From positions 2,044-66,043 of the forward strand of contig JADFZT010000008.1 of assembly GCA_015232395.1 (NCBI GenBank): a stretch of DNA of 64,000 nt. Reading direction: 5' to 3'. Shown piece by piece: positions 1-64,000 of this stretch. The notes under the pieces were generated by a model. That model was not told where the DNA came from. It saw only the letters and a program-made list of their open reading frames with translations, and did not search any database. A program made the translations under genes and the position numbers. This stretch comes from Magnetococcales bacterium (GTDB taxonomy: Bacteria > Pseudomonadota > Magnetococcia > Magnetococcales > JADFZT01). Position 1 is the stretch's first letter; every line of letters begins with the position of its first letter.

Positions 1-62
1 CGTTTCGGTTACCGAGTAGGCGCTTTTTCACCAAATATCCAGGACAGGACGCCAAGTTCGGC

Positions 63-2861
63 GTGGACCATCAAAATGCCCCTGAACGGGGTTGGCGCTT
101 CCTGGCTCTTCTGCTTCCTCTGATCAGCCTTTTCTCCCTCTCTACCCTACCCGCCTCTGCACGTGCCGACGGGGTGATCATCAACGAAATCATGGCAGCC
201 AACGCTGCTAGCCACCTGGATGAAACTTTCGGCAATTTTTCTGACTGGTTTGAACTCTACAACACCGACATCCACTCTCTGGATCTCAGCGGCTACACCC
301 TGACCGACGATCTCACCAAGCCTGCCAAATGGCCCATTCCCGAAGGAATTGTCATTGAGGGAGGTAGCTCCCTGGTTTTTTGGGCTGACGATGCCAACCA
401 GGATAATCACACCAACTTTCAGCTGGAACAGAGCGGTGAAACCCTGGGGCTTTTCACCCCAACAGGGGAGCTGGTCGATAGCGTCACTTTCGGCCCCCAG
501 GTCACCGATGTCTCCTATGGCCGCATCTTGGGAGGGAGCGATGTATGGCTCTATTATGCCGTTCCCACCCCCAACGATATCAACAACACCAACGGCCTAT
601 TCGAGGCCACACAGGCGCCTCCCCCCACATTTTCCCTCTCCGGGGGCATGCTGCAATCCCCCCAGGAGCTGCGGATTTTTACTGAAACCACTGGCGGGAT
701 CATCCGCTTTACCACGGACGGAACTCTGCCGACTCCCAATGATCTGGACGCCTCTATTCTCTACGACACCCCCCTCACCATTAACACCTCCACCATTATC
801 CGGGCCCGGGTCTTCTCAGAGGAGTTCCTCCCCAGTCGAACCGTCACCCGCTCCTTCCTGTTTGCCGATGGTTTTGATCTGCCCATCATCTCTCTGGTGA
901 CCAATCCCGGCTATTTATGGACCGATGAGATGGGGATCTATGTTTTCGGTCCATCGACACCTCCCGACAGCTCTGGAGATGGCAGTGGGGAAACAACAGC
1001 GGATGAGGGAGAGGATGAGGAAGAGGAAGAGGATACACTGGGGGACATGATCTGCCGGGATATGCCGTTCAATTATAATAAAAAATGGGAACGACCCGCG
1101 CATCTTGAGTTTTACCAGAACAATCAACTGGAATTTAAACTCGATGCAGGCATCAAAATCTTCGGAGGGTGCTCCCGCTCTTTTCCACAAAAATCCCTGG
1201 CCGTTAAAGTTCGGGAAAAATATAGCGGTTCGGCCACCCTGGACTACCCGCTTTTCCTCAACAACACCAATCAATACACCTCTTTTGTCTTGCGCAACTC
1301 TGGCGGGGACTGGTTTTCCACCATGTTTCGTGATGCCATGATGCAGAGCCTGCTCGATGGCCGGATGGATATGGATAAACAGGCCTACCGACCCGCCGTA
1401 CTCTTTTTGAATGGTGAATTTTGGGGCATCCACAATATTCGTGAAAAACTCGATGAAAACTATCTGGCGACGCACCACGGAATCGATCCGGAAAATGTCG
1501 ATATTCTCGAAGGGGACGGTCTCGCCATTGCGGGAGAAACAGACCACTATGAAGAGATGGTGGAAAAACTCTCCCAGATGGATCTGGCGGAACCGGAATC
1601 CTTTGTCTATGCCGACAGCGTGGTGGACCTGGATGAGTTTACCAACTATCTCATGGCCCAGATCTACTATTCCAATGGGGATTGGCCGGATCACAACATC
1701 AAGTTTTGGCGCTCCCGGGAGGAGGGTGAAAAGTGGCGTTGGCTACTCTACGATACCGACACCGGTTTTGGCCTGATGGACAGCGAAAGCTACAGCGTCG
1801 ATACTCTGCAGGCAGCCACCTCTACTGAGGATGACAGCAATATCGAATGGTCCACCTTCCTGGCACGTAAGCTTCTGGAAAATAGTTCCTTCAAAGATCA
1901 CTTTCGCCAAGCCTTTGCCATGCACCTTAACCAAACATTCGACATTGATCGGGTGATTGGGGTGATTGATGAATTCCAGTTGAATCTGCAACGGGACATG
2001 GTGGCCCATCTGGACAAGTGGACGGCCATTTCCACCTCTGAAGATCCCATCGTTGACTGGATGGATAACGTCGAGGTGATGCGTGAGTTTGCCCGCAACC
2101 GCCCGGAATATATGTGGACCCATATTTCGGATCGTTTTTCCGAGGATGGGAAGATTGACGTCACCCTTGATACCTCCGGTGAGGGACGTGGCAGGCTGTT
2201 GGTGGAAGATATTGAGGTCATCGACCTACCCTTCACCGGCACATTTTTTGCGGATGTCACCCTGGAAGTTGCCGCTATTCCCGAAGAGGGTTCCCAGTTT
2301 GTGGGATGGGAGGAGCGGGAGGAGGAGGATAATCCTCTGCGCCTGGGCTATTCCGAAAACCTCACTCTCACCGCTCAGTTTGATGAGTTGGCCCCCATCG
2401 TCATTCGGGAAATCCACTACAATCCCTCCTCAAGCCAGGGGGATGATTCTGATTATGAGTTTATCGAACTCATCAACATCGGCCTGACCCCCATTGATCT
2501 GACCGATTATGCCTTCAGCGAAGGGATCGAGATGACTTTTCCCGATGGCAGCGTGATCGACACCCAGGAGATCATTGTGGTGGCTCGCAACGCCGAGACC
2601 TATCAGGATCAGGGGTATCAGGTTTTTGAATGGGAGAAAGGCAAGCTTTCGAATTCGGGGGAGACCCTGACGCTGATCAATGCTGAAGGCAATGAGGTGG
2701 ACCAGGTGACCTATTCCGATACACTACCTTGGACACCCAGTGCGGATGGCGGCGGGGGGAGCTTGGCCCTCATCAACCCGGCCCTGGATAACGCCGCCCC
2801 TGAAAACTGGTGGGTAGGTCCCACCTTTGGTGGCACCCCAGGCTCCGATTCCGTTCTCTAA
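63..2861 (+). CDS. Secreted CotH-kinase-fold protein with lamin-tail domains
   Basis: A 932-residue exported protein. The N-terminus has a hydrophobic signal segment ending in an ASARA-DG site. A lamin-tail (LTD) domain follows at about 36-150, then a chitobiase C-terminal-like beta domain at about 185-265, the CotH region at about 270-650 and a second LTD domain at about 780-900. CotH signatures seen are IREKLDENY and the acidic LLYDTDTGFG motif. CotH proteins are secreted atypical protein kinases or structural spore-coat-like proteins; the substrate here is unknown. An unusual Asp/Glu-rich low-complexity stretch lies near residues 300-325, just inside the CotH region. The start is a GTG with a weak ribosome site, and the frame stays open to the window edge, so a longer N-terminus is possible. 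The VTC gene begins 9 bp after the stop, and this pairing is recurrent in bacteria. Confidence 0.85.
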   Translation: MDHQNAPERGWRFLALLLPLISLFSLSTLPASARADGVIINEIMAANAASHLDETFGNFSDWFELYNTDIHSLDLSGYTLTDDLTKPAKWPIPEGIVIEGGSSLVFWADDANQDNHTNFQLEQSGETLGLFTPTGELVDSVTFGPQVTDVSYGRILGGSDVWLYYAVPTPNDINNTNGLFEATQAPPPTFSLSGGMLQSPQELRIFTETTGGIIRFTTDGTLPTPNDLDASILYDTPLTINTSTIIRARVFSEEFLPSRTVTRSFLFADGFDLPIISLVTNPGYLWTDEMGIYVFGPSTPPDSSGDGSGETTADEGEDEEEEEDTLGDMICRDMPFNYNKKWERPAHLEFYQNNQLEFKLDAGIKIFGGCSRSFPQKSLAVKVREKYSGSATLDYPLFLNNTNQYTSFVLRNSGGDWFSTMFRDAMMQSLLDGRMDMDKQAYRPAVLFLNGEFWGIHNIREKLDENYLATHHGIDPENVDILEGDGLAIAGETDHYEEMVEKLSQMDLAEPESFVYADSVVDLDEFTNYLMAQIYYSNGDWPDHNIKFWRSREEGEKWRWLLYDTDTGFGLMDSESYSVDTLQAATSTEDDSNIEWSTFLARKLLENSSFKDHFRQAFAMHLNQTFDIDRVIGVIDEFQLNLQRDMVAHLDKWTAISTSEDPIVDWMDNVEVMREFARNRPEYMWTHISDRFSEDGKIDVTLDTSGEGRGRLLVEDIEVIDLPFTGTFFADVTLEVAAIPEEGSQFVGWEEREEEDNPLRLGYSENLTLTAQFDELAPIVIREIHYNPSSSQGDDSDYEFIELINIGLTPIDLTDYAFSEGIEMTFPDGSVIDTQEIIVVARNAETYQDQGYQVFEWEKGKLSNSGETLTLINAEGNEVDQVTYSDTLPWTPSADGGGGSLALINPALDNAAPENWWVGPTFGGTPGSDSVL

Positions 2862-2870
2862 GCTTGATCG

Positions 2871-3629
2871 ATGGCCGCCACCCACCATCAGCCCCACGGA
2901 TTGCCCACCTCCCGCCATGAGTGCAAATATTTTTTGCCTGAGCGGCAGGTGGCAGATCTGCGCCAGTTCATGCAACCCTTCATGAAGCTCGACTCCCATG
3001 GGATGGACCGGGAGGGGGGGCGCTATCCCATTGTCAGTCTTTATCTGGACACCCCAGACTTCAAGCTCCACCATCAGACGTTACAGGGGGTGAAAAATCG
3101 CTTCAAGCTGCGGGTGCGAACCTACTCGGATGATCCGGGGGGGCCGGTTTTTTTTGAAATCAAGCGGCGGGTGGATAAAATCATCATCAAGCACCGGGCC
3201 AAGGTTTCCCACCAGGAGGCCCAAGCCCTGCTCTCTGGTTCCGGAGCCCCTTTCATAGGCTCGACTGATAAGTTTATGGAGCTTTCGTTGCGTCTGAAAG
3301 CATGCCCCGTCGTTCGGGTGCGTTATGATCGGGAGGCGTATGTTTCCAGGAGTGGGGATTCGGTGCGGATAACCATCGACAGCCATCTGACCCACCAAAA
3401 AACCTTGGATCCTCTCCTTGCCATGGGGGGAGAAGGGTGGCAGCCTACCCCGGTTGAAGGCCACATTCTGGAGATCAAATTTACCGAACGCTATCCTGCC
3501 TGGGTGCAGGAGTTGATTCGGGCGTTTGAGTTGCAGCGGATTTCGATTCCCAAATATGTGTTGTCGGTGAAGGAGGCCTTTGGCTCTATGCCGAGGTTGG
3601 ATCCTCTCGGACAGCGGCTGCAGACTTGA
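2871..3629 (+). CDS. VTC-domain polyphosphate polymerase-like protein
   Basis: A 252-residue cytosolic protein of the VTC superfamily, the catalytic fold of yeast Vtc4 that makes polyphosphate from ATP. The family's tunnel-lining signatures are visible: HECKYFL near the N-terminus, a YLDTPDF strand, KLRVRTY with two basic residues, FEIKRR, and a C-terminal LEIKF followed by IPKYVLS. Length matches single-domain bacterial VTC proteins without SPX or membrane segments. It lies between CotH and DUF4956 genes, a known neighbourhood. The stop TGA overlaps the ATG of the first of three mini-ORFs that lead into the DUF4956 gene. Polyphosphate synthesis is inferred from the fold; bacterial members of this clade are poorly characterised. 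Confidence 0.85.
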   Translation: MAATHHQPHGLPTSRHECKYFLPERQVADLRQFMQPFMKLDSHGMDREGGRYPIVSLYLDTPDFKLHHQTLQGVKNRFKLRVRTYSDDPGGPVFFEIKRRVDKIIIKHRAKVSHQEAQALLSGSGAPFIGSTDKFMELSLRLKACPVVRVRYDREAYVSRSGDSVRITIDSHLTHQKTLDPLLAMGGEGWQPTPVEGHILEIKFTERYPAWVQELIRAFELQRISIPKYVLSVKEAFGSMPRLDPLGQRLQT

Positions 3630-3685
3630 TGGCCCGGTTGGAGGCTTGATGGACCGTTTGGAAAATTGATGGACTGCTTGGAGAG
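3626..3685 (+). repeat. Three 20-bp tandem units forming a TGATG mini-ORF relay
   Basis: Three consecutive 20-bp units (starting 3626, 3646 and 3666) share the pattern TTGATGG-n6-TTGGA. Each contains an ATG (3629, 3649, 3669), five further codons and a TGA whose last base is the first base of the next ATG. The encoded peptides are MARLEA, MDRLEN and MDCLES. The chain begins at the VTC stop codon (3627-3629) and ends at the ATG of the DUF4956 gene (3689). Purine-rich TTGGAG or TTGGAA lies inside each unit upstream of the next ATG and could serve as a ribosome site. The end of the VTC gene and the start of the DUF4956 gene resemble the unit, so it probably arose by duplication of a TGATG junction. 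Confidence 0.8.
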
Positions 3686-3688
3686 TTG

Positions 3689-4375
3689 ATGGACCTGTTG
3701 CTGGCCATTTTGAACAAACCGATTGGATCGACCCCCATGGAGGTGCTGGAGGCGACGGCGCTGGCCTTTCTCTTTGCTTTTGTTTTGGGGCAAGGTGTCG
3801 CCTGGGCCTATACCATCACCCATAGCGGCCTCTCCTATTCCCGCACATTTACCCAATCCCTGGTGCTGCTGGCGATGGTAGTGGCCATGGTGATGCGGAT
3901 CATTGGGGACAATCTGGTGGTGGCTTTTGGTCTGTTGGGGGCGCTCGCCATCGTGCGCTTTCGCAACGTGCTGAAGGATACCCGGGATACGATTTTTGTC
4001 TTTCTCTCCATTGTCATCGGCATGGGGGTGGGGACGGGAAAATATCTCACCACCATGCTGGGGGCGGTGGCGATAGTGCTAGTGCTTTTTTACCTTCACT
4101 TTACCGGGTTTGGCACCTTGGATCGTTATGACGGACATGTGAGTTTTCTGCTCAGTGGCGGGAAGGGTGAAGGGGATTTTTCTCAAGTGATGCAGCGGTT
4201 TTGCCGAAGTTTCAAGTGTATCTCCCTGCGTCGCAGCCAGGATGCCGCCAACTATCTGTTTCAGGTCAGACTGCGGGATCCGGGTCGAAGTGCGGAATTT
4301 TTGGAGGCGTTGCGGCAGATATCCGGCACCAGCGATGTCGCTTTGGTAGAGCGTGAGGAGTTGACGGAAACATGA
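3689..4375 (+). CDS. DUF4956 family membrane protein
   Basis: A 228-residue inner-membrane protein with about four to five hydrophobic segments in its first 140 residues, including AFLFAFVLGQGVAWAY, LVLLAMVVAMVMRIIG, LVVAFGLLGALAIVRF and a long IVIGMGVGTGKY to FYLHF region. A soluble C-terminal domain of about 85 residues follows. The conserved VRFRN segment after the third helix is typical of DUF4956. Function is unknown, but the family recurs beside VTC and CotH genes. The ATG at 3689 overlaps the stop of the third mini-ORF; a TTG one codon earlier is possible but unlikely. Its own 3' end overlaps the next gene by ATGA, so all four genes of this group look translationally coupled. Confidence 0.8.
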   Translation: MDLLLAILNKPIGSTPMEVLEATALAFLFAFVLGQGVAWAYTITHSGLSYSRTFTQSLVLLAMVVAMVMRIIGDNLVVAFGLLGALAIVRFRNVLKDTRDTIFVFLSIVIGMGVGTGKYLTTMLGAVAIVLVLFYLHFTGFGTLDRYDGHVSFLLSGGKGEGDFSQVMQRFCRSFKCISLRRSQDAANYLFQVRLRDPGRSAEFLEALRQISGTSDVALVEREELTET

Positions 4376-5523
4376 GCCCGAAAGCCCAAAATCGTCCCAT
4401 ACGCAGACCCTTCAAAAGGGTGCTGGCGGATCTTGCCGGGGTGGGCTATCTGGCTGTGTGGCTGGTGGCGGTGGGGGCTATCGGCTTGATTTTGCGGGAT
4501 CGGCTGCAGGTGGCGGAATATACCGGCCTGGCTCAGGGCAGTCGCTATCACGTCTCTGCCACGATCCCGGGCCGGATCGATCAACTCCATGTGGAGCTTT
4601 ACGACCGTGTGTTTGCCGGGCAGCTGGTGGCCACCCTGGAAGATGATCAGGTGATGGCCAAACTGAATGTCGCCAAAGCCAAACTGGATCTCTCCCGGAC
4701 CGAGCTGAAAAAAGCCCATTATGATGTGGTGGATGGGGTGGGTGCCTGGCAGGGGGAGATGCGTCGTTTTGCCATGGATGAAGCCCAGTGGCGCTTGGAG
4801 GCCCTGGCGATGCAGGTGGCTCTGGAAACCGATCGGGTGGAGCTGGAAAAGGTCCATCGGGTGGTGGAGAGGCTGCGTTCCCGCCATGTGGAGGGGTATG
4901 CCACGGATGCGGAGTTGGATGCGGCTGTGTTGGAAGAAAAACGCCTGCGAAAACAGATAGCCGGCCACGAAAAGCAGCTCCGTCAAACCCAGGCCAACCG
5001 GCGTGATGCGGGGGATCGGCTGAAGGGTTTTGTGGGTAATCTTTCCATGGATGGGGATCCGACCACGATTGTCATGGCTCCGCTACAGGTCGCCATTGAG
5101 GTGGAAGAGGCGCGGCTGGAGGAGATTCGGGTGGAGCGACGCAAGCTGATTTTGCGGGCACCGGTAGCGGGCAAGGTAAGCCAGGTGTTGGGGAGGGCTG
5201 GGCAATCTTTGCGGGTGGGTGAATCGGTGGTGTTGATTGACCAGGGGGTGGCCTCTGAGGTGGTGGCGTATCTGCCCGAGTCCCAGAGCCGCAACGCCCA
5301 GGTTTCCCAACCGGTTCAGATCAGCCGCAGCAGCGATCCCACAACGGTAGCCGACTCCCTGGTCTTGCGGATTTCCCCCACCATCGAACCGATCCCCGAA
5401 CGCCTGTGGCCCACTCCCGACCGCCCCATCTTCGGCAGGCCCATCGTCCTCGCCCCCAGCGCTACCCTCCCCCTCCTCCCGGGTGAAAAGGTTCAGGTGC
5501 GCCTTCTCTCTACCACCCAATAG
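4372..5523 (+). CDS. HlyD-family membrane-fusion (periplasmic adaptor) protein
   Basis: A 383-residue protein with one N-terminal transmembrane helix (about 22-42), a first half-lipoyl segment around HVSATIPGRIDQLHV, a long charged helical hairpin at about 95-220, and a second half-lipoyl segment around LRAPVAGKVSQVLGRAGQSLRVGE. This is the adaptor layout of HlyD/EmrA/YibH proteins, which bridge inner-membrane transporters and outer-membrane channels. No transporter or TolC gene is adjacent, so the partner may be the DUF4956 protein or encoded elsewhere. The ATG overlaps the DUF4956 stop (ATGA), which supports one transcript. Confidence 0.85.
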   Translation: MSPKAQNRPIRRPFKRVLADLAGVGYLAVWLVAVGAIGLILRDRLQVAEYTGLAQGSRYHVSATIPGRIDQLHVELYDRVFAGQLVATLEDDQVMAKLNVAKAKLDLSRTELKKAHYDVVDGVGAWQGEMRRFAMDEAQWRLEALAMQVALETDRVELEKVHRVVERLRSRHVEGYATDAELDAAVLEEKRLRKQIAGHEKQLRQTQANRRDAGDRLKGFVGNLSMDGDPTTIVMAPLQVAIEVEEARLEEIRVERRKLILRAPVAGKVSQVLGRAGQSLRVGESVVLIDQGVASEVVAYLPESQSRNAQVSQPVQISRSSDPTTVADSLVLRISPTIEPIPERLWPTPDRPIFGRPIVLAPSATLPLLPGEKVQVRLLSTTQ

Positions 5524-5819
5524 CCCCTTCCCCTTGCACTGTGGGGATTTTCTCTATCAATTGTTTGATAATCGCTCAATCACCACCCCTGTGAGAGAGG
5601 CCTCCCCCAGCTTGAAACTCAAGAATGATATATATAGTTGAATATTTTGCGATTTCTGTTTTTATCTGAAGCGTGTGGTGGGCACAAAAGCAGTGCTCTC
5701 CCTACCGTATATCTGTCGGATGGAACAACTTTGGGAGAGTGAAACCGAGGATAGGAGAAAGGCTGCTGGGAGCGACTGCAAGGGAAGCGCAGGAGAATCA
5801 AGCCACTGCAAAAACCGAT
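5524..5819. other. Convergent intergenic region, no gene seen
   Basis: About 300 bp between two convergent genes. It begins with a weak CCCC/GGGG hairpin followed by ATTTT just after the adaptor stop, then becomes AT-rich. Short open frames on the + strand here are in a low-quality context and I do not support them. Confidence 0.5.
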
Positions 5820-6872
5820 CTAGGCTTTTTTGGCTCGCAACAGCGCCCAGAACACCCCACCCCCAATCGCTCCAGCCCGAACCAGCAGCATGAAGGGGGT
5901 GATGAGGCCGGCGGGGAAATCTTTTTTCAGGGCGGTGATGGAAAAGGGCAGAATCAACAATAGCAGAGGCAGGGAAAAGAGAGCCGGAACCAGCCAACCC
6001 CAATGGGGAAAGAGCCACCACAGGGGTAGCGTGCCCAAAAGCGCCCCCAAAAACAGCACCTGCAACTTTAATGCTTTCGGGGTGTAGGTATCCTTCAGCA
6101 TTTTGTCGGGAAAACGGCGATAAACCACCATCCGCCAATAACCCCGGCCAAATTTCAGCTTATAATAACCCCAGGCGGAGTTGGGATGGTTGAGGTGGGC
6201 GACAACCGCTTTGGGATTGAAAACCATCCGGTGACCCGCTGCCACCATGCGATAGGAAAGCTCGGTATCTTCGTTGTTGGCCACCGGAAAGGAGATATCA
6301 AACCCCTTCATCCCCTGGAAAATCTCCCGGCGAAACCCGGCGGAATAGGTGTCCACCATATCGATGGCCTCCACCCCCGAAAGCATCTCGAACCGCTCTT
6401 CGAATTCCAGCTGGGAAAAGCGCGCCACCCACTCCCGCTGCCGGGTGATATAAGCCCCCTTCACCGCCGCCACCTCCGGATTTTGGAAAGGCTTCAGCAT
6501 CTCCACAATCCAGTCAGGCTCCGGCACGCAGTCCGAATCGGTAAATAAAATCACCTCACCACGGGCTTGACCCGCACCACGGTTCCTGGCAGCGGCTGGG
6601 CCTTGATTTTCCTGATGGAAATAACTTACCGGAAAGCTACGAATGATCTCCCCGGTTTGATCCGTTGAGCCATCATCCACCACGATGATTTCAAAGCTCT
6701 CCGCTGGCTGGGATTGGTTGAGGAGCGCCTCCAGGCAGCCTCTGATGTGGTTTTCGGCATTAAAGGCCGGCACCACCACCGAGACGATCAAGTTATTGCT
6801 ATTGCCCGTCCCCTCCAATCCACTATCCGACTGATCGGATCCATCCCCCTCACCCGAGGCATCCCCCTTCAC
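5820..6872 (-). CDS. Family 2 glycosyltransferase
   Basis: A GT-A fold glycosyltransferase of about 350 residues. It opens with VSVVVPAFNAENHIRGCLEA, has IIVVDDGSTDQT for nucleotide binding and the DxD-like TDSDCVPEPDW metal site, and ends with one or two membrane helices (about 270-335). It should move a sugar from a nucleotide donor to a lipid-linked or surface acceptor at the inner membrane. I prefer the GTG at 6872, which has GAGGA about 10 bp upstream; a TTG at 6881 would overlap the preceding radical SAM gene. The tight spacing shows cotranscription with that enzyme. Confidence 0.85.
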   Translation of the reverse strand: MKGDASGEGDGSDQSDSGLEGTGNSNNLIVSVVVPAFNAENHIRGCLEALLNQSQPAESFEIIVVDDGSTDQTGEIIRSFPVSYFHQENQGPAAARNRGAGQARGEVILFTDSDCVPEPDWIVEMLKPFQNPEVAAVKGAYITRQREWVARFSQLEFEERFEMLSGVEAIDMVDTYSAGFRREIFQGMKGFDISFPVANNEDTELSYRMVAAGHRMVFNPKAVVAHLNHPNSAWGYYKLKFGRGYWRMVVYRRFPDKMLKDTYTPKALKLQVLFLGALLGTLPLWWLFPHWGWLVPALFSLPLLLLILPFSITALKKDFPAGLITPFMLLVRAGAIGGGVFWALLRAKKA

Positions 6873-6874
6873 GA

Positions 6875-8353
6875 TCAGCAATCCTCAGCCTTTTTGATGT
6901 CGGAGCCCTTCAGGAGATATTTGGCAAAGGTTCTCGCGGATTTCAGATTGCGCTTGATCTCCGACGGATGGCGAATCATCTGCCAAAGCTTGTAGAGAAT
7001 GTAACGGGGACGCAGATAAAATTCCCGCCGGGCATCATCACAAAAACGCACCAAATCCTCGCTGGAGAGACCCTCCCCCCGAATGATGGTGTTGTGCAGC
7101 CCCTGGGGGGTCAGCCACTTGGAAAAGTCCCGGGTGGCAATCAACCCCTTCTCCTCAGCCCATTTGAACGCCTCGGTGCCGGGATAGATCATCACCGGAT
7201 AAAACTGCACCGTCTCGGGCGTCAAACGCTTGGCCAGATCCAAGGTGTTGGCCATGGTCTCCCGGGTCTCCCCAGGCAAGCCCACCATAAAGCAGCCGTG
7301 GACCAAAATACCCGCCTTGCGCGCAGACTCCACAAAGGGCTGATATTTTTCCAGGCTCATGGCTTTATTGATGCGATCCAGCAGATGCTGGTTGCCGGTT
7401 TCAAACCCCACACACACACAACGACACCCCGACTCCTGCATCACCTTCATGGTTTCATAGTCAAGATCGGCCCGGGCGTTGGCGGTCCAGGAGATGCGAA
7501 TCCCCCGGCGTATGATCTCTCGGGAAATATCCGCGCACCGCTCCCGATGAATGGTAAAGGTGTCGTCCTCAAAAAAGATCGATTTCACCCCCGGAAAATT
7601 TTGAATGATCGATTCAATCTCGTCCACCACATCCTTGACACTGCGGACCCGCATCTTGTGACCCATCATGGTCTGGGGATAGACGCAAAAAAAGCAGTGG
7701 TGGGGACAACCCCGGCTGGTGGTGATGGTCACCATGGGGTGGAGGCTGTTGGGGTTGAAATAGTTTTCGATGCGGAGAAATTTTTTATAAATGCCGCTCA
7801 CAAACGGCAAGGTATCCAGATCCTCAATCGGACCCCGCTTGGCCGTGCGCTGGGGTTTGCCATCCACCCGGCAGCAAAGGCCAGCCACTTCACTGAGAGA
7901 CATCTCCCCAGCTGCTACCCGGGCCACATCCAGCACCGTCTCGTCATATTCACCCACAGCGATGGCATCGATAGCGTCACTCAACACCAGGGACTCTTCC
8001 GGCAGAGCCGAAACATGGGTTCCCACCATCAAAATCAACACCCCAGGCACTTTTTCCTTCAGGGTTTTGCAAATATCAGCATCGTTGTAAATCGACGGGG
8101 TGCTGGTATCCACCACGATCAACCCGGGCCCCAACTTGTCGATACGCTGCAAAACATAATCCAGATCGTGATCGTCCGCCGGAGCATCAATCACATCGAT
8201 CTCATGCCCCTTCGCCTCGGCCAACGCCGCCGCCGAACAAAGCCACAAGGGAAAATACAAAGTCCCGCTCTTGGTAACCGCTGGGCTCCGCTGAGGCCGG
8301 GAATAGTTTTTCAGAAAGGGGGGGTTCAAAAAGGTGATCTTGGTTCGACTCAT
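6875..8353 (-). CDS. B12-binding-domain radical SAM enzyme
   Basis: A 492-residue protein with an N-terminal cobalamin-binding-like Rossmann domain (about 1-150) and a radical SAM barrel. The [4Fe-4S] cluster motif is CPHHCFFC, with cysteines at 216, 220 and 223. The downstream FFEDDTFT and CVGFETGN segments are typical of the BchE/HpnJ-like class. Such enzymes catalyse methylations, ring rearrangements or other radical chemistry on lipids and metabolites; the substrate cannot be told. The following glycosyltransferase is contiguous, so a modified glycan or lipid is a reasonable inference. Confidence 0.88.
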   Translation of the reverse strand: MSRTKITFLNPPFLKNYSRPQRSPAVTKSGTLYFPLWLCSAAALAEAKGHEIDVIDAPADDHDLDYVLQRIDKLGPGLIVVDTSTPSIYNDADICKTLKEKVPGVLILMVGTHVSALPEESLVLSDAIDAIAVGEYDETVLDVARVAAGEMSLSEVAGLCCRVDGKPQRTAKRGPIEDLDTLPFVSGIYKKFLRIENYFNPNSLHPMVTITTSRGCPHHCFFCVYPQTMMGHKMRVRSVKDVVDEIESIIQNFPGVKSIFFEDDTFTIHRERCADISREIIRRGIRISWTANARADLDYETMKVMQESGCRCVCVGFETGNQHLLDRINKAMSLEKYQPFVESARKAGILVHGCFMVGLPGETRETMANTLDLAKRLTPETVQFYPVMIYPGTEAFKWAEEKGLIATRDFSKWLTPQGLHNTIIRGEGLSSEDLVRFCDDARREFYLRPRYILYKLWQMIRHPSEIKRNLKSARTFAKYLLKGSDIKKAEDC

Positions 8354-8635
8354 GGGTTACCCCGTTATGTGCTGGCCCACAGGAAGGACGCCCCCCCTAT
8401 GAAAACCCTGTTATTTTCAAGATACAAAGCCCCTTCCCCACCGGATGGCTCCAGCTTGAGGGGGAATGTCCGTTGGCAGGACGACCCATTCACGAGGAGT
8501 AGGCGATTGTTCGACTTTGAGTTCAATCGAAATAGTTTGGCTTGCCTGGAAAGTAAAGTCAAAACCGTGAGGGTTCCCCCCTACACCCCACAGGGGGATG
8601 TCATGTAAATTCAAAAGATTAAAGATACAGATCAA

Positions 8636-8667
8636 AAGAAAGACCTTGGGGGGAAAGAATCCCCCCC
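8636..8667 (-). terminator. Putative terminator after the AMP-ligase gene
   Basis: Reading on the - strand after the AMP-ligase stop, TTGGGGGG pairs with CCCCCCAA over a loop of about 8 bases and is followed by a T-rich GGTCTTTCTTTTG tract. The stem is G/C-rich and the T-run is interrupted, so this is a moderate call. The remaining bases of the 8354-8706 gap hold only short frames without family resemblance. Confidence 0.45.
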
Positions 8668-8706
8668 AATCCCCCCCTCTTTTTTTTTAATCGTATAAAG
8701 TCAAAA

Positions 8707-10239
8707 TCAAGCCAAAGATTTTTTATCGATCTTGCCGCTGCCGATCTTGGGAAGCGCCTCTCGAAAAACCATCTCTTTGGGCACCATATAGTTGGCCATT
8801 TTTTCCCGGCAAAAAGCCGCCAAATCCCGGGAAGTCACTTCCGAACCCGCCTCACGCACCACAAAAGCCTTGGGAACCATCCCCTTGCGCTGATCTTGCA
8901 CCCCAATGACCGCCACCTCCCGCACACCGGGATGAGATTGCAGCAATAGCTCCACCTCCAGAGGGAATACCTTGAGGCCAGCCACCTTGATCAAACCACT
9001 TTTTCTCTCTAAAAAATAGAAATAGCCCTCTTCATCCTGACGAACAATATCACCCGTCAAAAGCCAATCGTCCAGCACCGTCAACTCACGACCCCGATCA
9101 TAACCCGGAATCACACCCTCCCCCCGAAAAGCCAGCTCACCCGCCTCACCCACAGCCACATCCCGACCTTCATCATCCACAACCCGAACGTCATAATAAG
9201 GGCAGATCCGGCCCGCAGAACCATCGGTACGAAAGGCATCCAAACGATTGGCCACCGCAATACCAGTGGTTTCAGTAGAACCCCAAACCGACAGCAAAGG
9301 CACCCCAAAAGCCGCCATAAAGCGCTCAATGATATCCGGGCGGGTAAACATGCCACCACTCTCGGCAAACCGAAGCTTGCCCAGATCCAAATCAGCACAG
9401 TTGACCGCCAAGGAATCAAACATGGGCGCCAAACCCATCATGCAGGTGACCCCCTCGCTCTGGACCGTGCGGACAATGGTCTTGGGATTGATCTCCTGCA
9501 AAAATATCTGGGTGCCGCCAGTGTAAAGCGCCCGGGCAAAAAGCTCGTGGGGATGGGCAAAGGGCGCAAACATGCAAAGATGAACATCCCCCTCGGTCAT
9601 CTCCAGCACCTCTACCGCTGAACGGGTGTTCCAGTAGATATTGGCATGGGTGGCAAATGCCCCCTTGGGATCTCCGCTGGAGCCGGTGGTATAGTTGAGA
9701 TAGGCGATATCTTCCACCGCCACCGGAGGGATATCAATACCGGGATGGGGTTTGCTCGCCTCACCCCAGGCAGTCACCCCATCGCCAGCCTCACCGCCCA
9801 CCTGGATCAGCAAAGGGCTCCCATCCAGAGTATCCTTGGCCAGGTGCAAAAATTTTTCGTGCACCACCACCACCTTCGGCCCTATCCCCTGTAAAAACGA
9901 CACAACCTTCGGTTCTTTCAGGGAAAAATTGACCGGAACCGCCAACGCTCCAATCCGGGCAGCCGCCAGAAAGGCGATCACCAGTTCAGGCACTCGGGGC
10001 AAAAGCAGGCAGAGATAATCCCCAGCCCCCACTCCCGAAGAGAGCAGATGATCAGCCAGGCCATTGACCCGCTCCCAACTCTCTCCATAAGTCAAACGCT
10101 GAGCAGAATCAACCAGGAAAGGTTTGTCAGGATGGCGTTGCCGCTTTTCATCCAAGGCATCCAGCAGAGTCAAAACCCGATCGGGCATGGCCTGGGAAAG
10201 AGACGTATCGGCAGGTGATGTGGTGATGGGTCGGAGCAT
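8707..10239 (-). CDS. Acyl/aryl-AMP ligase (ANL superfamily)
   Basis: A class I adenylate-forming enzyme of about 510 residues. The phosphate-binding YTTGSSGDPKGA loop, GSTET adenine motif, LLTGDIV hinge and C-terminal KIGSGKIDKK with the catalytic lysine are all present. It activates a carboxylate as its adenylate, normally for CoA or carrier-protein transfer. The substrate is not predictable, though FAPFAHPHE and the overall length resemble benzoate/fatty acyl-CoA ligases. No carrier-protein gene is adjacent. The ATG at 10239 is preferred; a TTG at 10281 would add 14 residues and neither start has a clear ribosome site. Confidence 0.85.
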   Translation of the reverse strand: MLRPITTSPADTSLSQAMPDRVLTLLDALDEKRQRHPDKPFLVDSAQRLTYGESWERVNGLADHLLSSGVGAGDYLCLLLPRVPELVIAFLAAARIGALAVPVNFSLKEPKVVSFLQGIGPKVVVVHEKFLHLAKDTLDGSPLLIQVGGEAGDGVTAWGEASKPHPGIDIPPVAVEDIAYLNYTTGSSGDPKGAFATHANIYWNTRSAVEVLEMTEGDVHLCMFAPFAHPHELFARALYTGGTQIFLQEINPKTIVRTVQSEGVTCMMGLAPMFDSLAVNCADLDLGKLRFAESGGMFTRPDIIERFMAAFGVPLLSVWGSTETTGIAVANRLDAFRTDGSAGRICPYYDVRVVDDEGRDVAVGEAGELAFRGEGVIPGYDRGRELTVLDDWLLTGDIVRQDEEGYFYFLERKSGLIKVAGLKVFPLEVELLLQSHPGVREVAVIGVQDQRKGMVPKAFVVREAGSEVTSRDLAAFCREKMANYMVPKEMVFREALPKIGSGKIDKKSLA

Positions 10240-10607
10240 GGCAAAGATGCGCTTAAATGGTTGTACCGCCAATGATTGCAACAGATGCCGGAACGGATGA
10301 ACCGGAAGGCACCGGTGTGCGCCGATATAGACTGCTCTTGAAGGGGAAAAATTCAGCGGAATCTTAGTGGTGTGAAGCAGGCACCGAAGGAGATGGGCTC
10401 TTTTTTTTCGTTGGAACCGGTTTCCCTGGGATTTTCTTTAGGATTTGCACCCTCGGCAGCCCTTTGTACCCGTGAGGACTTTGCCATTCTGAGGATGCTT
10501 AATGCTCCAGGGAGCTGTGCTGCCTCCTGTTTTTCCGTGGCAGCCCTCTCACCAAGATCCATCCCTGAAAGCCACCCCCCCTGGGAGAGTTTCAGGTACC
10601 CTGCTTT
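10240..10607. other. Intergenic region, no supported gene
   Basis: This gap of about 370 bp lies between the sugar transferase end and the ligase start. Open frames on both strands are short and lack family resemblance or ribosome sites. It presumably carries the ligase promoter on the - strand; no specific motif could be assigned. Confidence 0.4.
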
Positions 10608-11258
10608 TCAGCGTGCTCCTCTTCGGCCTATAACGGCACCGATTGTGAGGAAAAGAATTTTGATATCCAACGCAATAGACCAGTGACGGACATATTCGGT
10701 GTCATATTTGACCCAGTCGCTGAACTTGTCGGAATCCCTGGCTTGTATCTGCCACAGGCCGGTGAGTCCGGGCTTGACCGACAGCCGTGTCTGCTTCCAG
10801 GTGGGATGACCCTCCATCTGCTCATCTGGCAGGGGGCGTGGTCCCACCAGAGACATTTCCCCACGCAGAACGTTGATCAACTGGGGGAGTTCGTCCAGGC
10901 TCCAGCCCCGCAAAAATCCCCCCACACCCGTGATTCTGGGGTCATCGGTGCACTTGAACATGGGGCCGTCCACCTCATTTTCGACATCCTTCTGCATGGC
11001 GCTGGCGTTGGGCACCATGGTACGAAATTTCATCATCGGGAATCCAACCCCGTTGAGTCCCTGCCGAATTTCAGAGTAGAAAATCGGTCCCCGGGAACCC
11101 AGTTTGACGGCCAGGGCAATGCATAACATAAAAGGCGACAGTAAAATCAACAGGGTCAGACTGCCAAAAAAGTCCATCAGACTTTTGGATAGGGCGACCC
11201 CTGAAATATCCACATTACCCTGCGCACTACCGACGGAATTCATGGTTTCCGGCTGCAT
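10608..11258 (-). CDS. Bacterial sugar transferase (initiating phosphoglycosyltransferase)
   Basis: A 216-residue monotopic phosphoglycosyltransferase of the WcaJ/EpsL/PglC type. It has one N-terminal membrane helix (LTLLILLSPFMLCIALAVKL) and the hallmark catalytic segments MMKFRTM, SLDELPQL and LVGPRPLP. It moves sugar-1-phosphate onto undecaprenyl phosphate to start exopolysaccharide or O-glycan assembly. I place the start at the ATG with AAAGAGGAACGAC just upstream; a start at 11303 would add 15 residues. No other exopolysaccharide assembly genes follow, so it may serve a glycan locus elsewhere, together with the glycosyltransferase at 5820-6872. Confidence 0.87.
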   Translation of the reverse strand: MQPETMNSVGSAQGNVDISGVALSKSLMDFFGSLTLLILLSPFMLCIALAVKLGSRGPIFYSEIRQGLNGVGFPMMKFRTMVPNASAMQKDVENEVDGPMFKCTDDPRITGVGGFLRGWSLDELPQLINVLRGEMSLVGPRPLPDEQMEGHPTWKQTRLSVKPGLTGLWQIQARDSDKFSDWVKYDTEYVRHWSIALDIKILFLTIGAVIGRRGAR

Positions 11259-11504
11259 GTCGTTCCTCTTTGGTGGCGTTTGGTCGGGGTGGAATGTGCT
11301 CAATTGGAATCGTAGCCCAAGAAGTGGAATGGACCGATTTCCAGACCTCTAATGCCCACGAATGGTAGCAGACCAGCACCGTTATTGTCAATATGGCCCC
11401 CTCCCATATTCCTCTCCTGCCTCCATAAAAAAAACCAATCTCAAGCCCCCTTCCATCAGGAGGTATCGGATTGGCTTTTGGGAAACACAGGGCACCCTGT
11501 TAAG

Positions 11505-11526
11505 CGGAAAAAAACAGTTTTTTCCG
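11505..11526. terminator. AT-rich hairpin downstream of ffh
   Basis: CGGAAAAAA and TTTTTTCCG form a perfect 9-bp inverted repeat. A second small perfect stem, ACAGGG/CCCTGT, lies just to its left at about 11488-11501. They lie about 180 bp beyond the ffh stop in a 400-bp gene-free gap. One may end the ffh transcript, but neither has a classic GC stem plus U-tract. Confidence 0.3.
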
Positions 11527-11704
11527 ACAGATGATCGATTGATCCGGATTAACCGTTCGATCACCATCCAACCAGAAGATGCACCCCTCTCAGGCACATC
11601 CTCCTTCCCCGCCTCACGCCGCACCGAAAGGATCAACCAGACCCGTTTCAAAATACAAAACTGTGCTAAACCTTTCAGACAAACCCGGCAGACGAAGGTT
11701 CCGT

Positions 11705-13132
11705 TCAGAACAAACCACCCCCCCCGGGAGGCATACCCGGCATACCCGGGGGCAACCCTCCCCCACCCCCCATCCCGGGCGGCATTCCCCCACCCCCCAT
11801 ACCGGGAATCCCACCCCGCATAAACCCCTTCTTACCCAATTTACCCAGGCGCTTCATCATTTTTTGAGTCTGGGCGAATTGCTTCAACAGGCGATTGACC
11901 TCTTGAACCGAGGTGCCGGATCCCTTGGCAATGCGCTTTTTGCGGGAAGCGTTGATAATTTGGTGTTTGTTCCGCTCCTTGCGGGTCATGGAGAGAATGA
12001 TCGCCTCCACCCGTTTCATGTGGCCCTCATCCATCTCCATGGATTTGCCCTTCATCGCCTGCTTCATACCGGGAATCATGCCCATGAGGCTTTGCAGGGA
12101 ACCCATTTTTTTGATCTGCTGCATCTGGCCGAGAAAATCTTCCAGGGTAAAATCGGCCTTCTGAATTTTTTTCTGGAGCTTGACGGTCTCCTCGATATCC
12201 ACCTTTTCCATGGCGGTCTCGACCAGGGAGAGCACATCCCCCATGCCGAGAATTCGAGAGGCAACCCGGTCGGGATGGAACGCTTCCAGGCCATCCAGGG
12301 TTTCGCCGGTTCCCATAAACTTGATGGGTTTGCCGGTCACCTCACGAATGGAAAGCGCCGCCCCCCCCCGGGCGTCACCATCGGTCTTGGTGAGCACAAC
12401 CCCGGTGACTCCCAACTGCTCGTTAAAACTTTTTGCGACCGTGACCGCATCCTGACCGGTCATGGAGTCAGCCACCAGCAACACTTCCACCGGATTGACC
12501 AACGCCTTGACGTCCGCCAGCTCCAACATCAACTCTTCATCGATGTGCAACCGACCTGCCGTATCGAGAAACAGAACATCCGCCCCCTGGTTGCGGGCGC
12601 TCTGCAGGGCGCGCTCGGCAATGGCACGAGGATCTTCGTTGGCTTGGGTGGCGACCACATCAACCCCGGCCTGTTCACCCACCACCCGCAGCTGATCCAT
12701 CGCCGCCGGACGATAGACATCCAGGGAGGCGAGCAGGCTTTTTTTGCCCTCCTTGGCCAACAAAAATTTCGCAAGCTTGGCGGTCGTCGTGGTTTTACCC
12801 GAACCCTGCAACCCCACCATCATCACCACAGCCGGAGGCTGCACCGCCAGATTCAGCTGCTCGTTGGCACTCCCCATCAGGTGAACCAACTGGTCGTGGA
12901 CCACCTTGATCACCTGCTGACCCGGAGTGAGGGAGCCCATCACCTCCTGCCCCACCGCCTTTTCCCGGACCCGATCGATAAACCCCTTGACCACATCAAA
13001 GTGGACGTCCGCTTCCAGGAGGGCAACCCGCACCTCCCGCAGGGCTTCTTTAATATTTTTTTCGTTGAGCGCTCCCCGGCCCCGAAGCTTTTTGAAGACG
13101 CTTTCAAAACGATCGGACAGATTATCAAACAT
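11705..13132 (-). CDS. ffh: Signal recognition particle protein Ffh
   Basis: The SRP54-type GTPase of 475 residues that delivers nascent membrane proteins to FtsY at the Sec translocon. It has the helical N domain, a G domain with P-loop GLQGSGKTT (107-115), DTAGRLH and TKTDGDARGG, and a methionine-rich M domain (about 325-435) for signal peptides and 4.5S RNA. The C-terminus is an unusually long Gly/Pro/Met repeat tail after GKLGKKGFMRGG. GAGGAG precedes the ATG. No rpsP-rimM-trmD neighbours are present, unlike many proteobacteria. Confidence 0.97.
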   Translation of the reverse strand: MFDNLSDRFESVFKKLRGRGALNEKNIKEALREVRVALLEADVHFDVVKGFIDRVREKAVGQEVMGSLTPGQQVIKVVHDQLVHLMGSANEQLNLAVQPPAVVMMVGLQGSGKTTTTAKLAKFLLAKEGKKSLLASLDVYRPAAMDQLRVVGEQAGVDVVATQANEDPRAIAERALQSARNQGADVLFLDTAGRLHIDEELMLELADVKALVNPVEVLLVADSMTGQDAVTVAKSFNEQLGVTGVVLTKTDGDARGGAALSIREVTGKPIKFMGTGETLDGLEAFHPDRVASRILGMGDVLSLVETAMEKVDIEETVKLQKKIQKADFTLEDFLGQMQQIKKMGSLQSLMGMIPGMKQAMKGKSMEMDEGHMKRVEAIILSMTRKERNKHQIINASRKKRIAKGSGTSVQEVNRLLKQFAQTQKMMKRLGKLGKKGFMRGGIPGMGGGGMPPGMGGGGGLPPGMPGMPPGGGGLF

Positions 13133-13260
13133 GCCAGTCAGCTCCTCTCAAGGCTTTGCAGCCACGAATAGATCAACGATCCTTCTGCTTTCTGCCGCAC
13201 CCAATACAATAAAATCGGCTGCCAAATTTTCAGCAGATGCAACACTCCCAACAGCCATCC

Positions 13261-14253
13261 TTACCGGCTTTTTTCACCCTGCACCACCGGCAAGTTACGC
13301 ATCCCCCACTCCATCATGGAACCATCATAGAGGCGAACATCCTTAAAGCCCAGGTGACGCAGCAGCGCCCAACTCTGTGCAGCCCGATGGCCCGTGAGGC
13401 AATAGACAATGATGGGGATCTCCAAATCCTTGGCCCCTAATTCGGCATAGCGGGCCAAAAGCTCCTCCCGGCTTCTCAGCAGTGGCGTGCGTGGGGCCAC
13501 CAACGTTTCGGTCCAATCCAGGTGTACCGCTCCGGGGATGTGACCCCGAGGGGGCTTCAGAGTCATCCCCACATACTCCTTCTGGGTCCGGGTATCGATC
13601 ACCAGGGTCTCCCCCTGTTTTTCCGAAAGGGCCTGCAACTCCTGCCAATCCACCTCCCAGCGGGTATCGGGGTTGGCCTGAAATTCGGTCGGTTGCAACC
13701 TTGGGTTATGGTGTTCCTGGGGTCTATCCGCCTGTAGCCACCCCCCGAGCCCACCATCGAGAATCGCCCCCTTGTGGTGCCCCATGCTGGCCAGGGTCCA
13801 GATCAGGCGGGCGGCATCGGTCCCCCCTCCCAGATCATAAGCCACCACCCGGGTATCCGGGCCGATCCCCATATTACCAAAAACCCGGGCCAGATGGTCT
13901 CTATCCGCCCGCATCCCTGACACCCCCTCCCGGATGCCCAAAATCTCCTTGTAGGGAAAGAGAGGGGCTCCTGGAATATGAAAGCGGTGGTAGTAGAGAT
14001 CTCCTCCCACCTGAAAAACCTTAAGATCCGGTTCGTCGATATGTTGGGCCAACCAGTCGGCATCGACAAAAACCCCCGGAAATCCGGAATCGGTGGCAGC
14101 GTGGGCATCGGTGGAAGAGAGAGACATGATCAGTACCAGTATAAGAGTGAACGCAGTGGGGAGTACCACCCCTGCCAGGGAGAGAGCACTCCATCGTATC
14201 TGCCGGGAAAACCGGATAGCCGGTTGGAATATCAGAAAAAACAAACGCAACAC
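13261..14253 (-). CDS. Exported tandem-rhodanese sulfurtransferase
   Basis: A 330-residue thiosulfate/3-mercaptopyruvate sulfurtransferase type protein. A signal-like hydrophobic segment (about 21-46) ends in TDAHA-A, suggesting export to the periplasm. Two rhodanese domains follow. The C-terminal one carries the active-site loop CLTGHR (Cys285), and the N-terminal one has Asp at the equivalent position (VVAYDLGGG), as usual for the inactive domain. The start is a GTG with a weak ribosome site. It stands alone between ffh and an inverted-repeat element. Sulfur-donor specificity cannot be told from sequence. Confidence 0.85.
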   Translation of the reverse strand: MLRLFFLIFQPAIRFSRQIRWSALSLAGVVLPTAFTLILVLIMSLSSTDAHAATDSGFPGVFVDADWLAQHIDEPDLKVFQVGGDLYYHRFHIPGAPLFPYKEILGIREGVSGMRADRDHLARVFGNMGIGPDTRVVAYDLGGGTDAARLIWTLASMGHHKGAILDGGLGGWLQADRPQEHHNPRLQPTEFQANPDTRWEVDWQELQALSEKQGETLVIDTRTQKEYVGMTLKPPRGHIPGAVHLDWTETLVAPRTPLLRSREELLARYAELGAKDLEIPIIVYCLTGHRAAQSWALLRHLGFKDVRLYDGSMMEWGMRNLPVVQGEKSR

Positions 14254-14320
14254 TGGAAGGCTTTCAAAATGACCAAGAAAATCGGCAAGGGAGTGGCGAG
14301 ATCACCTGGCCCGGGGAAGA

Positions 14321-14563
14321 TATAGCAACTCCAATCCAGAATTGGACATATGCCGCTGTACTTTTTCTGTCATTCCCGCGAATGCGGGAATCCAGAGTGT
14401 CTGGCACAAACCTTTCCAAATCTTGCTTCACTTTCAGCAAAACACCGGCCTTTCTTGAAGATTTGGTTATTCCTTGAGGGCAATCATCAGCTCCCTGGAT
14501 CCCCGCCTTCGCGGGGATGACGAGTCAGGGAAGAGTGTCCAATTTTGAGGTAGAACTGCTATA
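14321..14563. mobile_element. MITE-like element with nested inverted repeats
   Basis: A 243-bp non-coding element. Its outer ends are imperfect 28-bp inverted repeats, TATAGCA...CAGAATTGGACA on the left and TGTCCAATTTTG...TGCTATA on the right. They suggest a TA target duplication as in IS630/mariner-type elements. Nested inside are two hairpins facing each other: ATTCCCGC/GCGGGAAT at about 14372-14391 and ATCCCCGC/GCGGGGAT at about 14499-14518. The hairpins belong to a REP-like sequence class widespread in proteobacteria. No transposase is present, so it would need one supplied in trans. Confidence 0.7.
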
Positions 14564-14611
14564 AAATGCCAAAACGGCCCCCTTCCCAGGGAAGTTCTGG
14601 TAAAAGAGTCA

Positions 14612-15187
14612 TCAAACCACTAAAACCCCTTCCTGTTCAAGCATGGTCGTCAACGCCATCAACGGCAGCCCCAAAATGGCTGTGGGATCCTCTCCTTCCA
14701 TGCGTTGAAAAAGGGCAATCCCCAACCCTTCCGCATGAAAACTGCCCGCTGAAGCGTAGGGCTCATCCCGCTGAAGATATCTGTCGATCTGCTCCGGGCT
14801 CAATTCCCGAAAATAGACCGCCGAAGAGACCACCCGCCCCTGCATCCGCTCCCGGGCCGGATTATACACAGCAAGACCGGTCAAAAAATCCAATCTTTTG
14901 CCGCTGGATCTCAGCAGCTGCTCTTTGGCCCGGGCATGATTTCCCGGCTTGCCCACTACCTCTCCAGCCAACACCGCCACCTGATCGGAACCGATGATGA
15001 GGGCATTGGGATGATCAACTCCTCGGGAGCGGGCCTTGGATTCAGCCAGGCGTAAAGCCAAATCCCGGGGGGCCTCACCGGGGAGAGGAGTCTCGTCGGT
15101 GTGGGGGACAAGAGGGGTAAAAGAGAGCCCCAGCCGCTCCAAAAGCTGTCGACGGATTCGGGAGGTGGAGGCCAGTATCAGTTCCAT
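14612..15187 (-). CDS. maf: Maf family nucleotide pyrophosphatase
   Basis: A 191-residue Maf/YceF-like enzyme that hydrolyses non-canonical or methylated nucleoside triphosphates to monophosphates. The signature ASTSRIRRQLLERLG is at the N-terminus, with LIIGSDQV (catalytic Asp near 69) and SYFR-like and AGSFHAEGLG segments following. The SFHAEG motif and length suit the m7GTP-acting YceF subgroup better than the dTTP/UTP subgroup, but I would not insist on it. The start ATG lacks a strong ribosome site. Confidence 0.9.
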   Translation of the reverse strand: MELILASTSRIRRQLLERLGLSFTPLVPHTDETPLPGEAPRDLALRLAESKARSRGVDHPNALIIGSDQVAVLAGEVVGKPGNHARAKEQLLRSSGKRLDFLTGLAVYNPARERMQGRVVSSAVYFRELSPEQIDRYLQRDEPYASAGSFHAEGLGIALFQRMEGEDPTAILGLPLMALTTMLEQEGVLVV

Positions 15188-15544
15188 GGTGAGGATGGTG
15201 AGGTCGGTTTCAAGACAATTTTTCTGATTGAATGAGGGGGGTTCCCCAATCCCGACATCACCAAAGGGGTGTCGAGAGATTTTATGAATAGAATCTATGG
15301 GGGAATTTAGACGGTTTGGCCTGCAAAGGTCAAAGGGGATCCTGCGTCAACCTGAAACAGGAGGGACGGTGGTTTCAACAACCAGAAAGGGCTGTTCGGT
15401 GGAAGAGTACAAAACAGGCAGAATCAGCTATCAGCCACTGACTCAGACTTTAAGGAAACAGGATAAGGAAGGCGGCTGCCTTAAAACAAGCTCAGAAAAG
15501 GCCGTTGCCATCCATCTCGATAGATCAAGCCATAAGCTGGAAGA
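15188..15544. other. Intergenic region, no supported gene
   Basis: This 357-bp gap lies between maf and the downstream-domain protein. One + strand frame (92 codons) opens here, but it runs into the real - strand gene and shows no family resemblance. I see no clear terminator. Confidence 0.4.
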
Positions 15545-16126
15545 TCAGCCACCCAAGCGCAGATGGGTTACCTGAGCCTGCACTTTTCCCGCCCAGGATG
15601 AGGGGACCAGATCGGTGCTGACCTTGAAGGGCCGATTTTTGGTTGGGGGCAGAGGATCCACCCTATCGCCAAAAATAGTTCCGACAGCCAGTGGGTTGAC
15701 CACCCGCTGAAACAGCTGTTTGCCCTCGTGGTCGAGAAATTTGACCTCGATGTGGATGTCGGTCACCGATGTGCTGCTTTGATTGCTGAGGCTGGCCAAA
15801 ACCACCCGATTGTTGGTTTTGTTGCGAGCTACCCGCAGATTGTTCACGGTAATGGCATCCAGCTCGGCTGGAGAGAGGGCTGTTTGCAGTTCTGCCTGAG
15901 TCTGAACGACTGCTTCAAGCTCTGCCTGAGGGGGTGCGGCTACCTGCTGGGAGGCGACTGGCTGATTGGAGGTAGCGGCCTCTACCGAATCCACGCCCAC
16001 CAAGCCCAGGGCTGAAAAAGCTGCCAGAAGGCCTGCCAGAGAGAAGACAATACCGGCAAAAGCAATCACGATCGTTTTTTGATCAAAGCCCTTTTGAAAA
16101 ATCCACCGGGCTGAAGTTTGTTTCAT
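15545..16126 (-). CDS. Membrane-anchored protein with FGDR-type C-terminal domain
   Basis: I do not recognise this 193-residue protein by name. It has one N-terminal membrane helix (about 18-42), a Gln/Ala-rich linker to about 85, and a small beta-rich domain with NNRVVLASLSNQSSTSVTD and FGDRVDPLPP. The domain resembles FxLYD/DUF3426-like extracytoplasmic folds. Its ending, with FGDRV[D]PL and WAGKVQAQVTHLRLG, matches the next gene (FGDRINPL, WSGQVAVKVISYRLG), so the two are tandem paralogues. AAGGAGAT lies about 10 bp before the ATG. Confidence 0.6.
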   Translation of the reverse strand: MKQTSARWIFQKGFDQKTIVIAFAGIVFSLAGLLAAFSALGLVGVDSVEAATSNQPVASQQVAAPPQAELEAVVQTQAELQTALSPAELDAITVNNLRVARNKTNNRVVLASLSNQSSTSVTDIHIEVKFLDHEGKQLFQRVVNPLAVGTIFGDRVDPLPPTKNRPFKVSTDLVPSSWAGKVQAQVTHLRLGG

Positions 16127-16290
16127 AGTCTTTTATCTCCTTCCGGATGACTCCCGCATTTACTTCACGCAATCGTCGGGGAAAGAGCATAACAATTTTC
16201 CACTTTAATTCACATCAAAATCGACCAACCGGATTGTAACTGTTCCTATCAATTGTAACTTATAGCCTCATTCATTATACTTTTGCATGC

Positions 16291-17073
16291 TTATTGGGCC
16301 GAATAGATCATCTCTCCCTCGCCCAACCGATAGCTGATGACTTTCACCGCCACCTGTCCACTCCACAGAGGCGAAACATCATCCACCTTCACTCCGAAAC
16401 GCCGAATATTTCCATCCCGCAAAGGATTGATCCGATCCCCAAACACCCCGCCGGAAACCACCAGAGGATTGATCTCTTTCGTGACCAGAGGCACATTTTT
16501 GGAATTGACAAAGTAGATCGCCAGCTTGGCATCGGTGAGCTTTTCCCCACTGTTGTTGAGCACCTTGCCCACCAGCCGCTTATGCCCCAAAAGCCCCGTC
16601 CCGATGCGAAAATCCCCCACCACCACGGGTGCTGTCGGATCGGCCACATAGCTCAGCCACTCATGATCATCAGAGGAAAGTTCTTGATCTTCAACCTCCT
16701 CCCCTTGTGTGCCGGCGGCTTCTTTACGCGCCTTTTCCCACTCTTGCTGGGAGCTGTCTTCTGCCTGAGTTTCTTCCTCACTCTGTCGCTTGCTGGCCAG
16801 CTGCTCTTCCAGGGCCATGCGACGGCGCAGCATATCGGCCTGGGCTTCCTCTTTGCTCTTGCGCACCTCCCGCTGGGTACGGCCATCCTCACCCCGTGAG
16901 GCACTGGAACCTATGGAGCCCTTCTGTTCGATACTGGCATTGTCATCCCCATTTTTGGTGGGATCCTCCCAAAAAAACACCAGAAGGGCGACCACCAACA
17001 GGAATCCCACCAAAAACATTATCGCCTGTTTACGGGTTTTGGCTTCCGTTTCTTCATGATGATCTTGAGCCAA
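16291..17073 (-). CDS. Membrane-anchored coiled-coil protein, paralogue of preceding gene
   Basis: A protein of about 260 residues: an N-terminal membrane helix (IMFLVGFLLVVALLVFF), a long charged Glu/Lys/Arg/Gln coiled region of about 100 residues, and the same C-terminal domain as the neighbour (VGKVLNNSGEKLTDAKLAIYFVN and FGDRINPL). I choose the TTG at 17073 because AAGGAGA sits 6 bp before it; an upstream start would add 12 residues. The function is unknown. The shape suggests a periplasmic or envelope protein held to the membrane by its helix, with a stalk and a small binding domain. Confidence 0.6.
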   Translation of the reverse strand: MAQDHHEETEAKTRKQAIMFLVGFLLVVALLVFFWEDPTKNGDDNASIEQKGSIGSSASRGEDGRTQREVRKSKEEAQADMLRRRMALEEQLASKRQSEEETQAEDSSQQEWEKARKEAAGTQGEEVEDQELSSDDHEWLSYVADPTAPVVVGDFRIGTGLLGHKRLVGKVLNNSGEKLTDAKLAIYFVNSKNVPLVTKEINPLVVSGGVFGDRINPLRDGNIRRFGVKVDDVSPLWSGQVAVKVISYRLGEGEMIYSAQ

Positions 17074-17577
17074 TGGCGTCTCCTTCCAAAAAAACAAAAA
17101 TCCCGTCACATCTCGGGAGCCGTTTTTGATCGTTATCGCTGTTGGGCTAACAGCAGAATCCCATTTCTAAAGGTAGGCACTTAACCTCCGGGACCGCATA
17201 TATCATACCAAAACTAAAAATGCCGTTTCAGCTACTTATTGTTAATGAGTTGTGAATACAGAACAAAAAAAACACTTTCGGTCGGATTTTTTCCGCCCAT
17301 AGACCAAAAAGGGGGAAAATTTTGCCGGGTATGGGAAGAGAGTGCCGGGCAACTTTGGCTATCGATCCTGCTTGGACGACCCCCCTTCCGCTTTTTTTGA
17401 ACAACAAACAAAGCCGTGGCTGATGGCCCTCCCCCGAAAGCCACCCACCCCTGAATTGTGAATAAAGACCTCGCCAGATCAAGGCCATAAAAAAACTGGG
17501 AGGAAGCATTCCCCATCCCCCCGCTTGATTTTGGGCCGTTTAAATCAAACCTGCGCAAAAAACAAATCTGACTCAGA
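17074..17577. other. Intergenic region, no supported gene
   Basis: About 500 bp downstream of purL and upstream of the coiled-coil protein. Two overlapping - strand frames of about 100 codons exist, but they have Ser/Arg-rich noise-like composition and no similarity to known families. The AT-rich right-hand part of 17150-17260 is a plausible promoter for the coiled-coil gene. Confidence 0.4.
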
Positions 17578-20500
17578 TCACCCCAGCCAGGTTCGGGCGT
17601 TTTGGAACAGGCGCAGCCAAGGCCCCGCCTCCTGCCCCGACTCAGGCCACCAACTCAAGGCCACAGAGCGAAACGCCCGCTCAGGATGGGGCATCATGAT
17701 GGTGGCCCGACCATCCTTGGAGGTCACCCCGGTCAGCCCCCCAGGAGAACCATTGGGATTTGCGGGATAATTTTCCGTAGGCGCTCCCCGGTTATCCACA
17801 TAACGCATCACCGCCATCCCCCCATCGATCAGGGATTGAGTGGAGGTATCGGCCTGCAACAGCGCGCGCCCCTCGCCATGGGCACAGGGAATGGGCATAC
17901 GCGAGCCTGCCATGCCCTGGAAAAGAACCGAATGGTTATCCGGAATCTCCACCAAAGCCAGGCGGGCCTCAAACTGCTCACTCTCATTTTTGACAAAACG
18001 GGGCCACTGCTCGGTGCCGGGAATCAACTCCCGCAGGTTGGAGAGCATCTGACAGCCATTGCACACCCCCAGGGAAAAGGTATCGGAACGGGCAAAAAAA
18101 GCCGAAAAACCATCCCGCAGTTGGCTGTTATAAAGAATCGACTTGGCCCACCCCTCCCCAGCTCCCAACACATCCCCGAAGGAAAACCCGCCACACGCCG
18201 CAAGCCCCTTGAAACCACCCAGCTCCACCCGGCCTGCCGCCAGATCGCTCATGGTCACATCCACCGCCGCAAACCCCGCCTGGTGGAAAGCCGCCGCCAT
18301 CTCCACCTGCCCATTGACCCCCTGCTCCCGCAAAACCGCCACTCTGGGTTTGGCGCCGGTCAATATGGCTGGTACCGAATCAGGATCGAAGGTGAGCCTG
18401 GGGGAGAGTCCCGGATCCTCCACATCCAAAATGGCGTCATATTCCATATCGGCACACCGGGCGTTATCCCGCAGCGCCTGCATCCGCCAGGTGGTTTCCG
18501 ACCAGATACGCTGAAGCTCCACCCGGGTGCGGGAGATTACATCCGCGCCATGCCAGGAAAAAACCATCCGATCCTGATGGTCAAGCTCGCCGATCACCTG
18601 GGCGATTCCCAACCCCTGAAGCCGCTCCAACACACCCTCGGCATCGGCTTTTTTGACCTGGATCACAGCCCCCGGTTCTTCCGCAAAAAGCACCGAAATT
18701 GGATCCTGCCCCAAACCATCCAACACCACCCGCAATCCCGTACGACCGGCAAAGGCCATCTCAGCCAGGGTGACGAACAGCCCGCCGTCGCTGCGATCGT
18801 GATAAGCGAGAATCGCCCCTTCCCGGGAGAGCACCCGAATCCCTTCAAAAAAGCCCCGCAGCACATCCGGAGAATCCAAATCCGCAGGCTGGTTGCCCAC
18901 CTCGCCATACACCTGGGCCAGCGCCGAGCCTCCCAGGCGATTTTGGCCGGCACTCAGATCCACCAGGATCAACACCGTCTCCCCCTGATCCCGCCGTAAC
19001 TGGGGGGTCAAACTCCGGCGGACATCCTTCACCGAGGCAAAGGCGGAGATGATCAGAGAGGTGGGGGCGGTGACGGAGCGGGCCTCATCTCCCACCTTCC
19101 AGACTGTTTTCATGGACATGGAATCCTTGCCCACCGGGATACCAATCCCCAAATCCGGACACAACTCCATCCCCAACGCCTCCACCGTGGCATAGAGGTT
19201 GGCATCCTCCCCCGGATGTCCCGCCGGGGCCATCCAGTTGGCGGAAAGCTTGATATCCCCAATGCGATCCACATCCGCCGCTGCCATGTTGGTGACCGCT
19301 TCAGCCACCGCAAGGCGGGCAGAAACCGGCCCCGAGATCAACGCCACCGGCGTGCGCTCCCCCATGGCCATCGCTTCCCCGGCCACGCCGCTGAAGCCCC
19401 GCGCCGTCACCGCCACATCCGCAACCGGCGTCTGCCAGGGCCCCACCATCTGATCCCGGCAAACCAACCCCGTCACCGTGCGATCACCGATGGTGATCAA
19501 AAAAGTCTTATCCGCCACCGTCGGCAGCCTGAGCACCCGATCAACGGCTTCATTCAGGTCGATCCCCTGAGAAGTAAAGGGGGGCAGAGCCGGTCTCAAC
19601 CGGGAAACCTGCCGCAACATCCGAGGAGGCTTGCCCAACAGCACATCCAGATCCATATCGATGGGGGTCTGACCGGTGGTGGAGTCGGTCAGCACCAGGC
19701 GCATCTCCCGGGTGGCCTCGCCCAGAACAGCAAAGGGACAGCGCTCCCGCTCACAGATCGATTGAAACTGCTCCCGGGCACTCGCCGGGATGGCCAACAC
19801 ATAACGCTCCTGGGCCTCATTGCACCACACCTCCATGGGGGACATGCCAGGGTCGTCGTTGGGCACCCGGGCCAGATCAAACCGCCCCCCCACCCCACCG
19901 CCGTGGATCAACTCCGGCACCCCATTGGAGAGCCCCCCCGCACCGATATCGTGGATGGAAATGATGGGATTATCTTCCCCCAGCTGCCAGCAGCGGTTGA
20001 TCACCTCCTGAGCCCGACGCTCCATCTCCGGGTTTTCCCGCTGCACCGAGGCAAAATCGAGATCCGCCAGCCCCGCTCCACTCGCCTGGGAGGAGGCCGC
20101 CCCACCCCCCAGACCGATCAACATGGCAGGCCCCCCCAGTTGAATAATCAGATCCCCCGGAGAGAGCGGGCGCTTTTCCACCTGGCGCCTGGCGATGGTG
20201 CCCATCCCCCCCGCCACCATGATGGGCTTGTGATACCCCCGAACCTCCTCCCCCACCTGCATCTCGAAGGTGCGAAAATAGCCCGTCAGGTTGGGTCGAC
20301 CAAATTCGTTGTTGAAAGCCGCCGCCCCAATCGGCCCCTCCAGCATGATGTCCAGAGCCGAAACAATGCGATCTGGCTTGCCATAAGGAATTTCCCAAGG
20401 CTGGGTCGCCTCCGGAAAGGCCAGGTTCGATACCGAAAAACCGGTCAAACCCGCCTTGGGCCACCCCCCCCGTCCCGTCGCCCCCTCATCGCGAATCTCC

Positions 20501-21477
20501 CCACCCGAACCGGTCGCAGCACCGGGATAGGGAGAGATGGCGGTGGGATGGTTGTGGGTCTCCACCTTGATCAAAATATCCTGCTCTTCGGGGTGGTCGG
20601 CATAGAGAGCCGGGTCGGTGTCGCTGGCCGGTTTTGGATGAAACCACACCCCCTCCCCCCCCTGAATCACTGCGGCATTGTCCCGATAACGCAGCACGGT
20701 GCCCTCAGGGGAGCACTCTTCGGTGTGGCGAATCATGCCAAAAAGGGTGTGGGGCTGGGGGGTGCGGTCGATCTCCCAGTCGGCGTTGAAAATTTTGTGG
20801 CGGCAGTGTTCGGAGTTGGCCTGGGCAAACATCATCAACTCCACATCGGTGGGGTTGCGCCCAATGGCCGTAAAATGGTCCAGGAGATAATCCACCTCAT
20901 CCCCGGAGAGGGCCAAGCCCAAGGTCAGGTTGGCCTCTTCCAGTGCACCCCGCCCTTGACCGGTCAGATCAATGGCTATGAGGGGCCTGGGGGCGTCGGT
21001 CGCAAAAAAGCGCGCAGCCCCTTCCCGGGTGAGGAGATCCATCCCCCCGGCAATCTGGGTCATGCGGTCGTGAATCAGGGGAGTGATCGTCGAAGCTGCG
21101 CCATCGGGGAGATCGCCAAAGTCGTAGATCACCCCCCGCTCCAGGCGGATGAGTTGATCCAGGCCGCAATGGCGGGCAATGTCAGACGCTTTGGTGGACC
21201 AGGGAGAGATGGTGCCGGGACGGGGGGTGACCACCAGGGAGGCAGGGCCGGGAGGCTCGACATCGGCCCAATCCAGACGCTGGGGGCCATAGCTCAAGAG
21301 CCTGCGCAAAAGCCCCTCCCCTTCCCCATCCAAGCCACGGGAAAGAGCCGCCAGGTGGACAAAGCGGGCGGAGAGCGTGGTAACATCCGGGTGAAGCCTG
21401 CGGATCTCTGCCAGCAGGCGATCCCGGCGAAAATCGGAAAGGGCCGGCGGCCCGTTGAGAATGATGAATTGAGCCAC
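17578..21477 (-). CDS. purL: Phosphoribosylformylglycinamidine synthase (PurL, long form)
   Basis: The 1299-residue single-chain enzyme that converts FGAR, glutamine and ATP to FGAM in purine synthesis. It has an N-terminal PurS-like part, the two AIRS-like synthetase halves with [12 protein letters not shown] and [10 protein letters not shown]-like VGKDSMSM motifs, and a C-terminal glutamine amidotransferase with GVCNGCQ (Cys1139) and PHPER (His1264, Glu1266). Many Alphaproteobacteria use the split PurSQL form, so the fused form is mildly informative for taxonomy. The GTG start has GGAGG six bases upstream. It is the last gene of ymdB-purC-purL. Confidence 0.97.
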
Positions 21478-21514
21478 CTTGCACCTCCGATATGTCTGCT
21501 TTGAAATTCAGGCC

Positions 21515-22240
21515 TCAGGCCTCTGAGTCAACCTGGAGCCCCATGCGAGCGGCCACTTCCTGATAGGCCTCCTCCACCCCACCAAGATCCCGGCGAAAGC
21601 GATCCTTATCCAGCTTTTTGCCGGTCTTCATATCCCACAGGCGGCAGGTATCCGGGGATATTTCATCCGCCAGCACCACGCGACCATCAGAGAGACGACC
21701 ATACTCCAGCTTATAGTCCACCAGGTGGATACCGATGTTGGCAAAAAAGCCCAGGAGAATATCGTTGATCCGATGGGTCAGCTCAACAATCTCCTCCACC
21801 TCCCCTTCCGTGGCCCAACCAAAAACATCGATATGGTCCAGGGTGATCAGGGGATCGTCCAATTCATCGGACTTCAGATAAAACTCCACCACCGGCCGGG
21901 AGAGCACTTCGCCCTCTTCCCGCCCCAGGCGCTTGGCCATGGAGCCCGCCACCCGGTTGCGCACCACGACTTCGGTGGGGATGATCTCCACCCGGGACAC
22001 CAACTGCTCCCGGGCGTCGAGACGCTCGATAAAGTGGGTCGGAATACCCACCACACCCAAAAGGGTCATCAGGTGGGAGGCGATGAGATTGTTCACCACT
22101 CCCTTGTCGCTGATGGTGCCTTTTTTCTTGGCGTTGAAGGCGGTGGCGTCATCCTTGAAATATTGGATGACCTGGTCGGGATTGGAGGTCGCAAAAACCG
22201 CTTTGGCCTTGCCTTCGTAGAGCTTTTCCAGCTTTTCCAT
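21515..22240 (-). CDS. purC: SAICAR synthetase (PurC)
   Basis: Phosphoribosylaminoimidazole-succinocarboxamide synthase, 241 residues. It joins CAIR and aspartate using ATP. Signatures are [11 protein letters not shown] at the N-terminus, [14 protein letters not shown] and [15 protein letters not shown] select the ATG at 22240, which has AAAGGA eight bases upstream; an ATG three codons earlier lies too close to that site. The upstream ymdB stop is only 12 bp away and purL begins 37 bp after this stop, which supports one operon covering two purine steps. Confidence 0.96.
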
Positions 22241-22252
22241 TTCAACCATCCT

Positions 22253-23155
22253 TTACGTTTTGGAATAATCGGTTTCCGGCAATCCTGCTCCCCGTCGCAG
22301 GGGTCTGATCTCCTGGCAGCGCCCGGTTTTGGCATCCAAACGCACCAACGCCCCAGTCAGCATACCATTGCCGTGAACCGGTTCAAATTTTCTGGGCAAA
22401 CAGGTCAAAAACCGCTCAATAATCCCTTCAGAGCGCATGCCGATCACCGAGTCGTAGCAACCCGTCATGCCGATATCGGTCTGATAGGCCGTACCTCCCG
22501 GCAACACCCGACCATCTGCCGTGGGAATGTGGGTGTGGGTTCCCAAAACCGCTGAAACCCGACCATCCAGGTGAAACCCCATGGCCACTTTTTCCGAGGT
22601 GGCCTCAGCATGAAAATCAACGATGATACCCTGCAGATCCCGCCCCATGACGACCTCTTTGAGTAGGCTGTCGGCAGAGCGGAACGGACAATCCACTGGA
22701 TCCATAAAAACCCGCCCCTGGAGGTTTAACACCCCGATTCGAACCCCTTCCCGAATCTGAAACACCCCATATCCCCTTCCGGGTGCTCCGGGGGGATAGT
22801 TTCTCGGGCGGATCAGGCGAACCTCCTGATCCAGGTAGGGCAAAACCTCCCGATGCCGCCAAACGTGATTGCCGGTGGTGATAAAATCAACCCCGCTGGT
22901 AAAAAGCTCCTTGGCGGTGGCGGGGGTGATGCCGATACCGGCAGCGGCATTTTCACCGTTGGCGATCACCGCATCCACCCCGAGTTTTTTTCGAACCCCG
23001 GCGAGATGTTCCCGGACAGCCCGACGTCCGGGGCGGCCCACCACATCTCCCAGCATCAAAATCGAAACGGTGTTGCCGTTGCGTTTGCTGCTCTTGCCCC
23101 CGTTGCGACCGGATTTTCGATCCTCCCCCTCGAAGGATGGCTGGTTTACTGACAT
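22253..23155 (-). CDS. ymdB: YmdB-family metallophosphoesterase
   Basis: A 300-residue TIGR00282-type phosphoesterase, whose studied members act on 2',3'-cyclic nucleotides. Metal-binding motifs are LMLGDVVG, NGENAAAG, TTGNHVW, DFHAEATSEK and GTHTHIPTAD, all in the expected order. The first 28 residues are polar and Arg/Lys/Gly-rich and precede the core, so the true start may be later. It heads the purine operon, a pairing that fits nucleotide salvage but is not diagnostic. Confidence 0.92.
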   Translation of the reverse strand: MSVNQPSFEGEDRKSGRNGGKSSKRNGNTVSILMLGDVVGRPGRRAVREHLAGVRKKLGVDAVIANGENAAAGIGITPATAKELFTSGVDFITTGNHVWRHREVLPYLDQEVRLIRPRNYPPGAPGRGYGVFQIREGVRIGVLNLQGRVFMDPVDCPFRSADSLLKEVVMGRDLQGIIVDFHAEATSEKVAMGFHLDGRVSAVLGTHTHIPTADGRVLPGGTAYQTDIGMTGCYDSVIGMRSEGIIERFLTCLPRKFEPVHGNGMLTGALVRLDAKTGRCQEIRPLRRGAGLPETDYSKT

Positions 23156-23327
23156 AATTGCTGTCTGTCCTTTGCGTGGGGATCGTCCGTGGTTGGTAAA
23201 GAAAAAGGGTGGTGTTTACCACACTGGCTCCCCAAAGGCACCCCATTTTCCAGTCCAGGGGCTCTCCAGAGGCAGATCCTCTTGACCAAAAGCCCCCCAT
23301 CAGGCAGAAATCCAAGGGCCTATCTTT

Positions 23328-23365
23328 AAAGATCCATGCAGACATCAAAGATCCATGCAGACATC
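23328..23365. repeat. Perfect 19-bp tandem duplication
   Basis: Two exact copies of AAAGATCCATGCAGACATC lie head to tail in the leader of the YtoQ-like gene, 24 bp before its ATG. Each copy contains an ATG, neither followed by a long frame. It may be a recent replication slip; a regulatory role cannot be judged from one genome. Confidence 0.85.
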
Positions 23366-23388
23366 CCTTCAGAAAAGGAAATCGACCC

Positions 23389-23835
23389 ATGAACTGGCGG
23401 ATTCATCTCTCCGGCGAAATCCACAGCGACTGGCGGCAACGGATTATTTCAGCCATTGAAGCCGCCAAGCTCCCCGTCACCTTTACCTCTGCCGTGACCG
23501 ACCACGCCGCCAGTGATGAGGTGGGAGAGCGCATTCTGGGGGTGGAAGCCGAACCCTTCTGGAAAGATCACAAGGCGGCCAAAATCAACGCCATCCGCAC
23601 CCGCAACCAGCTGGAAAAGGCGGATGTGGTGGTGGTGCGTTTTGGGGATAAATATCGCCAGTGGAATGCCGCCTTTGATGCGGGCATGGCCGCCAGCCTG
23701 GGCAAACCCCTGATCATCCTCCACGACCCCACCCTCACCCATGCCTTAAAGGAAGTCGATGCCGCCGCCTTGGCAGTGGCCCAACATCCGGAGCAGGTGG
23801 TGGAGATCCTCAAGTATGTAATCGATCATCCCTGA
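23389..23835 (+). CDS. YtoQ family protein
   Basis: A 148-residue cytosolic protein of the YtoQ family, related to nucleoside 2-deoxyribosyltransferase-like folds. Typical segments are IHLSGEIHSDWR, FTSAVTDHAASD, ERILGVEAEPFWKDHKAAKINAIR, ADVVVVRFGDKYRQWNAAFDAG and LGKPLIILHD. The biochemical role is not established. The ATG at 23389 fits the family start and has AAGGAA upstream; an open frame extends 60 codons earlier but without homologous content. It is divergent from ymdB. Confidence 0.85.
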   Translation: MNWRIHLSGEIHSDWRQRIISAIEAAKLPVTFTSAVTDHAASDEVGERILGVEAEPFWKDHKAAKINAIRTRNQLEKADVVVVRFGDKYRQWNAAFDAGMAASLGKPLIILHDPTLTHALKEVDAAALAVAQHPEQVVEILKYVIDHP

Positions 23836-24048
23836 TCAGAGAGGATAAAACGGATAAGTGAGAACCATGGCCAAACAGAGAGTAGCCGCTCCCGCGCCAT
23901 GATTCCAAAAGTTTTCTACATAAATGCCGGAACCGACCTGATCATTTAAGACTCAACGATGGAGAGGGAGGTGGGGATCAAAACCAGCCTCCAGAACCAT
24001 TCAGCCCCCCTCCCCCCCAATCACACCATTGTCTAAAAGGTATGATAC

Positions 24049-25710
24049 ATGTCCAACACCCCTTCACAAAAAGCCTCCGATCTCTTCGTCAAATGCCTGG
24101 AAGCTGAAAAGGTAGAATATATTTTTGGCGTACCCGGAGAGGAAAATCTGGATCTGTTGGAATCAATCCGCCACTCCTCCATCCGGCTGATTTTAACCCG
24201 CCACGAACAAGCCGCCGCCTTCATGGCCGCCACCTATGGCCGCTTGACCGGCAAGGCAGGGGTCGCCATCGCCACCTTGGGGCCGGGGGCGACCAATCTG
24301 GTCACCGGTGTCGCCTATGCCCAGCTGGGGGGGATGCCCCTGGTGGTGATTACCGGGCAAAAACCGATCAAAAAATCGAAGCAGGGGCGTTTTCAGATCA
24401 TTGATGTGATCGGCACCATGAAGCCCATCACCAAAATGGCCGAACAGATTCCCTCTGGAGAGCGCATTCCCTCCCTGGTACGGGAGGCTTTTAAACGGGC
24501 CGAGGAAGAACGCCCGGGGGCGGTGCATCTGGAGCTGCCCGAGGATATCGCCCGGGAGGAGGCCGAATCCATTCCCTTACAGAGAATCATTCCCCGCCGC
24601 CCCACGCCAGACAGCAAAGCCATTGAAAATGCAGCGGACTTGATCATGGCCGCCCGCCATCCCCTGATTTTGATCGCGGCAGGGGCCAACCGCAAACGGA
24701 TCTCCCGCTCCCTTACTGATTTTGCAGAAAAAACCGGCATTCCCTTTGTCTCCTCCCAGATGGGCAAGGGGGTGGTGGATGAGCGGCTGCCGGGATATAT
24801 GGGGACGGCGGCTCTGACCGAAGGGGATTATCTCCACTGCGCCATCGACCGGGCGGATTTAATCATCAGCGTCGGCCACGATGTCACCGAAAAGCCCCCG
24901 GCCATCATGGGCCATCGCCACACCGCCCCGGTCATCCACATCAATTTTTATTCCGCCTCCATTGATGATGTCTATTTTCCCAACCTGGAAGTGGTGGGAG
25001 ACATCTCCCAAACCCTGGATCTGCTGACCGCTCGTGTCACTCCCTCTTCAGAGTGGGATTTTGCCTACTTTAAACGGGTCGCCACCGAGCACCACAAGCA
25101 GGTCCAGGAAAAGAACGACGACGATAGCTTCCCTCTGCTCCCCCAACGAATCGTTCGGGATCTCAGAGAGGCGATGCCGGAGAATGGCATTTTGGCTCTG
25201 GATAACGGCATGTATAAAATCTGGATCGCCAGAAACTATCCCGCCTACCGCAAAAACACCGTCCTCCTGGATAACGCTCTTGCCAGCATGGGCACCGGCC
25301 TCCCCTCAGCCATGGCGGCTAAAATGTCCCTGCCCAGCCGCAAGGTGGCGGCGGTGTGTGGTGATGGGGGCTTTATGATGAACTCCCAAGAGATGGAAAC
25401 GGCGGTGAGGCTGGGATTGGATCTGGTGGTGATTGTCTTGAACGACAACGGCTATGGCATGATCAAATGGAAGCAGGAGGGGATGGGCTTTGCCAACTAT
25501 GGTCTGGATTACAACAATCCCGATTTTGTCCGCTATGCCGAAAGCTATGGGGCTCACGGTCACCGGGTGGAGAGCGCCGACGATCTGGCCCCCCTGCTCA
25601 CACGCTGCCTCAACTCCCCCGGCGTACACCTCATCGAAGTCCCCATCGACTATTCCGAAAACCACCGGGTACTCACCCAGGAGCTGAGCGAAAAGGTGTG
25701 CTTGGTGTAA
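24049..25710 (+). CDS. Acetolactate synthase-like ThDP enzyme
   Basis: A 553-residue thiamine-diphosphate enzyme of the acetolactate synthase/pyruvate oxidase family. The ThDP-activating glutamate is in RHEQAAAFMA (Glu53), followed by LGPGATNLVTGV. The metal-ThDP motif spans VCGDGGFMM to NDNGYG near 430-465. It probably condenses two pyruvates to acetolactate, but related carboligases share these motifs. No small regulatory subunit (IlvN/IlvH) or ilvC follows, so it looks like a catabolic AlsS-type or specialised enzyme. AAAAGGT precedes the ATG and a strong terminator lies about 100 bp past the stop, so it appears monocistronic. Confidence 0.85.
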   Translation: MSNTPSQKASDLFVKCLEAEKVEYIFGVPGEENLDLLESIRHSSIRLILTRHEQAAAFMAATYGRLTGKAGVAIATLGPGATNLVTGVAYAQLGGMPLVVITGQKPIKKSKQGRFQIIDVIGTMKPITKMAEQIPSGERIPSLVREAFKRAEEERPGAVHLELPEDIAREEAESIPLQRIIPRRPTPDSKAIENAADLIMAARHPLILIAAGANRKRISRSLTDFAEKTGIPFVSSQMGKGVVDERLPGYMGTAALTEGDYLHCAIDRADLIISVGHDVTEKPPAIMGHRHTAPVIHINFYSASIDDVYFPNLEVVGDISQTLDLLTARVTPSSEWDFAYFKRVATEHHKQVQEKNDDDSFPLLPQRIVRDLREAMPENGILALDNGMYKIWIARNYPAYRKNTVLLDNALASMGTGLPSAMAAKMSLPSRKVAAVCGDGGFMMNSQEMETAVRLGLDLVVIVLNDNGYGMIKWKQEGMGFANYGLDYNNPDFVRYAESYGAHGHRVESADDLAPLLTRCLNSPGVHLIEVPIDYSENHRVLTQELSEKVCLV

Positions 25711-25804
25711 ATGATGAAGCCAGGGGGCCTGCCTGAGGCTACAGGAACAGGCAGCCCTCTTCGGCCCTCATCTGGATATGCAGCGAAGGTCATGGCACAT
25801 GATG

Positions 25805-25838
25805 GCGTTGGGGATGATTTTCCCCAGCGCTTTTTTTT
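25805..25838 (+). terminator. Rho-independent terminator after the ThDP enzyme gene
   Basis: GCGTTGGGG (25805-25813) pairs with CCCCAGCGC (25822-25830) as a 9-bp stem with one G-U pair and an 8-base loop. Eight T residues follow directly. This is the clearest intrinsic terminator in the window and ends the transcript about 120 bases past the stop at 25710. Confidence 0.8.
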
Positions 25839-26510
25839 GATACCGATAAAACAGCACTTCTCTGAATCTTGGCTGATATCCCCCCATTCGGAAGCAAGAC
25901 TGGTTCGGTTGCCGGGTCGATGAGCCGGAAAATGAGGGTTCATCCGTTCTCGGAAAAGCAAAAACAGAGTGATTCAGTGACAAAACATCCCCCAAAACCG
26001 CTATACATCCCTTTCGACCGAATAACAGTCACTCTGCTCAATGGCGGGATGGTGCACGGGATTCAGGCCTTCACAAGCTGGCTTTTCAGGGATATCAAGA
26101 CCAAACAGGTAGGCATTTTTTTTATGGCTCGTTCATCGTTCCATCGCTTCAAAGTGGTATTTTTTGCCCCCTGCCTGCATCCCATTTCAAGCCAAAACCA
26201 GCCCCAAAACACAAACAATAAATCCGATTTTTTCGAAATAAACAAATAACTTACAAGACCATCACCCCCATCAAACCAGCAACCGGCACAGTTCATGCTC
26301 TTCTTTGCACGGATTCTTTTATAAAAATCGACCCAAACCCCAACCATCCCCCAATCACAAAAAAAGGGGGGATCTCCAAAAAAACGCTTAGGAGCGATAA
26401 GGGATCGGTCGATAAGGAACTCTCCAGGACGCCCCCTTGGAAGGACGTCTCGGAGTGCCCGTATGAATTGAAACGACGCCCCATAAACCGGCTCTTTAAG
26501 GAAAGAAGAC
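25839..26510. other. Long leader/intergenic region before the porin
   Basis: About 670 bp with several short frames on both strands and no family resemblance. The segment from about 26210 to 26260 is AT-rich and the porin ribosome site (AAGGAAAG) is at the right edge. It likely contains the porin promoter and a long 5' leader; I could not assign operators. Confidence 0.4.
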
Positions 26511-27833
26511 ATGAAATCCACTCTGTTAAGTACCATGTGCATGTCACTGGTTCTGGGCGTCTCGGCTACCGGTCTTGCAGCCGGAGTTCCTGACTACCAA
26601 GGATCAGATGGCCCCCTCCCCTCCCGCTCTGAAATGTGGGATCTCATCAAAAAACAACAGCGGGAACTGGACGCCCTGAAGTCCCAGGTGGGTGATGCCA
26701 GCAAAGGGATCGATGCCAACCGCGAATCCAACGCCAGCATCGCCCAGAAGACTGACGATCTGGCTGCCAGCGTTGAATCAGCCAAGGAATCGATGTTCCC
26801 GGCCCACTGGAGCAAACACATCTCCATCGGTGGTGTGGTTGAGGTGGATGCCTCGGTCACCAACAACGCCGACGGCGACTATTCCACCACCAATGACGAC
26901 GACGGCTCCGACATCGTTCTGGCCACCGTGGAGTTGGACATCCACGCCACGGTCAACGAGTGGGTCAGCTCCGATATCGTCCTGCTCTATGAAGATGACG
27001 GCGAAACCCAGTTGGATGTGGACAGCGCCACCATCACCATCGGTAACACCGACAAATATCCCATCTACATGACCGCCGGTCTCATGGGCCTGCCCTTCGG
27101 TGTCTATCCCTCCAACATGATTTCCGATCCCATGACCCTGGATATCGGTGAAACCTACGACACGGCTGTTCTCGTCGGTTTTGAGCATGCTGGCTGGTAC
27201 GGCTCCTTTTACGTCTTCAACGGCGAATCCAACAACATGAACTCCGAAGACGAAATCGAGCACTTCGGTGGTAACCTCGGTGTCGCCCACGAGGGTGACG
27301 GCTTCACCTTCGAAATCGAAGTGGCCGCCATCAACTCTCTCGAAAACAGCGACATGTTTACCGGCATGGACCAAGACCTCGATGGCGACGGTACGGCTGA
27401 CTGGGATGTGGGCCAGATGCAAGACTATGTGCCCGGTGTCAGCGCCCACGCCATTCTCGGTATCGGCGGCTTTGCTCTGATCGGTGAATTTACCGGCGCA
27501 GCTGACGAATTTTCCGCAGGTGAAATCACCTTCGACGGCTCCCCGGCCCAGCCTTACGCCTGGAACATCGAAGCGGGTTACACCACCGAAATCAACGAGC
27601 GCTCCACCACCTTCGCCATCGCCTATCAGGAGTCCGACGAAGCCCTGGATCTGGGTCTGCCCGAAGAGCGGTTCCTGGCTGGTGTCTCCATGGAGATCTT
27701 GCGTAACACCACCCTCGCCTTTGAGTATGCCCACGACGAGGATTATGGCACGGAGCATACCGGAACCGGCACCAACCAAGGCTCCGGCAATGATTCCGAC
27801 TCCGGCACCCTGGAACTGGCTGTCGAGTTTTAA
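26511..27833 (+). CDS. LbtU-like outer-membrane porin
   Basis: A 440-residue outer-membrane protein. A signal peptide (LVLGVSATGLAAG) is followed by a short coiled-coil (EMWDLIKKQQRELDALKSQV and on to about 95), then alternating beta strands rich in Asp, Thr and Gly that end in ELAVEF with a terminal Phe, typical of beta-barrel assembly. HISIGGVVEVDASV and the NEWVSSDIVLLYEDDGE segment match the LbtU siderophore-porin family as I know it. The cargo is not certain. Very high Asp/Glu content makes the barrel strongly acidic, which may select cations. moaD starts 7 bp after the stop. Confidence 0.75.
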   Translation: MKSTLLSTMCMSLVLGVSATGLAAGVPDYQGSDGPLPSRSEMWDLIKKQQRELDALKSQVGDASKGIDANRESNASIAQKTDDLAASVESAKESMFPAHWSKHISIGGVVEVDASVTNNADGDYSTTNDDDGSDIVLATVELDIHATVNEWVSSDIVLLYEDDGETQLDVDSATITIGNTDKYPIYMTAGLMGLPFGVYPSNMISDPMTLDIGETYDTAVLVGFEHAGWYGSFYVFNGESNNMNSEDEIEHFGGNLGVAHEGDGFTFEIEVAAINSLENSDMFTGMDQDLDGDGTADWDVGQMQDYVPGVSAHAILGIGGFALIGEFTGAADEFSAGEITFDGSPAQPYAWNIEAGYTTEINERSTTFAIAYQESDEALDLGLPEERFLAGVSMEILRNTTLAFEYAHDEDYGTEHTGTGTNQGSGNDSDSGTLELAVEF

Positions 27834-27840
27834 TCAACCC

Positions 27841-28092
27841 ATGGCCCAATTTCTCTACTTCGCATGGGTCCGTGAAAAGATCGGTGTCGGGGGGGAAAGC
27901 CTGGAACTTCCGGAAAGTGTGGGGACCGTAGCCCAGGTCCTCACCTTTTTACGGAACAAGGGCTCCCCCTACGATGCCGCTCTCAAGGATGAACACCTCC
28001 GGGTCGCTGTCAACCAGACCTACGCCCAGCCAAACGACCCGGTCACCAACGGGGATGAAATCGCTATTTTCCCCCCGGTGAGTGGCGGATAA
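27841..28092 (+). CDS. moaD: Molybdopterin synthase small subunit MoaD
   Basis: An 83-residue ubiquitin-fold sulfur carrier. The diagnostic C-terminus is IFPPVSGG, whose final Gly-Gly becomes thiocarboxylated and delivers sulfur to precursor Z in molybdopterin synthesis. FAWVREKIG and the GDEIAIFPP strand fit the family. The ATG lies 7 bp beyond the porin stop, so expression may depend on the porin transcript. No moaE is in the window. Confidence 0.9.
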   Translation: MAQFLYFAWVREKIGVGGESLELPESVGTVAQVLTFLRNKGSPYDAALKDEHLRVAVNQTYAQPNDPVTNGDEIAIFPPVSGG

Positions 28093-28104
28093 GGACAACG
28101 GTGC

Positions 28105-28635
28105 ATGCCTGAATCCACCCCCTCGAACATCCCGGTCATGGGTTTTGCCGCCCCGAGTGGTACCGGCAAAACCACCCTCATGGCCGGGGTGATCGAGGCC
28201 CTCTCCCAAGCGGGCTTCAACACCGCCGCTCTCAAGCACGGCCACCACCCGGCGGATCCGGACGTGCCCGGCAAGGATACCCACCGTTTTCGGCAGGCCG
28301 GGGCGCAGACCGTCATCTTTGCTTCCAGCGAGCGGTGGTTTTTGATCCAGGATCTCAAAGAGCAGCCCGAACCCTCTCTCAATGACCTCACCCAACATCT
28401 GGGTGGGCATGACCTCATCCTGGTGGAGGGGTATAAAAACGACGACCACCCGAAAATTTTGATCCATCGGGCAGGGGTCACCCCCGCCAAAGGGATTCCC
28501 CCCCTGACCAACGTCGTTGCCATCGCCACGGACGATCCCCAACTCGAAGCGGACCGTCCCCGCCTGGCTCTCAACGACCCCCAAGAGGTGGCCGCCTTCA
28601 TTCAAAAATTTTTAGGCCTGAAAAAACCCGCCTGA
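28105..28635 (+). CDS. mobB: Molybdopterin-guanine dinucleotide biosynthesis protein MobB
   Basis: A 176-residue P-loop protein. The Walker A loop is APSGTGKTTL, followed by ALKHGHHPADPD and DTHRFRQAGAQTV, then DLILVEGYKNDDHPKI, all standard for MobB. It is thought to assist MobA in adding GMP to molybdopterin. It follows moaD by 12 bp. The pair points to a bis-MGD molybdoenzyme elsewhere in the genome. Confidence 0.93.
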   Translation: MPESTPSNIPVMGFAAPSGTGKTTLMAGVIEALSQAGFNTAALKHGHHPADPDVPGKDTHRFRQAGAQTVIFASSERWFLIQDLKEQPEPSLNDLTQHLGGHDLILVEGYKNDDHPKILIHRAGVTPAKGIPPLTNVVAIATDDPQLEADRPRLALNDPQEVAAFIQKFLGLKKPA

Positions 28636-28695
28636 CACCCGCGTCAGCTCCCTTTGGCGCTGGTCACAGGCAGGTCCGGATAGTTGCAAAAAAGA

Positions 28696-29715
28696 TCAAG
28701 CCGTCGCCACATCGCTGTTAGCCACACCAGCTTCCAACAAGTTATTCACCTTGACGATATAGTTGCGGGTTTCGGCAGGCATGGCCTCGGGTCGACGCTC
28801 CAGATTGCCCATGCCCCAGTTATAGGCTGCCAGAGCCAGATCTTTTTCGCCGTCATAGCGGTTCAGCAATTTTTTCAGATAACGGCTGCCCCCGGCGATG
28901 TTTTGCTCCGGATCGAAAGGATCCTCCACCCCGAGACTTTCAGCGGTCGCAGGCATCAGCTGCATCAAACCTTGGGCCCCCACCCGGGAGAGCGCTTTGG
29001 GATTACCACTGCTCTCCACCTGAATCACCGCCCGGATCAATCCTTCATCCAGATCATTCTCCTTGGCCACCTTGCGAATGATATCGCCAAAGGGATCCTG
29101 GCTGTTTTGGCCGGTGGATTTGGGGGATGGGGTCGGTACCGGGGGGACGGCTGGCTGTGAGACCCCTGTCTCCTGGGTAGAACGGGGAGTGGGTGTCGGC
29201 ACCGGAAAATCCCCCTCACCGGCTGCCAGGGTGGTCGGGGTAGCGCTGTCAGCCCCCTTGTTAACCGTCGTATCGGATTTGGAAGCCAATGCTCCCTGGT
29301 AGGCTGTTTTGGCAGGTGTGTTCGCCCCTTGCAGCATTCCGGCTGTCGCCTGGGTGATCATACCGGGTAGCAGTTCCTGGATCGTCGAAGCGCCACCACT
29401 GCCACTCCCCGAAAGCATGGGGAATGAGCCAGCCCCCATCCCTCCCCCAGCAGGAAAGGAGCCGCTCCCCATCCAGCCACCGGAATCCACCCGGGCCATG
29501 GCCAGTCGAACCATCTGCACCAGATAATTGACGGCCTCATGATCCAATACTGGCGGATCGGTATCGATTGGGTTGGAGCTGCCTTGAATGGCCTGGGCCA
29601 GCGTGTCCTGAAAAAGGTCGGTATCAGGAGTGGAAACCGGCTCCGGCGTTGAAGAATCGGTCTTTGAACCAAATACCCGGGCCAGGTCGATGGGATGGAT
29701 CATGATCTGTTCCAC
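28696..29715 (-). CDS. Lytic transglycosylase (SLT domain)
   Basis: A 339-residue protein with a C-terminal SLT lysozyme-like domain (about 205-325). The catalytic Glu is in VIQVESSGNP, followed by AQGLMQLMPATA and LALAAYNWGMGN. The first 200 residues are Gly/Ser/Pro/Thr-rich low complexity with no clear signal peptide, so the export route is uncertain. Family members cut peptidoglycan glycan strands with anhydro-muramic ends; some work in flagellar or secretion assembly, and the unusual N-terminus would suit rod-associated enzymes. It is convergent with mobB. The start may be GTG 29715 or ATG 29703. Confidence 0.85.
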   Translation of the reverse strand: MEQIMIHPIDLARVFGSKTDSSTPEPVSTPDTDLFQDTLAQAIQGSSNPIDTDPPVLDHEAVNYLVQMVRLAMARVDSGGWMGSGSFPAGGGMGAGSFPMLSGSGSGGASTIQELLPGMITQATAGMLQGANTPAKTAYQGALASKSDTTVNKGADSATPTTLAAGEGDFPVPTPTPRSTQETGVSQPAVPPVPTPSPKSTGQNSQDPFGDIIRKVAKENDLDEGLIRAVIQVESSGNPKALSRVGAQGLMQLMPATAESLGVEDPFDPEQNIAGGSRYLKKLLNRYDGEKDLALAAYNWGMGNLERRPEAMPAETRNYIVKVNNLLEAGVANSDVATA

Positions 29716-30088
29716 GATTCAAGAGTGAGGGATGACATCGTCGATGGAGATGCGTTTACAAAAAACATGCAATTTCCATACCGCCATTCTCTTTCCTCAC
29801 ATTTTCCACCCCTTCCCCCCATCCATCAAACGCCTACTGTTAAAGACAATCCAACAAATCATTATATCGTCATCTGCAATTTACTGGTTCGATAAAATAG
29901 TTGCTATTCAAATTGAAAGCAGCCATACTTTCAGAAACTATTCATTAACAAAAATAATCACTTATAAATAAACACCTGACTTCGACTCAATAAATATCCG
30001 CTTTCAGCACCCTCAATATTCGCCTTCGGTACGCACCTATTGGCAGCACTGATTTTCTGTTTTCATACCATGCTCAGGAGACTTTTCC
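29716..30088. other. Divergent AT-rich promoter region
   Basis: About 370 bp between the divergent transglycosylase and PilZ/CW genes, strongly AT-rich from about 29840 to 30010. No protein-like frame was found. Promoters for both flanking genes are expected here, but no clean -10/-35 pair could be fixed. Confidence 0.45.
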
Positions 30089-30712
30089 ATGGATGACAGA
30101 AGGTTGGAACGCTCTATGGCTTGCGATCTACCCGTCAAGGTCGAACTGACCCTGGAGGGGCCGCACACCACACATGGAACCTTGAGCGCCATCTCCCACT
30201 CCACCGCCTGGCTGACTGTCCCGGGCGAATACCCGCTGGATAAACGCTGTTTTTTAAGGTTTTTCATCGAAGAGGAAGCGTTTTATTCCAGGGGGACGAT
30301 CACCGAATCCTCTGAAACAGGGGTCGTGGTCCACATGGAAAATGGCCTGCCGATCTTCCGGGAAGTCGCCCGGCTCAACATTTTCGCCAAACAACACACC
30401 CTGAAAAAACTACTCCATGCCAAAAAGGTCAACCTGCTGTTGGATCATGCCGAGGTCTATCACGATAAAAACCGCAAAGCCAACTGCTGGGAAATAACCG
30501 AATGCGGCAAGGAGTTTGCCTGCATTGCCGGTACCGACACCCGATATGATGGGCTTTTGGGGGGCAAAAATGGTGGCCGCTTCTGTGCCTTTATCGAAGG
30601 CACCCTCTGCAAGGATGGTGTCCCTCTGACCAGCGAAAAAAAGCTCGAAAAATGCCTTAACTGCAAAATCTACTATGAAATCATAAACGACAATTTCCCG
30701 TCCATCTCATAG
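30089..30712 (+). CDS. PilZ-like protein with C-terminal cysteine-rich CW domain
   Basis: A 207-residue protein. Residues 1-110 look like a PilZ-type beta-barrel beginning DDRRLERSMACDLPVKV, with a partial RxxxR c-di-GMP pocket (weakly conserved). Residues about 130-205 hold a Cys-rich module: CWEITECGKE, then FACIAG, GGRFCAF, GTLCKDG and CLNCKIY. This is the CW/two-CW arrangement often attached to bacterial signalling proteins and likely binds metal. AGGAGA precedes the ATG by seven bases. It stands alone. The role may be c-di-GMP-dependent sensing, which I infer from the fold only. Confidence 0.65.
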   Translation: MDDRRLERSMACDLPVKVELTLEGPHTTHGTLSAISHSTAWLTVPGEYPLDKRCFLRFFIEEEAFYSRGTITESSETGVVVHMENGLPIFREVARLNIFAKQHTLKKLLHAKKVNLLLDHAEVYHDKNRKANCWEITECGKEFACIAGTDTRYDGLLGGKNGGRFCAFIEGTLCKDGVPLTSEKKLEKCLNCKIYYEIINDNFPSIS

Positions 30713-31137
30713 AATGAGTCCCCCTCACCCCACACCAAGAAACACCCTCCAACCGTGCTCCGCCCCCCCCAATCCGCCAATAATCAAGTCCTCTACCGAC
30801 TGACCGGATTGTTCCTCTCACGGCCTTGGCCCCCTCCACCACCATTCCAGCCCCCCTTCCAACCTGGTGTGATAAAACCTTGCCCAGGAGCCTTCCTGAA
30901 AAACCGTGATACCTGGCCGTTACCTTACCGCTCATCATGGATCAAGCCATTGGCCCCAACCCTGCCCTTCCCCTGCAACTGATTTGATTGGTTCTGTCCT
31001 GCACAAACAGTTGAAATAATACGTTTTTTTCTTAACACACAGGCAGGCCCATCATTTTGTTCAGTTTTGGCAATTGTGAAGTTTCATTAATTTATGTAAC
31101 TTAATTGTTGCAGAATTCCCCATGAGAGGAGCAAACG
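30713..31137. other. Intergenic region upstream of the macrodomain gene
   Basis: About 425 bp. A small CTCAT/ATGAG stem lies immediately at the PilZ stop, without a U-tract. The right-hand end (about 31010-31110) is AT-rich and probably contains the macrodomain gene promoter. No supported gene. Confidence 0.4.
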
Positions 31138-31674
31138 ATGCAGCCACCCACGATCGATATTCGTACCGGTGACATCACTCAACTCCATGTGGATGCCATC
31201 GTCAACGCCGCCAACAGCTCTCTGATGGGAGGTGGGGGGGTGGATGGGGCCATTCACCGAGCTGCAGGCCCTGCTCTCAAGGCAGCCTGCCAAAAAATCC
31301 GGGAAACAAGCTATCCGGACGGGCTGCCCACGGGGGAAGTGGTGATAACCCCAGGGGGTAATCTGCCTGCCCTGCATGTGATCCACACGGTTGGGCCGGT
31401 CTATCATCACGAGCCGCAACCCGCTCTCAAACTGGCGGCCTGCTATCGCAACGCTTTGAATCTGGCCCGGGAAACACAACTCTCCACCATCGCCTTTCCC
31501 GGCATCAGTACCGGCGTTTACGGCTACCCCAAGGAAGAGGCGGCACAAGTGGCTGCCCAGGAGATCAATGCTTTTCGAAAAAGTGGCTCAGGTTCTCTCA
31601 AGCAGGTGGTTCTCATCGCCTTTTCCGAAGGAGATGCGGCCATCCTGCGACAAGCTTTTGGAGATACGGGATAA
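31138..31674 (+). CDS. Macrodomain O-acetyl-ADP-ribose deacetylase
   Basis: A 178-residue MacroD-type hydrolase of the YmdB/AF1521 class. [33 protein letters not shown] and [10 protein letters not shown] are the ADP-ribose loops. It removes acetyl or ADP-ribosyl groups from O-acetyl-ADP-ribose or modified proteins. It is unrelated to the phosphoesterase at 22253-23155 despite the shared historical YmdB name. GAGGAG lies six bases before the ATG. No toxin ADP-ribosyltransferase is adjacent. Confidence 0.94.
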
Positions 31675-31734
31675 TGCCTGCCAACAGCTCAAAACCAGCC
31701 TGCTTGTGGGTTATGGAAGAATCGCTGCCTCCCT

Positions 31735-32712
31735 ATGACTGAACCCGGCATTCTATTACGGATCGGCATATTAGGGGCGGGCCCTGGCGGCTGGGGCATG
31801 CTCAAGGTGCTCCACGACCTGCCAAAAATCCAGGTCGTAGGCATCTGTGACCTCGATCCGGAAGCCCCGGGCCTCAAGGGAGCCCGCAACGTCGGTATCC
31901 CCGTCTACGATACCGCCACAGCCCTGATTGCCAACCAGCCGATGGACTGGCTGATCAACGTCTCCAACGTTTCGCTGACCCAACGCCACCTCCTCACCCT
32001 GGAGATGCGGGACTCCATCAATATTATCGACGGCGCCGCAGCCGAAGTGGTGTGGCGGTTTTTGGTGGGTTTTCACCAAATGATGGAACTCTGCCCGGAG
32101 CAGGAGCGAAACTGCACGTATGATGCGGTCTGGTCCTTCATCACCAACATTACCGACCCGGTTCAGAAGGTTCAAAACCAACTCAACACCATCGCCTTCC
32201 GAGACCCCCTGACCGGTCTTTTTACCCGACGCATCCTGATGGAATTTTTGGAACGGGAGCTGCGCAACTCCTACCGTTTTTCCCGCCCCCTGACCATCCT
32301 GATCTCCGACGCCGACCATTTTAAATCGATCAATGACCTGTTCGGCCACACCCATGGGGATCACTGCCTTCAGGATCTGGCCCAGTTTCTCTCCAACTCC
32401 CTGAGGCCCCGGGATCTGGTGGCCCGCTTTGGAGGAGAAGAGTTCGTCACGGTGCTTCCGGAAACCGGTCTGGAGGATGCCCATCAAATCGCTGAGCGAC
32501 AGCGGGCCCAAATAGAAAAAAATCTCATCCGTCCCGATGGCAAGCCCGTCACCATCAGCGTTGGCCTGGCCACCCTCACACCTGATCCCAACCAACGCAT
32601 AGCCCCGACCGTCCTCCTGGAACAAGCCGATCAGGCCCTCTATCAAGCCAAAAATGCCGGACGCAACCGGGTGGTCGCCTTCGATCCCAAGTGGGAACGG
32701 GTTGTTATCTGA
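31735..32712 (+). CDS. Rossmann-domain diguanylate cyclase (GGEEF)
   Basis: A 325-residue soluble protein. Residues about 8-150 form an NAD(P)-type Rossmann fold (IGILGAGPGGWGMLK, then VVGICDLDPEAPG) as in oxidoreductase-type domains. Residues about 155-320 are a GGDEF domain with RFGGEEF (233-237), an RPRD inhibitory I-site at 224-227 and DADHFKSIND for substrate. It should make c-di-GMP from two GTP and be feedback-inhibited. The combination of a dinucleotide sensor and a cyclase without membrane helices is uncommon; the N-domain may sense NAD(H) or a metabolite. No strong ribosome site is visible before the ATG. Confidence 0.85.
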   Translation: MTEPGILLRIGILGAGPGGWGMLKVLHDLPKIQVVGICDLDPEAPGLKGARNVGIPVYDTATALIANQPMDWLINVSNVSLTQRHLLTLEMRDSINIIDGAAAEVVWRFLVGFHQMMELCPEQERNCTYDAVWSFITNITDPVQKVQNQLNTIAFRDPLTGLFTRRILMEFLERELRNSYRFSRPLTILISDADHFKSINDLFGHTHGDHCLQDLAQFLSNSLRPRDLVARFGGEEFVTVLPETGLEDAHQIAERQRAQIEKNLIRPDGKPVTISVGLATLTPDPNQRIAPTVLLEQADQALYQAKNAGRNRVVAFDPKWERVVI

Positions 32713-32870
32713 ATTAAATCCGCAGATCCGACACCTCTTCCGGCACAAAACCCATCCAATCACCGCCTCCAGCCAACCGTAACCCTTGCCAACCGGCCCC
32801 AGCCAGCTTGCCAATCCCCTTGCCGTAACGCCCATCTCCTGGAAAAATGTCCCCTTTCCGGTCATCATTG

Positions 32871-32902
32871 ACTCAGTCATCGTCATTCGCAGTCGACTGA
32901 GT
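32871..32902. promoter_or_regulatory. Perfect 8-bp inverted repeat, possible operator
   Basis: ACTCAGTC (32871-32878) and GACTGAGT (32895-32902) are exact inverted copies 16 bp apart. A third related half-site, GACTCAG, follows near 32931. They lie in the 280-bp gap upstream of the acyltransferase gene. A regulator site is possible but no factor can be named. Confidence 0.25.
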
Positions 32903-32990
32903 GACAAGGTAAGGTGGCCAGGGTCAGACTGACTCAGCCGCCAACCGATAACGCTCTCACCCCTCCAACCATCCTCTCTGGAGCCTGGAA

Positions 32991-33962
32991 GTGACGTTTT
33001 TAAAATCCGCCATCAAGGACACCGTTCTCTGGCTCTATTGGTATCCCTTTCGCTGGCTGGTGCGCGCCATCCCCCCTCTGGCCCGCTACCGGATAGCCCG
33101 AATCCTGGCCCGATTGACCTATTGGCTCGGTTGGAAAAAAAAGCCCTACCTGGAAGAGTTGGAACGAATCCGCACCCTGGCCGGTGGCGGAGATGTGAAT
33201 GCCTGGCTCCTGGAGGCCCTCTGCCACCGCTGGATGACGGAGCTGGATGTCTTTCTATTCGACCGCTTCAACCCCGAAAACACCCCGGAACTGATGGGGT
33301 GCCAGGGGCTGGAACATCTGGATGCCGGGCTACAAAAAGGACGCGGCGTCATGCTTCTTTTTGCCCATTTTGGCGCCAACCAGATGGTGATGCCAGCCAT
33401 CGGCCACCGGGGCTACACCATGTCCCAATTGAGCGCCAATCCTCTGGTCTGGGTGGAAAAACGGCCCAACCAGCACTTTTCCCCCATGGCCAGAAAAGCC
33501 CTCGCATTGCGCTGGGAGCTGGAGTTGGCCCTGCCGGTCACCCACGTGGATATCTTCGGCTCCATCAAAGGGGCCTTTTCCTGCCTGAAACGCAACCAGG
33601 TATTGGGTATCGCCATGGATGGTGCGGGGGGCAAAGAGATTGTGGAGGTGGATTTTTTGGGCCGCAAGGCCAACTTTTCAGTGGGGGCTGTGGAGATCGC
33701 CCATCGCACCGGCTGTGAAGTGCTCCCCACCTTCATGGTGCTGGATGAAACCGGTCGCTATACCCTCCATATTCTCCCCCCCATGTCCCTGACCCGGGAT
33801 GAAAAAGGTCAACTGGAGCGACAAAAAACCATTCAGGATTTCGTGATTATTTTGGAAAAGTATGTCCTGAAACATCCCGGCCACTATGTCCATTTCCTGG
33901 CATTGCGCCGCTTCATGGAGCTGATGGAGGGGGATGAGCCGTTTCTGTTTGACGAAAAATAA
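32991..33962 (+). CDS. LpxL/HtrB-like lipid acyltransferase
   Basis: A 323-residue lysophospholipid/lipid A acyltransferase-like protein. An N-terminal hydrophobic anchor (LWLYWYPFRWLVRAIPPL) is followed by the catalytic HFGANQ motif (HX4D/E family, with Gln at the acidic position) and AMDGAGGKEI. The non-canonical Gln in place of Glu/Asp is odd and could mean altered or lost acyltransfer. Members act at the inner membrane on lipid A or phospholipids. The GTG start has GGAG seven bases upstream. It stands alone. Confidence 0.75.
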   Translation: MTFLKSAIKDTVLWLYWYPFRWLVRAIPPLARYRIARILARLTYWLGWKKKPYLEELERIRTLAGGGDVNAWLLEALCHRWMTELDVFLFDRFNPENTPELMGCQGLEHLDAGLQKGRGVMLLFAHFGANQMVMPAIGHRGYTMSQLSANPLVWVEKRPNQHFSPMARKALALRWELELALPVTHVDIFGSIKGAFSCLKRNQVLGIAMDGAGGKEIVEVDFLGRKANFSVGAVEIAHRTGCEVLPTFMVLDETGRYTLHILPPMSLTRDEKGQLERQKTIQDFVIILEKYVLKHPGHYVHFLALRRFMELMEGDEPFLFDEK

Positions 33963-34665
33963 AATGACCGGTTAGCCCGACCCTCCAAGCAGGAGCCCTC
34001 TTCGGAATAAATGGATATGGACCGCTTCGCTGGCATTCACGCCTCTGCATTCGATTGGGCTCGCCCAAAAAAAACGACTGATCGAAACAAAAAAACGCTT
34101 ATCCCATATGGAATTCTGCAACAGACCCTGACCTCTCCAGATTACGTCTCTATTTGTTAACCATTTTGATCAAATCACGATAGACCATCCCACAAAAAGG
34201 TGTCCAAAAGTGGACAGGTGCAAAAGATCTATCCACTTACCTAGTCATTTGAAATGTTTGACAAACATTCAAACAAACCGAAAACACTGGTTGATTTTCT
34301 TCCCCCCCTCTCTCTTGGCATATTCCCCACACACAAACTCAACTGTCTGTTTTTTCACGCAAAAACGAAAAAACAAATGTGGCATCATTTCTGCTGATAA
34401 TACAATCAAGACACATAAAGGTTCCGTACCCGCTCACTGATTCATTTTTATCTGATTTCACGCTTGCTCGCTGACAGACCGCCCAGCAAGCCATTCAAAT
34501 TGACCTACCATCAAGATATCAACTGATCATGGCATGGATAACGATTATTAATCCATATCTTTAGGTGCACTGTTCCTTTGTCTCGTACGACCAACGACCC
34601 ACACTACTGCCATCATCAGGGTCATGAAAAACTGATTTCGAGATGACTGGGAAGGAAGCAGACAC
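33963..34665. other. Long AT-rich intergenic region
   Basis: About 700 bp with no supported gene; a 76-codon frame at 34210-34440 has noise-like composition. A 16-bp palindrome, TGTCCA-AAAG-TGGACA at 34201-34216, stands out and could be a regulator site. The region before 34666 supplies AAGGAAG for the response regulator. Confidence 0.4.
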
Positions 34666-35409
34666 ATGACTACTCAGAAGACCATCCTCGCAGCGGAAGA
34701 TTGCGCCACCACGAGACAATTGATCAAACTCGTCCTCCAAACAGGTGGCCATACCGTCTACCTGGCCCCCGACGGCAAGGCGGCTTTTGAAATGTTTCAG
34801 GCGCTGAACCCTGATCTGGTCGTCACTGATTTCAACATGCCTTTTGTGAATGGTCTTGAACTGGCAAATCAAATACGTTCCGAAGCCTCATTGTCAAACG
34901 TCCCCATTCTCATGCTGTCGGCTGAAACGTCCAGTTTATTGAAAGAAAAAGCGAAAAACATACCGATCTCCGGATGGATGGGCAAACCGTTCAGCGCGAC
35001 CAATCTGAAGAAAGTGGTCCAGCTGCTTCTGGATAGACACGATGCCACCGAAAAGGCTTTTGACGCCAAAGCCTCAACAGCACCCGAGCCCATCACCAGC
35101 CACCCAATCTGTCAGAATGAATACGATACGATTCAACACATTCAGATCGAGCTGGATGCCCTGATAGATCATATTCAGCACAAAAACCTGGAAAAACAGC
35201 ATCTACCATCCCTAAGACAGATCAAATCGTTTTTTTGCCAACAGACGAAAAAACGCCCGCTTGTGGCTCAACGCTGCAAAAAGTGCTCTTTTCCAGAGTG
35301 CCAAACAACACAAAAACTGCTTAATCTTGGTCTCGCCATTGACATGAAAAAGGTGATGGGAGGACACCAACTCCAGCTACAGGAAAGCTTTGCCCAATTC
35401 ACCCGCTGA
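34666..35409 (+). CDS. CheY-like response regulator with extra C-terminal domain
   Basis: A 247-residue protein. Residues 1-125 are a receiver domain with acidic pair Glu11/Asp12, phospho-acceptor Asp55 (VVTDFNMPF) and Lys106 in GWMGKPF. The remaining 120 residues are helical with a cysteine cluster, CKKCSFPECQ, reminiscent of a small metal-binding site, and do not match a known output domain. No HisKA partner is adjacent. AAGGAAG lies eight bases before the ATG. Confidence 0.8.
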   Translation: MTTQKTILAAEDCATTRQLIKLVLQTGGHTVYLAPDGKAAFEMFQALNPDLVVTDFNMPFVNGLELANQIRSEASLSNVPILMLSAETSSLLKEKAKNIPISGWMGKPFSATNLKKVVQLLLDRHDATEKAFDAKASTAPEPITSHPICQNEYDTIQHIQIELDALIDHIQHKNLEKQHLPSLRQIKSFFCQQTKKRPLVAQRCKKCSFPECQTTQKLLNLGLAIDMKKVMGGHQLQLQESFAQFTR

Positions 35410-35550
35410 CCTACTGCTACCGGCCCTGGTCAATCATGGCATGGTGTGAATGTGAAAAACTGAAAACAGAAAAAGGCGCTGCAAAGCAGGCTTGGAGCCC
35501 CCCCCCGGGGAGAGATGGTCAGAGAGGCTAACGCTTCAGGGTTTTGAAAC

Positions 35551-36339
35551 TCAGTGGTGGGAATCAATTATCTGCTGAAATGCGCCACTCTCCCACCCCT
35601 TGCGGATGGCCCCGTTGACCCGATCCATAAAGCCATCCTTGTTGTGCGTTTTCAGGATGCCCAGGTGGTTTGAATCCCGGTTGAAGGGGGTTGGCAGGAG
35701 TTCGAAACGATGGCGATTTTTGGATAGGTTGGCATCACTCGCAATCAGGGCGTTGAACCCAGCCTTTCCCGGCCCCACAAAGGAGGCATCCAGACGCCCC
35801 CGCATAAGCATTTTCAAGCGGGAAACCGGATTGGTCCCCTCCACTGCCGTAAAATATTTTTCCTTACCGATCTCATAGTCCCCCCCATAAGTCCCTCCTT
35901 TGACTGCACCGATCCGTTTATCCTTCAGGTCAGACAGGCTCTGGTAAGGAAAGGCATAATCCTTTCGGACCACCAGCAGCACCTCATCAAAATACATGGG
36001 AATGGAATAGTCGAAACGTTTGAGTCGCTCGGCGGTTTTCGAAAAGCCGATGATCGCTCCCTTGCCCGCCTTGGCATAAGAGAAGGAACGCGTCCAGGAA
36101 TAGAGCTCCACCGTAAAGCGGCAACCAACCTCCCGGGCGATATAATCGGTCATATCCACCAGAATTCCCTTGGGGGTGTTCTCCAGGAGATAGGATTTGG
36201 GGGGTTTGTAGGCATTACCGTAGATGGTCATCTCACAGGCAGAGGCCGGTCGAACCACCAGGACCAGAGCGATCCACAACACTCCCCCCACCCACCATCG
36301 AACGGCACGCTTGGGGCTTATTCCAAATCCCATGATCAT
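35551..36339 (-). CDS. Periplasmic substrate-binding protein (SBP_bac_3)
   Basis: A 262-residue exported protein with a signal peptide (LWIALVLVVRPASA-C) and a family-3 solute-binding fold: YKPPKSYL, GILVDMTDYIARE, KRFDYSIPMYFDEVLLVVRKD and IGAVKGGTYG. Such proteins bind polar amino acids or serve as sensor domains. No permease or ATPase gene is nearby, so it may be an orphan sensor partner for the neighbouring signalling genes. The Cys directly after the signal could be a lipid anchor, but a classic lipobox is not evident. It is convergent with the response regulator. Confidence 0.75.
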   Translation of the reverse strand: MIMGFGISPKRAVRWWVGGVLWIALVLVVRPASACEMTIYGNAYKPPKSYLLENTPKGILVDMTDYIAREVGCRFTVELYSWTRSFSYAKAGKGAIIGFSKTAERLKRFDYSIPMYFDEVLLVVRKDYAFPYQSLSDLKDKRIGAVKGGTYGGDYEIGKEKYFTAVEGTNPVSRLKMLMRGRLDASFVGPGKAGFNALIASDANLSKNRHRFELLPTPFNRDSNHLGILKTHNKDGFMDRVNGAIRKGWESGAFQQIIDSHH

Positions 36340-36362
36340 TTCTACCCGTAGTTATCGAGGGG

Positions 36363-36860
36363 TCAATAATAGACGGTGACGCAAAAGATGCCGCCATGCA
36401 TCTCGAAATATTGTTTGGTCACCCGGGTGGAGCTTTTGTAAGCCATTCTATAATCCTGCCCCCAAACCACGATAGGTGGGGTCAAGTTGATATCCTGCTG
36501 GAGCTGGAGCCCCCCCCCAAGTCTTCTTTTGACCCCACCGGCGATGATATTGGCCAACTCCCCATAGGCATCCGTGATGACGTTGGACATGTTGGAAAAA
36601 TCGCTCTCCTCGAAGATGCCGTCGGAAAAGGCCCCGGTCACATCCATGGCGGTTCGGATCGGGGCACTCAGATGCAGCCCACCGTCAAGCCCCCCGGAAA
36701 AACCGATGATGGCGGTAATGCCGATATCCACCCGCCGATCCAGATCTTCCTCCTCCCCAAAAAAATGGGCCCCCGGGGTAACCTTATAATCCAGAGGAAA
36801 ATAGGAATGAACGATCTCATCAACACTTGAAATGATGGTTTTGGTCAGCTCTATATGCAT
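36363..36860 (-). CDS. CheX-like CheY-P phosphatase
   Basis: A 165-residue CheX/CheC-class protein. The hallmark is ELANIIAGG, with Glu101 and Asn104 as the phosphatase ExxN pair, preceded by the FSGGLDGGLHL beta hairpin and the DAYGELANI helix. Such proteins remove phosphate from CheY-type receivers. Candidate substrates within the window are the receiver at 34666-35409 and the tandem receivers at 39203-41395. The binding protein gene follows by 23 bp, so the two may be cotranscribed. Confidence 0.8.
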   Translation of the reverse strand: MHIELTKTIISSVDEIVHSYFPLDYKVTPGAHFFGEEEDLDRRVDIGITAIIGFSGGLDGGLHLSAPIRTAMDVTGAFSDGIFEESDFSNMSNVITDAYGELANIIAGGVKRRLGGGLQLQQDINLTPPIVVWGQDYRMAYKSSTRVTKQYFEMHGGIFCVTVYY

Positions 36861-37279
36861 GTATGGCCTACCGGTTCCCCATTTTCGGAATAGTCATATG
36901 TCATTCACCTCACCTTGAGGCTGGTCCGAAAACCGAAATCCGCTCCCCCCTTTTCCATTGACCTACCTAACCCATGACCCGATTACCCGGCGAGGCTTCC
37001 CACCCTGGACCCGACCACTCGATTTACCCTGAATTTCAGACCCAAATCACCGGCTAATCTTGATAAGAGACACTTCACAAATCAACCAAACGATAGATTT
37101 TCTCCCCTTGGCTGATCCCTTTGCTCTCCTCACCACCAGGTAAATATCTCAGAAAAAAAATCGAACAAAAAAATTCCACAAGAAACAAATATGGTGGCCG
37201 CAAAAGCCCCATCCAGCCGATATATTCTTTCGATCCCCCCCATCGCCATCAACAAACTCGGCCAGAGTCACCAGCTGGA
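36861..37279. other. Intergenic region, no supported gene
   Basis: About 420 bp between the CheX-like gene and the 3' end of the PP2C gene, both on the - strand. Probably the CheX promoter region. A + strand frame entering from 37121 is a shadow of the PP2C gene. No clear terminator. Confidence 0.4.
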
Positions 37280-38911
37280 CTATTCATCTATAAGCAGCCG
37301 CCCCTTCATGCCGTCAATTCGATCCGGAGAGAGGGTAAAACCGATCATGGAGAGATCATCCAGACGCACCTCCCCTCCTCGATAGGCCTCAAAAGCCTCC
37401 ATCAAGATTTTCTTCTGCTCCGACATATGGCGATCCCCATGTTCCAGGAGCAATTTTTTCAGTCGTCGATTGCCAAAGGAAAACCCTTTGGCCCCACCGG
37501 TCTGATCGATATAACCGTCACTGGTGAGATAGCAGGAAAGTTGACCATCGACGGGAATCACTTTGTTTTCGTATTGATAATTGAGATCGGACTTGCGGTA
37601 GCCCAAACTCTGTCGATTGCCTTTGATCACCGACACCTCCTGGGCGCCCTCCCGGACCAAAAACATCGAAAGCTTCGCCCCGGCATAGGTGATGGTTCGA
37701 TCCTTCACATTGACCGCAATCACCCCGGCATCCAGGCCATCGTCAGAGCGGGCGTGCCGGGTATGCTGCTGAAGACTGGTTTTAACCACATAGTTGAGCG
37801 CCTTGAGGATCTCTCCCGGATCGTGGCGCCCCTCGTCCTTGACGATACGCCGCAACCCGGAGTTGACGATCATGGTCATGAACGCCCCGGGAACCCCATG
37901 GCCGGTGCAATCCATCAGAGCCACGATAAACCCCTCTTCGTGGATATCAAAAAAGTAGATATCCCCGCCGACGATATCCCGGGGCTCCCACATGAAAAAA
38001 CTATCCGGCAAAAGTATCTGCACGTTCTCCAGGTTGGGCAGCAGGGAGTTTTGAATCATCCGGGCATATTCAATGCTTTCGGTGATCTGTTGATTGGCCG
38101 CCTCCACATCCAACAGGGTTTTATGCAACACTTTGTTGTTGGCATCCAGCTCCTGGGTGCGCTCCCGGACCTTCTCTTCCAGGTTTCGATTGTGCTCTTC
38201 CAGCTTTTCGTTGGCCTCTGCCAAAACCGCAAAGAGGGTTTTGAGAGAGACGCGCATGGACTCGAAGGATTTGGCCAGAATGCCGATTTCATCCTCTTTT
38301 TCATGCACGATTTCAACATCCAATTCACCACTAGCCAGGATGACGGCAGACTTTTTGAGTTTGTTGAGGGGATGAAAGATATGTCGGCGGGTAACCGTGA
38401 TGGTGGTGACGGAGATGGCCAAAATCACCAAGGCGGAAAGTGCCAGGAAGCCCATGATGTTGTTGGTCATCTGGGTCTTGATGTCATCCCGGGAAAGGGT
38501 GATCACCATATAGCCGACCCGCTCACCGTAATGGGTAATATTGACTGTTTTGGTCAAAAAACGGTCTGGATTGGCCAGTTCCCGATCCGGAAGGCCAAAC
38601 AGTTCAGGGCTTTTGAGGGTGGCAAAAACCTCTTCAGAATCGCCAATGACGGTTCGAACAACCACTTTGTCGGTAAATATTGCCTTGGCAAACTCCCGAA
38701 TGGACTCCTCTTCGATGTTCCACATGGCTGAAGAGAGACTGGCTTCAGCCAGCTTGCCCAAACTAACCAGCCGCTCTCGAAGCTGCTCTTCCAACCGTAC
38801 CCGATCAAAATGGATCATGGCGGCGGTAAACACCACCAAAATGATGGCTACCACCCCGATCAAGGTGTTGCGAAAACGATAGATGAGACTGTTTTTATTG
38901 GAAGATATCAT
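37280..38911 (-). CDS. SiaA-like membrane PP2C phosphatase
   Basis: A 543-residue sensor phosphatase. Membrane helices at about 15-33 and 151-173 flank an extracytoplasmic domain. HAMP (about 175-228) and a coiled coil lead to a SpoIIE/PP2C domain with metal ligands in VGGDIYFFD (Asp317), ALMDCTGHGVPG (Asp334) and DDLSMIGF. This is the layout of SiaA, which dephosphorylates SiaC in the Pseudomonas SiaABCD pathway. SiaB- and SiaC-like genes lie 3-4 kb away on the other strand, so the phosphatase identity is supported by context. It is not in one operon with them, unlike Pseudomonas. Confidence 0.85.
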   Translation of the reverse strand: MISSNKNSLIYRFRNTLIGVVAIILVVFTAAMIHFDRVRLEEQLRERLVSLGKLAEASLSSAMWNIEEESIREFAKAIFTDKVVVRTVIGDSEEVFATLKSPELFGLPDRELANPDRFLTKTVNITHYGERVGYMVITLSRDDIKTQMTNNIMGFLALSALVILAISVTTITVTRRHIFHPLNKLKKSAVILASGELDVEIVHEKEDEIGILAKSFESMRVSLKTLFAVLAEANEKLEEHNRNLEEKVRERTQELDANNKVLHKTLLDVEAANQQITESIEYARMIQNSLLPNLENVQILLPDSFFMWEPRDIVGGDIYFFDIHEEGFIVALMDCTGHGVPGAFMTMIVNSGLRRIVKDEGRHDPGEILKALNYVVKTSLQQHTRHARSDDGLDAGVIAVNVKDRTITYAGAKLSMFLVREGAQEVSVIKGNRQSLGYRKSDLNYQYENKVIPVDGQLSCYLTSDGYIDQTGGAKGFSFGNRRLKKLLLEHGDRHMSEQKKILMEAFEAYRGGEVRLDDLSMIGFTLSPDRIDGMKGRLLIDE

Positions 38912-39072
38912 TTCACGCCAATCACTCCCCGGAAGGAAAAATCAATCATGGGTAAAACACCCTGAAAACATCGAACAAGGAGGCAAATTCCCCCTGTCAT
39001 TTCCATCCCCTGGAGTCTGAAGCCCAGCAAAAAGAGACCATTGGCGCACTCACACACCTGTGCCTTGTGAGG

Positions 39073-39191
39073 ATCACCCACCCCAGGTTCCTTGGGAGGA
39101 TCACCCACCCCGGGTTCCTTGGGAGGATCACCCACCCCGGGTTCCTTGGACAATCACCCACCCCGGATCCTTGGGGGCGATCACCCACCCT
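39073..39191. repeat. Five-copy 27-bp tandem repeat downstream of hybrid kinase
   Basis: The core ATCACCCACCC recurs at 39073, 39100, 39127, 39153 and 39180, with surrounding GGTTCCTTGGGAGG; spacing is 27, 27, 26 and 27 bp. It directly follows the kinase stop at 39203 on the - strand. A 27-bp unit could encode nine residues (RNPGWVILP or KEPGVGDPP on the - strand), but the 26-bp step breaks every frame, so a coding role is unlikely. It may be a minisatellite or a transcript 3' structure. Confidence 0.8.
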
Positions 39192-39202
39192 GAAACCAGC
39201 TA

Positions 39203-41395
39203 TCAGGCCGATTTGGGCTTGGGGCGGTGTTGCCGCCAGGTTTCTACCAGTTCCTGTTTCAGCTCTTTAAGCTCCACATCCTTGCGAATATAATGGGCAG
39301 CTCCCTCCATGAGGCAGTTATCAATCACCCCCTGGTTGCCCACAGAAGAGAGCATCACCACCAACGCCCTGGGATCCCCGCCGACAATCTCAACAACGGT
39401 CTTAAGCCCGCCCTGCACCGGCATTTCCAGGTCCAGCAGGGTGAGGTCGGGTTTCAACTGACGATAGAGTTCAGCCCCCTCCTTGCCATTGGGAGCCTCG
39501 CCTACCACCTCTCCACCCAACAGGGAGACCGCCATTCGGACAGTCATGCGAATGCCGTCGTTGTCGTCAATGAGCAATACCCGAGGGGCCGGCTGGTCAA
39601 AGGAGCCCTCTTTCCCCCCGCCGTCACCCCGTAAATGGCTGGGATCCTTGGCGCTTTTGTCAGCAGGACTCTGTGCGACCGAGATCTGGGAACTTTCAGT
39701 TCCTCCCCCACTGGCTGTCGCAGCTGCCGAAACCTGTTTTTTGGGGGGTGGGGCCAGATCCATCTTGGGAGAAGCCAGATCAAAGGAGGAGATGGCTTTT
39801 TTTTCAGATACGCCGGTTTGTGCTTCGGAAACCTTTTCCGGCCGATAGCTGATCCAGGCATCCACCAAAGCTTTTCGCAGCTCAGGCAGACTCACATCCT
39901 TGCGGATAAAATGGGCCGCACCATTGAGCAGGCAGCTGTCCATCACATCATGGATACCCACCGAAGAGAGCATGACCACCAACGCATGAGGTTCATCCTT
40001 GATGATCTCCTTGACGGTTTTCAAGCCATCCTGAACGGGCATTTCCACATCGCACAGGGTCATGTCCGGCTTATGCTTGCGATGGAGCGCGGCCCCTTCT
40101 CGACCATTGGCGGCCTCTGCTACCACGTGGGCTCCCAGAAAGGTGAGGGCCATGCGCACGGTCATGCGGATTCCCGCATCGTCGTCGATCAGCAGCACCC
40201 TGGGGGCAGGCCTGGGAAACTGCACCACGGAGCCCACCGGATCCTCTTCCCGCAAGAGTTCCTTTTCCGGTGGTGGCTTTTGCCGGACCTGCTTCGGCGG
40301 GGGAGCCAAGGAGGGGGACGGTCGCAATCCCAGAAAGCCCAACCCCCCTTTGCTGGCGGGTTCCGGCTCCTCAGGAAGACCAAATTGCAGATCCCAGCCG
40401 TCATCATCTTCCTCCTCCGGGGCCGCTGCTGCCTCCCCAGGGACGGCTTCAGGGGTGGCCTCGTCCGTTACCCCAGCATTCGCCTCATCAGCCTCCTCCC
40501 GGGTCGCGGCCTCCTCGGCTGGCCCAAAGGAGACCGTAAAGGTGCTCCCCTGGCCAACGGTGCTCTCAACTGCAATGACCCCCTGATGGGCATCGACGAT
40601 TTTTTTGACGATGGCGAGCCCCAAACCGGTGCTTTTTTCCCCGGCCGTGGGGGCGACGCTCAATTTTTGGAAGGAGCCGAACAGTTTTTCCTGTTCATCT
40701 TCGGGAATCCCCGGCCCCTGGTCCCGCACCGAAAAACCCGGACGTCCCGACATCATCCCCCGGGTGACGGTGATGGTGGTGCCCGCTTCGGAAAACTTGA
40801 TGGCGTTGCTGATAAAGTTGTCCACCACCTGACTCATCCGGTCGGGATCAAACTGAAAAGCAGGCAAGGTAGAGAGATCTTCCACTTTGATGGTGATCTG
40901 CTTGCGATCAGCGATCACCCGCATCAACAGCACCCGGCTGTCGATCAAGTCACCCAGCTTCCCCTCGCTCAGGCGCAGGGAAAGTTTGCCGCTTTCGATC
41001 ACGGAGACATCGAGCAGATCGTTGAGCAGCCGGAGCATCTCACCGCTGGTGCGGTGGATGGTCTGGGTAAACTCCTGTTTTTGATCCGGGGAGAGAGTCG
41101 CCTCATCCAGCAAAAATTCACTCAAACTGCGGATGGTGGTGCAGGGATTGCGGAGATCGTGGGCGGCCATCCCCAAAAACTTGTTCTTGACTTCATTAAG
41201 CTCCCGCAACTCCTCTTGCTGGCGATCACTCAGCTTGACCAGTCGGGAGGTCTGCCGGAATAATTTTTTATAGGCCTTGAACAGCGCAGCATAATCCTTG
41301 CCCAGGGGGCCATCCTTGACCCCTTTATTTTCCAGCAACTCCTGGGCTCGAAGGATGGTGCGCTCTTCTTTTTCGAAAATGGAATGGTCTGACAT
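39203..41395 (-). CDS. Hybrid sensor histidine kinase with two receiver domains
   Basis: A 730-residue cytosolic kinase without membrane segments. A short coiled N-terminus leads to HisKA (AAHDLRNPCTTIRSL, His in AHDLRN) and an ATPase domain (DNFISNAIKFSE, VRDQGPGIPED, STGLGLAIVKK). An acidic Glu/Ala linker, then two receivers follow: VLLIDDDAGIRMTVRMAL with MTLCDVEMPVQDG, and VLLIDDNDGIRMTVRMAV with LTLLDLEMPVQGG. The receivers are very similar, so they arose by duplication. The ATG at 41395 is favoured by an AGGA upstream. It sits between the SiaA-like gene and siaBC, so it may feed the switch. Confidence 0.9.
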   Translation of the reverse strand: MSDHSIFEKEERTILRAQELLENKGVKDGPLGKDYAALFKAYKKLFRQTSRLVKLSDRQQEELRELNEVKNKFLGMAAHDLRNPCTTIRSLSEFLLDEATLSPDQKQEFTQTIHRTSGEMLRLLNDLLDVSVIESGKLSLRLSEGKLGDLIDSRVLLMRVIADRKQITIKVEDLSTLPAFQFDPDRMSQVVDNFISNAIKFSEAGTTITVTRGMMSGRPGFSVRDQGPGIPEDEQEKLFGSFQKLSVAPTAGEKSTGLGLAIVKKIVDAHQGVIAVESTVGQGSTFTVSFGPAEEAATREEADEANAGVTDEATPEAVPGEAAAAPEEEDDDGWDLQFGLPEEPEPASKGGLGFLGLRPSPSLAPPPKQVRQKPPPEKELLREEDPVGSVVQFPRPAPRVLLIDDDAGIRMTVRMALTFLGAHVVAEAANGREGAALHRKHKPDMTLCDVEMPVQDGLKTVKEIIKDEPHALVVMLSSVGIHDVMDSCLLNGAAHFIRKDVSLPELRKALVDAWISYRPEKVSEAQTGVSEKKAISSFDLASPKMDLAPPPKKQVSAAATASGGGTESSQISVAQSPADKSAKDPSHLRGDGGGKEGSFDQPAPRVLLIDDNDGIRMTVRMAVSLLGGEVVGEAPNGKEGAELYRQLKPDLTLLDLEMPVQGGLKTVVEIVGGDPRALVVMLSSVGNQGVIDNCLMEGAAHYIRKDVELKELKQELVETWRQHRPKPKSA

Positions 41396-42146
41396 GAGCG
41401 TGAATCCTGTTCCTGTAGACTCCTGGTGCCTGGCCCTGAAAAAAACCAAAAACGGCTGACCCATGCCGACTTACCGAAAGGGGGCTTTATAAAGCTTTTT
41501 TCGGTGCGTCAGCTCATTTTTCAGTTGAATGACTTGGCAACACCTTGTCTCAAACGGCCTTATCCTCTGAATTTACCCGCTTTTTTGCCATCGCAGCTTT
41601 TGATGGTCACCACCAAAAACCTACTTCAACAGGCAGCCGGGCACCTGCCCCTGTAGCGCTTCCATCCCAGCCAAACCGGAAAATGGTCACCCAGACCAAA
41701 AACAGACGGCCTCCCAAACAGACACCATCGCCTCACCAGCCTGAAAACCAAACAATAAACGACTCCCAAACCAGGGTAATGACAAGGTGATGATCAAGGC
41801 GGTCAGGGATACGGTTTTCCAAGCCATGCATCTTAACATGAAAAACCCGCCTGGCCAACGAAACCGCAAACCACCCCCAAGCCCTCTCACCATGGCCTGA
41901 AAAACCACCCGGCCAACCTCCCCATGCCCATTTCAACCTCCTTCCGAAGGTATCCACCATCCCGCTACTGAAAAACCCGAACCACCTGTTAACAAATAGA
42001 CAATACACGCAAGTGGCGTTGGACAAAACGGGTTCAAGATGGTAACTTTCAACACTGGCTGGATTCTCTATTCGACCCGATAAAGAATCCCGATCCGCTT
42101 ATATTTTCGACAGCGGACAAATATTTTGTCTGGGGTTAGTGTCTTA
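41396..42146. other. Intergenic region, no firm gene
   Basis: About 750 bp between the divergent hybrid kinase and siaBC. On the - strand two overlapping short frames include a hydrophobic stretch (SLTALIITLSLPW), but they lack ribosome sites or family matches. Right-hand part is AT-rich and probably carries the siaBC promoter. Confidence 0.4.
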
Positions 42147-42680
42147 ATGGACTTTTACGCTTTCAATGATTTCATGAAAAATGAACGTCTCCTGTTCTGT
42201 TATCGGGGGGCGATCACCCAGGCGATCATGGAAAATGCCGGGGAGACGTTGAAGGCCCACTTTGAGCTGACCCACACCCAAACTGCCCGGGCGATGCGTA
42301 CCTTTTCCGCTTTCGTGGAACTGATGCAAAACATCGAACGCTACTCTCCGGAAAGCGCCGAGCCACCGGTCACCCTGGAAGGCAAAAACGGCATCGTCGC
42401 GGTAGGCCACACCGGAAAAGATTATTTTCTCTATTCAGGCAATACCGTCAGCCAGGAAAAAAGCACCCTTCTTCAAGAAAAGCTGAGCCCCATCAAAGGG
42501 ATGGATGCCGCCGAACTCAAGGCCTTTTACAAGACGAAACGCCGTGAAGGGCCAGACGAACACAGCCTGGGCGCAGGGCTTGGTTTTATTGAACTGGCCC
42601 GTAACTGCCAAACGTTCGACTTCGACCTCCAGGCACAAGACAACGAAACAACCTTTTTTTCAATCCGGGTTCTGGTCTGA
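42147..42680 (+). CDS. siaB: SiaB family protein kinase
   Basis: A 177-residue GHKL-fold serine/threonine kinase-like protein of the SiaB family. FSAFVELMQNIERYS holds the N-box (Glu58, Asn62), and LGAGLGFIELAR is a lid-like glycine motif. In Pseudomonas, SiaB phosphorylates SiaC against the SiaA phosphatase, setting activity of the SiaD diguanylate cyclase. The gene ends 34 bp before siaC on the same strand. An earlier TTG at 42126 is possible; the ATG fits the family. Confidence 0.82.
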   Translation: MDFYAFNDFMKNERLLFCYRGAITQAIMENAGETLKAHFELTHTQTARAMRTFSAFVELMQNIERYSPESAEPPVTLEGKNGIVAVGHTGKDYFLYSGNTVSQEKSTLLQEKLSPIKGMDAAELKAFYKTKRREGPDEHSLGAGLGFIELARNCQTFDFDLQAQDNETTFFSIRVLV

Positions 42681-42714
42681 TCCAGAAACACCCAAGGTAC
42701 AGGAGAAGCTCAAG

Positions 42715-43101
42715 ATGGAACCGCTCGTGATCGAAGGGACCAAATCCACCCCGGACATTCACTTCGACGCAGCCAACAACCTGCTGCAACTCAAAGGGCA
42801 ATCCTATCCGGAAAATGCCGCTCAATTTTATCAGCCGATCTTCGCCTGGATCGAATCCTTCCTGGAAAAGAGCGCTGGTGATGAGGTAAAGGTGGTCCTG
42901 GAGATCGTCTATTTCAACAGCTCCAGCTCCAAGGTGCTCCTCGACCTCATGGACACCCTGGAAGAAGCTGCAGACGATGGCAAAAAAGTGATCGTTGAAT
43001 GGCGCTACGACCAGGAAAACGACTTGGCTGAAGAGTATGGCGAAGAGTTTAAGGAAGATCTGGAAGCGGTGGATTTCCGGATGGTGCCTATCTCTGAATA
43101 G
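42715..43101 (+). CDS. siaC: SiaC family regulatory phosphoprotein
   Basis: A 128-residue DUF1987/SiaC family protein. The EIVYFNSSSSKVLLDLMDTL region carries the expected phospho-acceptor cluster (Ser69-Ser72), and HFDAANNLLQLKGQSYPENAAQFYQPIFAWIE is the characteristic N-terminal half. In studied systems unphosphorylated SiaC binds and activates a diguanylate cyclase. No dedicated cyclase follows, so the GGEEF protein at 31735-32712 or one elsewhere could be the output. AGGAGA lies nine bases before the ATG, supporting coupling to siaB. Confidence 0.82.
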   Translation: MEPLVIEGTKSTPDIHFDAANNLLQLKGQSYPENAAQFYQPIFAWIESFLEKSAGDEVKVVLEIVYFNSSSSKVLLDLMDTLEEAADDGKKVIVEWRYDQENDLAEEYGEEFKEDLEAVDFRMVPISE

Positions 43102-43117
43102 AGGTCCGGTTCTCCAC

Positions 43118-43147
43118 GAGCGGCCACTTCATACGGAGAGGCCGCTC
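43118..43147 (+). terminator. Hairpin downstream of siaC
   Basis: GAGCGGCC (43118-43125) pairs with GGCCGCTC (43140-43147) over a 14-base loop, 16 bp after the siaC stop. There is no U-run, so it could be a Rho-type end or a stabilising structure. The gap to the next gene (to 43455) shows no other feature. Confidence 0.4.
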
Positions 43148-43455
43148 CATGATCCAGGTCGAAGCTTCGGCCCCCTTCCCGGATTGGAGCCAAATCATAA
43201 CCCACCTTTTGCCTTCCCCTGCCAGAGAGTATTACCCATCCACATTCGCTCAGCTGGAAGCCTGTTGAATAGGTCGGCCCTGACTTTCAAACAAGGCTTG
43301 TATTTTTTAAAAATCGCTTCACATTCAACTAGCTGCAAGACCAACAGCAAGCCGCACAACGTTTCATCAAGGCAAGTGGCCTATGGCAACTGGCGCTAGC
43401 AATCAACCCCCTGCCCCCTTTCAACCATTCCTGGCCACTTTCTCTATCAACTTCC

Positions 43456-43899
43456 ATGAAATCATGCCGACCAACCCTCCCATGGTTCCTGTTTCTGACC
43501 ATCTTTTTGGCCACTCCGGCGGTATGGGCAGATGTATTCAACCATTCCCCCTACCCCCTCTTCATTAAAAGCGAATCCTCCGGCGCCATTCATCCCCTCC
43601 CCCCGGGGAAAAGCTATCTGGGCACCCACGACGCCGTGGTCATCTGCCAGGGGCTCACCCCGGGACAGGTATTCAAGAGCGTCAATCTGATTGATGTGAC
43701 GGTGGACCCGGCTGGACAGGCCAGATTTTCTGTCCGGGAAAGTCTGCCCTGGCTGGATCGCTGGCTGGCCCTCATCAAACAGCGCTTTGGCGGAGGCTTT
43801 ATGAAAAGCTCCCCGGTTCCTGCCTGGAACCCCACTTTTCGACTGGCCAAACGGGGCTGCCAGACAGAGGGAGCAGCGGATCCTATACCGGAAAGTTAA
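43456..43899 (+). CDS. Small secreted hypothetical protein
   Basis: A 147-residue protein that I do not recognise. A signal peptide (PWFLFLTIFLATPAVWA-D) precedes a compact region with YLGTHDAVVICQGLTPGQVFKSVNLIDVTVDPAG. A low-complexity hydrophilic tail follows. Two Cys residues after the signal could form a disulfide in the periplasm. No ribosome site of note is seen before the ATG, and the next gene (a large hybrid kinase) starts 145 bp later on the same strand, so it may be cotranscribed. Confidence 0.55.
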   Translation: MKSCRPTLPWFLFLTIFLATPAVWADVFNHSPYPLFIKSESSGAIHPLPPGKSYLGTHDAVVICQGLTPGQVFKSVNLIDVTVDPAGQARFSVRESLPWLDRWLALIKQRFGGGFMKSSPVPAWNPTFRLAKRGCQTEGAADPIPES

Positions 43900-44044
43900 A
43901 AACAGACCGAAAAGAGATCACCACCACCTGAACAATCTTCTTTATGAATATTAAAGTGGAAGCATCCTCCAGGAACGGCTTTCTCCTTGCTCCCATGGCG
44001 CGAGTTCAACAAAATAGCTGAAAATAATGCGACCAGGATTATTG

Positions 44045-47000
44045 ATGGATAAAGTCACACAACCGGGCCAACCCCACTTCACCTTTTCCGATTTCGGCAT
44101 GGAGGTGCTGGCGGGTGCGCTGGTGGCACTCCTCGGATTGGTCGTCCTCATCGGTTGGCACAGCCACAACATTTCCCTGATCCAGGCCCACGCCTCCCTG
44201 GTCCCCATGCAGTACAACACGGCGGTGGGGTTTTTGTTGTGTGGTGCAGGGCTGCTGGGAGCGGTAACAGCCCGGCATAATTTGACTCTCATTCTGGGAA
44301 CGCTGGTTCTCCTCTTGGGCTTTACCACCCTGGTGGAATATCTGCTGGCTGCGGACCTGGGCATCGACCAGATGTTCATGCGCTCCTACATCACCCAACA
44401 CACCTCCCACCCCGGGCGCATGGCCCCCAATTCCGCTCTCTGTTTTTCCCTGACCGGCTTTACCCTGATCAACATCCGCCTGCTCTCCCGGCATTGGCGA
44501 GGCCCCATGGCGGTGGGCATTTCCGGGGCATTGATCTTTGCCCTGGGGGCGGTACCTCTCCTGGGTTATCCCTTCCAGATGGAATCGGCCTATGGCTGGG
44601 GCGACCTGACCCGGATGGCCCTGCATACCGCCATCGGCTTCGTCACCCTGGGTATGGGACTTGTGGCCTATGCCTGGCGTTGGGAGCAGAAACAGAGCAC
44701 CCTTTTTCCCGCCTGGTTTCCGGTTTTGGCTACCCTGGTCACCTTCACCATTACCATCGCCCTGTGGCAGGCCTATCATGTTTTGGACATGGGCATTACC
44801 AATCCCCTGGAGAGCTTTTCTGCCCAGCATGCCCATGATGCCCTGTTGGTTTTTGGCCTGATACTGGGGGTTGTCCTGGGCACCACCATCCGCCTTTCCC
44901 AAACCGCTGCCAAACGGGCCGCCCTGGCTGAGGAGGTCAATCATCGCCTGGAGGTTGAAATACAGGTTCGCAAAAAAAGTGAAGCGGCCCTGGTCGAAAG
45001 TGAAGAACGCCTGCGCACCGTGCTCGAAAACATGCCCATCATGCTCGATGCCTTTGACGATGATGGACGGATCATCGTCTGGAACAATGCCTGTGAACAG
45101 CTGACCGGCTATGATTCCCAAGAGGTGATCGGCAACCCAAACATGCTTGAAAAATTCTATCCCGATCCCGATTATCGCACCCGGGTGATCGATTCCATCC
45201 GCAAAAAAGAGGGAGACTTTATCGATCAGGTCTTTGAGATGACCGCTAAAGATGGCCACAAGCGGATGGTTTCCTGGTCCAACATTTCCAACCGCATTCC
45301 CATCCCCGGCTGGTCCACCTGGGCGGTGGGGGTGGATATCACTGAGCGGGTTCGCTCCGAAGAGAAGCTCCGCAAGACCGCCCAGGCGCTGCAACAGAGT
45401 GAAACCCTCTTCCGCTCCCTTTTCGACAGTTCTCCCCTCCCCATGATGCTGGTGGAAGGCCCAGAACGCTCCATCAGCCTTATCAATAAAAAATTTACCG
45501 AACTGCTGGGGTATGATCGAGACGATATTCCAGATGTGAGCCATTGGTGGCCCCTGGCCTTTCCCGACCCAAGCTACCGGGAAGAGATCAAGGAAGCTTG
45601 GTGGAACCATCTACAGCAGGTAGAGGCTCAGCCCAGCGGTAATCATCCCCCTCTGGAAGCCCGGGTGCAGTGCAAGGATGATCGGGTCCGTTATCTGGAA
45701 GCGCTTTTTTCCCGCATTGGTGAAAAGGGGTTGGTCATTTTTTCCGACCAGACAGGCCGCAGACACATGGCAGAAACTCTCCGGCTCAGCGAGGAGCGCC
45801 ATCGCACCCTGGTGAGTGCTACCAGTTCGGTGGTCTGGACCACGGATGCCCAGGGTGGTTTTGCCGAACGACAATTTGGCTGGGAATCCTTCACGGGGCA
45901 ATCCTGGGAAGATCACCAGGGGTATGGCTGGCTGGAGATGATCTTTCCGGATGACCGGGAGAAGCTCCAAAAAGTGTGGCAAGAGGCCCTGGAAAGCCGT
46001 TCCATCTATCAATCAGACGGGCAAATCTGGCACCACGCCACCCAATCCTACCGCCACTTTACCGCACGTGCCGTGCCCCTCCTGGATAGCGACGGATCCC
46101 TTCGGGAGTGGATCGGCACCATCATCGATGAAACCGACCGCAAAGCGGCCCAAGCCTCTCTGGACCGCCTCCACCGCCGCAACGAGCTACTGCTCAATGC
46201 TGCTGGAGAAGGGATCTATGGCCTGGATCTGGAAGGACTCACCACCTTCATCAACCCGGCTGGAGCACGGATGGTTGGTTGGCAGGTAGAAGAGCTGGTG
46301 GGGCGCCCCCAACACGAGATGATCCACCACAGCCATGCAGACGGCACCCCCTATTCCCACAAGAACTGCCCCATTTACGAATCGATCCAGGATGGCAAGG
46401 TACACGTGGAGGAGCAGGAAGTGTTTTGGCGCAAGGATGGCTCCTGTTTTCCGGTCGCCTATGTCAGCACTCCCATCTGGGAGGATGGGGAGATTCAGGG
46501 GGCTGTGGTGGTCTTTCGGGATATTTCCGAGCGCAAACAGGCTGAAGCAGCCATCCAGCAAGGTAAGGAAGCGGCGGAAGTGGCCAACCGGGCCAAAAGC
46601 GAATTTTTGGCCACCATGAGCCACGAAATCCGCACTCCGCTGAACACCATCATCGGCATGACCGATATTCTCGGCGAATCCCCCCTCAACAACGAACAGA
46701 AAAACCAGGTCAACCTCCTCTCCCGGGCTGGTCAAGGTCTGCTGGCCATCATCAACGATATTCTGGACCTCTCCAAGATCGAAGCCGGCCACCTGCTCCT
46801 GGAAAACATTCCCTTCGACCTCCACGGATTGGTCAAGGGCATCGTCGAAATCCTGGAAGTGGCTGCACGGGAAAAAAATCTGCACATGGCCCACACCTTT
46901 TCCCCCGGGGTAGCGACCCATGTTTGGGGGGATGCCCAGCGGTTGCGCCAAGTGCTGCTCAACCTCCTGGGCAACGCCGTCAAATTTACCCCAGAGGGGG

Positions 47001-47731
47001 GGCGGGTTTCAGTGGTACTGCGGCCAAAGGAGGATAACCGGATCCGCTTTGAGGTGATCGATACCGGAGTAGGTATCCCCCCGGCCATCAAGGAACAGAT
47101 TTTTCAGCCCTTCACCCAGGCAGACTCTTCCACCACCCGGCGTTTTGGTGGAACAGGGCTGGGGCTCACCATCTGCCGGGAGTTGGTGGAACGCATGACC
47201 GGAGAGATCGGGGTGGAAAGTCAGGAGGGAAAAGGGGCGACATTTCATTTCGAGGTGCCCCTGCCCAGAGCCCCCGAGCCAAAATCCGACAACCTGAAAA
47301 ATGTCTTACGGGGACGCCCCCGCACCACCCCCGAAGCAGAAAAAAAGAAGGTGGCCGGTTTGTCGATCCTGCTGGTGGAGGATAGCGCTGACAATCGGTT
47401 ATTGATCGAACTTTATTTAAAAAAATCCCCCCATGAGCTAGCCTTTGCCGAGAATGGGCTGCAAGGGGTCGAAGCCTTCAAGAGCGGTCATTACGACCTG
47501 GTTTTCATGGACATACAGATGCCGGTGATGGATGGCTATACCGCTACCCGGGAAATACGGGCCTGGGAAAAAGAGACCGGTGCCAAGCCCACCCCCATTG
47601 TAGCCCTCTCTGCCCACGCCCTGAAGGAAGCCACCCAAAAGGCGTTGGATTCCGGCTGTAATGTGCACCTGACCAAACCCATCCGCAAAAAAAGATTGCT
47701 GGAATTTTTGAAACAATTGGCTCTGGAATAA
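44045..47731 (+). CDS. Large membrane PAS hybrid sensor histidine kinase
   Basis: About 1228 residues. Seven or so membrane helices within the first 300 residues (MASE-like sensor, e.g. [15 protein letters not shown]-type and [20 protein letters not shown] segments) precede four PAS-type domains (about 315-850). Then come HisKA ([17 protein letters not shown]), HATPase ([28 protein letters not shown]) and a C-terminal receiver ([30 protein letters not shown]). The ATG at 44045 has AGGA seven bases upstream. The signal is unknown; the membrane domain suggests sensing at or in the membrane. No HPt or regulator gene is adjacent. Confidence 0.92.
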
Positions 47732-48005
47732 TGACATGAAAGAGCCCTTCTCCCCTCCCCTTCCATAGAGCCTGTTGCAGGTGCCGCTTGTGGACTGAGA
47801 CCCTTCCCAATGAGGAGCAGCAACAGACAAAACCGGCCTTTTGTGGGCTGTTTTTGCCAGAAAAGAGGTTTCTCTGGCGCATAAAAATCAGAATCAAAAC
47901 GCAATCATCAAATTTTGAAAGAAAATTTCCGGCTTGCCACAAGGCTCTTTCAAATAACCGGAACAGGCTTCATATCAGCTCCGGTTCAACAGGTGAGTCC
48001 AACAC

Positions 48006-48127
48006 GCCACAGAGGGCACAGAGAACACAGAGAAAAGCAAATTCGAGCCAAAATCGTTCCTGGTAGTGGTCGGAACATTCAGCTGTTTTTCATGCTTTTC
48101 CTCTGTGACCTCTCTGTTCTCTGTGGC
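48006..48127. repeat. CACAGAG-type inverted-repeat element
   Basis: The left arm has GCCACAGAGGGCACAGAG at 48006 onward, and the right arm ends with CTCTGTTCTCTGTGGC at 48127. Each arm is about 33 bp and they are near-complementary with one small gap. The whole can fold into a long hairpin. Such ACAGAG palindromes are a common dispersed non-coding element class in bacterial genomes. It lies in the 700-bp gap between two hybrid kinase genes. Confidence 0.7.
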
Positions 48128-48440
48128 ACATTTTTCGGTTTTGAATGAAGTTTAAACGATGGCCTTAAGCGCATCGTTTGAACCAAAATGCGTATCACCA
48201 TCGCCAATGGCCCTATATCCGATCCCAGCCAACGCTTTCCCTCCCCGGATTTGACGGTTTTGGCGCCATGTCAATCTCATGCCATCTCCTGACCTACACC
48301 CTTCAGACCGTCACCACGGCAGATTCCTTGATATGGCTGGGATGGCTTGGTCGCTGACTTTGGAATGAAAATTGCGAAACTCCCTGACAAAGGAACAGCC
48401 CACTCTTATCGGCGTTCCATTTCATCAAGTGGAGATTCCA

Positions 48441-48611
48441 ATGCCAGCCGACACCCTTCCCCGAAACAACGACTCTTTGGGTGAACTTCTCATCCAATCC
48501 AGCCTTTTTTCCGGGGTCACTCTTGTGTCGGTCACTGTGGCTGTGGCTTTCGCCAAAATGGTGGATCACACCCTGATCATCCTGGAGCAAACCTTTCCCT
48601 TCCTGGGATAG
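48441..48611 (+). CDS. Small putative single-span membrane protein
   Basis: A 56-residue frame: polar N-terminus (MPADTLPRNNDSLGELLIQ), then a hydrophobic helix (SGVTLVSVTVAVAFAKMV) and a short tail. GGAG lies seven bases before the ATG. It is not recognised and could be chance, but start, ribosome site and membrane segment agree. An in-frame ATG at 48372 would add 23 residues. Confidence 0.4.
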   Translation: MPADTLPRNNDSLGELLIQSSLFSGVTLVSVTVAVAFAKMVDHTLIILEQTFPFLG

Positions 48612-48886
48612 CCCCAACCAGCAAAAAACAGGTTCAGCGAGTCTGGCAAAATGGGCAAGGAGTGACCTGGGCAGGTCTCAAGCAGTCACTGAAAAATGTT
48701 TCGTGATGCAATTCAGGCGCTACGCATTACGTATCGCGATGCACATTCTTTCAGCCGCCCTGCTTGAGAACTGCACGAACCGCATCGTTCGAAAACCATC
48801 AGAGGCATGCGAACCAGAGCCGCTATCTTGGGTCGGTTGCGCACAGGTGCTTGATGGGACGATTGGCTTGAAGGTGCGATGCGCCC

Positions 48887-49090
48887 TTGATTGATGCAGC
48901 TCGCAACACTCACCACGTCCTACGCAGGTTAGATTCCCATCTGCGTGGCAATAACGATAATAAAATCTGGGGAATGATGACGCGCCCCATTTCCAAATAG
49001 AATGGCTATAGCTGTTCTATAGTCGTTCCAAATTAAAATGGCACATCAGTCTTGATTGATGCGGTTCGCGTTGCTCATCACATCCTACGC
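48887..49090. repeat. Two diverged 39-bp direct repeats
   Basis: The sequence beginning TTGATTGATGC occurs at 48887-48925 and 49052-49090, about 31 of 39 bases identical, with intervening unrelated bases. The reverse complement begins GCGTAGGA and belongs to a widely dispersed non-coding repeat class around GTAGGATG. The second copy lies inside the inverted-repeat element at 49018-49157. Confidence 0.6.
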
Positions 49091-49157
49091 GTGAGTTCCC
49101 CTGGAAATGAACTATCAGGGCAAAGCATGTGTGCCCTTCTGAATTGGAATGACTATA
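49018..49157. mobile_element. Second MITE-like element with TATAGTC ends
   Basis: A 140-bp element. Left end TATAGTCGTTCCAA... and right end ...TTGGAATGACTATA are about 27-bp inverted repeats matching at 22 positions. A TA duplication at the ends is suggested, as for the element at 14321-14563, whose ends (TATAGCA) are related. It lies in the 830-bp gene-free gap before the third hybrid kinase, together with other repeat fragments. Confidence 0.6.
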
Positions 49158-49439
49158 CCTGCAAAAGGCATACTTGAAATCCACTGGAGGCACGCAACGT
49201 TTTTGCCGTCATTCCTGGAAAAGCGGAGATGACGAGTCAGAAAAGCCTACCCAGCCCTACCAACAGATTCGTCTCGCGTTACGAATGACGTAACACGCAT
49301 TTCTTTTTACGGAAAATGACTCCCAAAACACGGTCCGTTGCTTCCGAAGCGCTTGCCGAACACCTCGGTCTGTGTTTCAAATGTTTTGAGATACGCCTGT
49401 CACGGCTGCCAGGCGCTGCTGATATCAGCAAAGAGGACT

Positions 49440-51968
49440 CTAGCCACCATCATGCCCTGCCAACTGATAGACGGTATCCATCAACACCGCCTTTTTGATG
49501 GGCTTGGCCAGATAATAGTCGCAACCGGCTGCCAGGGCCTCTTCGCTAATCTCTTTCAAGGCGTGGGCCGTGAGGGCGATGACCGGGGTATGGGGACGCC
49601 CCTCTTTCTTTTCCCATTGGCGAATTTTTCGGGTGGCGGTAATGCCGTCCATGATCGGCATCTGCACATCCATCAACACCATGTCATATCTTCCAACCTG
49701 AAATTTTTCCAGGGCTTCAGCGCCATTTTCGGCCATTTCCAGCTGATGTGCCGTTTTGATGAAATAGGCCTGAATCAGCAAACGATTGTCGGCAGAATCA
49801 TCTACCAGCAGGATGGAAAGGGTTTTTTGTCGGCGGTCCAAGTGGCGTCGATCTTTTCCTCGCCGATCATTCCCCCGCCGATCCCCCCCTCGTCGGTCAT
49901 TTCCCCGCCGCTCGGAAAGAACAGAGGTCAATCTGGGTTGAAAATTCATATGAGCCCGTTCCGAGAGCGGTTTGTCGCCATCGGTTGGGCTGGCTTCGGG
50001 CAAGGGAACAGCAAACTTAAAGCAGCTGCCCATGTCGTCAGCACCACTCTCCACCCAGATACGCCCTCCCATTTTATCCACCAGCTGCTGACAAATGGTC
50101 AGCCCCAGACCTGTTCCACCATACTCCCGGGTGGTACTGGTATCAGCTTGGGTAAAAGGAAAAAAAATCGCCTCGCGTTTGTTTTCCGGAATACCCGGAC
50201 CGGTATCGGTCACACTGAACTGGATAAAATGGTCGCTGCCTGAATCCACTCTGAGGGAAACCGTGCCGTGTTGGGTAAATTTAACGGCATTCCCCAGAAG
50301 GTTGAGAAGAATCTGGCGAATCCGTCCCGGATCCCCCACCACCTGCCGGGGCAATTTATCCGCCAGGTGATGGGTCAAAACAAGATTTTTTTCCCGGGCG
50401 TGCAGGGAGAGCACTTCAGCCGTCCCCACCGCAAGCTCTACCAGATTGAACGTCTTGCGTTCCAATTCCAGCTGCCCGGCTTCAATTTTGGATAGATCCA
50501 AAATATCGTTGATCAAGCTCATCAACGCCTCTCCAGAGCGGTTTGAAGTCTCCAGATAGCGTTTTTGTTCGTCATTAAGCCGGGTTTCCAGCATCAACTC
50601 CCCCATGCCGATGATGGCGTTCAGGGGGGTGCGAATTTCGTGGCTCATGGTGGCCAAAAAGGCGCTTTTGGCCCGGTTGGCGGCTTCCGCGCGTTGTTTA
50701 TCCTGCAAAGCTTCTTCCGCTCGCTTGCGTTCGGTCACATTGCGGCCAACGGCATAGACACACCCTTCCTTGGCGATGGCGGTCCACTCCGTCCAGAGAT
50801 AGTGTCCCTCCCGGTGCAGACTGCGAAGGGGAAAATCCCGAGCTGCGTGCCCCTCCTCGATAATTTTGGCCATTTCCCCTTTGGTTTTTTCCCGATCCTC
50901 GGGGTGAACCAACTCCAGATAGGAAAGAGTCAGGAGTGTCTCTTCGGGATAGCCCAGGGTTTTTTCCATTCCAGGGTTGACCCTTTTGAAGGAGCCGTCG
51001 GAATTCAGGATGCACATCAGGTTGGGGGAGAGAAAAAAGAGGGAGTCCCGCTCCTCCTCAGCCCGGCGGCGCTCTTCCAGCTCCCGACTGAGTTGGGCCG
51101 TGCGTCGAATAACCCGGTTTTCCAGATCCTGGTTAAGTTTCTGGATCTCCTCTTCAGCCTGTTTTCGGTCGGTGATATCCCGGATGAATGAGGTAAAAAA
51201 GGGTTTGCCGTCGATTTGAAAGGGGGTGATGGCCAGTTCTACCGGAAACATCCGCCCCGTTTTCCCCTGGGCCATGGTTTCCAGACGACGGTTGACCATC
51301 TTGCCATGACCGGTGGCCAGATATCTTTTCAACCCCTGCCGATGGGCCTGACGATGTTCGGGAGGAATGATCAGTTGATCGACAGTGCGGCCCCACACCT
51401 CCTCACCGGGATAACCAAACATTTTTTCCGCAGCAGGATTAAACTCCAAAACCCGGCCATCGCCGTCGGTGGTAATGATGCAGTCCAGAGAGGTTTCCAG
51501 GATCGCCTGCTTACGCGCCTCGCTCTCCTGAATGGCTGCTTCCACCTGCTCCCGGCCTGCCCAGTTGCCAAAGGCCTGGGCGTGATAGCGCAGGCGGGCA
51601 ATCATCTCCACCTTTTCAGGCAGCTTGATCAGATAGTCATTGGCCCCCAGGGAAAAAGCCCGGGCCTTTACTTCCGGGTTTTCTTCCACCGTCAGCATCA
51701 GGATCGGTACCTGGGCCAACTCCCGATCACAGCGGAATCGTTGCAGCAGCGTGAGCCCGTCGATATCGGGCATCAGGAGATCAAGAAGAATGACAGCTGG
51801 TTGGGTTTTATGGGCCAGCGCATGGGCTTCCAGGGGATGGATACAGACAACCAACTCAAGATCCGGGGCATCCTCAAGAAGAGTCCCCATCAGGTGACTG
51901 GTGGTAGGCTGGTCATCCACCAGAAGAATTCGGTGGGAAGTTGGCCTCACGTTATGGGCAAGACTCAT
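49440..51968 (-). CDS. Soluble PAS hybrid histidine kinase with N-terminal receiver
   Basis: An 842-residue kinase without membrane helices. In order: an N-terminal receiver ([22 protein letters not shown]), a PAS domain (about 155-275) and a second PAS domain after a coiled linker, HisKA ([20 protein letters not shown]), HATPase ([27 protein letters not shown]), then a linker of six RR units at five-residue spacing ([28 protein letters not shown]), and a C-terminal receiver ([11 protein letters not shown]). The receiver at the N-terminus means it takes in another kinase's phosphate. It ends next to repeat-rich DNA and lies convergent to the earlier hybrid kinase. Confidence 0.9.
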
Positions 51969-52206
51969 CCTGGATTGGATCCTTCCTCACCCGCCCAAGA
52001 GAGGCAAATGGCAGGGTTGGGGGTGGCTTTGGCAAACCAATGGGGCGCTTTCGTCAGCTTGTGGAAACAGGGTCGCCTCCTGGAACACCAAACCGATGGG
52101 AGGCCCAAACAAAACGTTCCCAAAGATGCAGAGCCCTTCCGTAACGAAACAGATTTTCACGCTTTTAAAAATAAGCAGCCATGAAATTTGTTTCCTGCCA
52201 ACACCT

Positions 52207-53412
52207 TCAACCAGGTTGGCCATCCGCCCGGGGCTTGACCAGCATCGGGCTGAAGTATACCAAAAAAATCCCATATCCGATAATCCAGAATAGCCCCGAA
52301 AGGAGAATATTCAGATCACCGGGAAGCTCTGGAAAGCCGATTCGCAGGAGGGCTGCCAGGGGTAAAAGCAGAAAAAAAAGCGTAACCCACCCGGAGTGCT
52401 TCAAGGTGCGACCGGTATGGAGCAGGGCAATCCGGGACATGATGCCAGCAGTAAACAACCCCATGGCGCCCACGGTGAGGGCATGGATGGCGGTGGATTG
52501 GGGCATCCAATCAAAAATAATGGCGCCACCCCGAAGCAGCAAACCCATGACGATCCAGAGATACCCCAGATGCAAAACCCACAAGAGGGGGGTGTTGAGG
52601 GTTTTAAAGCTGTGCCAGGTGGCCAGACGCAGGGCTTGCAGCCCCCCCACCACGATCAAAATCCAGCCAAAGACCGGATGATCCATGACAACCACATCTC
52701 CGATCAAAACCGGCAGCATGGCAGCCATGGCCGTGTACTCAATCAGCGCAGGCGTCTTGAATTGGACATCGATGCCATGCTCCTGAAAGCTGCTTTTGGT
52801 GAACATGGGCATGATATGCCCCCCCACCATCACCAAAAAAGCCACCATGGCATCCACCCCCAGGTAGAGCCCCCGGTAGGCGGTTTCGTCGGTCAAACCG
52901 AGGGCTTCCAGATGGATCAGGAGGTCTCCGGTAAAGAGCACACCCAGCAGGATGGGAAAAACCCGGTGGCCCATCATACCGGTGGTCCAGAGGGGAGGTG
53001 CGACCACCATCAGGAGCGCGATGGGAAAAGCCATGTCAACGAGGCTGACCAACCACACCGGCAGAAAAGCCGAAAAACCGATGGCGCAGCGCCCCAAAAA
53101 CCAAAGCACCACCATCCCCATCAAGGGTCGGCCTGTGAGAGGGGGCTGCTTGGTCCAGTTGGGGGAGGCGGTGAGGAGAAATCCGGCAGCAGCCGCCCCC
53201 ACAAAGCCGATCAACATTTCGTGGCCGTGCCACCAGATGGGATTGAGAAAGAGTTCCGGCTGCCAAACGCCCTTTAAATATCCCAACCACACCCCCATGG
53301 CCAGCATGGCCCACAATCCAGCCAAGATAAAAAAGGTACGGAAGCCGTAGGCAAAGAGGACGCCTGTCAGAGATCGCCGGGGGGAATCAGGCGTTTGGGA
53401 CGGTTGGTTCAT
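52207..53412 (-). CDS. nnrS: NnrS family membrane protein
   Basis: A 401-residue polytopic inner-membrane protein with about 12 hydrophobic segments. NnrS signatures are PIWWHGHEMLIGF, GFLLTASPNWT, GGHIMPMFTKSSF and ALHALTVGAMG-like IHALTVGAMG, with several His residues that could bind haem or copper. The family is linked to nitric oxide resistance or denitrification, but no nor or nir genes are in the window. GGAGAA precedes the ATG by four bases. Confidence 0.88.
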   Translation of the reverse strand: MNQPSQTPDSPRRSLTGVLFAYGFRTFFILAGLWAMLAMGVWLGYLKGVWQPELFLNPIWWHGHEMLIGFVGAAAAGFLLTASPNWTKQPPLTGRPLMGMVVLWFLGRCAIGFSAFLPVWLVSLVDMAFPIALLMVVAPPLWTTGMMGHRVFPILLGVLFTGDLLIHLEALGLTDETAYRGLYLGVDAMVAFLVMVGGHIMPMFTKSSFQEHGIDVQFKTPALIEYTAMAAMLPVLIGDVVVMDHPVFGWILIVVGGLQALRLATWHSFKTLNTPLLWVLHLGYLWIVMGLLLRGGAIIFDWMPQSTAIHALTVGAMGLFTAGIMSRIALLHTGRTLKHSGWVTLFFLLLPLAALLRIGFPELPGDLNILLSGLFWIIGYGIFLVYFSPMLVKPRADGQPG

Positions 53413-53472
53413 GGGGTTCTCCGGATGGCTCTCCGAGAGCGGAAAAAGGGTGCCATCGATGGAATCATAGCC

Positions 53473-53814
53473 TTAAAAAATCAAAAAAATCTCAGGAATC
53501 ACGTTTTTTTGGTGGCGCTCTACACGCTCCCAAAAATCATAAAACTCCTGCCACACTATTTTGGATTCCTCGTTTGGGTCGAGGTAAAAATCCTCTGGTT
53601 AGGTGGTGTCGTAAAAAGGATCATTTTGCACCCCTTCCAGAACTCCAACCGTGATGATTTCCTGGGTACAGGGATCCCCCTCCACTCAAAATCTTTCGAT
53701 CAGATTGAAAAGGTGATCAAAATTTTCCGTCTGCTTATCGGCCAGCTGCTGCATCCGATAATGCACCCATTCACCGAGGGCCAAAGCGACTTCAGGCCTC
53801 CCTTTCGGCTTCAC
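53473..53814 (-). pseudogene. Decayed coding remnant with two in-frame stops, after phoR
   Basis: On the - strand one frame of 114 codons runs from 53814 to 53473. It has an internal TGA at 53688-53686 and a TAA at 53601-53599, which is why it is not seen as one ORF. Segments read ALGEWVHYRMQQLADKQTEN, FDHLFNLIERF, then VEGDPCTQEIITVGVLEGVQ, and EDFYLDPNEESKIVWQEF and YDFWERVERH. Composition is protein-like throughout. The pattern of a helical body, FxxIE, then EGD...I.VG.LEG.QN and a final W-rich helix, recalls small immunity-type proteins (DUF7674-like); that match is from memory. The 5' end overlaps the last 21 bp of phoR and no good start exists, so the N-terminus is probably lost. Confidence 0.6.
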
Positions 53815-55603
53815 CTGGCGACGGCTCTTGGGCCTCAGGCAAAACAACCCAAAAAATCGACCCCTGGGGATCGGCCGGACGCATGCCGACCGTACCGTTC
53901 ATCGCTTCCACCAGGCTTTTAACGATGGCCAGCCCCAGCCCGGTGCCGCCCATCTCCCGGGAACGCCCCGGATCTGCCCGATAAAAACGCTCAAAAAGCC
54001 GCTCACGATGGTGGGCTGCGATTCCCGGTCCGTCATCTTCCACTTCCAGGGTAACCTCTCCACCAGAAGCTTGGCAGCGGATCTGGATCTGCCCTTGGGG
54101 TGGGGTATATTTGACCCCATTTTCCAGCAGATTCAAAATGATCTGGATCAAGGCACCCCCATCGGCCATCACTTGGGCATGGGGGGGGGTATCCACGGAA
54201 ATCCGGATCTCCTTCTCTTCCAGGGAGCGCCCCATGGAATCGATACAGTGGGCCGTTTTTTCGACCAGGTCCACTGCCCGAATCTCCAGGGGATAGTGTC
54301 CGGAGTCGATCCGGGAAAGATCCAGCAGTCGGGTGATGAGGGCAGAGAGGCGCTGGGCGTGGCGCTTCATGGCGTTGAGCATGGATGGCCCCACCTTGGG
54401 ATCACTCATGGCCCCATCCAAAAGCAGCTCGGAGTTGGCCAGGATGATGGCGGTAGGGGTGCGCAGCTCGTGGGAGACGTTGGCGACAAACTCCCGGCGC
54501 ATCTCCTCCAACCGGTGGATTTCAGTAATATCGTGGAGCACCACCACGCTGCCACCCTCCCCTTTTTGCCCCGTAACCCGGGCCAGCACCCGACGTTCGA
54601 CGCTTCCGGGAAGATTAAACTGGGCCGAGGCACTTTGGCAGGGTTGACTATTTTGAATCAACTCTGCCACCTCGGTGATCGGCGGCAGTTGGGCTAAAGA
54701 TTGACCGATGGGGGCCTGTTTCCAGGAGAGGAGCGTGTGGGCTGCCCGATTGACCAGAATGATCCGCCCTTCCCGATCCAGGGCGATCACCGCTTCACTC
54801 ATTCCCTCCAAAACCGCTTCAAAGCGGTGGCGCTCTCCAGCCAGATTGTTGACGGCGGCTTCCAGCTCCCGGGCCAAGCGGTTGAAGGAGCCAGCCAAGC
54901 CGCTGAACTCATCCCGGGTTTTTACTTCCAGGCGCTGGCCTAGAGCCCCGGCTGCCAGCTGACCGGAAACCCCCGCAGCCATCTGTTGGGCATTTTCCAC
55001 CAAGGTGCGCAGGGTTCGGGTGAGGAGATGGGAAGCGAGCCAAGAGATGAGGATGGCGATCCCCAAACCCAATCCACCAGCCACCAGAAGAAAAAGCCGC
55101 AGCCGGTTGATGGTTTCATCCACTTTTTTAAGAGAAACCTGAACCCGCACCACCCCAGCCCCCTCGTCGTGCTGATAGGGAATGGCGACATAGAGCATTT
55201 CGGCCCGGAGGGTGGTGGAAAAACGTCGGGAGATGCCAACGCTCTCCTGCATGGCTTGGCGCACTTCCGGGCGATTGCCGTGGTTTTCGATGGTGCGCAC
55301 CCGCTCCACCTCCAGCTGGGAATCCCCCAAAACCTGGCCATCCACGGCGATGATGGTCACGCGGTTTTCAATGGCTTTGCCGAAGCGATCCGCCAAGAGA
55401 TCCATGCTTTCGATCGTCTCCGGCACCGCTCCTTGGAGGACCATCTCCCGAGCCCCCCGGGCGTTGCGCAAAAGATCGTCCTGAATGCTGGCTTCGATCC
55501 AGTTGCGCAGGACATTTTCCAGAAAAAAACCGGTAGCCAGATCCGCGGTAAAAATCAACAGGACCGAAACAATGAAAAGCTTGCCGCGAACGCCGATATT
55601 CAA
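53792..55603 (-). CDS. phoR: PhoR-type phosphate-responsive sensor kinase
   Basis: A 603-residue membrane kinase. Two helices (about 9-27 and 168-188) flank an extracytoplasmic domain, followed by HAMP, a PAS domain (about 260-365), HisKA (VANVSHELRTPTAIIL) and HATPase (NLLENGVKYTPP, DDGPGIA, GTGLGLAIVKS). This layout and the adjacent phoB support PhoR. Its large extracytoplasmic domain is longer than in E. coli PhoR and resembles the Gram-positive/alpha type. The TTG start overlaps the phoB stop, so the two are translated together. No pst or phoU genes are in the window. Confidence 0.85.
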   Translation of the reverse strand: MNIGVRGKLFIVSVLLIFTADLATGFFLENVLRNWIEASIQDDLLRNARGAREMVLQGAVPETIESMDLLADRFGKAIENRVTIIAVDGQVLGDSQLEVERVRTIENHGNRPEVRQAMQESVGISRRFSTTLRAEMLYVAIPYQHDEGAGVVRVQVSLKKVDETINRLRLFLLVAGGLGLGIAILISWLASHLLTRTLRTLVENAQQMAAGVSGQLAAGALGQRLEVKTRDEFSGLAGSFNRLARELEAAVNNLAGERHRFEAVLEGMSEAVIALDREGRIILVNRAAHTLLSWKQAPIGQSLAQLPPITEVAELIQNSQPCQSASAQFNLPGSVERRVLARVTGQKGEGGSVVVLHDITEIHRLEEMRREFVANVSHELRTPTAIILANSELLLDGAMSDPKVGPSMLNAMKRHAQRLSALITRLLDLSRIDSGHYPLEIRAVDLVEKTAHCIDSMGRSLEEKEIRISVDTPPHAQVMADGGALIQIILNLLENGVKYTPPQGQIQIRCQASGGEVTLEVEDDGPGIAAHHRERLFERFYRADPGRSREMGGTGLGLAIVKSLVEAMNGTVGMRPADPQGSIFWVVLPEAQEPSPGEAEREA

Positions 55604-56301
55604 GACTCATCGTCCGGGGAAGAGCGAAATCGATAACCGATGCCCCGTTGGGTCTCCACATAGTGGCCAACGGAACCCAATTTTTCCCGCAGGCGATTGA
55701 CGTGGGCATCCACCGTGCGGGTCTGCACATCCGCCCGAATCCCCCAGACCGCTTCCAGCAGGGTGGCCCGGGATTGCACCCGGCCCTTGCGGGAGAGCAG
55801 CGTATCCAGAAGACGAAATTCCAGCGGGGTGAGGAAGGTTTCCTTTTCGTCCACCCACACCCGGTGGCCTGCCCGATCCAGTCGGATACGACCAAACACC
55901 ACCCCCTTGGTGGTCGCAGTCTGGGCTTTGGGGCGACGCAGGATGGCGCTGATACGCAGGATAAGCTCCCGCACAAAAAAGGGCTTGACCACATAGTCGT
56001 CCGCCCCCACCTCAAAACCAACCACCCGGTCGATCTCCTCGCCCTTGGCGGTGAGCATCACCACGGGAATCAGGCGGGTAGCGGGATGGGCGCGCAGCTG
56101 GCGGCAGACATCCAGGCCAGTGATGTCCGGCAGCATCAGATCCAGCAAAATCAGGTCTGGAACCGGCTCCCGAAAAGCCTCTTGGAGAGCTTCCGATCCG
56201 TTCAAGGCGGTGCGGGTTTGATAGCCCTCTTTTTCAAGACTGTACTGCAGAGAGTCCAGCAAGTCTTTTTCATCGTCGACGATCAGGATAAGATTCGGCA
56301 T
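55600..56301 (-). CDS. phoB: PhoB-type response regulator
   Basis: A 233-residue OmpR/PhoB-class regulator. The receiver has Asp54 (LILLDLMLPD) and Lys in VVKPF; the C-terminal winged helix has LTPLEFRLLDTLL, RATLLEAVWG and RTVDAHVNRLREKLG. It should control phosphate-starvation genes, though without pst or phoA nearby the target is an inference. The ATG at 56301 has AAGGATG six bases upstream; a start at 56349 would add 16 unrelated residues. It is the first gene of phoB-phoR. Confidence 0.9.
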   Translation of the reverse strand: MPNLILIVDDEKDLLDSLQYSLEKEGYQTRTALNGSEALQEAFREPVPDLILLDLMLPDITGLDVCRQLRAHPATRLIPVVMLTAKGEEIDRVVGFEVGADDYVVKPFFVRELILRISAILRRPKAQTATTKGVVFGRIRLDRAGHRVWVDEKETFLTPLEFRLLDTLLSRKGRVQSRATLLEAVWGIRADVQTRTVDAHVNRLREKLGSVGHYVETQRGIGYRFRSSPDDES

Positions 56302-56478
56302 CGCTTCATCCTTGCATTGCCCCGATTTCCAAAACAGAATCGGAGTCAAACAACTACCGGGAAACGTTTCAGTTTAATCCCGATAGGTTCGTTATACCAG
56401 GGATGGGAAATCAGGCCGCCACGACCCGGTGAGTAAAGGATTCCCCAGGGTTGGGCTGCCGCTTAGGAAGGATTGTGC

Positions 56479-58071
56479 ATGAACACGGCTGCGTTGGAAC
56501 AAGAGGTCTCCCGGAGACGGACCTTTGCGATCATCTCCCATCCGGATGCGGGCAAGACCACCTTGACCGAAAAACTGCTGCTCTTTGGCGGCGCCATCCA
56601 ACTGGCTGGTAACGTCAGAGCCCGAGGACAGCGACGGCGGGCAAGGTCCGACTGGATGAAGGTGGAGCGGGAGAGAGGTATTTCAGTCACCGCTTCGGTG
56701 ATGACCTATGAATATGACGGCTGCACCTTCAACCTGCTCGACACCCCTGGCCATGAAGATTTCAGTGAGGATACCTATCGAACCCTGACAGCAGTGGATT
56801 CCGCCATCATGGTGATCGATGCGGCCAAGGGTATCGAAGGGCAAACCCGCAAGCTGTTCGAGGTGTGTCGGCTGCGCAACGTGCCCATCATCACCTTCGT
56901 CAACAAGATGGACCGGGATGGTCGGGATCCCTTTGAACTGCTGGACGAAATTGAACAGGCCCTGGCCCTGGATGTCACCCCGGCCAGCTGGCCCATCGGT
57001 ATGGGGCGGGAATTTTTGGGCTGCTATCATCTCTTCAAGGATCGTCTGCTTTTTATGGCCCGGGGGGGACAGCCGGGAGATGAGGAGGGTGAGACCTGCC
57101 AGGGGTTGGATGACCCGCGCCTGGATGAACTCCTACCCGAAGATGCCGCAGCCACCCTCCGGGAGGAGGTGGAGATGGCCCAGGGGCTCTGCCAACCCTT
57201 TAACCTCAAAAGCTATCGGGAGGGGCACCTGACACCGGTCTTTTTCGGCTCAGCCATCAATAATTTCGGTGTGCGGGAGCTGCTCCAGGGTTTGGTGGAT
57301 CTGGCCCCCCCTCCCCGACCTCAAAAAGCAGTTGGACGGGAGGTCAACCCCGAAGAAAAAAAGGTCAGCGCCTTTGTGTTTAAGATCCAGGCCAACATGG
57401 ATCCCAAGCATCGGGATCGGGTGGCTTTTGTACGGCTCTGTTCGGGCCATTTTCGCCGGGGCTTGAAAATGCACCATGTACGCTCCGGAAAAACCCTGAA
57501 CGTGCACAATCCCATGCTGTTTTTGGCTCGGGACCGGGAGCTGGCTGAAGAGGCCTGGGCCGGGGATATCATCGGCATCCCCAACCACGGCAACCTGCGT
57601 ATTGGCGACACCTTGAGCGAAGGGGAAAATCTGAAATTTACCGGCATTCCCAGCTTTGCCCCGGAGCTGCTGCAAAAGGTGCGCCCAGACGATCCCTTAA
57701 GGGTAAAACATTTAGGGCGCACTCTGTGTCAGCTGGGTGAGGAAGGGGTGGCACGGATTTTTAAAACCGACATGGGCAACGACTGGATCGTGGGGGTGCT
57801 GGGGGCGTTGCAGTTTGAAGTGTTGGCCGACCGCATCCGCACGGAGTACAACATCCCGGTCCATTTCGAAGCCACCGCCCTCCACACCGCCCGCTGGCTG
57901 GAAGCGGATGAACACGCCGACATCAAAGATTTTTCCGACAACAACATGGCCGCCATGGCCGAAGATCACGACGGCTCTCCGGTCTTCCTGGCCCGAAATG
58001 CCTGGCACCTGGAGACCGCCATCAAGGAGTGGCCCAAGGTGCGCTTCCTGAAAACCAGGGAGCAGATATAG
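56479..58071 (+). CDS. prfC: Peptide chain release factor 3
   Basis: The RF3 GTPase, 530 residues, which removes RF1/RF2 from ribosomes after termination. G1 is SHPDAGKTT (20-28), G2 lies in ERGISVTAS, G3 is DTPGHEDF and G4 is NKMDRD. Domain II and III follow with FKIQANMDPKHRDRVAF and GVLGALQFEVLADRI, both diagnostic for RF3 over EF-G. AAGGA lies seven bases before the ATG at 56479; an upstream ATG two codons earlier is less likely. Confidence 0.97.
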   Translation: MNTAALEQEVSRRRTFAIISHPDAGKTTLTEKLLLFGGAIQLAGNVRARGQRRRARSDWMKVERERGISVTASVMTYEYDGCTFNLLDTPGHEDFSEDTYRTLTAVDSAIMVIDAAKGIEGQTRKLFEVCRLRNVPIITFVNKMDRDGRDPFELLDEIEQALALDVTPASWPIGMGREFLGCYHLFKDRLLFMARGGQPGDEEGETCQGLDDPRLDELLPEDAAATLREEVEMAQGLCQPFNLKSYREGHLTPVFFGSAINNFGVRELLQGLVDLAPPPRPQKAVGREVNPEEKKVSAFVFKIQANMDPKHRDRVAFVRLCSGHFRRGLKMHHVRSGKTLNVHNPMLFLARDRELAEEAWAGDIIGIPNHGNLRIGDTLSEGENLKFTGIPSFAPELLQKVRPDDPLRVKHLGRTLCQLGEEGVARIFKTDMGNDWIVGVLGALQFEVLADRIRTEYNIPVHFEATALHTARWLEADEHADIKDFSDNNMAAMAEDHDGSPVFLARNAWHLETAIKEWPKVRFLKTREQI

Positions 58072-58122
58072 GGAGTCGCCTGGCGTTGGGCTTGTTCCAC
58101 ACCCTGCGTTCTGTTTTTCCGA

Positions 58123-60243
58123 TCAGGAAGAAGAATGGACACCCAGGGCTTCCAGCAAGGGTTGCAGCTGCTTTTCGTAGCGTTTCCAGCCTTTGACGGA
58201 GCTTTGATAGATGGGTTGTCGCACCTGAATGTTGCTGGCTGTCTGGACGGTTCTTTCGGTTTTGTGAAAATCAAGGCAACCCGCATGCCATTCAAGCCCA
58301 CAATAGTCCAACAGTCGGCGGGTTTCCTTTTCCTGATTTTGGGTCAGACTTTCATAGGAAACTTCATAGAAGGTCTCCGGAAAGAGTTCCCGCCAGTGCG
58401 CCATGATCCTAGCATAAAGTCGGTAGTAGTGACCGATTTCCTTCAGGTCGAAGGCAAAATTGCTGCCATTTGTGAACTTGGTTCGAAAAATGGAGAGACA
58501 GGTGTCCTCTGAAGCGCGTTGGGAGTGAATGATCCGGGCTTTGGGAAGGATACAACGAAGGATGCCCAGATGCATGAAATTGAGAAGCCGTTTGTCGGTG
58601 ATGAACCGGGCTGTCGGTGCCAGCTTGCGTAGTTGGGAAACGTATCGGATGCCCGTTTCGGTCAACCCTTTGGAATCCATGCGGGAAAATGTCCGAGGAA
58701 TCAATCGGGGATCCTCAGAAGAGGTTCCTGCGAGGAGAATTTCGTTGAGCAGAGGAAGCTCGCCACCGCCATGGACCTCCGGGTGGCTCGACAGAATCTG
58801 TTCGATAAGAGATGACCCACTACGGGGCATGCCGACGATAAAAATGGGGGTTGTATCAGGATGGCCGCTCTCTCTTTGTGACTCAAAGAAAAATTTGTCA
58901 AAGGTTGCCATGAAGGATTCAAAATACTTTGTCTCATCAGTTAAACTGAAACGAATATCCTTTCTTACCAATCGATTGCCTTCCAGATAATGTTGGAAGG
59001 CCTCCGTATGGCGTTCCAATTTTTCCAGGGATTTACCCAGGGCAAAGTTGAAATGGATTTGGTCGTAATCAGTGGTAGATTTGCCGATTAGTGCCTGTAA
59101 CGCGTCGATCATGGCAGGGGTGAACTGTTTTCGTGTCCTGGAAAGGTTATAATAGGCTAATGAATCGTCCGATTTGATAGTGATCGCCTTTTGATAGTTT
59201 CGGGTGGCTTCATCTAGCTTTCCCTGATTGGTCAGGATGTCCCCCAGGGCGTTGTAGACATTGTGATTATTTGGGTCAATGACGATCGACTTTTTAAAGT
59301 ACCGGATCGCTTCATCTGGCTTTTCCTCATCTGCCATGGCTATGCCGAGTTGGTGCCAAGCTTCTGCGTAGTTGGGCTTGATGGAGAGAGCTTTCTGGAA
59401 ACAGGCAATGGCTTTATTGGTTTTTTTCAGACCAAGGAACGCTAAGCCGAGTTTGTTGAAAATTTCGTGATTGTCAGGTCTGATCGTGATAGCCCGCTGG
59501 AATTTATCAATAGCCTCGGCAGGGCGCTTTAGTGCAAGCAGCGTAATGCCATAATTGTTGTAAGCCTTGTAATGGCTTGGTTGGAGGGCAAGGGTTTTTT
59601 GAAAGTATTTGATTGCTTCATCCCACCTTCCCAGTTGGTGCAGAATGAGTCCCAGATTGTTGTAAGCGCCAGGATTGTTTGGTTTGAGGGCCAGTGTCTT
59701 CCGAAAACTCAGAAAGGCCTTTTCGAGCTGACCTGCTGCCTTGTAAGCGCCGCCAAGGTTGAATTGGGCATCGTGATAGTCGGGTTTGATGGCAAGGGCT
59801 TTTTGAAAGTTCAAAATGGACTGATCCAGCCAACCTTTCTCCTGCAAAATGACAGCAAGGTTGAAGTATGCCATGGAATAGCCCGGTTCGATGGCGATGG
59901 CTTTTTGGCAACTCGCCATCGCTTCATCCAGCTTTCCCTGGGCACGCAGTATGCCACCCAGATTGTTCAGGGCCACGGCATGGGTTGGATGGAAAGTCAG
60001 TGTTTTTTGATACCACTGACTGGCCAGCTCCAGTTGACCAGCTTGATGAAACGAGATGCCTTGTTGCAGGGCAGCCACGGCTTCCTGGCCGGGTGGTTGA
60101 CTGTTCTCCTGGAGAGTGGCAGTGACCTCACCCTGGGGCTTACCTTTGACCGTTTTTCCGGATGCTTGGGGCCTCATCTCCCTGGGGGATTTTCCAGATT
60201 TTTTAGACTGCTTTTGCAAATGCCGCCGCTGGGCTCTGTTCAT
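58123..60243 (-). CDS. TPR-repeat sulfotransferase
   Basis: A 706-residue protein. After a basic, polar N-terminus (MNRAQRRHLQKQSKK) come about ten 34-residue TPR units (about 52-395, repeats of the type ALNNLGGILRAQGKLDEAMASCQKA). A C-terminal sulfotransferase domain (about 465-695) starts with the PAPS-binding GMPRSGSSLIEQ loop and has HSQRASEDTCLSIF for the 3'-phosphate. It should move sulfate from PAPS to a protein or glycan; the TPR array may select partners. No signal peptide is seen. AAGGATT lies before the ATG. No PAPS genes are nearby. Confidence 0.9.
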   Translation of the reverse strand: MNRAQRRHLQKQSKKSGKSPREMRPQASGKTVKGKPQGEVTATLQENSQPPGQEAVAALQQGISFHQAGQLELASQWYQKTLTFHPTHAVALNNLGGILRAQGKLDEAMASCQKAIAIEPGYSMAYFNLAVILQEKGWLDQSILNFQKALAIKPDYHDAQFNLGGAYKAAGQLEKAFLSFRKTLALKPNNPGAYNNLGLILHQLGRWDEAIKYFQKTLALQPSHYKAYNNYGITLLALKRPAEAIDKFQRAITIRPDNHEIFNKLGLAFLGLKKTNKAIACFQKALSIKPNYAEAWHQLGIAMADEEKPDEAIRYFKKSIVIDPNNHNVYNALGDILTNQGKLDEATRNYQKAITIKSDDSLAYYNLSRTRKQFTPAMIDALQALIGKSTTDYDQIHFNFALGKSLEKLERHTEAFQHYLEGNRLVRKDIRFSLTDETKYFESFMATFDKFFFESQRESGHPDTTPIFIVGMPRSGSSLIEQILSSHPEVHGGGELPLLNEILLAGTSSEDPRLIPRTFSRMDSKGLTETGIRYVSQLRKLAPTARFITDKRLLNFMHLGILRCILPKARIIHSQRASEDTCLSIFRTKFTNGSNFAFDLKEIGHYYRLYARIMAHWRELFPETFYEVSYESLTQNQEKETRRLLDYCGLEWHAGCLDFHKTERTVQTASNIQVRQPIYQSSVKGWKRYEKQLQPLLEALGVHSSS

Positions 60244-60384
60244 GGGTAATCCTTGGCTTGAGCATCGTCTGTATCATCCAGCCCAAAGCTTAAAGGTTTT
60301 ACCCGATCACGAACAGAGGCGATGGATTTTGACGGGAGGCGTTCAGAGGCGTTTCAGAGGAAGGGGGCTCTTCTGACTTCATAG

Positions 60385-60418
60385 CTGTCGGTTGGGTCTG
60401 GAGAGACCCAACCGACAG
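60385..60418 (-). terminator. Perfect 15-bp hairpin between two genes
   Basis: CTGTCGGTTGGGTCT (60385-60399) and AGACCCAACCGACAG (60404-60418) pair exactly over a GGAG loop. It lies between the - strand hydrolase stop at 60477 and the TPR gene start at 60243, so it probably ends or processes the hydrolase transcript. No U-tract follows on the - strand. Confidence 0.55.
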
Positions 60419-60476
60419 GGTGAGATAAACTTTCAGCCAAGGCATGGAAAACGCCTGCTGTTTCAATCAGGGGGGA

Positions 60477-61697
60477 TCAGCCGGATTTGCGACGAGCAAA
60501 GACCCTCATGGTGCCGGTTTTGGGCCGCATGAGAGACCAATAGGCGGTCTCCCAGTTCCAGACCGGAGCCGTTTTGTAGGTTTCAATCAGTTTATCTTCC
60601 AGCTCCCGGGAGGTGCCCTCAAAACCGCTCAAGGCTTCCTCGATCTGCTCTTCACGCTTTTTTGAGTGGGGAATCAGCTTGCCACAATACCACTCTTCAC
60701 TGGTGGGGTTGCGGCTATCTTTGGCGATGCTTTCACCCTTGCCATTCACTGGGAAATCTTTCTGCTTTTTGCGATCCGGCATGTTCTTCTCAACATCGCC
60801 AAACCGTCCTTCCCGGGTTTCACCACCCGCCAGCTCTTGGTGACCAAAATCACCATTGGGATCAAACCGGTTGGTCTGAATCAGCAGGCCATCCTTGGAT
60901 TTGCGGATCGATTTATTGTCAAACCGACCGATCTCCACCACACACGCCTCATCCTTCTGGGTGCCGCAGAGAGTCAAAAAGACCGGGGAGCTGACTTCCC
61001 AGGATTGTAGGGCGATCAACGCCTTGTCATAGGTGTCGATGGCGGGGTTTTCCAGCAGCCTGCGGAGCTTGAAGGTGGGGTCCATATCCTCATCGGTGGA
61101 TCCTTCGAACCAGGGGGCATAGTTGATGGCAATGGAAAAGCCTGGCTTAACCCCGGTGAGAGCGCCCAGCATCCCCACCACCCCCACCCCGGTATAGAGG
61201 GTGTTGCCATCCAGATCCTGGACATCAAAGATGCGGGTAGCCTGACCCAAAGGCCTCGCCCCCTGCCAGTCGAGACTGCGCATGCAGATGGTCTCACCCA
61301 GGTCGGCATCCCACACACAGGTGGTGGAGCAGGCAAAATGGGACCAGGTGTAGGCTCGCTGAACAAAGGCCATTTGGGAGCGCGACAAAATTTTTCCGCT
61401 TTTTTTGGAAAGCCAATCACTTTCATCAAGGTAGTGACCAAAGCCCCGGTAGACGATACCGTACATGAGCTTGGCAAGCCGCCTGGCATACCATCCATAC
61501 TTCCCCTCGAAAGCCATCTTCCTGAAAGCCTTACAGATATCTGTGAAAGCCTCCCTATCCTCCTCACCCAGGAAAACATCCTCCCAGATCTCCTCGGGTT
61601 CCTGCTTTTGGCAGTGCACGATCCGTTTCATCTCCGAACCCAGTTCGGGCATGGTATCGTCATAAGTTCGTTCATCTTCTTGAGAGCATTTGTCCAT
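60477..61697 (-). CDS. C45/NAAA-like Ntn amidohydrolase
   Basis: A 406-residue member of the choloylglycine hydrolase/acid ceramidase-like fold. The nucleophile is Cys123 in FACSTTCVWD, with MRSLDWQG (Arg140, Asp143) and AINYAPW and LLIQTNRFDP supplying the oxyanion and substrate residues. Relatives cleave fatty-acyl amides or autoprocess before the nucleophile; here about 122 residues precede it, so cleavage there is expected. No signal peptide is visible. The ATG at 61697 has AAGGAAG six or seven bases upstream. A long hydrophilic C-terminal region (about 270-406) is atypical. Confidence 0.7.
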   Translation of the reverse strand: MDKCSQEDERTYDDTMPELGSEMKRIVHCQKQEPEEIWEDVFLGEEDREAFTDICKAFRKMAFEGKYGWYARRLAKLMYGIVYRGFGHYLDESDWLSKKSGKILSRSQMAFVQRAYTWSHFACSTTCVWDADLGETICMRSLDWQGARPLGQATRIFDVQDLDGNTLYTGVGVVGMLGALTGVKPGFSIAINYAPWFEGSTDEDMDPTFKLRRLLENPAIDTYDKALIALQSWEVSSPVFLTLCGTQKDEACVVEIGRFDNKSIRKSKDGLLIQTNRFDPNGDFGHQELAGGETREGRFGDVEKNMPDRKKQKDFPVNGKGESIAKDSRNPTSEEWYCGKLIPHSKKREEQIEEALSGFEGTSRELEDKLIETYKTAPVWNWETAYWSLMRPKTGTMRVFARRKSG

Positions 61698-61936
61698 AAA
61701 AATCTTCCTTTGATTCAATTGTTTTTGAGTTGTCCAGCCCAGATGGCTCTTGCACCGGGCTGCTGGGAGTTGTTCCTATTTAATTGATTAAAACACTGGA
61801 TTATCTACCGAATCATATCGATTTAAAACACCCATTGAAACAGACGATGGGAAGGGCTGCTTTGTTCGCCATTCATTTTTGACTGGAGATTTTTTCTGAA
61901 AACGTCAAGAGGCTGCCCCCCTTTAGCCCCACGCAC

Positions 61937-61970
61937 AAAAGGCCACCTCCTTTTTAAGGAAGCGGCCTCT
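61937..61970 (-). terminator. Intrinsic terminator of the small Gly/Ala membrane protein
   Basis: On the - strand AGGCCGCTTCCTT and AAGGAGGTGGCCT pair with two mismatches over AAA, followed by TTTTG. It lies about 140 bp beyond the stop at 62112, so it ends that transcript. Confidence 0.65.
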
Positions 61971-62111
61971 TGGGAATGAATCATTCTGGATTGCCCACGC
62001 CATACGACCCGCTCCCACAAAACCGTGAAGCGACCATCTGGCATAAGCTCCCCTTTACCGCCACCATCCTATCCTTGGCAGCAGGGTCCAGGATTTTACC
62101 GATTCAGCTCA

Positions 62112-62486
62112 TTACAGAATGCTGAAGCGTTTTTTCTTGAAAAAATAGTATCCGCCGATAGCCCCGATACCCAGCAACACCCAGGGATTCATGGCGGCCA
62201 GGTTCAGACCCAGCACTTTGCCGGAGGCCAAAGAAGCGGGAAAAGCCTGGGCACCCACAGCACTGCTGGTCATGATGCCTCCCTGGGCCACTCCCGTGGC
62301 TGCGGCACCCTTACCCATAACAGCGGCTCCGCCAGCTCCAGCAGCTCCGGCACCAGCGCCCGCACCCGCTCCGGCGGCCTTGGCCCCAGCCAAAATTTTG
62401 GGGGTCTGAAATTCCAGGGTTCCCGGTCCTATAACAGTGACTTTTTCCCCAGCAGCCAGTGTGGTGACAATTTCCGCTCTCGGCAT
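62112..62486 (-). CDS. Small Gly/Ala-rich single-span membrane protein
   Basis: A 124-residue protein with no firm family. A polar N-terminal part (VTTLAAGEKVTVIGPGTLEF) leads into a Gly/Ala repeat stretch (GAGAGAGAAGAGG), then one hydrophobic helix (NPWVLLGIGAIGGYYFF) and a basic end (KKKRF). The layout of Gly/Ala linker, single helix and charged tail is like Mms6/MamD magnetosome proteins, but the Leu-Gly repeat typical of them is only hinted at, so I do not assign that. A fine intrinsic terminator follows, supporting a real gene. Confidence 0.6.
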   Translation of the reverse strand: MPRAEIVTTLAAGEKVTVIGPGTLEFQTPKILAGAKAAGAGAGAGAGAAGAGGAAVMGKGAAATGVAQGGIMTSSAVGAQAFPASLASGKVLGLNLAAMNPWVLLGIGAIGGYYFFKKKRFSIL

Positions 62487-62824
62487 GTCGATTCCTCGAA
62501 GGATTGGATGGTTAATCCGATATTTTCAATGGGACGCTCAATGGTCTGACATCATCATACTCAATTTAGCAGAAAATGAAAGTTTGCAAAGGGATTGACC
62601 GCTTTATCATCACTCAAAAACTATACCACAACACATTCCAAGAAGCATTATCAGTCTGGTTGTCATTTTCATTCACATCCACAAAACCCCTCACCAGCCC
62701 AAGCCAAAAGGATGGGATGGATTGGCCCTCTCCTTCTATCACGATGGATTGTTGTTGCAGCCAAACCGTCTCCCATGATACCAGGGAACAGGGGAAAATC
62801 ATCCGTATGGACAAGGGGGGATAG

Positions 62825-64000
62825 ATGAAAAAGCAACAAAAAAAATCCGTGCGCGGGCTGTTCAGACGTTGGTTCGTCGAATATAACCCACTCTATTTTT
62901 TCAGCGCTCTCTGTATCCTCCTGGGGGTGTTTCTGGTTTCCCAAAGCTTGGAAGATCTGGTCCAGGATCAGTGGTCCTTGGGGCAGGTGATCCTTTTTTC
63001 CGTGGTGCAGGCCTATGAACTGCTGCTGATCGGGGGGGCTTGGCTGCTCTATCGAAAGTTGGGACAGCGGCGGCCCGGGGTGATTCTCGGGATGATGGCG
63101 GTGCTCTTTCTGTTTGACACCACCTTCCGCCTGGAAAGCGTTGTGGGAACAGGCTATTGGGGATATTCCCTGGCGGCGATCTGGGTGGGATTGCTGGGGG
63201 TCAAGGTGGTGGGGTTGCATCGTGCCTTCCACCTGAAAATCAACCCTCAGGCCCTCGCACTCATCCTGGCTGGGGGGGTGGCTATCGGCGCATTGCCCCA
63301 CCTGCTCGCCATGCCGGGAGTAAACAAACCAGCCATTTTTCTCATAGCCAACTGGGGGCTGGCCTTCATCGGAATGATGGTGCTCCCCAACCGCCTGACC
63401 TTCAAAACAGATATCCCCCTGGAAAAATGGGGGGAGACGGTTTTGGGGCGGATATCCAGGGGATTTTGGATCGCCCTGCTCTTTTTCTATTTTTATCACC
63501 TCTGGAACCACATCATCTGGATCGGCCCAAACCACAGCGGGACTGTCCTGTCCCAGATGGTGCCTTACTTCTTCGCTGTAGGGTTGAGAAGCTCTGAAGA
63601 GAAGGGGGCTTGGTTTGTTGGGGTGGTTGCCCTGCCCCTCACCTTTTTTTCCCCCTCCTTTGTAGCCCCCACCGCTCTGGCTGTTGCGGGCATGTTTGCC
63701 TGGCGGGCCTGGCGCAGGGGGGAAGAAAATGGGTGGGTGGGGACGGCTTTTGCAGGCTATTTTTTCCTCTGGTCCCTGGGTTGGAGCCAGGGGCCGCCGC
63801 CAGATTTGCCACCCCCCCTGTCGTTTGCCAGCTTTTTCCTGGTGGCTTCGTTGATTTTTCTCGCTTGGCGTCTTCAGCTCTTTTTTGCCAAGCTCCTGCT
63901 CTTTTTCGGTTTTGTGATTGCAGCCAAAGATCTGATGTTTTTCATTCAGGATCTGGCCATCAAGCTGGCCGGGGTGTTCCCCAAAACCCGTCTGGGCTGG
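62825..64000 (+). CDS. Polytopic membrane protein, 3' end cut by window
   Basis: The frame is open from the ATG at 62825 to the last base (392 codons, no stop). GGGGGAT precedes the ATG. Translation begins MKKQQKKSVRGLFRRWFVEYNP and holds about ten hydrophobic segments, for example YFFSALCILLGVFLV, VLFLFDTTF and GFWIALLFFYFYHLWNH. I do not recognise the family. Charged ends and regular helices suggest an inner-membrane protein or transporter. The complete gene would extend past the window. Confidence 0.7.
   Translation, partial: MKKQQKKSVRGLFRRWFVEYNPLYFFSALCILLGVFLVSQSLEDLVQDQWSLGQVILFSVVQAYELLLIGGAWLLYRKLGQRRPGVILGMMAVLFLFDTTFRLESVVGTGYWGYSLAAIWVGLLGVKVVGLHRAFHLKINPQALALILAGGVAIGALPHLLAMPGVNKPAIFLIANWGLAFIGMMVLPNRLTFKTDIPLEKWGETVLGRISRGFWIALLFFYFYHLWNHIIWIGPNHSGTVLSQMVPYFFAVGLRSSEEKGAWFVGVVALPLTFFSPSFVAPTALAVAGMFAWRAWRRGEENGWVGTAFAGYFFLWSLGWSQGPPPDLPPPLSFASFFLVASLIFLAWRLQLFFAKLLLFFGFVIAAKDLMFFIQDLAIKLAGVFPKTRLGW

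Follow-up and report, generated by a model that had tools for sequence, protein, structure and literature searches.

At the junction between a VTC-domain gene and a DUF4956 gene, in the 64,000-nt stretch of DNA analysed here (the window), three 20-bp units form a chain of short ORFs linked by TGATG joints. We consider it probable that this array arose by a slippage-type duplication and was tolerated because the TGATG and the SD-like GGA(G) carried in the copies let translational coupling survive. The case for this reading comes from the chimeric make-up of the units, from the arithmetic of the 20-bp period and from a comparable chain in another genome, where there is no evident gene to serve.

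Architecture and rarity of the array

The TGATG joints lie at 3627, 3647, 3667 and 3687, the first containing the VTC stop (TGA 3627-3629), and the 59 nt between this stop and the DUF4956 start are filled by three mini-ORFs with ATGs at 3629, 3649 and 3669 (Table 1). In each of them five codons separate the ATG from a TGA, and the A of this TGA doubles as the A of the next ATG, so that the last hop leads to the DUF4956 ATG at 3689—a start backed by the closest relative (locus L008), whose N-terminus has the same length. All four joints are start-stop overlaps of the kind characteristic of translational coupling, with both reading frames on the same strand and sharing bases (-1). The description in the earlier note, three 20-bp units of ATG, five codons and TGA linked by TGATG, is thereby confirmed in sequence and coordinates, and TRF independently detected a repeat at 3622-3700 with a period of 20, 4.0 copies, 77% matches and a score of 95. 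Elsewhere in the window, TRF also reported a 27-bp tandem array (39063-39190, 4.8 copies, 88% matches).

TGATG is a frequent motif (250 sites in the window, both strands counted); the four-TGATG chain is nevertheless the sole chain longer than two in these 64 kb. Of 200 second-order Markov resamplings of the window, one contained a chain of at least four, a rarity argument that is valid only for independent TGATG sites; after a tandem duplication, the chain arises in about a quarter of cases. Across the 4.94-Mb genome the array is unique among arrays of its type: one other period-20 TGATG triple exists, on contig C36, but its units are dissimilar. The unit signature occurs three times in the array and gave a single match elsewhere in the genome, in an ORF region on contig C81, and a dispersed repeat was rejected on this basis. 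A phage origin was likewise rejected, no match being found.

The host cluster spans window positions 63-5523 in the order CotH/LTD, VTC, DUF4956 and HlyD. CotH, polyphosphate polymerase (VTC) and DUF4956 genes constitute a known accessory gene group, and the trio accompanies Pel polysaccharide clusters of Gram-positive bacteria (PMC7112168). The same three genes make up the host cluster studied here and also occur together in L008 and on a Planococcus plasmid (L046); the junctions of other members differ in having no units where checked.

Table 1. Genes and repeat units around the VTC-DUF4956 junction (window coordinates)
Feature	Position	Strand	Evidence or remark
CotH kinase/LTD-domain protein gene	3..2861	+	Upstream, same cluster; Pfam PF08757, E 3e-44
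VTC-domain (polyphosphate polymerase-like) gene, 252 aa, C-terminus RLQT-TGA	2871..3629	+	Pfam PF09359, E 2.4e-36; ORF call
u0: VTC C-terminal codons, putative diverged partial unit copy	3609..3628	+	12/20 to unit consensus
u1: mini-ORF MARLEA, TGA ending 3649; GGAGG for next ATG	3629..3648	+	Weak SD upstream, -3.1 kcal/mol
u2: mini-ORF MDRLEN, TGA ending 3669	3649..3668	+	Strong SD upstream, -9.3 kcal/mol
u3: mini-ORF MDCLES, TGA ending 3689	3669..3688	+	Weak SD upstream, -3.3 kcal/mol
u4: DUF4956 gene start, putative original downstream half of the junction (ATGGACCTGTTG...)	3689..3704	+	Unit alignment
DUF4956 membrane protein gene, 228 aa	3689..4375	+	Pfam PF16316, E 7.2e-9
HlyD-like adaptor gene	4372..5523	+	-4 overlap (ATGA) with DUF4956, strong SD

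Probable origin by duplication across the gene junction

The origin of the units was examined by aligning five consecutive 20-mers from 3609 onwards (u0-u4). The units proved to be chimeric: their 5' portion of about 7 nt (ATGGACC) equals the DUF4956 start in u4, and their 3' portion of about 13 nt resembles the VTC tail GGCTGCAGACTTG in u0. Of the 11 free positions on the VTC side (columns 8-18), 8 agree with a unit; on the DUF4956 side the agreement is 7 of 9 (columns 4-12). Among the window's 246 other TGATG sites, the first level is equalled at 1 and the second at none. Pairwise identity among the units themselves is 15-16/20 (75-80%), i.e., 4-5 differences per pair. Composed as they are of VTC tail and DUF4956 start, the units point to a tandem expansion of 20 bp across an ancestral TGATG junction. 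The same origin explains the MxxLE pattern (MARLEA, MDRLEN, MDCLES): the pattern is present, as the earlier note had observed, because the units copy the VTC tail RLQT-stop, which reappears, preceded by the DUF4956 ATG, as RLEA, RLEN and CLES-stop—a derivation which that note overlooked. Also overlooked were the 20 nt before the first ATG and the first nucleotides of DUF4956, which in the alignment appear to be diverged partial unit copies. As no more than 12 of the 20 positions of u0 agree with the consensus of the units, the boundary of the duplication is uncertain.

We infer that VTC and DUF4956 once met at a single junction. A 20-bp segment across their original TGATG overlap, comprising about 13 nt of the VTC tail and 7 nt of the DUF4956 start, would be the ancestor of the units, and slippage or unequal exchange would have generated three extra tandem copies that later diverged. 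No relative with fewer units, representing the ancestral state, was found in the collections searched.

A period rule that yields a relay-shaped chain without design

When a segment containing TGATG is duplicated at period p, reading from the first ATG arrives in frame at the second TGATG only if p+1 is divisible by 3. Duplications were simulated at the TGATG sites present in the window, and the link stayed intact in 79.6% of cases at p = 2 mod 3 and in none otherwise (25% overall). The period of 20 satisfies this condition (2 mod 3), and no in-frame stop interrupts the unit, so every copy runs from ATG through five codons to TGATG; the relay geometry thus follows from the period, and the chain requires no design. 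It is true, as remarked earlier, that neighbouring mini-ORFs differ in frame, but this is no oddity: the chain works because three does not divide the period, and any period of 2 mod 3 would suffice. Among the ideas put forward in the earlier note, a slippage product tolerated since restarts work is therefore the best supported, given chimeric units and a period that produces the relay automatically.

A survey of period-20 TGATG triples in 399 Pseudomonadota genomes provided a natural control. In genome G286 (L025:1501-1545), copies of the last codons of a gene (IKIIE-stop giving MIGIIE-stop and MIGMID-stop) make up a chain of two mini-ORFs; it stands immediately 5' of a strong hairpin and has no evident downstream gene. 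With no gene to serve, this chain indicates that relay-shaped chains arise where no relay is useful. Period-20 TGATG arrays stood at about 11 places in the same 399 genomes against 2 for period 19, numbers too small to establish a general excess, and several of the places are chance triples or 5-/10-bp repeats. We also observed, in the same order as the present genome, an array of a 20-bp unit (TGATGACACTCTGTTCTCAA; L030, G011:C1:2246984) that overlaps the 3' end of an opposite-strand ORF and whose forward mini-ORF chain has no evident gene to serve.

Proposed mode of translation across the array

The SD of a coupled gene is beneficial for coupling, though not absolutely required. Coupling works best when the spacing lies between -4 and +3 nt, and several systems largely lose it past 30-40 nt (PMC12548453). 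Ribosomes finishing VTC may thus reach DUF4956 by termination-reinitiation hops over 59 nt, a distance at which coupling would otherwise be weakened: each TGATG joint would offer the terminating ribosome a start at a distance of -1, and the copied GGA(G) would give the ATGs, that of DUF4956 included, SD-like sites of varying strength. Calculated SD energies before 3629, 3649, 3669 and 3689 are -3.1, -9.3, -3.3 and -6.7 kcal/mol, respectively, the last belonging to a moderate SD of DUF4956's own (GGAGAG), supplied by u3. No strong RNA fold was found over the region, where folding is weaker than in most shuffles (z +1.2). The SD in front of DUF4956 makes direct initiation at 3689 plausible as well, and part of DUF4956 translation is probably direct. 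We infer both the hopping of ribosomes through the mini-ORFs and its tolerance; the effect of the array on the VTC:DUF4956 ratio would be modest at most.

Alternative readings of the array

The array could instead be a functional metering relay, in which each TGATG hop loses ribosomes, DUF4956 is set well below VTC and selection preserves the chain. The chain is indeed intact at all four joints although the units of each pair differ at 4-5 of 20 positions, an SD-like GGA is retained in every unit, and delivery of ribosomes by coupled short ORFs has precedent (PMC12548453; PMC13255528). However, in simulated neutral drift from identical copies the chain remained intact in 17%, 9% and 5% of runs at 6, 8 and 10 substitutions, and the minimum number of substitutions among u1-u3, counted by hand from column changes, is 8. 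Survival of all three hops through about 8 substitutions is therefore at most a weak hint of constraint, and, with some 9% neutral retention at the observed divergence, selection on the chain is not demonstrated. The mini-peptides vary (A/D, R/C, A/N/S) with no sign of constraint, the -6.7 kcal/mol SD of DUF4956 makes dependence on the hops unnecessary, and the array is absent from every relative found. We regard such metering as rather unlikely.

The evidence from relatives was sought at other VTC-DUF4956 junctions, the comparison of unit number across them having been suggested beforehand. These junctions are a -4 overlap (ATGA) in L008, a +10 nt spacing on the Planococcus plasmid and a +18 nt spacing in L007, and none of the three has repeat units. 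Tight junctions of this sort, free of units, speak for the array being a tolerated duplication. Within the order, DUF4956 is rare (3 of 47 other genomes), and none of the three genomes that bear it has VTC directly before DUF4956; a relay conserved in the order was rejected accordingly. The gene is also scarce in the phylum sample, with 7 of 399 genomes, and no close relative of this VTC-DUF4956 gene pair was found in the collections searched. The genome that carries the array holds a second, diverged DUF4956 gene (G000:C14:14102-14698), with a VTC gene further off and a different gene order.

Another reading, also unlikely, treats the array as a multiplied ribosome-binding site: the SD before DUF4956 (GGAGG/GGAGAG) would be the useful product, translation would start directly at 3689, and the mini-ORFs would be by-products. 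The present VTC tail offers no good SD (-3.1 kcal/mol), against -9.3 before 3649 and -6.7 before 3689, and the weak folding of the region is favourable to it. Yet the strongest SD serves mini-ORF 2 instead of DUF4956, and a better SD may have been present in the ancestral VTC tail, prior to its divergence. A role of the array as a special regulator of DUF4956 is unproven, and we deem it distinctly unlikely that selection maintains the array as a fixed attenuator acting on the VTC:DUF4956 ratio, with three six-codon ORFs in alternating frames forming a multi-hop relay in which DUF4956 output drops at each hop.

The phase-variable counter proposed in the earlier note, in which copy number tunes DUF4956, fares poorly: the TRF-detected tandem repeat does sit at a translation start, but its units are only 15-16/20 identical, in contrast to the near-identical units of hypermutable repeats, and slippage is no longer favoured, which makes this reading highly improbable. 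Chance similarity without duplication is scarcely credible, for common as TGATG is (250 sites), the TRF score of 95 and a unit signature found three times here and once elsewhere in the genome speak against it.

Relation to known systems and implications

Read as a tolerated duplication, the array would be a minor variant of a known phenomenon, of which the MIRU repeats in mycobacterial operon junctions appear to be the closest known kind; an example from Mycobacterium tuberculosis lies in senX3-regX3 (Supply et al. 1997, as relayed in PMC12548453 and PMC4213456). At such junctions a small ORF is overlap-coupled to the next gene, and this is taken to be why the MIRUs are tolerated (PMC12548453). 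Both cases combine a short tandem repeat at an operon junction with a small, stop-start-coupled ORF that overlaps a neighbouring start or stop, and in both the insertion is proposed to cost little expression. The senX3-regX3 units measure 77 and 53 bp (PMC4213456), lengths that are 2 mod 3, as is 20. MIRUs, however, are dispersed over many loci, apparently mobile and joined by -4 overlaps, whereas the present array has 20-bp units and -1 (TGATG) overlaps, is built from its two flanking genes and is local, its unit pattern recurring in the genome only in the one C81 match; it resembles a MIRU in its working without being one. Taken singly, the joints match the sites of ordinary TGATG/ATGA termination-reinitiation coupling (PMC6728339, PMC12548453): all four are standard -1 overlaps, and a clear SD precedes two of them. 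What differs is the presence of three extra six-codon ORFs between the two genes. The array also resembles bicistronic designs and nfORF boosters (PMC13255528), where a short nonsense ORF with an internal SD by its stop directly precedes the target start; those are engineered and use a single short ORF, whereas here three occur naturally in series after a full gene.

This natural three-hop construct would be a convenient test piece for the cost of each reinitiation event. More broadly, the period arithmetic supplies a rule for the insertions that an overlapping operon junction can absorb: TGATG-bearing duplications of 2 mod 3 regenerate a coupled mini-ORF and others do not, a rule that the MIRU lengths follow as well.
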